IMG/VR virus record: IMGVR_UViG_3300048032_000246
Location: 1-31,033 of that record
DNA: 31,033 bases
DNA from: a virus
Reading direction: 5' to 3' (one strand)
The notes beneath the pieces were generated by a model. The model saw nothing but the letters and a program-made list of their open reading frames with translations. It ran no database searches and was not told the DNA's origin. Shown one piece after another: positions 1 to 31,033 of this stretch. Position numbers and translations under genes: made by a program. The first letter of the stretch is position 1. Each line of letters starts with the position of its first letter.

Positions 1-3000
1 TGGGGGATATTGTATTCAAGTTTAACTCAACAGCCTTTTTAAATATAGCCCTAAGAACAGAGGAAACCCCTATATCAGATATAACCTGAGGCCCTGTGTT
101 TTTACTCCACCTGTATACCTCACCAAGATTCTTGTTTGCGAAGAAAACCTCGGTTCCAGAATCAAACACTGAAGAGGGGTCTATGTCGCAACCAGACCTT
201 CCTGGATAAACGACAGCTTCATTGAGTATATCCCTAGAAGCAATAAGCTGTTGATTGCCAGATGCGTCAGACAATATGTTTTTACCTACGGGAACTAGAG
301 ACACGTTGTCTCGCTGTATAACGACAACAAAGTCTCCGTGGTCACCCATATACTGTATACCCCCAAAAGTCTCTGAGAGGTCCTTAAAATTAGCCAGAGA
401 AGAGTTGAAGGATGAGTACCTTAACTTAGTGGACTCTGGGTTGCTAGGGTCTGAATATGTGATAGTGTTTTCCCTGATCGTCTCCGAAGCGTCCTCAAAT
501 ATCACATTTGGTCTACCATAAGAGTGAGAGTTAGATCTAAACAGGTCTGTTGCGGACTCTGTTTCTAGGTAAACGCTCTTAAAGTTTGACTCAGGAGAAG
601 GATCTGCTCCGTCATCATCGGGAATAATATCAATAAATATTCCGTTTGAATCCTGATCTCTTACGTTAGTTGCAACCCTTCTAAACCAGACGTCACCCTT
701 AGTTAGAATAATCGGGTCGCTAGCACTAGCCCCCACTGAGTGAGTTAGCTCACCAGAAGCTTGCTTTACAATCTTGTAGTGGTCGCTTACTTCGTAATAG
801 ACCTGCTCGTCAATCTCAGCAGATTTTCTTGGAGTTCTAATTTCAATAACGCAGTTTTTGCCCCAGTTGTGGGTGTTAGAATCAACCGAGGCATAAGAGA
901 ATCCTGAGGCGTTTTCGTTGTCTTTTAGCACAAGAAACTGTCCTTGCTGACTCTCTTGAGGTTCGTTAGCCAAAGGGTTGTTAGAGTCGCTGCCACCTAA
1001 GTCAACTAAGTCAGCCACATCAAATTCGTAGTTAGTGTACTCTCTTGCTCCTCCCTCAAAAAAAGATATAACCTTTAGCTTGTCACCCTCTTGATGCTTG
1101 TAGAGGTTTAATCCCCCTTCAGGTGTTCTGGCTCCAAAAGAGCTAACATACGACACAGGGTGTCCCTGAAGGTAGTTTAAAGAAACGTATATGTTTTTGT
1201 TTAACTCTGTGTCATCGTTATTAGCTGAATCACCACCCACAAAAGCACCACCAGCAGTGTACTGTATAAAATCTTGAACCGTGCTGTTTTTAGCATAAGC
1301 AATTTTATAGCTATGAGCCCATTCTGGAGGAGTACCATTTAAAGTTAAATGAACCTCAACAGCACCCTTGCCTGACCCCCTCTCTTCGTTGGTGTACCCC
1401 TCTACAAATTTTGATGTTAAGTGATCTACAAATCCGTGCCTTCCTCTTTCGTCGTAGTATATAATACCGAAGTCGTGATTTGCCTCTGTTTTAAAAGACT
1501 CGACACCATTCAGCTGGTTTGAATATATATTCACAGGTGACTCCCCCTCTATGACTGATTGACCGCTGTTGAAGTTTACGCTTTCTGAAGATAATTCAGC
1601 ACCCTCACCCCCACCCTCTATGGGCTCAGGCAGTAAGTACTTTACATCAGCAGTCCCAGCGCCTGTTTTTGACATAAACGGAAGTATAGTTGGCCTGGGG
1701 TTACTGCTTCCGAATGCGTCTAGTGCGGAGTTCGGTGACAATGGAATTATAAACCCATTATAAAAAACAGTATAACTGTGTTCATAGCTCGGAACACCTT
1801 GCCCATTGAAGGTCACGTATGGGTTTACCGTTACAGATCCTTGAGCGTCCATATTGGCTACATCGTACCTGTTCTGGTTGCCTGCTCCGCCTCTGGCTTT
1901 ACCGCCACCTGGACCTCCCTCTCCGTCCATTAAAGAATAAAAGTTAATTATATTATCAGGCAGGGTAGAGGGGACCCCACCAGTTCCAGTGGTGGATGGG
2001 TTAACAAAGCTTTTCATTAAAAGACCGAAATCCTCATTTACCTCTAAATAACCAACTTGATACCCGTAACCTTTAAGTACTCGATCTTCACTAGGTAGCC
2101 CCAAGGGGTTGCCATAAAAACTGATACCTTGTATGCCGTTCGCATCTAGCCACGCACCTATTCCGTTTTCAATAACATTAAAACCGTTATTATCACCAGT
2201 TAAATCGTCTTTAGATATAAGGATCCAAGATAAGGCTGCACTTTGCTCTGCGTCGTTTGCCGTGTCATGAAGGCAGGTAATAGTCTCAACTCCTGATTCA
2301 CCCGTAAGGCATAGCTCAAAGTGCGAATTAACACCAGGGTCTCGATCAAAATAATTATCATCTGAAATTGGTTTTAACCTAAACTTAAAATCTCCCTTTT
2401 TTATTATAAAATAACCGACAGGAACACCAGTAAACCTAGTTCCTTTATTGCCCCATACAGCACATATAAGCTTATTGTAAGACTCTAGGGTTTGCCCCCC
2501 AAGGGTGTTTCCTATTTCCGCCTGGGGAATAAGATCACCACTATTTAGAGGTAAGTTAAAACTATGTGAAGCCTCGGCAGAAGACTCCAGCACTTGCATG
2601 TTTAAAGGGTTGTTTTCCGAGTCTGTTAATTCTGATCCAATTATTAGATTGGTGTTTGTTATAGCTTCACGCACGGCTAGATTTAATGCCGATCTAGCGT
2701 TGTCAACATCACCTGTTGTTTTAATCTTAGCGAAAAAAGTTAAAGGACCTCCCTTTATTATTACTGGGTTAGCAGCTGAGGATCCGCACCGCGCAGCCTG
2801 AATACCAGACATCTCAGAAGAGCCTTCTATGGTGGGTCTATCTATTAATTTCCAATTTGAAGCTAAAGAATATTCCATTGCAGCACCACTAGCACTGGTA
2901 ATATCATTTTCATAATAATTTCCCCATATTCTAAAGCCTGTAGCACCGACAGTTTGAACGCCAGAGCTAGCATCTCCAGTAGGTCTAGCAAAAGCTTGTT

Positions 3001-4417
3001 GAAAATTTACTCCGCTAAATGTCGTTTCAGAGGGGTTATTAGATGGCTCTTGAGGACCCCTTTGAACGGTTTGGCTTATTCCGCTTCCTCCATCTTTATA
3101 GTAATGAAAGTTTTTATCTGGCCGAAGTGTAATGCTTAAGTTGACCTGTGTTTCTGCGGGTAAAAAATCAGGCATTTCTGAAAAATCTAGAAAGAAAGAA
3201 ATGCCATCTACTGGGCTTTCTACGGCTTCGCCAATAGAGTTAAAAACAGAAGGTACGTACCCCACATTAAAACCAATAAAATCCTCTGGCTTTTCTTTAT
3301 AAATCACCTCAGCTGTTGCCGTAGTGCCTGATTTATTAAACCCATCTAGGTAGTTCCCGTACATAAGCCTGTTAGATGAGACAGACTGGGATTTAGCGGT
3401 CCTAGGGACTGAATCGAACTGCTTATTTACTTCATCCGTGCTAACACCTTTTAGTACCTTATCGTTATAGAAGTCGTACTGTAGTGTGTCAGCAGAAAAC
3501 TCGTCGATAATAAAAAAAGAACCGCTATTCCCTTGCCTTCCCAAAAGCCTTACACGAGATATCTCTGGTCCTTGCTCAGGAAGGGTTAAGACACACCTGT
3601 TGTACGCACTGTGATCAACATATGTTTTAGCACCTTGGTCTATTACGCTTGGGGGGAAAGCAATATCAGAGTAAGAAGATATAGCACTTTCAATACCATC
3701 TACGTATATGTTTTGATAGGCAAACTGAAACCCATCGGTTCTTTCGAAATTACTTACAGACCTCGTTTCGTCATTATCAAACTGAAACGTTATAGGTTTT
3801 AACTGCGTTTTAGGGCAAGCCGTAATGAAGTCAGCCTCGGCAAACTCATCGTTACCGTGTATAGAGCTGCCAACCTCAAAAGCCCTATATGCGTTTATCT
3901 TTCTAGGTTCGTTTACCCCATCAGTAAAGTAAATGATAGCATCTTTCTCAAAGTCCTCGCCAAGCTCTTCGAACGTTCTAACAGCAGCGCTATAAACAAT
4001 ATCCGCTTTTACAAACCCGTTTTGAGGGAAGTTAAACTGAGAGCTTGTGTATATTTTCCTTAAGGTTGGTCCATCAGACCCAGGCAACAAGCCTTCGCTG
4101 TCATAAGCAAAAACACCTTGCTTGCTGGCGTTTGAGTGATAAACAAAGATGTATGTTATGCGAGTCTTCTTGTCTTCAACACCACCTATAACCCTCGTAC
4201 CAGCGGGAAGCGATCCCTCTACCTTTTCATTACCCTTAATGTTCTTAAGTATTCCGTTACCTGCATCCGACTTAGTTAGCTTACCCTCTACAATGGTTAG
4301 GCTGTCGTTGTCTGGCCCTGAGTACAGATTCAAAGCATCAAGCATAGAGACCTTGCTGATAGTTTTGTTATCGGCGTCGGAGTCTAGTTGTCTTGGGGTT
4401 AATTTATCTATCGGCAT
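1..4417 (-). CDS. Giant virion structural protein, probable tail nozzle/stabilisation protein (partial)
   Basis: An open frame starts with ATG at 4417 and continues without a stop to the left edge, so at least 1472 codons are visible and the C-terminus is missing. The start overlaps the upstream stop as TGATG, which indicates translational coupling. The N-terminus (MPIDKLTPRQLDSDAD) is followed by a beta-rich segment with TRVIGGVEDKKTRITYIFVY near residues 75-95, the style of P22 gp10/T7 gp12 nozzle proteins. A Gly-rich stretch (DGEGGPGGGKARGGAGN) lies near residue 830-850. No membrane segment or enzyme motif is seen. It follows two connector-like genes, the position in which podoviruses and crAss-like phages place the nozzle/stabilisation protein. 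A structural role is well supported by context; the exact nozzle assignment is inference. A distal fibre or adhesion protein is the main alternative. Confidence 0.65.
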   Translation of the reverse strand, partial: MPIDKLTPRQLDSDADNKTISKVSMLDALNLYSGPDNDSLTIVEGKLTKSDAGNGILKNIKGNEKVEGSLPAGTRVIGGVEDKKTRITYIFVYHSNASKQGVFAYDSEGLLPGSDGPTLRKIYTSSQFNFPQNGFVKADIVYSAAVRTFEELGEDFEKDAIIYFTDGVNEPRKINAYRAFEVGSSIHGNDEFAEADFITACPKTQLKPITFQFDNDETRSVSNFERTDGFQFAYQNIYVDGIESAISSYSDIAFPPSVIDQGAKTYVDHSAYNRCVLTLPEQGPEISRVRLLGRQGNSGSFFIIDEFSADTLQYDFYNDKVLKGVSTDEVNKQFDSVPRTAKSQSVSSNRLMYGNYLDGFNKSGTTATAEVIYKEKPEDFIGFNVGYVPSVFNSIGEAVESPVDGISFFLDFSEMPDFLPAETQVNLSITLRPDKNFHYYKDGGSGISQTVQRGPQEPSNNPSETTFSGVNFQQAFARPTGDASSGVQTVGATGFRIWGNYYENDITSASGAAMEYSLASNWKLIDRPTIEGSSEMSGIQAARCGSSAANPVIIKGGPLTFFAKIKTTGDVDNARSALNLAVREAITNTNLIIGSELTDSENNPLNMQVLESSAEASHSFNLPLNSGDLIPQAEIGNTLGGQTLESYNKLICAVWGNKGTRFTGVPVGYFIIKKGDFKFRLKPISDDNYFDRDPGVNSHFELCLTGESGVETITCLHDTANDAEQSAALSWILISKDDLTGDNNGFNVIENGIGAWLDANGIQGISFYGNPLGLPSEDRVLKGYGYQVGYLEVNEDFGLLMKSFVNPSTTGTGGVPSTLPDNIINFYSLMDGEGGPGGGKARGGAGNQNRYDVANMDAQGSVTVNPYVTFNGQGVPSYEHSYTVFYNGFIIPLSPNSALDAFGSSNPRPTILPFMSKTGAGTADVKYLLPEPIEGGGEGAELSSESVNFNSGQSVIEGESPVNIYSNQLNGVESFKTEANHDFGIIYYDERGRHGFVDHLTSKFVEGYTNEERGSGKGAVEVHLTLNGTPPEWAHSYKIAYAKNSTVQDFIQYTAGGAFVGGDSANNDDTELNKNIYVSLNYLQGHPVSYVSSFGARTPEGGLNLYKHQEGDKLKVISFFEGGAREYTNYEFDVADLVDLGGSDSNNPLANEPQESQQGQFLVLKDNENASGFSYASVDSNTHNWGKNCVIEIRTPRKSAEIDEQVYYEVSDHYKIVKQASGELTHSVGASASDPIILTKGDVWFRRVATNVRDQDSNGIFIDIIPDDDGADPSPESNFKSVYLETESATDLFRSNSHSYGRPNVIFEDASETIRENTITYSDPSNPESTKLRYSSFNSSLANFKDLSETFGGIQYMGDHGDFVVVIQRDNVSLVPVGKNILSDASGNQQLIASRDILNEAVVYPGRSGCDIDPSSVFDSGTEVFFANKNLGEVYRWSKNTGPQVISDIGVSSVLRAIFKKAVELNLNTISP

Positions 4418-5283
4418 CAGTACTTAGGTGCTTGCATAAAGTTCTTACGAATCGTCTTCAACGCCTCTTCCTTAGTGAAGTTGCTCAATCGGGCGTTAGC
4501 CTTTCTTCTTTCGTTATAGTACTCTGCTCTAGCCCTAGACTTCTCGTTTGCTGGGACGGATGATTTGCGCTCTATAATCTTGTAGTACATATACGACCTC
4601 AACGCTTCTTCTGCGTACACATGAACTTCTGGGTCGGTTGACCTGGCTTCATCGGCAATATACTCTATCACCACTTGAGAGTATTCGCTATTAGTCTCTA
4701 TTTCAATCCTATCTTGATCTAGGTTGAGCCTATACTCTCCAGCTAAGTGACCACCACCTGCTCCGTACAGTCTTCCTGCACCACCTTGATAGATGTAATT
4801 CTCGAATACGTATTGACTAAAGTCGTTATCAGAACCCCCTGTAGCGCCTGTAGAGCTCTTGCTTTCAACAGTATCGTTTATAAAATTGTTTGGAATATTT
4901 AAGGGGCCATCATTGCTTTCACCAGTAGTTGAGTCTTCGGTGTCAGAAACCTCAAGATTGATATTAGCGCCAGCTCCAGATCTCCGCCTCGAATAATTTA
5001 TGTTCTTGTTATTTCCGAACACCCTCACGATACCATCCTCGTCAACAATACCTAACTTTAATAAATCAACAAAATCTTCTGGAAGTATAACCGTGTCATT
5101 AGGTTGTATATCTCTTTTTAAAGATTTTATCTTTTTACCAAGATCAAAACCAATCTCTCTAATACCCCTTAATGCGAAGTTTCTTATAGCGCTGTCTGAA
5201 GCGTTACTTGCGTAGTCGTCTCCATCAAGCGTGATGATGAAGTCCCTGATTATTTGACTTAGCTTTACTTTATTATGTGCCAT
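4417..5283 (-). CDS. Virion neck/connector-like structural protein
   Basis: This 288-aa protein has a mainly helical N-terminus (residues 1-60, with the segment AIRNFALRGIREIGFDLGKK), a low-complexity Ser/Gly/Asp middle (about 95-165) and a helical, charged C-terminus (about 205-288, with VHVYAEEALRSYMYYKIIE and many Arg/Glu). This resembles small head-tail adaptor or ring proteins of podoviruses, in which helices pack onto the portal ring. It overlaps the upstream gene by 1 nt (TAATG) and the downstream giant gene by 1 nt (TGATG), so the three are probably translated as a coupled set. I do not recognise a named family with certainty. The adaptor assignment rests on length, helicity and position. 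Confidence 0.6.
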   Translation of the reverse strand: MAHNKVKLSQIIRDFIITLDGDDYASNASDSAIRNFALRGIREIGFDLGKKIKSLKRDIQPNDTVILPEDFVDLLKLGIVDEDGIVRVFGNNKNINYSRRRSGAGANINLEVSDTEDSTTGESNDGPLNIPNNFINDTVESKSSTGATGGSDNDFSQYVFENYIYQGGAGRLYGAGGGHLAGEYRLNLDQDRIEIETNSEYSQVVIEYIADEARSTDPEVHVYAEEALRSYMYYKIIERKSSVPANEKSRARAEYYNERRKANARLSNFTKEEALKTIRKNFMQAPKY

Positions 5284-6050
5284 TATTCAGATGCTTCTTC
5301 TTGTGTTGCGAACTGAGTTACATTAGGGTCTCGCAACCTAACACCTATTAATTTAGCAATCTCCATAACTACCTCGTTGAGGTAATGAGGGGGAAGCATG
5401 AAATCTCTACAGGAGCTAGAGGGAAGCTCTAAATCATCTCCATTGTAGCTTACAACATCATAATCATAATAAGGAGACCCCTCGCTTATATTTCCGTCCT
5501 TGTCAAACGAAGTTGGCTTAGCGTAATATGTTAGCTCCACAAATTGAGGGCTTGGAAAAATCTCAATATCTATAGCGGAAACTAAGGCTATAGGAAAGTC
5601 ATTAGTCGGATAAGAAAGATTACTCCCTATAATTCTATCTATCTTTTCTGGGTCGTAAACTATCTCACAGTTGGTTAGTGCCCCACCATCAGATGAGGTT
5701 GAAACCTGAACTGGCGACAAAGGGAAACCACAATAAACGGATATCAACCTTGATAGATCAAGAGGCTTTGAAAGCAACCCACCAGAGTAAGAAAGCTCCA
5801 AATTTCCTTTTCTTCTGTGATAAAAAGAAAGGTCTTCTAGCTTCTGCTTTCTTACAGACTTGTCTCTGCCTGGATCGAAGTTCTGCCTGCTTATACGCTT
5901 AGCGTCCACAAGCTCTGAGAACATCTCATTATAGATATTCATCTGCGCTATAGGGGCAAAGGAATTGAACACGCCAGGTGTAATAAAGCCCTTCTGCTCT
6001 TTGTTGGCGATATCCTTTACGGCGTTATATACTTGTAATACGCTTACCAT
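5283..6050 (-). CDS. Virion neck/connector-like structural protein
   Basis: This 255-aa protein has an N-terminal helical region (VLQVYNAVKDIANKEQKGFI, residues 4-23), a central beta region with FPLSPVQVS and VELTYYAKPTSF, and a C-terminal helix CRDFMLPPHYLNEVVMEIAK that ends in an acidic tail. The pattern of a beta core followed by an 'LPxHYLNEVV' helix is one I associate with structural genes next to podovirus adaptor proteins, but I cannot name the family. The ATG at 6050 is preceded at exactly 4 nt by a TATATTTG box, so the mRNA may be leaderless. The 3' end overlaps the next gene by 1 nt (TAATG). It opens the connector/nozzle transcription unit. Confidence 0.6.
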   Translation of the reverse strand: MVSVLQVYNAVKDIANKEQKGFITPGVFNSFAPIAQMNIYNEMFSELVDAKRISRQNFDPGRDKSVRKQKLEDLSFYHRRKGNLELSYSGGLLSKPLDLSRLISVYCGFPLSPVQVSTSSDGGALTNCEIVYDPEKIDRIIGSNLSYPTNDFPIALVSAIDIEIFPSPQFVELTYYAKPTSFDKDGNISEGSPYYDYDVVSYNGDDLELPSSSCRDFMLPPHYLNEVVMEIAKLIGVRLRDPNVTQFATQEEASE

Positions 6051-6054
6051 AAAA

Positions 6055-6062
6055 CAAATATA
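6055..6062 (-). promoter_or_regulatory. Bacteroidetes-type -7 box TATATTTG, 4 nt from the ATG
   Basis: The minus strand reads TATATTTG, then TTTT, then the ATG of the 255-aa gene at 6050. This matches the Bacteroidetes TAnnTTTG promoter element. No clear -33 TTTG is visible at 19-21 nt upstream. The spacing predicts a start at or next to the ATG. Confidence 0.55.
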
Positions 6063-6080
6063 CGAAAAACAAATAGGCTG

Positions 6081-7409
6081 TTATTTGCCTCGGTATAAGG
6101 CGAATAGCTGATTGGCTAAGTTAGCAGCTTCGTTAGCCCCTATATCTCTGTTTATCACGCCAAACCTATTTAGAATAACCTTTCCAGATATGCTTTCACC
6201 TCCAGTCTCGCCTATAGCATTTAAAACAAGGTCTCCGTCAGTTCTTCCTGGTATTCCAGAATCCGTTACACTACCGCCTAATACTGGGTCCCCGCTAGGG
6301 TTAACAGCTGGTATTTTAGCTACTATATCTCCATCCCTGTTGTGAAGGTACATATTGAAGTCCTTGTCCCTCCTAATTATAAATACATTATTAGGCTGAT
6401 ACAAGGGTGATGTAGGGTCTGGATCTGGAATCTCAAAAGACTTTGTTCCATCAGCAGTTGATGTTGTATCAACAAAAGCTGGGTATCCATTTAACCCAGA
6501 GTGTCTAACGCAGAAAACATTTCTAGATAAGTGAAAGTCCTTATTCGTTGAAGTAACCCGCCCGCTGCTGGATGGTCGTGCGCCAAAACCAAAAGCCTCT
6601 CCAGCCACATCTCCATAAAGAGCGCCTATACCATAGTCGCTATCGGTAGATATACCATTAGTATTGAAGACAGCATAAATGGTGTAATCATTGGATATTG
6701 TAAAGTCGTTTGCTAGATTGTATGAGTTGGTACTTCCTATAGCGACACCCTTTTGGGCCATAGTAGACTCTCCACTAGCATTAGACGGATCGTTTATTCT
6801 TGTACTTCCAAGATCTTGAGTTAAATTATGGGCTGATCCAGCTGTTCCGCTATTAGGGAATGGATTAAGCGTCGCGTTGTGTGCAAGCCCAGACATACTT
6901 GTGTGGTTGTAGTCCAACTCTGGTAAGTTCTCTCCGAAGAATATCTCACCTATAGTGCCTTGAAACTTCTTGGCTTCATCGCCAACAGCAAGTTCCTTTG
7001 TGGTTGTTTTGATTGGAGAAGCAGGTATAATAGATCTCACGTCATCTATTGTGTCAACTACAGCCTTGTCAAACGTAGACTTACCCTCTACCACATCAAA
7101 CTTCATGATGTTCTTGGCTGTATCTCTAGACATAAAGTTGATCACATCCTCTATCAGCCCAGCCTCGTCCCCCTCTTTACAGGCTACGGTAATGTTTGCT
7201 TTAGGTATTGACTCACCCTCTTGAAGGGTAGACTCATCAAAGCCGTTGCAATCCTTGAACGTAAAGACTACTTTCTTTTTACCAGCTGTAATAAAAGTAA
7301 GGTTCTCTGAAGGGATGGCGATAGTGCTCAATCCCACACCTGTGTCTGAGAACGAAGCGCTAGTCTCTGACTCTGGCTCCCTACGGAAAAAGAAGAATTT
7401 TCTGTCCAT
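6081..7409 (-). CDS. Two-domain virion protein: KFFFF-type N-domain plus LamG-like C-domain
   Basis: This 442-aa protein appears to have two parts. Residues 1-110 (MDRKFFFFRR...) have the layout of the stand-alone 106-aa and 111-aa products encoded at 8723-9043 and 8376-8711: an opening [M][D/E]xKF[F/L]FF strand, a middle strand and a helix near GLIEDVINFM. Residues about 165-442 look like a concanavalin/LamG-type beta sandwich, with NDYTIYAVFNT, GFGARPSS and a final helix ANEAANLANQLFALYRGK that matches the C-terminal helix of LamG proteins elsewhere in this window. The gene has its own TATATTTG box ending 4 nt before the ATG, and a terminator hairpin separates it from the upstream gene. A virion surface or glycan-binding role is inferred. 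Confidence 0.6.
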   Translation of the reverse strand: MDRKFFFFRREPESETSASFSDTGVGLSTIAIPSENLTFITAGKKKVVFTFKDCNGFDESTLQEGESIPKANITVACKEGDEAGLIEDVINFMSRDTAKNIMKFDVVEGKSTFDKAVVDTIDDVRSIIPASPIKTTTKELAVGDEAKKFQGTIGEIFFGENLPELDYNHTSMSGLAHNATLNPFPNSGTAGSAHNLTQDLGSTRINDPSNASGESTMAQKGVAIGSTNSYNLANDFTISNDYTIYAVFNTNGISTDSDYGIGALYGDVAGEAFGFGARPSSSGRVTSTNKDFHLSRNVFCVRHSGLNGYPAFVDTTSTADGTKSFEIPDPDPTSPLYQPNNVFIIRRDKDFNMYLHNRDGDIVAKIPAVNPSGDPVLGGSVTDSGIPGRTDGDLVLNAIGETGGESISGKVILNRFGVINRDIGANEAANLANQLFALYRGK

Positions 7410-7413
7410 GAAA

Positions 7414-7421
7414 CAAATATA
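7414..7421 (-). promoter_or_regulatory. -7 box TATATTTG, 4 nt from the ATG
   Basis: The minus strand shows TATATTTG, then TTTC, then the ATG at 7409. The box lies immediately downstream of a terminator hairpin (7428-7450), so the gene at 6081-7409 looks like the start of a new transcript. Confidence 0.6.
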
Positions 7422-7427
7422 CGAAAC

Positions 7428-7450
7428 AAAAAAGCCACCCGAAGGTGGCC
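7428..7450 (-). terminator. Rho-independent terminator with UUCG loop
   Basis: On the minus strand GCCACC-TTCG-GGTGGC is followed by six T, just after the stop of the gene at 7457-8290. The stem is perfect (6 bp) and closed by a C(UUCG)G tetraloop. On the plus strand the same hairpin is followed by TTTCTTTT, so it may act in both directions. Confidence 0.85.
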
Positions 7451-7456
7451 TTTCTT

Positions 7457-8290
7457 TTATGCTAGGCGTTCAAGCCTCTCCTCAAGGGAGGACAGAACGG
7501 AAGATCCTTTCTCTGTTAGGCAGAACCTAACCATTACATCTAGTGGGTCTTGGCCTACAGGCACAGATACAATCAGCCCATTAGAGTCAAACCAGTAAAC
7601 ACCATCAGACTTTACGTTGATGATTTGATAGTCTTTAGCTTGAGTTACAACAGATCGGGCCTGAACCTGTGGTGAATCAAAGGACTCAATAAACTCCTGA
7701 GGCTTGTTCTTGGCGATCCTAAGAAGGTTAAATCGAATCTCTGATACTGGAGAGTTAATACTCACGTTAAAGTACATAGCGATAGGTAGCAGCTCCTGTA
7801 TGTCCGTATCTCTTACTAAAGCCACAGCATCGGTAGTTAAGAACTCTTTTTGTAGTTCTTTCTCCGCATCTTTCTTTTTGTTCACCTCACCAAAAACTGT
7901 TCCTCCGTTTGCCTTATTTAATGGGTGCCATTCTAGAAACTTTCGCAAGTTTGGTTTTTCCTTGGGGACAAAAAGCCTGCCTTCTCTAAAAGAAACAGAT
8001 TCCCTTTTGGCGTTTTCAGACTGCTCGTCTCGAAAGATAGACTGTTCGTTAGGGCAGTATCTAATCTCTCTAACAGTGTCGTTTTCTTTGTCGTATACGG
8101 TTACGCCTTTTTGAGGAAGCATAAATACGATTCCTCCACCTTTAATTATCTCATACTCTTTGTGCTGATTGACTTCCTCTCTCCTCCTAATAGCAGGCTT
8201 CTTTTTTTTGGCTGGGGCAGGAGGCGCTACTTGAGCGTCAGGTTGGACTTTTTTAGGCCGTCCAGGAGCCTTCTTAGTTGGGGTATTCAT
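7457..8290 (-). CDS. Structural-region protein with AT-hook-like basic N-terminus, function unknown
   Basis: This 277-aa protein opens with a Lys/Pro/Ala-rich tail (MNTPTKKAPGRPKKVQPD) that includes an AT-hook-like GRPKK core and a further KKKK run up to about residue 40, probably disordered and able to bind nucleic acid. A compact charged domain follows, with KEYEIIKGGGIVFMLPQKG (about 46-64), EGRLFVPKEKPNLRKFLEWH (about 103-122) and a helical C-terminus ending SSLEERLERLA. I do not recognise a characterised family. It stands alone between its own TATATTTG promoter and a UUCG terminator, directly downstream of the capsid genes. That suggests a separately dosed structural or DNA-binding virion protein, which is inference. 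Confidence 0.6.
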   Translation of the reverse strand: MNTPTKKAPGRPKKVQPDAQVAPPAPAKKKKPAIRRREEVNQHKEYEIIKGGGIVFMLPQKGVTVYDKENDTVREIRYCPNEQSIFRDEQSENAKRESVSFREGRLFVPKEKPNLRKFLEWHPLNKANGGTVFGEVNKKKDAEKELQKEFLTTDAVALVRDTDIQELLPIAMYFNVSINSPVSEIRFNLLRIAKNKPQEFIESFDSPQVQARSVVTQAKDYQIINVKSDGVYWFDSNGLIVSVPVGQDPLDVMVRFCLTEKGSSVLSSLEERLERLA

Positions 8291-8311
8291 ATTGAATTAA
8301 ATTAATTACTG

Positions 8312-8319
8312 CAAATATA
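8312..8319 (-). promoter_or_regulatory. -7 box TATATTTG upstream of the gene at 7457-8290
   Basis: The minus strand shows TATATTTG 21 nt upstream of the ATG at 8290, with an AT-rich leader. It lies just downstream of the terminator at 8322-8350. Confidence 0.6.
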
Positions 8320-8321
8320 GG

Positions 8322-8350
8322 GAAAATAAAAAGGCCCCCCGAAGGGAGCC
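8322..8350 (-). terminator. Rho-independent terminator with UUCG loop
   Basis: On the minus strand GGCTCCC-TTCG-GGGGGCC (7 bp with one G-U pair) is followed by TTTTTATTTT. It sits after the stop of the gene at 8376-8711 and closes the capsid transcription unit. Confidence 0.85.
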
Positions 8351-8375
8351 TTTCTTTTATGAGGTTTGTGATTTA

Positions 8376-8711
8376 CTACGAACCAACTGTGATTACTGGG
8401 TCTGTGCCAAAGTCTACATCGGGCGAAAAAGAAGTCTCATCACTTGCATCAGCAAGGTTGATAACCGATTGCTTTGCAAAGTTGATAGCCTCAACCAAGT
8501 CCTTGATGTAAGTCTTTGCTGTTCCTGAATCCACAGTGATGTCAATCAATGTGTCATCTGCCTGACCAAAATCAGATACGGCGAGACGAACGCTAGTTGC
8601 GTTGAGCTCTTGAATACCCTGTAAACTAGATACAGGGAAAAGCTTTGAAGAATCAAATTCACCAGCAGTGTTGTCTGGATTTACGAATAGGAATTTTTTA
8701 CTTGTGTCCAT
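8376..8711 (-). CDS. Small virion-associated protein, paralogue of the next gene
   Basis: This 111-aa acidic protein starts MDTSKKFLFVNPDNTAGEF and has a beta-alpha layout: an opening KFLFV strand, a middle strand LNATSVRLAV, IDITVDS, then a helix YIKDLVEAINFAKQ. The same order is seen in the 106-aa product at 8723-9043 and in the first 110 residues of the 442-aa product at 6081-7409. The three may descend from one domain. It is the last gene before a strong terminator, 11 nt after its paralogue. No enzyme motif is seen. A minor capsid or decoration role is plausible from position only. Confidence 0.6.
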   Translation of the reverse strand: MDTSKKFLFVNPDNTAGEFDSSKLFPVSSLQGIQELNATSVRLAVSDFGQADDTLIDITVDSGTAKTYIKDLVEAINFAKQSVINLADASDETSFSPDVDFGTDPVITVGS

Positions 8712-8722
8712 AGTTTCTAGTA

Positions 8723-9043
8723 TTATGCAAAGTCAGTGATTGAACCAACGCTAAGAATGTCTGAGTGAAGGAACTCAGAAGTAGTGTCATCGCAAACGGT
8801 AATAAAAGGATTTTTACCCAAACGAATTTCTTCTGCGATAGCCTCCATAACAAGCCTACCCTTGTTGTCAGTAATTGTAACGTCTACAGTAATTTCTCCA
8901 ACACCATCATTCCCGCCAAAGGGAGCAATAAAGTGCAAAATCAAAGAGGCGCCATCTGATTCCATCCCCATGTCCGTCAAACGACGAGCGGGCACGCAAA
9001 GCGAATCATTAGCACCAGTATTAAAAAATAAAAATTTTTCCAT
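8723..9043 (-). CDS. Small virion-associated protein, KFLFF family
   Basis: This 106-aa protein starts MEKFLFFNTGANDSLCVPARRL, followed by SLILHFIAPF, EITVDVTITD and a helix RLVMEAIAEEIRLGKN. It shares this layout with its downstream neighbour (8376-8711) and with the N-domain of the LamG fusion protein (6081-7409). It follows the major capsid gene after a 66-nt gap that holds a strong hairpin, so its expression may be lowered relative to the capsid protein. It is probably a small virion component. I cannot name a family. Confidence 0.6.
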   Translation of the reverse strand: MEKFLFFNTGANDSLCVPARRLTDMGMESDGASLILHFIAPFGGNDGVGEITVDVTITDNKGRLVMEAIAEEIRLGKNPFITVCDDTTSEFLHSDILSVGSITDFA

Positions 9044-9067
9044 AATAAAAAGTTATTTGTTGTAGCT

Positions 9068-9096
9068 GAAGGGGAAGGGCCGAAGCCCCTCCCTTC
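9068..9096 (-). terminator. Strong UUCG hairpin downstream of the capsid gene
   Basis: The minus strand shows a stem of about 12 bp (one bulged C, one G-U pair) closed by C(UUCG)G, 13 nt after the capsid stop. No T-run follows directly, so it may be an attenuator or an mRNA 3'-end stabiliser rather than a full terminator. Confidence 0.6.
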
Positions 9097-9109
9097 CACC
9101 TAACTGTTA

Positions 9110-10528
9110 TTAGCCCTTAATGATAACGTGTTGGTTTGCAGCACGAGTCACCAAAGCAATCTCAGAGCGGTAGTGGAACGTAGCAACGTCCTTACCAGCA
9201 TCTCCATTATTGTTGTGACCTAATACACCACCACCAGTTACCCAGTGCTCCATCTCTCTGTTGTATCCGTTAGCCTCCTTGTAGTACATAGCGAGGGCAG
9301 GAGCCTTAACACCAGTACGAGCATCAGCAACCTGACTCATAGGAACCATAGCTCCCTGCAAGAAGTTTGTTGCACCTAACAAAGTAGGATCGTTCAATAG
9401 CTTCCAGTCGTGCTTGTGGAAAGTGTAACCACCACGAGTAAACGACTTAAAGCCAAGCTTTACAGCCATATCAGCATCGTTATTAAACGCACCGAACTGA
9501 CCAGCCAAACCAGCAGTAACTCCAGTAGAGATACCTGACGCCAACATGTCGTCAATCGCCAAGTCTTGCTTTCTGTTCAAGTACATAGCGTACTCAGAAG
9601 TAGCTCCGTTCTTGTCGAGTTCCAAGATGATGTCGTCAAACTCAGCAAAGCTATCCAATGGATTGGCGTTTGCGTTAGAGACAACAATACCTCTATTTTC
9701 AACAGCAGAGATATAACCCTCTGATCCCAAACCAGCGTCTTGAGCGTTAGCCAAGCCAGATGTAGCACCATCGGTCCAGTCATTATCGTTGCCTGATTCA
9801 GCAAACAGCATCATCATTTCACGACGGTCTTCAAAACGCTTACGAGCTTCTTGCTCACCGTACATGAACCAACGATATTCACCTCCGCCAGTGTCAACCC
9901 AGCCGATATTAGTTGCTTGTGAACCGTTCACTTGGAATCTATCCTTAACAATCATAAATGGGTTCTCACGTTTCACCATGTCAGCATCGGTGAAGTGACC
10001 TGGTTGCTCAGTTCCCTGACCGTAAAGATTTCCGATGTGAATAAACGCACCAGCATCAGCAGCTCCGTGATTGTCAACTGCGGTCGCTCCGTCCAAAGAA
10101 GCAAGCGTAGCAGTCGTTGAAGTAAGCGGAGAAGCAGCTGATGTTGCGATAACAACATATCTGCGACCATCAACGCTGTCCATAACAACGTCGTTTACAC
10201 CAATAGCGTTAGAGCCAGCATCGTAATTCAAAGTGGCTTGGTCTCCTGACACTCCTGAAACGCCAGAAGAATTACAAGCAACCAAACGGTGACGTCTTCC
10301 AACTTCGTGGTATCGCACTTCGTCAGAAGTACCCCCACCTTGGATGGCGCCAGTTAATTTCAACATCCCAGTGATACCTTGATCACCATATGTTTCGACA
10401 AGTTGAGGAATTACAAAATCTTTGTTTTGATCCAGCAAGGTGCCGATAGTAGTATAAGTTTCGGGCGATAATCGCAGGTCAGCTGGAGCTCCGTCCAAAC
10501 CACCTGCCGCCGCAGCAGTAGTAGCCAT
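9110..10528 (-). CDS. Major capsid protein
   Basis: This 472-aa protein begins MATTAAAAGGLDGAPADLRL, without signal or membrane segments. Context and composition mark it as the major capsid protein: it follows a scaffold-like Glu/Gln-rich gene by 5 nt, has the usual length, and its C-terminal half (GGYTFHKHDWKLLND, ALAMYYKEANGYNREMEHWV, FHYRSEIALVTRAANQH) resembles capsid subunits annotated in uncultured marine phages. The segment EQEARKRFEDRREMMMLFAE (about residues 225-244) is a long charged helix of the kind expected for an HK97 spine helix; that fold is inferred, not shown. A strong hairpin just after the stop could protect this mRNA. No protease gene is seen nearby, so processing is not indicated. 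Confidence 0.8.
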   Translation of the reverse strand: MATTAAAAGGLDGAPADLRLSPETYTTIGTLLDQNKDFVIPQLVETYGDQGITGMLKLTGAIQGGGTSDEVRYHEVGRRHRLVACNSSGVSGVSGDQATLNYDAGSNAIGVNDVVMDSVDGRRYVVIATSAASPLTSTTATLASLDGATAVDNHGAADAGAFIHIGNLYGQGTEQPGHFTDADMVKRENPFMIVKDRFQVNGSQATNIGWVDTGGGEYRWFMYGEQEARKRFEDRREMMMLFAESGNDNDWTDGATSGLANAQDAGLGSEGYISAVENRGIVVSNANANPLDSFAEFDDIILELDKNGATSEYAMYLNRKQDLAIDDMLASGISTGVTAGLAGQFGAFNNDADMAVKLGFKSFTRGGYTFHKHDWKLLNDPTLLGATNFLQGAMVPMSQVADARTGVKAPALAMYYKEANGYNREMEHWVTGGGVLGHNNNGDAGKDVATFHYRSEIALVTRAANQHVIIKG

Positions 10529-10533
10529 AATTT

Positions 10534-11643
10534 TTAGACTTTAAAAGTTAGTTTGTTAGACTGACCGCCAAGAATATTTTTAAGTTGGTCAGCTAACGGA
10601 TTATTTTGATTCTGATTCGTGGTAGGGGCTGTCTGCGTAGATACGTTAGCCGCTGTGTTCACGATAGTTTTTTGACCGTCACCCAACCCTTGGGTGTAAA
10701 CAGACTTGACAATTTTGTCAATGTTATCAATCAAGGCCCTATGCGAAGACAGCATATCGTAATCCCAGCTTCCGTCCTCCCTCACGTAATCATCGAAGTA
10801 CTCGTCAAGACGAGCATTCTTATTTATTAGTTCTGACTTGTAGTTGTCGTCAAGGCCAAATTCGAAAGTCTTCTCGTTCCCTAGGTCAAACTCTAGACCT
10901 GTGAGATCGTTAACTTCCTTAGACATTGCCGCCACCCATTCGTCATTGATAAGCGATTGAGGCGCTGACTCGACAGCTTCAGGGGCAGAGTATTTACCTC
11001 TAATCCCTTCTATGTCTCGACGCGCTTTATCACCATCAATTTTAAGCTGTAGTTGTGCAAGCTGAACCTCGCCCTCAGTATTGAGGTCTGGATCAACTTT
11101 GTACTTGCTGTTAACGAGTAAGTCTAGCTCATCATAAGATAGGTTAGGGTATTCATTCGCCATTTGAATGCGAATAGCTGTCATATCATCCATACCTTCT
11201 GGATTCAATGACTGATACCTAAACCAATCCTCTGGTGCTCGGCCCGTTTCCTCTACGAACTTCGCGATGGCTTCGACACGCTCATCAATAGCGTTTGCTT
11301 CAGCTTGTTGAGTACCTTCAAACTCATCAAAAGAACTGATCTCCCTTCCCAAGCGGTTGCTTAGAAATTCCATAACAGCTCCTTCGAGTTCGCCTTCTGA
11401 ATACTCCGTATCAGATGTTGGCTCGGCAGTTTCCTGCTGAACCTCGTTCTCTTGTGTTGGTTGCTCCGCCTGCATCTCCTGTACAGGAGTTTCTTGCATT
11501 GGAGTCTCTTCTACCGTAGGCTGTTCAGGTGTTACCTGTTCGGCTTGTGGTTGTTCTGGTGTGCTACTCATAGACGCAGCAAGGTCCTCAGGATTACTGA
11601 AGACCTTCATTCCACCAATCTCTTCGATTGTATTTTGTTCCAT
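10534..11643 (-). CDS. Head scaffolding protein
   Basis: This 369-aa acidic protein has a Pro/Glu/Gln/Thr-rich N-terminal region (residues about 25-85, many EQP/EE/QET steps), followed by a helical middle (EGAVMEFLSNRLGREISSFDEF, about 88-110; MANEYPNLSYDELDLLV) and a Gln/Asn-rich tail with a final basic/hydrophobic segment NKLTFKV. Low complexity, acidity, helicity and placement directly upstream of the major capsid gene (5-nt gap) are typical of phage scaffolds, whose C-terminus contacts the capsid subunit. Scaffolds are poorly conserved, so the call rests on composition and synteny. The spacer upstream is AT-rich with no clear Shine-Dalgarno sequence. Confidence 0.7.
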   Translation of the reverse strand: MEQNTIEEIGGMKVFSNPEDLAASMSSTPEQPQAEQVTPEQPTVEETPMQETPVQEMQAEQPTQENEVQQETAEPTSDTEYSEGELEGAVMEFLSNRLGREISSFDEFEGTQQAEANAIDERVEAIAKFVEETGRAPEDWFRYQSLNPEGMDDMTAIRIQMANEYPNLSYDELDLLVNSKYKVDPDLNTEGEVQLAQLQLKIDGDKARRDIEGIRGKYSAPEAVESAPQSLINDEWVAAMSKEVNDLTGLEFDLGNEKTFEFGLDDNYKSELINKNARLDEYFDDYVREDGSWDYDMLSSHRALIDNIDKIVKSVYTQGLGDGQKTIVNTAANVSTQTAPTTNQNQNNPLADQLKNILGGQSNKLTFKV

Positions 11644-11667
11644 TATATTTAATTAATTGTGTTCAAT

Positions 11668-11949
11668 TTAAGCCACGTAGCAAACTACGTTAGCGGCTGA
11701 AGACTCCACGTTAGTGAATCTCCCGTAAAGAGTGCCTCCAGAAGGAATCGGAAATCCTGTTGTCTCTGTTGAAAGCTCTTTGTATGCATCAGTCTGGTAA
11801 GTGTATAAACTACCAGTTATATCCACTGTAACCGCAGCTGCGGTTGGGTTGTATATAGCAAAAACATGACGACCATTAGTTAGTGCAAGATCGTTAGTCC
11901 CGTCAAGGATGTACATGTTTTTAGGTAAAGCTTCTGAAGGATGTGCCAT
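11668..11949 (-). CDS. Small beta-rich capsid decoration-type protein
   Basis: This 93-aa protein (MAHPSEALPKNMYILDG...) contains alternating strands such as RHVFAIYNPTAAAVTVDITGSLY and GGTLYGRFTNVESSAANVVCYVA. There is no signal peptide and no catalytic motif. It is the third of three short beta-rich genes placed between the small basic gene cluster and the scaffold gene, a common position for capsid decoration or auxiliary proteins. The function is inferred from fold-like composition and neighbours only. Confidence 0.5.
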   Translation of the reverse strand: MAHPSEALPKNMYILDGTNDLALTNGRHVFAIYNPTAAAVTVDITGSLYTYQTDAYKELSTETTGFPIPSGGTLYGRFTNVESSAANVVCYVA

Positions 11950-11959
11950 GTCTTATTTA

Positions 11960-12379
11960 TTAATCTATTCCAGCTCCAGTGAACGGAACAGTTGAGTTGT
12001 CGTTACCAAATACACCGTACTCTACCATCGTGTCTACCTTCGTAGCATAAACCACGTAAGCCTTATCCACTGCAACGGGAATAAAGGCAAATTCGCCACC
12101 ACCGATCTTAGCTACAAGAGCATCAGATTCAGAGTCGTTATACACATAAACGTATTGCTCAAGCTCCGAATCTAAGTTCTTGATATACACGTAGGCTCTT
12201 TCATTGCACTGACTAGCAGCGTAAATACGTAAAGCGGTATCATTGTGGGTGACAGCCTTTACCTTGGCCCTGATTAAAGCACCAGAGTCGCAAGTTAAGT
12301 TAGCTACCGTAGTTAAGGCCAACGCGCTTGTAAGCACGTCAGCACTGTTCAGGCTGAGTGAAGCGCGTACTGTTGCCAT
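11960..12379 (-). CDS. Beta-rich capsid decoration-type protein, tandem paralogue
   Basis: This 139-aa protein shares its plan with the neighbouring 140-aa product (12379-12801): an opening MAT-x-A-x-L-x-L run, LAL-T-T-x-A-x-LT, the phrase VYIKNL followed by a Tyr-rich strand, an aromatic 'G(E/D)F-F(I/L)P' turn and a final MVEYxV strand. The two are a diverged tandem duplication. The start overlaps the upstream stop region by one base, so translation is coupled. A trimeric or Ig-like decoration protein on the head is the likeliest role, but this is inference. Confidence 0.5.
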   Translation of the reverse strand: MATVRASLSLNSADVLTSALALTTVANLTCDSGALIRAKVKAVTHNDTALRIYAASQCNERAYVYIKNLDSELEQYVYVYNDSESDALVAKIGGGEFAFIPVAVDKAYVVYATKVDTMVEYGVFGNDNSTVPFTGAGID

Positions 12380-12801
12380 TATGCTTCGTAAATTACCAAG
12401 TACTCAACGGTCATGTTTGCGTCAGAAGTAGTAACCTCAATGTCTTTTGTTCCCTCGTAAGGCAAGAACAAAAAGTCACCAGCGTAAAGCATTCCAATAC
12501 CAATAGTATTAGAACCATCGTCAAATCCGATTGTGATATACTCGCCAGGAGTTGTAGAAAGGTTCTTGATATAAACCTTATGCGCCACCTGATTGCTTGC
12601 AGACCAATCAGAAAAAAGAGCCTTGTCGATCAGCTTTTCTGCGCTAACAGCACTTGAAAAAAGTTTTCTGGCAACGCCAGTAGTCTGATCAAGACCAGTA
12701 ACCGTACCAGCCTTAGTGAGTGTTGCTGTAGTAGAGAGCGCGAGAGCGTCACCCGTAAGGTCCCCGCTCGAAAGTGTAAGTGTTGCAGTGGTAGTAGCCA
12801 T
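12379..12801 (-). CDS. Beta-rich capsid decoration-type protein, tandem paralogue
   Basis: This 140-aa protein (MATTTATLTLSSGDLTGDAL...) is the upstream copy of the pair with 11960-12379. Shared landmarks are KVYIKNL (about residue 74-80), GDFLFLPYEG (about 107-116) and MTVEYLVIYEA at the end. The 160-aa product at 29587-30069 has a similar phrase (YIRVTNLD, then APGKSFILGG), suggesting a third member far away. A TATATTTG box 20 nt upstream opens this unit, which runs through the decoration, scaffold and capsid genes. It is probably a virion surface protein. Confidence 0.5.
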   Translation of the reverse strand: MATTTATLTLSSGDLTGDALALSTTATLTKAGTVTGLDQTTGVARKLFSSAVSAEKLIDKALFSDWSASNQVAHKVYIKNLSTTPGEYITIGFDDGSNTIGIGMLYAGDFLFLPYEGTKDIEVTTSDANMTVEYLVIYEA

Positions 12802-12821
12802 TGTTGTTGGTTATATGAACG

Positions 12822-12829
12822 CAAATATA
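12822..12829 (-). promoter_or_regulatory. -7 box TATATTTG for the decoration-scaffold-capsid unit
   Basis: The minus strand shows TATATTTG 20 nt upstream of the ATG at 12801, in the 32-nt gap after the small basic gene cluster. It is the only visible promoter for the decoration, scaffold and major capsid genes. Confidence 0.65.
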
Positions 12830-12833
12830 AGCA

Positions 12834-13151
12834 TTATTTTTTCTTCCCTTTTCCAGCCCTGATCTTAGCTGCCTCCTTCTTACCGAAGTCACTCTTCACT
12901 CTTGCCATCGCCCAAGCGTGTTGAGACACTTTAGGTCTGTTTCCTGAAGACATGTAAGCAGCTAAGCCGCGCTTATAAACTTGTTTCTGCACAGCGCTAA
13001 GGCCAGCCATGCCGCCCTTCTTGTACATCTTCATCTTGCCCCCCATCTTAAATACCTTTCGGCCTTTCAAAATGTCAGCTTGAGTGACCTTACCATCACC
13101 AGTCAGGTCAGGGAACTTACCCCCTTTTTTGTATGCTTTTTTTGCTTTCAT
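12834..13151 (-). CDS. Small basic KGG-motif protein with one EF-hand-like loop
   Basis: This 105-aa Lys/Gly-rich protein carries YKKGG near residue 8, a 12-residue loop DLTGDGKVTQAD at residues 15-26, and MYKKGG near 42-48. The loop fits a canonical EF-hand/dockerin calcium loop, with Asp at positions 1, 5 and 12 and Thr at 3. A helical segment LSAVQKQVYKRGLAAYM and a very basic tail (RAGKGKKK) follow. The start overlaps the preceding small gene by 4 nt (ATGA). It closes a run of four coupled small basic genes. Such proteins are common in marine phage structural regions but uncharacterised. Binding to Ca2+ and nucleic acid is suggested by sequence only. Confidence 0.55.
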   Translation of the reverse strand: MKAKKAYKKGGKFPDLTGDGKVTQADILKGRKVFKMGGKMKMYKKGGMAGLSAVQKQVYKRGLAAYMSSGNRPKVSQHAWAMARVKSDFGKKEAAKIRAGKGKKK

Positions 13152-13294
13152 AACGAATCTCTTTGCTTCATAAGTTGATCTAAGTTCTTTGGGTATGGTT
13201 TACCCTTCTTATATATAGCTGCAATCCTTTTGATCAAAGCAGCACGACGCTTAGGGTCTTTACTCCCAGCTAAATATTTTTTGTTAATCTTCAT
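13148..13294 (-). CDS. 48-aa basic protein in the coupled small-gene cluster
   Basis: The frame starts with ATG at 13294 and stops with TGA at 13148-13150, giving 48 residues: MKINKKYLAGSKDPKRRAAL, then IKRIAAIYKKGKPYPKNLDQ, then LMKQRDSL. It has ATGA overlaps of 4 nt with both the upstream and downstream small genes, and it fills what would otherwise be the only gap in the cluster; this is the main evidence that it is real. It is helical and basic (about one third Lys/Arg). The function is unknown; RNA, DNA or capsid-interior binding are possibilities. Confidence 0.55.
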   Translation of the reverse strand: MKINKKYLAGSKDPKRRAALIKRIAAIYKKGKPYPKNLDQLMKQRDSL

Positions 13295-13482
13295 GACTTG
13301 GGGTGATTAGCCTGCTTAAACTTAGCCTGCTTTACAGCACCTGGATGAGGCGCGTAACCCCCCTTCATTAGATAGTACCTCCCCTGCTCCTCCATCCAGT
13401 GATAACCGCTTGGTGGGTCTACAGATACTTTTTTACTAGAGACAGAAAGCTTTCCGCCTTTATTTTTTTTGACAGCATTCAT
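13291..13482 (-). CDS. Small basic protein with KGG motif
   Basis: This 63-aa protein reads MNAVKKNKGGKLSVSSKKVS at the start and has a short aromatic core, PPSGYHWMEEQGRYYLMKGG (about residues 24-43), then a basic His/Lys/Ala tail. The pattern 'HWMEEQGRYYLMKGG' looks like a small folded unit of two strands. It overlaps both neighbours by 4 nt (ATGA). I do not recognise the family; the repeated KGG tripeptide links it to the other small basic proteins here and to the product at 29106-29582. Confidence 0.5.
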   Translation of the reverse strand: MNAVKKNKGGKLSVSSKKVSVDPPSGYHWMEEQGRYYLMKGGYAPHPGAVKQAKFKQANHPKS

Positions 13483-13799
13483 GAGTAGTTTCTACAGCGC
13501 CAGTTTCTAAGCGCAAGAAGCTTTCTTGTTGGCTTTTTTACTTTCTTACCAGTCTTTCTGTTTGTGACCATCTTGTAAAGAGGTCCCTTGTTTCCGCTCA
13601 TTCTGGCGCAGAAAGATTTTCTTCTTGCGGCTCTCTTACCCTTAGGGTTTGATTCCGTTACTGGCGCCTTTAATTTAGAACCAGTGGCCTTGTTATACTT
13701 TCTTCTTCCAGCAGCTGTAAGTCCACCAGATCGAGACTTGTGCTTACCCATCTTGAGACTTACGTTACCCCCTTTTTTATACTTTTTGCAGCATCGCAT
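13479..13799 (-). CDS. Small basic phage protein, DUF6321-like
   Basis: This 106-aa, strongly basic protein starts MRCCKKYKKGG and contains the core LTAAGRRKYNKATGSKLKAP (about residues 27-46), then NPKGKRAARRKSFCARMSGN (about 51-70) and a C-terminal NWRC segment. This series of motifs is shared by many marine podoviruses and cyanophages; I link it to DUF6321 from memory, so the number should be confirmed. Its function is not known, and basic charge and location suggest a virion-internal or nucleic-acid-contacting role. It leads the cluster of four coupled small genes. A TATCTTTG box ends exactly 4 nt before its ATG, which predicts a leaderless message. Confidence 0.65.
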   Translation of the reverse strand: MRCCKKYKKGGNVSLKMGKHKSRSGGLTAAGRRKYNKATGSKLKAPVTESNPKGKRAARRKSFCARMSGNKGPLYKMVTNRKTGKKVKKPTRKLLALRNWRCRNYS

Positions 13800-13803
13800 G
13801 AAT

Positions 13804-13811
13804 CAAAGATA
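13804..13811 (-). promoter_or_regulatory. -7 box TATCTTTG, 4 nt from the ATG
   Basis: The minus strand shows TATCTTTG, then ATTC, then the ATG at 13799. It sits in the 27-nt gap between the LamG genes and the small basic gene cluster. Confidence 0.6.
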
Positions 13812-13826
13812 ATAAAAACAAAATAG

Positions 13827-14501
13827 TCAGATAAATCTATTCTTTAATGCGTTGTAGTTCTGGAGAACTTCGGAGGCGCTTAGCTCGCGGTTGTACAGGT
13901 TTACGCGGGCAATACGACCGTCTAAAAACCTTCCATCGTGACCGCCCACATAAAGTAAATCTTGTTCGAGCCATATACTAGCTTCCTTCTGTTGTGTTTT
14001 ATCGAGCTGACCATCGATATAAATCTTTCTTAGACCGCTTGTACTCTCTGTGAAAACAGCCTGATGCCAAGTATTCAAAGACAGCGTACTAGTGGAGTCG
14101 GTATACCCAGAGTTTTGTCTACTCCCGTTGCTCCAATAAGTGTAAACGGATATTCTTTGATTGTACACGTTCATATAGTATGAACGATATTTAGTGCAGA
14201 GTGTGTATCGGTTCGACCCTGAAGGGAAAGAATCTAACTTAAACCAAACCTCATTGGTAAGCGCACTAGTAAAAGCGATAGCACTATCGTGAGATACTTG
14301 GATGCTGTCGTCTGAACCGTCAAACACAAAGCTCCCGCCATTTGAACTGTCAAATGTTGGACCATTAGTAAGTGTTCCAACAAGATTGCTTGCGAGATCG
14401 ATTGAAGAAGTCCCAGAGCCTGAATACGATAGCTCATTTCCTGCATCCAAGCAGTATGATAGCCCGTCTGTTACGATACTATTTCGATTCTTCACGCTCA
14501 T
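13827..14501 (-). CDS. LamG/concanavalin-like tail adhesion protein, third tandem copy
   Basis: This 224-aa protein is a single LamG-like beta sandwich. It opens IVTDGLSYCLDAGNELSYSG, has the typical GSFVFDGSDDSIQVSHDSAI (about residues 66-85), then NEVWFKLDSF, and ends with GRIARVNLYNRELSASEVLQ and the closing phrase NYNALKNRF. It overlaps the preceding copy by 4 nt (ATGA). Such domains bind glycans; on a phage this points to a tail tip or capsid surface adhesin that touches host polysaccharide. It is the last of three tandem paralogues and the most diverged at its N-terminal part (CLDAGN in place of YVDAGN). Confidence 0.75.
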   Translation of the reverse strand: MSVKNRNSIVTDGLSYCLDAGNELSYSGSGTSSIDLASNLVGTLTNGPTFDSSNGGSFVFDGSDDSIQVSHDSAIAFTSALTNEVWFKLDSFPSGSNRYTLCTKYRSYYMNVYNQRISVYTYWSNGSRQNSGYTDSTSTLSLNTWHQAVFTESTSGLRKIYIDGQLDKTQQKEASIWLEQDLLYVGGHDGRFLDGRIARVNLYNRELSASEVLQNYNALKNRFI

Positions 14502-14515
14502 ACGAAACGGTTTTT
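14496..14515. repeat. 20-bp exact repeat, copy 1, at a LamG gene junction
   Basis: This stretch is identical to 15179-15198 and the similarity continues for about 20 bp more with mismatches. It covers the 3' end of one LamG gene and the ATG of the next, and marks the unit of tandem duplication. Confidence 0.8.
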
Positions 14516-15184
14516 GAGTGCATTGTAGTTTTGAGTGACCTCAGCAGAAGACAATACTTTATCGTACACTTTTGCTACGGCCAGATTCCCAGAAAGCGGT
14601 CTTAATCCAGATGATTCATCTGCCCCTAGTCTAATTCCAGAAATGTTCCTCAGTGTTCCGCTAAAGCTAGTGGTCCCTACAGAGGACCCATTCACATAGA
14701 GTTCTATCTGGCTGCCAGAAAAGGTTGCTGCAACATGATTCCATGCATTTACTGTTCCATTAGCTGGAGTAGTTCCTATTCTGTGAAGTGTGCTTGACGT
14801 GTTTACTGCCACCCAATCAAAACCTAAAGCGTCCCCTACATCCCAATAAAGCAAGAAAGAAGAATTAGATAAAGAACCAAGAAACTTACTCATCACGGTC
14901 TCGTCTGCACTACTGCTTGTTGGGTAGACCCATGCCTCAAGGGTGAAAGCGCTTAATGCTGAAACATTAATTCCAGTAACCTCTACGTGGTCGTTACTAC
15001 CATCAAAATCTATGTAGCCTCCATTATTCGAACTGTATGTAGGGCCGTTAGTTAGGGTCGCAGTTGCATCCGCAGAGAGGTCTGCCCAATCAGTCCCCGT
15101 CCCTGGATAGCTCTTACTATTAGCTGCATCCACGTAGAATACCAACCCATCCGTCACTATGCTTTTCCCGTAGCTGTAGCTCAT
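14498..15184 (-). CDS. LamG/concanavalin-like tail adhesion protein, second tandem copy
   Basis: This 228-aa LamG-like protein opens IVTDGLVFYVDAANSKSYPG, has GGYIDFDGSNDHVEV (about residues 56-70), FTLEAWVYPTSSSADE, and ends with AVAKVYDKVLSSAEVTQNYN and ALKNRFV. These landmarks match both neighbours. It overlaps each of them by 4 nt (ATGA), and its junctions carry a 20-bp exact repeat, so the three genes arose by tandem duplication. Glycan binding at the virion surface is the likely role, based on the family. No catalytic residues are evident. Confidence 0.75.
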   Translation of the reverse strand: MSYSYGKSIVTDGLVFYVDAANSKSYPGTGTDWADLSADATATLTNGPTYSSNNGGYIDFDGSNDHVEVTGINVSALSAFTLEAWVYPTSSSADETVMSKFLGSLSNSSFLLYWDVGDALGFDWVAVNTSSTLHRIGTTPANGTVNAWNHVAATFSGSQIELYVNGSSVGTTSFSGTLRNISGIRLGADESSGLRPLSGNLAVAKVYDKVLSSAEVTQNYNALKNRFV

Positions 15185-15198
15185 ACGAAACGGTTTTT
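15179..15198. repeat. 20-bp exact repeat, copy 2, at a LamG gene junction
   Basis: This is identical to 14496-14515. It encodes the end of the first LamG copy (KNRFV and stop) and overlaps the ATG of the second. It is a possible site for homologous exchange between copies. Confidence 0.8.
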
Positions 15199-15867
15199 AA
15201 GGGCGTTGTAGTTTTGGAGTACTTCGGCATCCGTTAAAGCTCTGTTGTAAACTCTCGCATTGTAAAAGGTGAACTTTCCATGATTTGAGTTAGCTGGGTA
15301 CCGACCTAGGTAAGTAGCTGCATTAGCCGTGAATGAAATACCAGACACTGATGCCTCTAAAGCACCGTCTTTATAAAGTTTGAAGTCACCAGAGCTGTCG
15401 ATTACCAATGTAAACGAGTGCGTCTCTCCTATAGGAAACTGCATATATCCAGCTGGTGAGTTACCATAAGCACTACCATTGTAGGTTCCGACCCTTCCGT
15501 GGGCGCCACCCGTAGTACCCCCCAGATAGAACTGAAGCTTACTCCCCGTTCCTCCTTCTATGGAGAATATACCCCTGTTGGTCGTAAGTGAAGTGTAGTC
15601 GTTCCTTGCGGTAAAAGATATGGTAACGTCTGTGTTAGATGGAACGACTCCTGTAGGAAGCGTTATGTAGTCATCAGAACCGTCAGTCGAAATCCCTCCA
15701 CCACTCCCTGAGTCAAAGGTAGGACCGTTTGCCAAACTATTGCTAATACCCCCTGACAGGTCCGTCCACGTATTACCGCTACCAGGATACGAGTTGTCAT
15801 TCCCTGCATCTACATAGAATACTAGCCCATCGGTTACGATAGGTGCGTTATTTGCAAACCCACCCAT
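15181..15867 (-). CDS. LamG/concanavalin-like tail adhesion protein, first tandem copy
   Basis: This 228-aa protein opens APIVTDGLVFYVDAGNDNSY, PGSGNTWTDLSGG, has GGISTDGSDDYITLP (about residues 56-70) and ends ARVYNRALTDAEVLQNYN and ALKNRFV. The LamG-like signature is the TDGLVFYVDAGN start, the DGSDDYI strand and the 'YNRALTDAEVLQNYNAL' closing helix. It begins immediately after the stop of the 84-aa gene (0-nt gap) downstream of the long tail fibre. That places it as a fibre-tip or fibre-associated adhesin. The specificity cannot be read from sequence. Confidence 0.75.
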   Translation of the reverse strand: MGGFANNAPIVTDGLVFYVDAGNDNSYPGSGNTWTDLSGGISNSLANGPTFDSGSGGGISTDGSDDYITLPTGVVPSNTDVTISFTARNDYTSLTTNRGIFSIEGGTGSKLQFYLGGTTGGAHGRVGTYNGSAYGNSPAGYMQFPIGETHSFTLVIDSSGDFKLYKDGALEASVSGISFTANAATYLGRYPANSNHGKFTFYNARVYNRALTDAEVLQNYNALKNRFV

Positions 15868-16122
15868 TTAGATCTCTGCGTTAGGATCGGTCCAGTCAGA
15901 ACCACCCAACAGCGTAACAATCTCTTCGTGAGAATATTCCTGACTGCGTGTAGTAAGAGCAACTATCGAAGGTGGTTGGTCCCCTTCGTACTTCACAAAG
16001 CTTTGCGTGTTAGCTAAGTTCTTTCTCAGCGTGTCTGCTGATGTCTCCATGACTTCAGAGAAGTCGATTGTATCTACCTCTGTGAGGTCAAAGATTACAT
16101 AGTGTCTGTCTTCGAAATGCAT
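15868..16122 (-). CDS. Small acidic protein between tail fibre and LamG genes
   Basis: This 84-aa protein reads MHFEDRHYVIFDLTEVDTID at the start, with SEVMETSADTLRKNLANTQS and YSHEEIVTLLGGSDWTDPNA later. It looks like a small folded protein with two strands, a helix and a short tail. It sits 1 nt after the 909-aa fibre and directly before the first LamG gene. A position between fibre and adhesin fits a fibre assembly chaperone or joining protein, but I do not recognise the family and this is only an inference. Confidence 0.5.
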   Translation of the reverse strand: MHFEDRHYVIFDLTEVDTIDFSEVMETSADTLRKNLANTQSFVKYEGDQPPSIVALTTRSQEYSHEEIVTLLGGSDWTDPNAEI

Positions 16123-16123
16123 T

Positions 16124-18853
16124 TTAGTAGTTGTTTGATGGGTCTAAAGCCAAAACAATAGTAGCAGCTACATAGTTAACAGTATTTGTAGGGTCTACAC
16201 TCCAGCTTAAAATATCTCCTGCGTCGAAGTCTGTTGCTTCGTTCTCGAAATCAAACACTTGTGTGTGGAAGTTTCCGCTTCCAGAAGGGGTGGCAGTTAT
16301 CGATGCGGTTGCGGTTTCTGTTCTGTTTTTGTGAAAACCGAGGACTGTTGAACCTGGGCCAGTACCGAAATGGCTAAACTGAACTGCAATCCTTAAGAAC
16401 TTCCCGTTAAATGGGGCTACGTAGTGAGACTCCCAGTCACTGTTGTTTATGATTGTTGAATTAATGTTCTCTACAACCCCAATAGGAAGGTATCGCTTAT
16501 CGGAAGAAGAAAGAGACCCTGCCGTGCAAGTAATTACACTTATGTTCAACGGGTAGTCACCCGCCTGCTTCAGCATACCGTTTGAGTTCACTGAAAGCTG
16601 CGGTAAGCCAGATACGTCGTTTACGCTGAAGATGGTTCCAGTCGTTCCCGTGTCTACCTGGAAGAGGTCGTGCGTACCGTCGTGGATTGTAAACGTATCT
16701 GCCGTTCCACTTGAGTCAAGCTCAATATCGAGGTTGTACCCGTTGGTGTCAATGGTTCTATCAGCATCAAGAGTTTGGTCGGCAGTTCCGATTCCGCCAC
16801 TTCCTCCGCCTCCAGAGGCTGCTTCTAATCCTATACTAGTGCTGCTGTGGTCGTAGGTCAAAACATAGTTGTCTTGACCGCTGCCTACAGACTGATCGGC
16901 ATTGAATGTAAAGTTCCCAAGAGTTACGTTGCCTGAGCCATTAGGCGTGAGGGTAATATCACCATTAGTGTTGGTAGAAGTTATCGCGTTTCCGTTAACG
17001 GTAATGTTGTCAACGCTTAACGTGGTCAAAGTACCAAGGCTGGTGATGTTGGTTTGAGCCGCACCCGTAACAGTAGCCGCAGTGCCAGAAACATTACCAG
17101 TAACATTGCCAGTCAAAGCACCAGCAAAACCTGTAGCAGTCAATACACCTGAGCTAGAGTTGAAGGTTAGGTTTGTTCCTGACTTGGGCGCTAGATCTCC
17201 TGTTGCTGCTGTTGTAAACAGTACGTTGCAAGAAGTATCGCTACTTTCGTCAGCTACTGTTACCGCAGTAGCTACCGCAGCGGTACCTGAAGTATTCTGG
17301 TTTCCCGCACTATTTACACCTGGCAAGTCTATGTTGCCTGAGCCGTCAAAGCTAACCCCGCCGATGTTTACAGCGGAAGCCAAAGCTGTCGCTGTATCAG
17401 CATTCCCCTCAAGAGCTCCATCAAACTTAGTAGCCTCTATCTCACCAGAAGCCTTCATGATTACATTATCGCCACCGCTGACCTCAAATATGATTTGGTT
17501 GTCAGTTCCGAACTTAATTCTGTTGTCCGCATCTCTACCAATCTCTAAGCTAGAGTTTACAACAGAGGTAATGCCTGTTTGAGCAGCCTCTACGTTTAAT
17601 GTTACGCTGCCCGTAGTACCCCCTCCAGAAAGGCCAGTGCCTGCGGTGACGGCCTCGATGTCTCCGCTACCACCCCCGCCCCCCCCGCCTGCGGCAGCAA
17701 TAGTGATTGCACCATCAGCGTTTGTAATAGTTACGTTGCTACCAGCGGTTAGTGTCGCTACGGCTGGACCACTACTACCACCTATAAGTAACGATCCGTC
17801 TGTTGTCATAGCGGCAGCAGCTAGCGTATCTGTCCCGCTATCCTGCGTGATAATTACAGCCTTGTCTGTAAACGAAGTTGCGTTAGTTCCGCCCTTTGAA
17901 ACTGGCACAGTATCAGTAAGGGTAGACCCAGCAGCGGGAACAGTAATTGCAGCGGTCCCGTCAAAATCCACGCCATTGATTGCCCTTGCTGTGGCAAGTG
18001 CTGTAGCTGTGCCAGCGTTGCCTGACGTATTCAAGTCAGAGGCAACGACAAAATCCATATTGTTGCTAGCATCATCATAAGTTACAGTGATGCCCGTTTT
18101 TGTTCCTCCAGTAGCGACTAAAGCCCCAGCTATATCCTGAACCTGCTCAGTGGTTAGCTGAGTGTCAGTGTTAGTGACCGTATTGGTAAACGTAATCTTG
18201 TCCCCGTCTCTAGCAATGCTTAGCCCTGTGCCTGCCTCTAGAACGATATCGTCTGTATCCGCCCCAGCAGCACCGCTTTGAGTTAACCTGATCTTTTCTT
18301 CATCAGAGTTATCTCCATCTACGCATGATATAGCGTAACTGTTCTGAGTATTCGTGTCTGAAGTTTGAGCAACCCAGTCTAAGTTGCCGCTGCCGTCAGT
18401 CTTTAAAACTTCATTTGCACTGCCATCTGTGTTTGGAAGTGTTAACGTATAGGAAGCACTAGCAGAGTGAGGAGGCCCCTTAAGCGTAACGCCATGAGTG
18501 TTTACTTCGCAGTTTAAAACAAACTGACCAGCACCCTTGTCGGAGTTACCCTTGAATACAACCTTACCCGTCCCATTAGGATCTAAATCAATATCTGCAT
18601 TAGAGGTGCTAACAATGTCATTTCCGTTTACATCAAGGTTGCCACCTAGCTGAGGAGAGTCATCTAAAGAGATGTCGCTCCCTCCGTCAGCGCCAGCTGG
18701 TCCTGTAGCACCTGTAGCACCCGTAGCACCTGTAGCCCCAGCATCACCCGTATCTCCTTTGATGCCTTTCTCTGTTACCGTGACAGAGTTGGAAGTTGGA
18801 GCCGTAATCGTTACCGAAGTGCTCCCCGATGCTGCTGTAACTGTTATAGCCAT
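16124..18853 (-). CDS. Long tail fibre protein with collagen-like segment
   Basis: This 909-aa protein has an N-terminal beta segment (residues 1-28), then a collagen-like Gly-x-y run from about residue 30 to 58 (GDTGDAGATGATGATG, then PAGADGG). A long repetitive shaft follows, with units such as INGVDFDGTAAITVP (about 285-310), IGGVSFDGSGNIDLP (about 490-510) and GNVTGNVSGTAATVTG, and poly-Gly hinges (AAAGGGGGGG near 390; GGGGSGG near 695). The C-terminal 130 residues (VVENINSTIINNSDWESHYV...) form a distinct globular beta domain. This is the architecture of a trimeric phage tail fibre: base, collagen-like stalk, repetitive shaft and receptor tip. The LamG genes downstream probably extend the same adhesion apparatus. 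Confidence 0.85.
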   Translation of the reverse strand: MAITVTAASGSTSVTITAPTSNSVTVTEKGIKGDTGDAGATGATGATGATGPAGADGGSDISLDDSPQLGGNLDVNGNDIVSTSNADIDLDPNGTGKVVFKGNSDKGAGQFVLNCEVNTHGVTLKGPPHSASASYTLTLPNTDGSANEVLKTDGSGNLDWVAQTSDTNTQNSYAISCVDGDNSDEEKIRLTQSGAAGADTDDIVLEAGTGLSIARDGDKITFTNTVTNTDTQLTTEQVQDIAGALVATGGTKTGITVTYDDASNNMDFVVASDLNTSGNAGTATALATARAINGVDFDGTAAITVPAAGSTLTDTVPVSKGGTNATSFTDKAVIITQDSGTDTLAAAAMTTDGSLLIGGSSGPAVATLTAGSNVTITNADGAITIAAAGGGGGGGSGDIEAVTAGTGLSGGGTTGSVTLNVEAAQTGITSVVNSSLEIGRDADNRIKFGTDNQIIFEVSGGDNVIMKASGEIEATKFDGALEGNADTATALASAVNIGGVSFDGSGNIDLPGVNSAGNQNTSGTAAVATAVTVADESSDTSCNVLFTTAATGDLAPKSGTNLTFNSSSGVLTATGFAGALTGNVTGNVSGTAATVTGAAQTNITSLGTLTTLSVDNITVNGNAITSTNTNGDITLTPNGSGNVTLGNFTFNADQSVGSGQDNYVLTYDHSSTSIGLEAASGGGGSGGIGTADQTLDADRTIDTNGYNLDIELDSSGTADTFTIHDGTHDLFQVDTGTTGTIFSVNDVSGLPQLSVNSNGMLKQAGDYPLNISVITCTAGSLSSSDKRYLPIGVVENINSTIINNSDWESHYVAPFNGKFLRIAVQFSHFGTGPGSTVLGFHKNRTETATASITATPSGSGNFHTQVFDFENEATDFDAGDILSWSVDPTNTVNYVAATIVLALDPSNNY

Positions 18854-18854
18854 A

Positions 18855-19301
18855 TTACCTGGAGATGTCTTCGTTTACAGTAAATGAACCTCTTAGTATA
18901 GTGGTTACCACCTCACTAACTTTTTGTTGAATATCGTAAGTAAAAGAACCAACAGGCAGTTCCTTCATTGTATCCGCTGAAGCTGTAACAGTAACCACAC
19001 CAGAAGTAGTGCCGTCGCTAAAAACAAACCCATTACTTAGTTTCGATCTTTGTTCTTCGCTTAAAGCCTTGGCGTTTGAAGTCGAAGAAGAAAGGCTGCT
19101 AGAAGCAATCACTTCCCTTTCAGAAACTCCTGCTCTAGATCGAACGGGATTAGTTTTTACGTCCATTAAAAACTCATATCCAGTCAAATCTAAAGCGACT
19201 CCGCTAGAATCATTTAATGTAAGGCTAATGGAAAAGGTATCTCCTCTCCTACAAGTGATATCAAGCTTTTCAGCTACATCTAAGTTTACTTTACTTGCCA
19301 T
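18855..19301 (-). CDS. Tail/baseplate accessory protein, BppU N-domain-like
   Basis: This 148-aa protein starts MASKVNLDVAEKLDITCRRG, then DTFSISLTLNDSSGVALDLT and GYEFLMDVKTN, and ends with SFTYDIQQKVSEVVTTILRG and SFTVNEDISR. The order 'CRRGDTF-S-L-LDLTGY-F-MDV...V-G-FTYDIQ...LRGSFTV' is the pattern of short Ig-like proteins found before phage fibres, including the N-terminal domain of BppU-type baseplate proteins. It probably attaches the fibre to the tail. It is 1 nt from the next gene on each side (portal upstream, fibre downstream). The structural role is fairly secure; the exact family is from memory. Confidence 0.65.
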   Translation of the reverse strand: MASKVNLDVAEKLDITCRRGDTFSISLTLNDSSGVALDLTGYEFLMDVKTNPVRSRAGVSEREVIASSSLSSSTSNAKALSEEQRSKLSNGFVFSDGTTSGVVTVTASADTMKELPVGSFTYDIQQKVSEVVTTILRGSFTVNEDISR

Positions 19302-19302
19302 G

Positions 19303-21747
19303 TTATCCTAATAGTGAGTTTACAATATTGTCTACGCTATCCCCCGCCTCTGGAAGCTCCCCTCTGTTTCCTTGACGCTGAGAGAGTAATTTACTTTGCT
19401 CAGAAGACTGCTTCTTTACTCTATCGTCCTTCCTGTCTTCTTTTAAAACCTCAAGCTTTTCCTTAAACTCTTGGTCTTCAGTCTTAAATCCAAGGGTAGC
19501 CTGAGCCTTGATGATCTCTATTTCCTTCCTAAACTGATGCTTTACCTCCTCTAGCTGCCCTTCAAGCTGGGTCTTAAGCTGCATTTGCTGAGCCTCTAGC
19601 TGAGCCTCCATCTGCATTTCTTGCATCTTAGCCTGCGAAGCAGCTTGAGCGGCTTGCTGCGCTGACTGAGCCTGCATCTGTGAGTTTTGAGCAGCCATCT
19701 GTTGCTGCTGAGCCATACGCTTCTTACGTCTTACCACCAAAAGCCTTTCAGCCTGGTTGACATCTTTCATGTTTCTAATAGCGATCGCATCTTCGAGGTC
19801 TATCTCTTTTTGTTGAATAGCCATTTGAACATTTTGCTCTAAGTATACCTTGTCTTTGTCTTCCATTTCTTTCACCACCTGCACACCGAAGTTATACATA
19901 GGGAGATCATTAAACGAAGAAAGAACAGCCATGTTTTCCTTGCCTATAGCATTACTGTATACCTCATGAAGAACAGACTCTTCTGGTATGATTTGCAGGC
20001 ATTTAACTATGTCTTCACAAACCTTTTTGTAAAGAATCATAGAAGCATTAGTGATGTCGTATATAGCGTTATTACCTGCTGCGATAGCATTCTGCTGAAC
20101 ACCCACCAAGGTATCACCCTTCGGTGTGGAAGCATCCATCATTTCGTTAACGCCTGTAGCATCTCGAATCATTTTTAAATAATGATTGTACAGACCAATC
20201 AGTTCGTTGATATTTCGAATACTATTACCTATCTCTCTTACTGGAGGGTTCTGGAATCCTCCCTCTGGGTTTTTACTTCTATAGTAGAATACACCAGTCT
20301 GCTCGTAGATATCGTGCAAGTCCAAAGGCTGTAGGTCTCCACCTTTACCTAGCTGCACATTCTCCAATCCCTCGATATCAATAATCAATCCGTCTGGCTT
20401 TGCCTTAGCGATAGCCTGCTGAATCTTCAAGTGAGTCAACTGAAGCATATCAGCAAATCCAGTACAGCTTTCTACCATAGACTTCGGCATCATGTCCCGA
20501 ATGTTGGTAGCCACTGGAGAGTAAGACAACCTAACAGATGATATATCGTGTATATTTTTTGGTACGTTCTTAGATCTTCCGTAATTAAATACGATGTTAG
20601 ATCCGTTCATGACATACATACCCCCATACACGGTAGCGACATCCATTTTAACTGGATTTCTTTCATATACACTGCCTGGTTTTTCGGAGTATTCAAATCC
20701 CTTCATAAAGAAGTTTACGTTACCAAAACGATTCTCCTTCTCTTCAAAATAAATACAGTCAACAGAGATAAACTCGAATTCAAGAACGTCTACCATGTAC
20801 TCGTCATAACCATAGTCAGTCCTTTGAGACAGGTTATTATAGCTGTTTTTACCAAAAGAACTTGGGTTGTTACCGTACTTACCCTTAACAGATTTAGCCA
20901 GCTCCTCTAACTGCTCTTCTGTAATCTCACCAGCAGATATTCTTCTTAACTCCTGAATGGAGATAGACTTAACATGACCCGCGTATATCAAGTCTTCAAA
21001 AAACGGGTCCTCTGTATGGCTGTGAATAAACGTAGAGGGGTCTACGTAATCAGTCTTAATCCCGTGGTTAGGATCATTAGTTCTTTTAACCACACACATA
21101 CCTAGAGCAACGAGGTCATTAACGCATCTCCGTAGAGTCCCGTCATTGAAGTTGTTCCAAGAAAGGGTCATGTTAGTTCCTATCTGAGCGGCAATCTCTG
21201 CATCAGTTTTGACGTTAGTACCTAAAAGGATCTCAGCCTCCTCCAGAGAGTCTGGAAGCTGATCTGGGTCCTCGCCAATTACCATACCCGTCTGCTGTTT
21301 AAGTTGCTGCAATTGTTTTTTTGCCTCAACTTGAATCTCCATCCTTCTTTTCTTGTTGTTCTTTTCGGAAGAAGAAAGAGGATCAATAGCCTCTAAGTTT
21401 GGATAAGGATCTTTAGAGAGTATTTTATTTACAACAACCCTAACAAACTTGGGTAGAATAGGAACAGGGGTGTAGTCCATGTTCATTAAGCTTCCGTCTC
21501 CATCGTTAGGATTAAGCGAACGAAGAAGCTTCTTATATATGTTGGTGTCTTGAGTACCGTTAGCGTAATCTCGGCTTCTTTCGAATATCGTGTTTCTTCT
21601 ACCGTAAAGAGATGTAGACTCTTTTATCTTGCCCCACTGATTTTCAATAGCTTTTGCATACTGCAACCCATAAGACATGCTTTCTTTAGTTGATGCGTCC
21701 GCTAGAGGGTTTGGGAAAGAATGCTTGCTATTTTTATCGAGGCTCAT
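19303..21747 (-). CDS. Portal protein
   Basis: This 814-aa protein follows the terminase and has the length seen in large podovirus/crAss-like portals. Residues 1-130 contain a helical charged start; the middle has wing/stem-like segments such as NDLVALGMCVVKRTNDPNHG (about 216-235) and TDYVDPSTFIHSHTEDPFFE. Residues about 640-770 form a long Gln/Met/Ala/Glu-rich coiled coil (MAQQQQMAAQNSQMQAQSAQ, then QEMQMEAQLEAQQMQ) ending in a charged tail. The portal forms the dodecameric DNA channel and docks the terminase. It has its own TATATTTG box 26 nt upstream, although the terminase gene ends only 45 nt away. The Gln-rich barrel is unusually long. Confidence 0.8.
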   Translation of the reverse strand: MSLDKNSKHSFPNPLADASTKESMSYGLQYAKAIENQWGKIKESTSLYGRRNTIFERSRDYANGTQDTNIYKKLLRSLNPNDGDGSLMNMDYTPVPILPKFVRVVVNKILSKDPYPNLEAIDPLSSSEKNNKKRRMEIQVEAKKQLQQLKQQTGMVIGEDPDQLPDSLEEAEILLGTNVKTDAEIAAQIGTNMTLSWNNFNDGTLRRCVNDLVALGMCVVKRTNDPNHGIKTDYVDPSTFIHSHTEDPFFEDLIYAGHVKSISIQELRRISAGEITEEQLEELAKSVKGKYGNNPSSFGKNSYNNLSQRTDYGYDEYMVDVLEFEFISVDCIYFEEKENRFGNVNFFMKGFEYSEKPGSVYERNPVKMDVATVYGGMYVMNGSNIVFNYGRSKNVPKNIHDISSVRLSYSPVATNIRDMMPKSMVESCTGFADMLQLTHLKIQQAIAKAKPDGLIIDIEGLENVQLGKGGDLQPLDLHDIYEQTGVFYYRSKNPEGGFQNPPVREIGNSIRNINELIGLYNHYLKMIRDATGVNEMMDASTPKGDTLVGVQQNAIAAGNNAIYDITNASMILYKKVCEDIVKCLQIIPEESVLHEVYSNAIGKENMAVLSSFNDLPMYNFGVQVVKEMEDKDKVYLEQNVQMAIQQKEIDLEDAIAIRNMKDVNQAERLLVVRRKKRMAQQQQMAAQNSQMQAQSAQQAAQAASQAKMQEMQMEAQLEAQQMQLKTQLEGQLEEVKHQFRKEIEIIKAQATLGFKTEDQEFKEKLEVLKEDRKDDRVKKQSSEQSKLLSQRQGNRGELPEAGDSVDNIVNSLLG

Positions 21748-21773
21748 AATTTACTTGCATTATGCATATTCTG

Positions 21774-21781
21774 CAAATATA
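21774..21781 (-). promoter_or_regulatory. -7 box TATATTTG upstream of the portal gene
   Basis: The minus strand shows TATATTTG 26 nt before the portal ATG at 21747, in the 45-nt gap after the terminase stop. It would separate portal/tail-fibre expression from that of the terminase. Confidence 0.6.
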
Positions 21782-21792
21782 ACAAATCGTCG

Positions 21793-23907
21793 TTAGACCT
21801 TATATTTTCTAAAAAACACCTTTTCCTTAAAGTCAGACTTAGGTTTTTCTTTCTCCTTCTGAGCCGCAAGTAAAGCTAACCCTGAACTAATAGTCAAGTC
21901 AAACTTAGTTCGTTTATCTATTTTAAATCCAATCCAATCCTCAAGGGTTTTATTGAAATACATAGCGCCAGTCTCTCCGCTTTCGTGATTTACACCAACG
22001 TGATCATGAATATACTTCTCTATAGACTGGGCATGAGACTGTATCACATCCTGGGAGTTAGATGGTATTCCTTTTGTCTTTACGTTTACATGAGAAGAAC
22101 TACTCATGAGATGCCTAGGCCTATCCATTAGGTATCCATCGTAACCTCTTGACTCAAAGTACCTTACGATACCATACTTATTATTCTCTACAAGCAAAGG
22201 ATACCCATAATAAAATGCACACATAAGGACATCCTCATAGAATATACTCGCTAGGTCTGGCCTAGATGCATACTCCACAACAAACATGTTAGAGGGGCGG
22301 TTCATACTAAACTTATTGTACATATGTAGTGCCCCTTTAGATCCCCTGTTATCGACTGTAGCATCTAAGTCATAGGAGTCAACTCCGCCGCAGCCATAAG
22401 AAACAAACGGAGCTATTTTTTTACCTCTTTCTGTTTTTAATATATTTCTTTCAGAGGGGTCAGGCATCCAAGAAACCCTAAACCTACCATTAGGTGTAGG
22501 GGAAAAAACAACCTCTTTGTCTTTTTCCTTCCAGGTAAAGTTTCCTGTAACCACAGGGTTAGGATACAGCTCCTCGTTGTGCTCTATCTGCTGGTATATC
22601 TTTCCTATATTGAATAAACTGCCCTCAATGCTATCCCTGAATGCTTCATCTTCGGTAAACGGAAACTGTCTGGTAACCTCGTTTAGTTCAGATGGGTTGT
22701 CTTTGAAGGATTTGCGTTCATTCTTCAGATAGGTCTTACTACCAATTTCGATGGTATCCCCATCTATACCGTGTATGTGTACGCTTTGGGGTGGGTCTTC
22801 TACAACGGCATTGCCATATACATCAAAGAAACCCTCTAGGGCATCATAGGCTGGAATAAATATTCTATAAAGACCTGTCTTTGTCCTATCGTTATTATTT
22901 CTTTCGTTAGGATCAGAATCATACCACAGTCCCTTGTATTCCTCACCTCCTTTATTCATGGGGTTTACCGTACTACCCACAATGGCTTTACCTACCACCT
23001 TGCGCCCTACGATCAAACAAGTACGCTCAATCCTCCAAGCCTCTCTAATGTCGGTTGGTTTTTCCCACTTACCAGCCTCATCGAGATAAAGCATATGTAG
23101 CTTCTCACCGTCATATGCGTTGTTTGTGGTGTTTTTCCAGTTTATCACCGTGTTTAGAGCGTCACCCCTGTGTGACGTTTTGTTGTTTTTAGTGATACGC
23201 TTGGATGGCTCACGAAATGCCAGCTCCATTCGGGGGTTGGTGGTACCGTCCTGGATAGGCTTGAAGAAGAATGGGTAGCCCCTAAAAATAGAGACTACTT
23301 TTTTCATGAAAATATTCTCTTGCGAGTCTTTACCAGTTTTCGACTGTATGCCAAGAAGCTTCTCTTTAACTTGACTAGCTTCATCCACAAGGACAGCAGA
23401 GCATATATTAGTGTAGCCAGAACGACGACACTTAGTATAAAGCTGACCGAAACAACGAGGGTCAGCTTCACAAGCAGCCATGTGCGTAAAGATGTCTTTT
23501 TGGAAAGCAAGGTATGATGGGTATCCGATATCAATTTTAGACCATTGTAGAAACATATAGTGTCTCCCTGTAATATACGTAGGTTCCCCATTATTGTAAA
23601 ACCATACACCGTCGCGCCTACGCTGAAACTCTTGTTCGACGTAAGAACGAAACTTGTTCCGAAACTCGGCAGGTTTTTCGAGCCACTCATCCATACTGCG
23701 TATCCTACGCATTTCCTCTGGCATAGGTGTGCGTTTCCACAGCTGCAACCTCTTTGGTTGGTCATGGAAGAGAATTTCCGATTTACTCGGTTTCTTTGGG
23801 AGTACCACGAGTAACCCGTGGAGCTCGATAACCTCTCCTTCTGTACCGTTAGGGTCGATCTTAATCCCCTTAGTTTCATATCCTTTTATGTCGATTAAAT
23901 TAGACAT
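21793..23907 (-). CDS. terL: Terminase large subunit
   Basis: This 704-aa protein is the DNA-packaging ATPase/nuclease. A deviant Walker A, KCRRSGYT, lies at residues 159-166, Walker B LYLDEAGK at about 273-280 (D276, E277), and a coupling-type GST near 311-313. The C-terminal RNase H-like nuclease contains GGVDSYD at about 507-513 (D510) and LLVENNKYG (E574) as candidate metal ligands. I use ATG 23907 rather than the TTG one codon earlier: the ATG overlaps the upstream stop as TGATG, a junction that recurs in this genome. The protein docks on the portal encoded next. No recognised terS is present; the 95-aa helical product at 24346-24633 is a candidate. Confidence 0.9.
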   Translation of the reverse strand: MSNLIDIKGYETKGIKIDPNGTEGEVIELHGLLVVLPKKPSKSEILFHDQPKRLQLWKRTPMPEEMRRIRSMDEWLEKPAEFRNKFRSYVEQEFQRRRDGVWFYNNGEPTYITGRHYMFLQWSKIDIGYPSYLAFQKDIFTHMAACEADPRCFGQLYTKCRRSGYTNICSAVLVDEASQVKEKLLGIQSKTGKDSQENIFMKKVVSIFRGYPFFFKPIQDGTTNPRMELAFREPSKRITKNNKTSHRGDALNTVINWKNTTNNAYDGEKLHMLYLDEAGKWEKPTDIREAWRIERTCLIVGRKVVGKAIVGSTVNPMNKGGEEYKGLWYDSDPNERNNNDRTKTGLYRIFIPAYDALEGFFDVYGNAVVEDPPQSVHIHGIDGDTIEIGSKTYLKNERKSFKDNPSELNEVTRQFPFTEDEAFRDSIEGSLFNIGKIYQQIEHNEELYPNPVVTGNFTWKEKDKEVVFSPTPNGRFRVSWMPDPSERNILKTERGKKIAPFVSYGCGGVDSYDLDATVDNRGSKGALHMYNKFSMNRPSNMFVVEYASRPDLASIFYEDVLMCAFYYGYPLLVENNKYGIVRYFESRGYDGYLMDRPRHLMSSSSHVNVKTKGIPSNSQDVIQSHAQSIEKYIHDHVGVNHESGETGAMYFNKTLEDWIGFKIDKRTKFDLTISSGLALLAAQKEKEKPKSDFKEKVFFRKYKV

Positions 23908-24095
23908 CAATAACTCTGTCCGTGTGAGTTCATCCTTCCCAGCGAAGGTACGCCTTCTTTAGGGTTTTTAATCTCCATTTGTTCACCGCACTCACACTGT
24001 CCTTCAGGGTAGTAAACACTACCATTTTTGAACTTCATGGTGAGGCTTCTTACAGATTTCTCTGCTTTACATTCTCTGCAAATTAGATCGGGCAT
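23907..24095 (-). CDS. Small zinc-ribbon protein
   Basis: This 62-aa protein has C6-x2-C9 (CREC) near its start and C34-x-C36-G (CECG) later, separated by a basic beta stretch (SVRSLTMKFKNGSVYYPEGQ). This is a compact zinc-ribbon pattern, although the second Cys pair is unusually close (CxC). The stop overlaps the terL ATG (TGATG), so the two are coupled. A small Zn-ribbon gene directly before terL occurs in many marine phages; its role is unknown, and DNA or terminase contact is a guess. The gene is downstream of the two tRNAs on the same transcript. Confidence 0.65.
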   Translation of the reverse strand: MPDLICRECKAEKSVRSLTMKFKNGSVYYPEGQCECGEQMEIKNPKEGVPSLGRMNSHGQSY

Positions 24096-24110
24096 GTTGT
24101 TTAATTTAAT

Positions 24111-24187
24111 TGGTACACCAGACAGGATTCGAACCTGTGACCGTCTGCTTAGAAGGCAGATGCTCTATCCAACTGAGCTACTGGTGC
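24111..24187 (-). tRNA. tRNA-Arg (anticodon UCU), CCA encoded
   Basis: The minus strand folds as a full cloverleaf: 5' GCACCAG pairs with CTGGTGT (one G-U), the D-arm is TAGCTCAGTTGGATAGAGC-like, the anticodon loop is CTTCTAA with anticodon TCT, and the T-loop is GGTTCGAATCC. The 3' ACCA is encoded (24111-24114). It decodes AGA, a codon expected to be common in an AT-leaning phage. It lies 3 nt from the next tRNA, in the leader of the Zn-ribbon/terL transcript. Confidence 0.95.
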
Positions 24188-24190
24188 ATG

Positions 24191-24264
24191 TGCTCCCTCC
24201 AGGACTTGAACCTGGGACCTGCCGATTATGAGTCGGATGCTCTAACCAACTGAGCTAAGAGAGC
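24191..24264 (-). tRNA. tRNA with CAU anticodon (elongator Met or Ile2)
   Basis: The minus strand gives a 74-nt cloverleaf: 5' GCTCTCT pairs with AGGGAGC (one G-U), anticodon loop CTCATAA, T-loop GGTTCAAGTCC, discriminator A and no encoded CCA (the next bases are CAT). Position 1 is G paired to C72, so it is not an initiator tRNA. Met and lysidine-modified Ile(CAU) cannot be told apart here. Confidence 0.93.
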
Positions 24265-24307
24265 TTAAAGTATACCTTTATGTGGTTGGTTGTAACTGAC
24301 TGATTAT

Positions 24308-24315
24308 CAAAGTTA
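24308..24315 (-). promoter_or_regulatory. -7 box TAACTTTG upstream of the tRNAs
   Basis: The minus strand shows TAACTTTG 43 nt upstream of the first tRNA (5' end 24264), in the 81-nt gap after the small helical gene. No good -33 element is seen. It could drive the tRNA, Zn-ribbon and terL unit. The rest of this gap shows nothing else. Confidence 0.45.
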
Positions 24316-24345
24316 TAGTCGTCCCAGTATATAAGTCCGCTCGCG

Positions 24346-24633
24346 CTACTTGGAGAACCTTTCTGCGAATCCTCCTGAGTAGTCTTTGTCTTTTTCGATT
24401 TCTCCATTGTCGTTTAGTTCTTTAACCATTTGTTCTAGCCTCTGGCGCTCCACCAAAAGCTCTTTACAGTCGATAGCAGTTTGCTTTATGGATTGGAGTT
24501 CAGCCTTACGCGCAGACCCTCCCGCTTCGGGGTCCACTGGCTTCTTGACCTCCTCTATCATGTTGTTGATCGCTATTTCCATGCTCTGCATGAGCCTTCT
24601 AGCGGCGCTAACGGTAGTAAATTTACTAGCCAT
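24346..24633 (-). CDS. Small helical protein upstream of terminase (candidate small terminase or unknown)
   Basis: This 95-aa protein is almost entirely helical: VSAARRLMQSMEIAINNMIE (residues 8-27), then a Lys/Glu-rich region with SARKAELQSIKQTAIDCKEL and LLVERQRLEQMVKEL (about 59-73), a probable coiled coil. It overlaps the upstream GroES-like gene by 1 nt (TAATG). The position just before tRNAs and terL, and the helical oligomer-like composition, would fit a small terminase subunit, but no helix-turn-helix is clear. The function stays open. Confidence 0.55.
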   Translation of the reverse strand: MASKFTTVSAARRLMQSMEIAINNMIEEVKKPVDPEAGGSARKAELQSIKQTAIDCKELLVERQRLEQMVKELNDNGEIEKDKDYSGGFAERFSK

Positions 24634-25217
24634 TAAACTTCTTTGTAAAGCAGGTCTTCAACCCTGGTTCTATAGTATTCCTTTCCATCAATCGTGATCC
24701 TGTAGTCTCGATTTTCTTTAAATCCAACCACATCCCCCACGGAAAGGCCTATCTCTTCAATCCCAGAAGACGAAAACGCGACCCTACCTCTTGTTGGTAG
24801 CTTCTCGCTAAGCTTGACAACCTCGACAAGCTTCGATTCTTGAACTTCCTCTTCTTCAACAGCCTCAAGAAGACTCCAACCCGCAAGAGGGTGGACATCA
24901 CCAGTACTACTGTCTTTAAAAGCAATAGCTTGATTATTGATAGCATGATCTTCATCATATCTGACAAGGTAGTGATTGTCATCACCAGTAAGTGGCTGAC
25001 CTTCATTGATAACCACGAGATGATGGAAGTAAAGCGTGTCGCCAGGCTTGACACCAGTGTCGTACTTAAACGGGACAGCCACGACAGGGCCTTCTGTAAT
25101 TCTGTTTTCAAATTCATTAAATCTATTATCTACGTATAATTCCAATCCGCCACTTGTTGTGATGGTGTCGTCTATAGTCTTTTCTAACTCGACTACAAAT
25201 AAGTTAAAAGTCTTCAT
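24633..25217 (-). CDS. Phage co-chaperonin, GroES-like with two barrel units
   Basis: This 194-aa protein is about twice GroES length. The N-half fits a GroES barrel: FVVELEKTIDDTITTSGGLE (residues 7-26) corresponds to the 'VVxxxE...SGGIxL' start, a possible mobile loop spans NRFNEFENRITEG (31-43), then VVAVP and VKPGDTLYFHHLVV (56-69) matches 'VKxGDxVxF'. An acidic linker (EAVEEEEVQESK, 118-129) leads to a second unit: RGRVAF (143-148), LSVGDVVGFKENRDYRITID (158-177) and YYRTRVEDLLYKEV, which matches the 'GxVxxx...VGDxVxF...eeDIL' end of GroES. GroES-type proteins cap GroEL; phage versions such as T4 gp31 help fold the capsid protein. The family is inferred from motif order. Confidence 0.65.
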   Translation of the reverse strand: MKTFNLFVVELEKTIDDTITTSGGLELYVDNRFNEFENRITEGPVVAVPFKYDTGVKPGDTLYFHHLVVINEGQPLTGDDNHYLVRYDEDHAINNQAIAFKDSSTGDVHPLAGWSLLEAVEEEEVQESKLVEVVKLSEKLPTRGRVAFSSSGIEEIGLSVGDVVGFKENRDYRITIDGKEYYRTRVEDLLYKEV

Positions 25218-25220
25218 TCA

Positions 25221-25457
25221 TTAAAAATTTAAATCAAATTCAAGAACACAAGGCATTTCATCTACAGCTTTCCAGAGCATAGTGCCTTCGTCGTTTTCAA
25301 TATATATAAGGTATCGCTGTTTTCCAAACTTATGAAGCTGTCTTTCGTCTTCAACGATAGCTGATACCTCCCCAGATCCAGCCCGCATACCTACATAATA
25401 AGCCATGCCGTTTTTAGGGTCTCTTCCGACCACAATTTTTCTAATAAGTCCTTCCAT
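25221..25457 (-). CDS. Small hypothetical protein
   Basis: This 78-aa protein (MEGLIRKIVVGRDPKNGMAY...) is beta-rich: YYVGMRAGSGEVSAIVED, RYLIYIENDEGTMLWKAVDE and a final CVLEFDLNF strand. It has no recognisable domain, signal or metal motif. It is 1 nt from the acidic gene upstream and 3 nt from the GroES-like gene downstream, so it is part of the same transcript from the divergent promoter near 25780. It may work with the co-chaperonin, but nothing in the sequence proves it. Confidence 0.5.
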   Translation of the reverse strand: MEGLIRKIVVGRDPKNGMAYYVGMRAGSGEVSAIVEDERQLHKFGKQRYLIYIENDEGTMLWKAVDEMPCVLEFDLNF

Positions 25458-25458
25458 G

Positions 25459-25755
25459 TTAGTTTAGGGATATACCCAAATCACCAAGCAGGTCGTCTAA
25501 AGGGTCGTTGTCTCTAAAAGCGCTGTCCATTACGTCCTTAAGAGTTTCCAGCTCTTCTCGGCCCTCTAAATTAAAGCTGTACATGGTTTTCATTTCTGCG
25601 CTTTCATCTCCCTCTTCAACGGCGTCAAAATCTATAACTCCGACGACTATAGAAGCTAAAGTACGATCTTTCATTTCGAACTCCTCGATTGTCTCCTCCA
25701 TCTTTTTGACGAGGGAATACATTTCGGCAAAGAAGAGGGTGTCTTTCGGGTTCAT
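25459..25755 (-). CDS. Small acidic hypothetical protein
   Basis: This 98-aa, strongly acidic protein starts MNPKDTLFFAEMYSLVKKME, with a coiled-coil-like KKMEETIEEFEMKDR, a beta segment ASIVVGVIDF and a helical acidic end LKDVMDSAFRDNDPLDDLLG. I do not recognise it. It is the first gene of the unit that continues to the GroES-like protein, the tRNAs and terL. Its TATATTTG box lies 19 nt upstream and faces the promoter of the divergent winged-helix gene, so it may be controlled by that protein. Confidence 0.5.
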   Translation of the reverse strand: MNPKDTLFFAEMYSLVKKMEETIEEFEMKDRTLASIVVGVIDFDAVEEGDESAEMKTMYSFNLEGREELETLKDVMDSAFRDNDPLDDLLGDLGISLN

Positions 25756-25759
25756 GATG

Positions 25760-25767
25760 TAAATTTG
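25760..25767 (+). promoter_or_regulatory. -7 box TAAATTTG for the plus-strand winged-helix gene
   Basis: The plus strand shows TAAATTTG 24 nt upstream of the ATG at 25792. It interleaves with the oppositely oriented box at 25775-25782; both sit in the 36-bp divergent gap. No -33 TTTG is obvious. Confidence 0.5.
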
Positions 25768-25774
25768 TTTAAGT

Positions 25775-25782
25775 CAAATATA
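25775..25782 (-). promoter_or_regulatory. -7 box TATATTTG for the acidic gene at 25459-25755
   Basis: The minus strand shows TATATTTG 19 nt upstream of the ATG at 25755. It is 7 nt from the plus-strand TAAATTTG box, so the two promoters cannot both be filled by polymerase at once. Confidence 0.6.
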
Positions 25783-25791
25783 CGAATTAAT

Positions 25792-26208
25792 ATGCCTAGG
25801 TCTCAAATCAAGAAAACAAGGATGTTCAGGGACTTTTCAAAGATGCCCTCTAGGTTCGTCAAAAACAACTATTTAAAAAACCTCAAAAGCGCTACAGAAG
25901 AGTTTGTTGACGGAAGCGAGATTACAAAGAGCTACCTATACTTTATGTTGTTCGTTTACGAATTAGAGTTCTTTACTATATCCTGGGTAGCGGGAGAATA
26001 TGGAATGAATAAAAAGAACCTGGCTGACAGGATGATATATCCTTTAGTATCCTTGGGGTATTTGTATAAGCACTTCGATAAGCTAACACCGTCTCAAACC
26101 CTGGAGGATCACTTATTCCGAGACGAAACCAAGTTTAACTACCGTGTAAGATATGCGCTATCGCAGAAAGGCAGAATGGCGGTACAGCGTTTCTACAACT
26201 CACTTTAG
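25792..26208 (+). CDS. Winged-helix (MarR-like) DNA-binding protein
   Basis: This 138-aa protein is one of only two plus-strand genes. After a basic N-terminus (SQIKKTRMFRDF) and a helix (ITKSYLYFMLFVYELEFFT, about residues 44-62), ISWVAGEYGMNKKNLADRMI (63-82) reads as a helix-turn-recognition helix. PLVSLGYLYKHFD leads into a wing, closed by FNYRVRYALSQKGRMAVQRF (115-134), in which 'YALSQKGR' is the typical MarR/PadR wing-to-helix turn. I start at ATG 25792; the upstream TTG at 25765 overlaps the TAAATTTG box. It is likely a repressor or activator of the divergent promoter. Its 3' end overlaps the stop of the convergent gene by 4 nt. Confidence 0.65.
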   Translation: MPRSQIKKTRMFRDFSKMPSRFVKNNYLKNLKSATEEFVDGSEITKSYLYFMLFVYELEFFTISWVAGEYGMNKKNLADRMIYPLVSLGYLYKHFDKLTPSQTLEDHLFRDETKFNYRVRYALSQKGRMAVQRFYNSL

Positions 26209-27020
26209 AAGATTGAGTAGAAGATGTTAATGTCAGTTTCGATAGCTGTGCGGTTGCTGGATTGGTCGGACGGGTAAAAGATGATTTCTTGTATGTAGCC
26301 CAAATACCCAAATGTCGCACCTATGCCGAACCTTGTCAAATCCAAAGTTCCTGCGTTGCCTGTTGCTTCTATGGTGCCATTGACGGCTAATTTGCTACTT
26401 GTACCATCTCCAAGTCCGTAGTAAATAGACTGGTTTGGCGTAGAAGCCGACCCATAAACTTCAGTTCCGAATCTAATTATATTCTTCCCTCCATCTCTGT
26501 AATGCGAGCCAAGCCAAAAACCTTGACTTATATCCGCAATACCCGCTAATGCTGTATAATCATCATTCGACGCGACCGCTAAAAGTGTATAGGGTTGCGG
26601 AATTGTAGATGATGGCGTGCCGATAAGGTTCATTGAACTGCTTGTCCATTGCACCGCAGGTTTTCCGTTCTCCGTCACCACCCCCGTAGTCCCGTCGTAA
26701 ATCTTTGGCTGATTCGACGCCGTCGTTTGCGTGGCGTTATTAGAATTAGATGACTGGTCATACCAAACTGAAAGAAATCCATCTGATGATCCACAGTGCG
26801 TAGATATAGAAGAAGTATCTAACTCGCCACCAGAGAACCCGATATCTAGCTCTGCATTGTCGCTAGCCCTTCTCACTTTAACAGCATTCTTAGAATAAGA
26901 ATTAGATAGCTGCCTCAAAGAATAAGCAGCGGCTGCGCTTGAGTACGTATCAAGAAGTTTCGCAGCGGGTGCTGCGCCAACAAACCCACCTCTATTTACA
27001 GATGTACCTAGTCCTAACAT
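26205..27020 (-). CDS. Arabinofuranosidase-B/LamG-like adhesion protein
   Basis: This 271-aa protein begins MLGLGTSVNRGG. Residues about 22-105 match the repeated phrase of ArabFuran-catalytic/LamG-like proteins: AYSLRQLSNSYSKNAVKVRR, ASDNAELDIGFSGGELDTSS and VWYDQSSNSNNATQTT. The classic YDQSGNGN here is YDQSSNSN. The rest is a beta sandwich ending in a helix (NRTAIETDINIFYSIF). In phages this fold is used to bind host surface sugars, and no complete catalytic set is evident, so binding is more likely than hydrolysis. It shares its N-terminal MLGLG with the gene at 27241-27951, suggesting a shared virion docking peptide. It overlaps the plus-strand gene's end by 4 nt. Confidence 0.7.
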   Translation of the reverse strand: MLGLGTSVNRGGFVGAAPAAKLLDTYSSAAAAYSLRQLSNSYSKNAVKVRRASDNAELDIGFSGGELDTSSISTHCGSSDGFLSVWYDQSSNSNNATQTTASNQPKIYDGTTGVVTENGKPAVQWTSSSMNLIGTPSSTIPQPYTLLAVASNDDYTALAGIADISQGFWLGSHYRDGGKNIIRFGTEVYGSASTPNQSIYYGLGDGTSSKLAVNGTIEATGNAGTLDLTRFGIGATFGYLGYIQEIIFYPSDQSSNRTAIETDINIFYSIF

Positions 27021-27241
27021 TATGCTTCTGGTTCAGGTGGTAAAAATCCGTCGGGAAGTGTATTTACTGTAGTGTAGCTCACAGATTCATCGTCTTGAAA
27101 ACACAAAGCAGACTGATCGGCATCTCTGTCGTCAACGATCCACCCCCACCAGTATTTAGTTACAGGACCGCAGCCTTTCTCTATGGCTTTGTCGCGGCTG
27201 ATCTGCTCTGCATTTGATGTAGTAGTAATATAATACTTCAT
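27020..27241 (-). CDS. Small hypothetical protein between two adhesin genes
   Basis: This 73-aa protein (MKYYITTTSNAEQISRDKAI...) has a Trp-rich core KYWWGWIVDDRDADQSALCF (residues 29-48) and a Pro/Glu tail. It overlaps or abuts both flanking genes by 1 nt, so all three are coupled. No family is recognised. A small gene placed between two receptor-type proteins may be an assembly chaperone or a virion part, but this is inference. Confidence 0.5.
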   Translation of the reverse strand: MKYYITTTSNAEQISRDKAIEKGCGPVTKYWWGWIVDDRDADQSALCFQDDESVSYTTVNTLPDGFLPPEPEA

Positions 27242-27951
27242 TAGATGTAATGATTTCGAACCATCAAAAGGTGTCTAGCCGTTTGTGTGTCGTTTCGGGT
27301 GACAAAAATGCCGCCATTGGTTTGATGATAAACATACTGATTATCTTTAGTATAGGTGCCATACCAAAGTTCCCCTCCATAATTTCGAATACTGTCATCA
27401 ACAAAGGGTGTGTAGCTATTAGTATACGAGTTTTCGTAATCGTGGTAGTGCGCCGCAACAACATATTCCGCTGCATCCGCTAAACGCCAGTCGCTATAAC
27501 CAGCATAGCTGAAGCCATTGACATAGGTAGCGGCCTCAGAAATAGTCCTAGACACCTGATCGTTATATGCGTCTTGCACGTACCAGCCCAACCCAGTCAG
27601 GTGATCAATACAGTATCTGTCGTTGCTGCTGTTATTGCTGGCGCTTTCTTGAAAGCCCTCGGTAAACTGTTCGCCTACGTCGTTGGTAAATCTAAATTTG
27701 TTTCCAAAAGCGTTGTTTGCAGACAGTAAAGAATTGCTGTCTGATCCCTCATAATCGTTTGCGAGCATTGCTACTGTGGCGGCCAAAACAGGAGGCGTGT
27801 AATTGTAAGTGCCTTGAGACCTATGCCAGGTGACCAAATAGTCAACACCTGAGTCGTTTTGATCCCAGGGTAGAACTCGCTGATAATGTATTCCAAAAGC
27901 CACTTCTATAGGGTTGTTGTTTGTTTGTAAAGATATTCCCAAGCCAAGCAT
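27241..27951 (-). CDS. DUF1566 (C-type-lectin-like) receptor-binding protein
   Basis: This 236-aa protein starts MLGLGISLQTNN. The DUF1566/Lcl signature is clear: CIDHLTGLGWYVQDAY (residues 114-129, 'TGLxW'), YAGYSDWRLADAAEYV (149-164, 'GysDWRLPtxxEL' with Ala in place of Pro) and the C-terminal GELWYGT (193-199) to ARHLLMVRN (225-233). This C-type-lectin-like fold is used in phage receptor-binding proteins and is one of the folds diversified by retroelements at the C-terminal end; no reverse transcriptase is in this window. A TATCTTTG box ends 4 nt before the ATG. It heads a coupled set with the MLGLG partner at 26205-27020. Confidence 0.7.
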   Translation of the reverse strand: MLGLGISLQTNNNPIEVAFGIHYQRVLPWDQNDSGVDYLVTWHRSQGTYNYTPPVLAATVAMLANDYEGSDSNSLLSANNAFGNKFRFTNDVGEQFTEGFQESASNNSSNDRYCIDHLTGLGWYVQDAYNDQVSRTISEAATYVNGFSYAGYSDWRLADAAEYVVAAHYHDYENSYTNSYTPFVDDSIRNYGGELWYGTYTKDNQYVYHQTNGGIFVTRNDTQTARHLLMVRNHYI

Positions 27952-27955
27952 AAGA

Positions 27956-27963
27956 CAAAGATA
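27956..27963 (-). promoter_or_regulatory. -7 box TATCTTTG, 4 nt from the ATG
   Basis: The minus strand shows TATCTTTG, then TCTT, then the ATG of the DUF1566 gene at 27951. It lies 6 nt downstream of the stop of the 44-aa gene at 27970-28104. Confidence 0.6.
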
Positions 27964-27969
27964 GCAATT

Positions 27970-28104
27970 TTATCTTCCTTGCCCTTTGTACGCTTTTTTG
28001 TAGTTTTTACTACGCTTATTACTTGATGTCTTTGTCTTAGCGTGCACTCCTGGTCGAGAAACTTTGTTTTCCTCAGGTGCGAAATTGTTTAATTGCTTTG
28101 CCAT
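27970..28104 (-). CDS. 44-aa basic protein (SRPGVHAKTKTS type)
   Basis: The frame starts at ATG 28104 and ends at TAA 27970. It encodes MAKQLNNFAPEENKVSRPGV, then HAKTKTSSNKRSKNYKKAYK and GQGR. I recall similar 'GVHAKTKxSxxKxSKNYKKxYxGQG' peptides in phages of Bacteroidetes, where their role is unknown. It overlaps the endolysin stop by 1 nt (TAATG), and no other gene fills this space. The strong basic charge (about one quarter Lys/Arg) suggests contact with nucleic acid or the phage interior. Confidence 0.6.
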   Translation of the reverse strand: MAKQLNNFAPEENKVSRPGVHAKTKTSSNKRSKNYKKAYKGQGR

Positions 28105-28565
28105 TAGATTACTCTATAATAGGTTCCTTTTTCGTCTCTGTAAGCTCGCTTGATCTGATTCCTGTTCTTCCCTGACTCTTTATAAGAGACATGAACCCAG
28201 GCAGGGTTTTCGTCATCGCCGAACTCCCATATCATCTGATCCCACTCTAAGTTCTTCTTTATGAAGTCAAATATTTCTGAGTTAGTGACCTTCCCGTATA
28301 TATCGGCGTCTATATCAATAGCTTCCCCAATCATATGTTGAGAGTACTTACTACCCCCGATAGCCTTGTTTAATTTTTTTGATCGAAAACCAGAGGTAAC
28401 CCCGATAGGTACACCGAAGTGATCACGAACTGGCTGGAAGATATGGTCCGCTACAGCCTGTAGGTTGTGTATCGCCCACTGATCAGGGGTGTTGTCTATC
28501 CCCTTTCGGGTCGCGGTGTTTGATTTCACCACCTCCTTTAGTGTAAGGTTTTTGCTTAATTTCAT
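28104..28565 (-). CDS. Peptidoglycan endopeptidase, M15A family (endolysin)
   Basis: This 153-aa protein is a D-Ala-D-Ala-type or L,D-cleaving M15 peptidase of the phage endolysin group. The motifs are in order: TSGFRSKKLN (residues 57-66), SQHMIGEAIDID (75-86; H77 and D84 as zinc ligands), the acidic WDQMIWEFG with E114 as likely general base, and WVHVSY (123-128; H125 as third zinc ligand). There is no signal peptide, so it depends on a holin not seen here. The upstream TAACTTTG box gives a leader of about 80 nt. It is probably used for lysis at the end of infection; a virion-entry role is less likely. Confidence 0.85.
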   Translation of the reverse strand: MKLSKNLTLKEVVKSNTATRKGIDNTPDQWAIHNLQAVADHIFQPVRDHFGVPIGVTSGFRSKKLNKAIGGSKYSQHMIGEAIDIDADIYGKVTNSEIFDFIKKNLEWDQMIWEFGDDENPAWVHVSYKESGKNRNQIKRAYRDEKGTYYRVI

Positions 28566-28646
28566 TTTTCTGAGCCACCCAAGACGGGTTGATTCTTTTG
28601 ATTCGAGGGTTGTGATAATATTTCTTCAATCTATGATTGAATATAG

Positions 28647-28654
28647 CAAAGTTA
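28647..28654 (-). promoter_or_regulatory. -7 box TAACTTTG upstream of the endolysin gene
   Basis: The minus strand shows TAACTTTG 81 nt before the endolysin ATG. A TTTTCG stretch about 20 nt further upstream is a poor match to a -33 TTTG element. It lies in the divergent gap with the plus-strand secreted-protein gene. Confidence 0.5.
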
Positions 28655-28663
28655 GAAAAAAAA

Positions 28664-28695
28664 TTTGTGAGATCGAAAAGTTTACCTTACCTTGA
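28664..28695 (+). promoter_or_regulatory. Candidate promoter for the plus-strand secreted protein
   Basis: The plus strand shows TTTG (28664-28667), a 20-nt spacer, then TACCTTGA (28688-28695). The second box is an imperfect TAnnTTTG. The ATG at 28742 is 46 nt further on. It is the best candidate for independent expression of this gene. Confidence 0.35.
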
Positions 28696-28741
28696 GATCA
28701 GCAAACCGAATTTACGAAACAATTTAAAACAGTTATTTGCT

Positions 28742-29140
28742 ATGAAGAATCTTATTTTAATCCTTGCTCTTGCAGTTTCGAGCTTAGTATCTGCACAGAA
28801 CGTTCCTTTTACGATTGTCAACGATGTTGATACCGACATGGTTTTCTTTGACATCCTTACAATTGATCCGTCCACTGGTGAAGTAAACAAAATTGCACGG
28901 CACCGACAAGCGTTTAATGGTACTCACAATACTAACCTAGATTTCAGGAATGGACAAATTCTTATTATTCAGAAAAGAACACACCCTGAGCGACAATTAT
29001 TAGATGAGTTTTCTGCAAGTGTTCAACACGGCAACGAAAACAAACTGTCCATTATCGAGCAGCCCAAATCATTTAGGGTAGTCGAAGGCATGGACCTAGG
29101 TCGGGCTATCTCGGCCTTCTATAATCAGCCAATCCACTAA
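28742..29140 (+). CDS. Secreted or periplasmic protein with signal peptide, function unknown (moron-like)
   Basis: This 132-aa protein starts MKNLILILALAVSSLVSAQN: a short basic N-region, a hydrophobic core of about 13 residues and an SA-Q cleavage site near residue 18-19, as in flavobacterial exported proteins. No lipobox Cys is present, so it is soluble or exported. The mature part is beta-rich (VPFTIVNDVDTDMVFFDILT, LDFRNGQILIIQKRTHPERQ) with no known domain. I use ATG 28742, since the frame open from the TTG at 28637 would bury the signal peptide. It is opposite to all neighbours, and its 3' end overlaps the convergent gene by 35 nt. Superinfection exclusion, receptor masking or a lysis role are possible but unproven. 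Confidence 0.6.
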   Translation: MKNLILILALAVSSLVSAQNVPFTIVNDVDTDMVFFDILTIDPSTGEVNKIARHRQAFNGTHNTNLDFRNGQILIIQKRTHPERQLLDEFSASVQHGNENKLSIIEQPKSFRVVEGMDLGRAISAFYNQPIH

Positions 29141-29582
29141 GGAGCTTTTTGGCTCTGTCTTCTCTGGATCGCCCCTCCATTCCCTCAGTTCCGCCCTGAG
29201 TAGAATTTAATTCACCCTCTCCCATTGATGTTCGACCAGTAGATGCGCCGCTAGAACGTGTCATTCCTGGTTTATATCCTGGGGCCTTCATCTGAGAGAG
29301 AATCATGTCTACATTCTGAGAGTCCCCGTATTTTCCTTTAGCGGTTTGGGAAAACCATTCTTGAAACTCTTCTTTTGGCCCCATATTAGAGGCATAGTAA
29401 TTAATGGCTTCTTGGTTAGTTACAGGTCTTCCGTCGGCCATAAAAACAACTTCTTGGCCTCCGTCTTGATTTTCCCTCAAGATAAAAGTAAGCTCAGGAT
29501 CAACCTTTCCTCCTTCTGCATACTTCTTTACCATGTCGTAAAGAGCTGCCTTACCTCCCTTCATATACTTTTTAGTCTTCAT
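29106..29582 (-). CDS. Structural-region protein with KGG motifs, function unknown
   Basis: This 158-aa protein starts MKTKKYMKGGKAALYDMVKK and YAEGGKVDPELTF, so two K/E-GG turns lie in the first 26 residues. The middle (FILRENQDGGQEVVFMADGR, about 33-52) looks like a strand pair, and the end (from about residue 105) is Ser/Gly/Thr-rich and probably disordered, then RSREDRAKKLLSGLADYRRP. The KGG phrase is shared with three small proteins at 12834-13799. No enzyme motif is seen. It overlaps the plus-strand secreted gene's 3' end by 35 nt. It is probably a minor virion protein. Confidence 0.55.
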   Translation of the reverse strand: MKTKKYMKGGKAALYDMVKKYAEGGKVDPELTFILRENQDGGQEVVFMADGRPVTNQEAINYYASNMGPKEEFQEWFSQTAKGKYGDSQNVDMILSQMKAPGYKPGMTRSSGASTGRTSMGEGELNSTQGGTEGMEGRSREDRAKKLLSGLADYRRPR

Positions 29583-29586
29583 AATA

Positions 29587-30069
29587 TTAGCTTGCTATAA
29601 ATACTTCTAATTGTGTTGTGTCGTTGGTAGCGTTAACTGCCAAGATGCTCTCTAAGTGAACTAAAGTAGTAATCGGTGTGGCTGCGTCGTCATCAACAGC
29701 GATTGAGTCCGCAGAACCACCCAAGATAAAGCTCTTACCAGGAGCGAGTAATACACTTGCCGAATCACCAGCTGCGTTTGTACCGTCAGCAGCGATCTGA
29801 AGAGAAAGAGTAACGCTATTATCAGCATCCAAGTTAGTAACCCTTATATACTTCGCGTCTCCATCGTCAATGGCGCCGTCATTAGTGCTAACAAGGTCTC
29901 TAAATACAGCAACGGTAGTCTGTGTATTTCCAGATCCACCATTAGCTGGTAATGTTACAATTCTGTTGAATGATTGAGTTACGCTTGCTATAGAAGTGAT
30001 GTTCTCGCTACCACGGTTTGATCCGTTTAGCGTGAGCTCTTCTTTAATCGTTACAGTGAGTACGGCCAT
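29587..30069 (-). CDS. Beta-rich virion decoration-type protein
   Basis: This 160-aa protein (MAVLTVTIKEELTLNGSNRG...) is made of alternating strands: YIRVTNLDADNSVTLSLQIA (about residues 79-98), VLLAPGKSFILGG (about 106-118) and a closing TTQLEVFIAS. The 'YIkNL/VTNLD ... PG-F' layout resembles the decoration-type products at 11960-12801. No Cys, signal or catalytic site is seen. Its TATATTTG box lies in a 14-nt intergenic gap and ends 4 nt before the ATG, predicting a leaderless transcript. A capsid surface protein is the best guess. Confidence 0.5.
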   Translation of the reverse strand: MAVLTVTIKEELTLNGSNRGSENITSIASVTQSFNRIVTLPANGGSGNTQTTVAVFRDLVSTNDGAIDDGDAKYIRVTNLDADNSVTLSLQIAADGTNAAGDSASVLLAPGKSFILGGSADSIAVDDDAATPITTLVHLESILAVNATNDTTQLEVFIAS

Positions 30070-30073
30070 ACCG

Positions 30074-30081
30074 CAAATATA
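30074..30081 (-). promoter_or_regulatory. -7 box TATATTTG, 4 nt from the ATG
   Basis: The minus strand shows TATATTTG, then CGGT, then the ATG at 30069. The stop of the upstream gene is at 30084, so box and spacer fill almost the whole 14-nt gap. Confidence 0.6.
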
Positions 30082-30083
30082 AG

Positions 30084-30311
30084 TTATTTCTTTTTCTTGA
30101 GTCGGGACTTCTCTCGCCTACCACGATTCTTGCTCTCTGCCTCAAACCCTACGATCTTACCACCCTTATGGGAGGCATCAAGGCTGTCCCCATTCCCATA
30201 GGTTCCTTTCTCTCGGTTGTACTGGTTTAGCTCAGCCCGTTTCTTCTTTGCTCTGCCGCCAGATCCAAACTTCTTGTACTCCTCTTTGTAGTTACGCTTC
30301 TTAACTCTCAT
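30084..30311 (-). CDS. Small basic HNH-like protein
   Basis: This 75-aa, very basic protein starts MRVKKRNYKEEYKKFGSGGR. It contains NGDSLDASHKGGK (about residues 40-52), with a D-x-x-H step like the 'DVxHKD' of short HNH-like proteins in marine podoviruses, then ESKNRGRREKSRLKKKK. Compared with full HNH nucleases it lacks a clear second Asn/His pair, and no Cys knuckle is present, so catalysis is doubtful. It is the rightmost coding gene and the first of the late units. A TATATTTG box lies 4 nt before its ATG and the non-coding hairpin field begins just upstream. Confidence 0.6.
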   Translation of the reverse strand: MRVKKRNYKEEYKKFGSGGRAKKKRAELNQYNREKGTYGNGDSLDASHKGGKIVGFEAESKNRGRREKSRLKKKK

Positions 30312-30315
30312 ACTG

Positions 30316-30323
30316 CAAATATA
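30316..30323 (-). promoter_or_regulatory. -7 box TATATTTG, 4 nt from the ATG
   Basis: The minus strand shows TATATTTG, then CAGT, then the ATG at 30311. It is the rightmost promoter-like box for the leftward late genes; no -33 TTTG is visible at the usual distance. Confidence 0.6.
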
Positions 30324-30369
30324 ATGAAGACAGTTTTTGCGCCTTTACAACTTAATTAGTTTGATTGAC

Positions 30370-31033
30370 GCTCCGTAGCTACTGTTTTATTACTTACATA
30401 AGTAATCCTAAAGACAGCTTCGTAGGTTTAAAACATCTATGAAGCTTTATCGCTGAATAGCTTTGGCGAAGTTACAACTTTTTTCTTACAAAGTCAAGTC
30501 AGCAATATACTTTAAGTAAACCCTATAAGTCTCTAAGCGACAGCCTCTTAACCCGTATATAGTGGTGGCGCGTTGATAACTTAGTTAATAACACACCGCA
30601 AGAAGCGGCGAAAAAAGATGATCGCCAAAAAAATCCTGTGTAATACAGAGTTTGGGGATTATATATATTATACACTGCTTGGAACTACGTTCCAAAGTCA
30701 CTTTTCTCGACCCCCTCCCTCAGAATCTCTTGAGATTCTGGCATACATTTCAGCTTTTAGTACCAGAGGTTAACCCTCTGTTACTAAGGAGGTTAGCCAC
30801 GATTGATTCTCAATCGACAGAGAGTACAGCAGGTAAACTGCTGAGAGTCAAGTCGGGACAATCCCCCACCTCGACTAAGAGTCGAACTATTAACCTTCAT
30901 GAATGAAGGTTCACTAATACTTCAAGAAGTATTAAGCAACCCTTTGAAAGCCAGCTGTTTCCCAACGCGCTGAATCCCTTAAGGGATCGTTGTTGGCAGT
31001 CAAGGCATGAGTATCAACTTGTTGATACCGTAG
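30370..31033. ncRNA. Candidate structured non-coding element: field of perfect short hairpins
   Basis: This stretch of more than 650 nt lacks a credible gene but contains at least ten hairpins, most with perfect stems: 30389-30406 (8 bp, enclosed by a 7-bp stem 382-388/411-417), 30679-30695 (7), 30721-30740 (9), 30755-30789 (6+8 around one mismatch), 30800-30816 (7), 30827-30843 (6), 30855-30865 (4), 30871-30885 (6), 30892-30911 (9), 30915-30934 (9), 30974-30987 (5, TTAA loop) and 31011-31028 (8). Loops are mostly 2-5 nt, and two form CUUG on the plus strand. The stem sequences differ from each other, so structure rather than sequence is repeated. It may be a large phage RNA of the GOLLD/ROOL kind, or a DNA element. 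The strand is undecided and the right end is outside the window. Confidence 0.4.

What the first reader, a model, noticed from the sequence alone, without database searches (positions are those of the whole stretch)
28742..29140. Plus-strand secreted protein nested in the late minus-strand operon
A 132-aa product with a clear flavobacterial-type signal peptide is encoded against all neighbours, beside the endolysin, with a promoter-like TTTG-N20-TACCTTGA of its own and a 35-bp overlap with the convergent gene. The mature domain is not recognised. Such isolated, independently expressed exported proteins in phages often change the host surface or block a second phage.
Basis: partly seen in the sequence, partly recalled or inferred. 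Interest (0 to 1): 0.6.

Follow-up and report, generated by a model that had tools for sequence, protein, structure and literature searches.

The report
Swappable exported-protein cassette beside phage endolysin
Marine flavobacteria-type phages carry, next to their cell-wall lysis gene, a fixed promoter, mRNA leader and export signal behind which unrelated small proteins are exchanged between phages, probably to change the envelope of the infected cell and shut out rival phages.

Summary
The ORF is real: 132 aa, plus strand, divergent from an M15 endolysin, overlapping the convergent gene by 35 bp. It is one version of a cassette. In 43 IMG/VR contigs plus the window, a 17-bp dyad, a promoter (TTTG-N20-TAnnTTGA), a ~46-nt leader and (in 35 of 44) a signal peptide with Gln at +1 stand at a fixed distance from the endolysin. 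One of at least six sequence-unrelated cargos follows: exported domains of about 90-130 aa, or a 58-68 aa membrane peptide. Of 75 endolysin loci, 39 have no cassette. Window and B-type contigs are identical through the signal-peptide codons, unrelated for ~700 bp, then alike again in the N-terminus of the convergent gene, so cargo and the convergent gene's C-terminus are exchanged together. Cargo domains are under purifying selection; the window's domain models as a beta sandwich without known relatives. No lipobox, spanin architecture, defence-family match or integrase was found. Best explanation: an exported accessory effector for superinfection exclusion or envelope protection, working like T4 Spackle or T5 Llp but not shown to be homologous. 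The architecture is shown; the function is inferred.

The parts
28625..28641 (.). dyad TTCAATC-N3-GATTGAA, candidate operator, upstream edge of the cassette
   Evidence: Once in each of 17 cassette-bearing records, in none of 7 without; arms invariant, 3-nt loop varies
28664..28695 (+). promoter TTTG-N20-TACCTTGA
   Evidence: TTTG-N20-TAnnTTGA in 17 of 17 cassette records with diverging spacer sequence
28696..28741 (+). nearly invariant mRNA leader (about 46 nt) up to the ATG
   Evidence: Alignment of 11 distinct leaders; ATG 175-176 nt from the endolysin start in all loci
28742..28795 (+). signal peptide, residues 1-18, Gln at +1
   Evidence: Residues 1-19 identical in A and B cargos; Gln kept in all signal-peptide cargos; fits the Bacteroidota Q-rule (PMC5837995). 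No signal-peptide predictor was available
28796..29140 (+). mature exported domain (cargo type A) with stop codon
   Evidence: Beta sandwich model, pLDDT 78.5, pTM 0.75; dN/dS 0.15 versus L058
29106..29582 (-). convergent KGG-motif gene; its C-terminal part (about 29106-29490) is exchanged together with the cargo, its N-terminal codons (about 29490-29582) are conserved
   Evidence: Mosaic profile; partner types compared; blastn blocks
28104..28565 (-). M15 peptidase endolysin, the constant neighbour
   Evidence: PF08291 E 4.2e-20, phrog_894 E 5.3e-40

Best explanation
This is a swappable exported-effector cassette of virulent-looking, flavobacteria-type podoviruses. A promoter independent of the minus-strand operon, with a dyad upstream, drives an mRNA with a fixed leader. 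The product is sent by the host Sec / signal peptidase I route to the periplasm (inferred from the signal peptide and the Q-rule). The mature part is one of several unrelated small domains, and in some phages a membrane-anchored peptide takes its place. Homologous recombination in the constant leader/signal-peptide DNA on one side and the conserved N-terminal codons of the convergent gene on the other exchanges the cargo (shown by mosaic comparison). The most likely job is to act in the infected cell's envelope against a second phage (superinfection exclusion or envelope protection), with cargo diversity tracking different rivals, receptors or entry proteins; this last step is inferred.
For: Constant promoter/leader/signal peptide with unrelated cargos at one fixed locus; one cassette promoter per record, none in cassette-less records; dyad only in cassette-bearing records; 36 of 75 endolysin loci occupied, at least 21 changes of cargo state on the endolysin tree; exchange junctions at the signal peptide and at the KGG N-terminus (dS 0.08 versus saturated); purifying selection on mature domains; all-beta models; no tyrosine or serine recombinase in eight records of 42-78 kb. 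Precedents for small exported exclusion proteins: Spackle (PMC7677548), Llp (PMC9586334), Ltp (PMC3952083).
Against: No functional data; no sequence or significant fold match to any known exclusion protein; time of expression unknown; sigma-factor box is not the sigma-A consensus; no clear link, judged by eye, between cargo type and the adhesin-like genes downstream of the endolysin.
Confidence: 0.5

Rival explanations
1. Periplasmic counter-defence or host-takeover factor: the cargos inhibit host envelope proteins (defence components, proteases, wall or LPS enzymes) for the benefit of the infecting phage itself, not to exclude others.
For: Export, independent promoter and rapid exchange of unrelated cargos fit an arms race with the host.
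Against: No match to known defence-related proteins (PADLOC); about half of related loci do without it.
Confidence: 0.22
2. Lysis-timing regulator: a periplasmic antiholin- or RI-like protein, or an endolysin inhibitor, controlled from the region between the endolysin and the cargo.
For: Always divergent from the endolysin at a fixed distance, with a dyad between the two genes.
Against: Cargos are unrelated while the endolysin is often more than 90% identical, and 39 of 75 loci have none.
Confidence: 0.14
3. Spanin or virion component.
For: Small exported protein beside the endolysin.
Against: Absent from about half of related loci; no lipobox and no C-terminal membrane segment; no match in Pfam, PHROGs, NCBIfam or PDB sequences; encoded against the structural operon.
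Confidence: 0.03

Closest known systems
T4 Spackle (gp61.3), periplasmic superinfection-exclusion protein
   Same: Small, signal-peptide-exported, single-domain protein of a virulent phage acting in the periplasm (PMC7677548)
   Different: Spackle is a helical bundle, early-expressed and conserved; here an all-beta domain, cargos exchanged, target and timing unknown, no homology
T5 Llp / Cor-type exclusion lipoproteins
   Same: Small exported phage proteins at one locus acting at the envelope, not essential for the phage (PMC9586334)
   Different: Llp and Cor are lipoproteins and Llp lies beside the receptor-binding protein gene; here there is no lipobox and the neighbour is the endolysin
Ltp-type exclusion lipoproteins of S. 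thermophilus phages
   Same: Modular export/anchor part plus an active domain that causes exclusion (PMC3952083)
   Different: Lipid-anchored proteins of Gram-positive temperate phages, one domain family
[quoted passage not shown]
   Same: A fixed locus between conserved genes that holds exchangeable cargo (PMC9122126)
   Different: Those are in temperate phages and satellites and hold intracellular defence systems; here one small exported ORF with a shared promoter, leader and signal peptide, no integrase found

Membership tests
Phage superinfection-exclusion proteins (Spackle/Llp/Cor type) | Small phage protein exported to the envelope | tested here: met
   Signal peptide with Gln +1 in 35 of 44 records; by sequence only, no predictor or fractionation
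Phage superinfection-exclusion proteins (Spackle/Llp/Cor type) | Sequence or fold homology to a known member | tested here: not met
   No match in Pfam, PHROGs, NCBIfam or PDB; Foldseek best E 0.04 (PDB) and 0.015 (BFVD) for the window protein
Phage superinfection-exclusion proteins (Spackle/Llp/Cor type) | Lipobox (Llp/Cor only) | tested here: not met
   No Cys near the cleavage site in the window protein: SLVSAQNVPF
Phage superinfection-exclusion proteins (Spackle/Llp/Cor type) | Expression blocks a second phage | not testable with these tools
   Needs an experiment
Phage spanins | Lipoprotein and/or membrane-anchored architecture, paired with an endolysin | tested here: not met
   No lipobox or C-terminal membrane segment in the window protein; absent in 39 of 75 endolysin loci
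Bacteroidota signal peptidase I (Q-rule) substrates | Gln directly after the cleavage site | tested here: met
   Gln in all signal-peptide cargos of families A, B, C, E, F, G (PMC5837995)
Phage accessory-gene hotspot (P2/P4 type) | Fixed locus between conserved genes with exchangeable, dispensable content | tested here: met
Phage accessory-gene hotspot (P2/P4 type) | Content includes recognised defence systems | tested here: not met
   No PADLOC match for 8 cargo representatives

The most novel reading that the evidence does not exclude
A phage-borne 'export port': promoter, leader and signal peptide are a constant platform, and recombination within the signal-peptide codons and at the N-terminus of the convergent gene exchanges two C-terminal domains, tail to tail, in one event. 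In the strongest form the exported domain and the partner's C-terminal domain are a matched set, for example an exclusion factor and the virion protein it recognises. Against strict matching: the related partners of L112, L091 and L106 stand beside different cargos (C, D, D).
Probability: 0.12. Interest if true: 0.8.

Novelty: new variant of a known kind. Interest (0 to 1): 0.58.

Why it matters
It gives a defined locus, in a widespread but little studied group of environmental phages, where exported effectors can be collected by a DNA signature (dyad, TTTG-N20-TAnnTTGA, leader). If they exclude other phages, they are a ready panel of unrelated small exported exclusion factors for Bacteroidota. 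It also shows how a phage can diversify an exported protein by recombining within the signal-peptide codons.

Tried and rejected
Spanin or virion protein: rejected by architecture, absence in half of the loci and lack of matches. Common ancestry of all cargos: profile comparisons A-B, A-C, B-C, B-F and A-F gave no support; A and E are probably distant relatives (27.7% over 101 aa, E 0.04). BSAP-5i immunity-protein match of one F cargo (E 0.0037): fell to E 0.13 with the signal peptide removed and absent in two other F members, so treated as chance. Leader as a stable RNA fold: energy no better than shuffles; one stem pair beside the ATG shows A-U/G-C exchange by eye, not tested statistically. 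Leader in bacterial genomes: none. Seven of 50 promoter-pattern hits lacked the endolysin and a cargo and were discarded as chance. Cargo type linked to the MLGLG genes downstream of the endolysin: no clear pattern, judged by eye. Profile A3 could not be used for a collection scan.

Full report
WHAT IS THERE. The window is a 31,033-base virus record. The ORF 28742-29140 (+) encodes 132 aa starting MKNLILILALAVSSLVSAQ, divergent from an M15 endolysin (28104-28565, -; PF08291 E 4e-20, phrog_894 E 5e-40) and convergent, with a 35-bp overlap, to 29106-29582 (-). The terminase is 39% identical to those of Flavobacterium phages of the elemo group and 45% to that of a podovirus from Manatee Spring; Cellulophaga phages are also among the matches. 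The protein itself has no match in Pfam, PHROGs, NCBIfam, PADLOC, PDB sequences or phage records.

A CONSTANT FRONT END WITH DIFFERENT CARGOS. Searching with the protein returned three contigs with the same family and six contigs sharing only residues 1-19, with nearly identical upstream DNA but a different mature domain. Searching with the leader DNA and with the endolysin extended this. A final scan for TTTG-N20-TAnnTTGAGATCAGC gave 50 contigs, of which 43 have the cassette and 7 are chance. With the window, the 44 records fall by my count into cargo families A (4), B (8), C (14), D (9), E (4), F (4), G (1). A and E are probably distant relatives; the other pairs tested are not linked by sequence. 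Not every pair of families was compared by profile. All but D have a signal peptide followed by Gln, the Bacteroidota Q-rule (PMC5837995, PMC10653852); D is a 58-68 aa peptide with one hydrophobic segment. Each of the 17 cassette-bearing records scanned holds exactly one cassette promoter, and the 7 cassette-less ones hold none.

CONTROL REGION. The promoter spacer is always 20 nt while its sequence differs, which argues for a real promoter. The box TAnnTTGA is not the sigma-A box TAnnTTTG of F. psychrophilum; it resembles the alternative motif SM5, TAnnTTGY, apart from the last base (PMC9723704). So the reading of an independent promoter holds, but the sigma factor is open. The leader is nearly invariant in most records. 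A dyad TTCAATC-N3-GATTGAA at 28625-28641 occurs once in each of 17 cassette-bearing records and in none of 7 without, with invariant arms and a varying loop, which suggests an operator.

PRESENCE, ABSENCE AND EXCHANGE. Of 80 endolysin loci fetched, 75 had enough upstream DNA: 36 with a cassette, 39 without. On an endolysin tree the cargo states need at least 21 changes and presence/absence at least 11 (the endolysin itself may recombine, so these are counts on that tree only). In many cassette-less loci the next minus-strand gene ends about 70 nt upstream of the endolysin start. Mosaic comparison: window and L022 are identical from about 28,690 to 29,540 between clearly more diverged flanks; window and B-type contigs are 100% identical through the signal-peptide codons (to about 28,790), unrelated for 700 bp, then 90-92% identical again at about 29,490, the N-terminal codons of the convergent gene. 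Within family A, window and L045 show the same step: signal-peptide dS 0.08, mature dS saturated. So the exchanged block is cargo plus the C-terminal part of the convergent gene. Partner type follows cargo type in most cases, but the related partners of L112 (C) and of L091 and L106 (D) show that pairing is not strict. The same junctions recur in contigs from different samples, so assembly chimeras are unlikely.

PROTEIN. Mature domains are conserved as proteins: in unsaturated within-family pairs dN/dS is mostly 0.08-0.2, with values up to 0.4 between distant C members. AlphaFold2 gives an eight-strand beta protein for cargo A (residues 20-132, 6 sequences, pLDDT 78.5, pTM 0.75) and a beta sandwich with a helix for cargo C (9 sequences, 84.8, 0.81). 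Foldseek found nothing at E below 0.001 (A against PDB and BFVD, C against PDB); the weak hits are mostly to beta-sandwich domains (C2, transthyretin, pilin). B, E, F and G were not modelled.

FUNCTION. The facts to explain are export, independent control, dispensability, fast exchange of unrelated cargos, and no trace of lysogeny (no tyrosine or serine recombinase in eight records of 42-78 kb; absence in partial records is weak evidence). Known small exported phage proteins with this profile exclude superinfection: T4 Spackle (PMC7677548), T5 Llp (PMC9586334), Ltp (PMC3952083). I judge exclusion or envelope protection most likely (about 0.5), envelope-side counter-defence next (0.22), lysis regulation third (0.14). 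At best it works like an exclusion protein; membership in a named family was tested by homology and not met.

NOVELTY. Accessory hotspots of phages are known (PMC9122126). New here is that the constant part includes the signal-peptide codons, so different exported domains are exchanged behind one platform, and that the exchange carries the tail of the convergent gene with it. My few literature searches found no description of this, which is not proof that none exists.

Noticed in passing
window 30315-31033: Stretch without a convincing gene, dense in short perfect hairpins (for example AACCTTCATGAATGAAGGTT, AATACTTCAAGAAGTATT, GAATCTCTTGAGATTC); conserved at 94-96% in L016 and L022; no Rfam match there.
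   Followed up: partly
window 25765-26208 (+): Second plus-strand gene (147 aa, no family match) with a relative in all 81 endolysin loci; start codon unclear (GTG/ATG/TTG in the listed frame).
   Followed up: partly
window 26205-27951 (-): Second variable site on the other side of the endolysin: proteins that begin MLGLG with different C-terminal parts, one with an Lcl_C-like and one with an arabinofuranosidase-like match.
   Followed up: partly
window 12834-13799, 29106-29582, 30084-30311 (-): Many small proteins share a KKYxKGGK-like motif near the N-terminus; some also hold LTGDGKVTxADILKG, which looks like a calcium-binding EF-hand/dockerin loop.
   Followed up: no
window 28483-28629 (-): 48-codon ORF overlapping the endolysin start in another frame; its first part (NPRIKRINP) resembles a peptide read in cassette-less loci (MGSKNYFNPRLKRINP), so it may be a real small gene whose start lies in the dyad.
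   Followed up: partly
window 24111-24264 (-): tRNA-Arg(tct) and tRNA-Met(cat) side by side upstream of the terminase gene.
   Followed up: no
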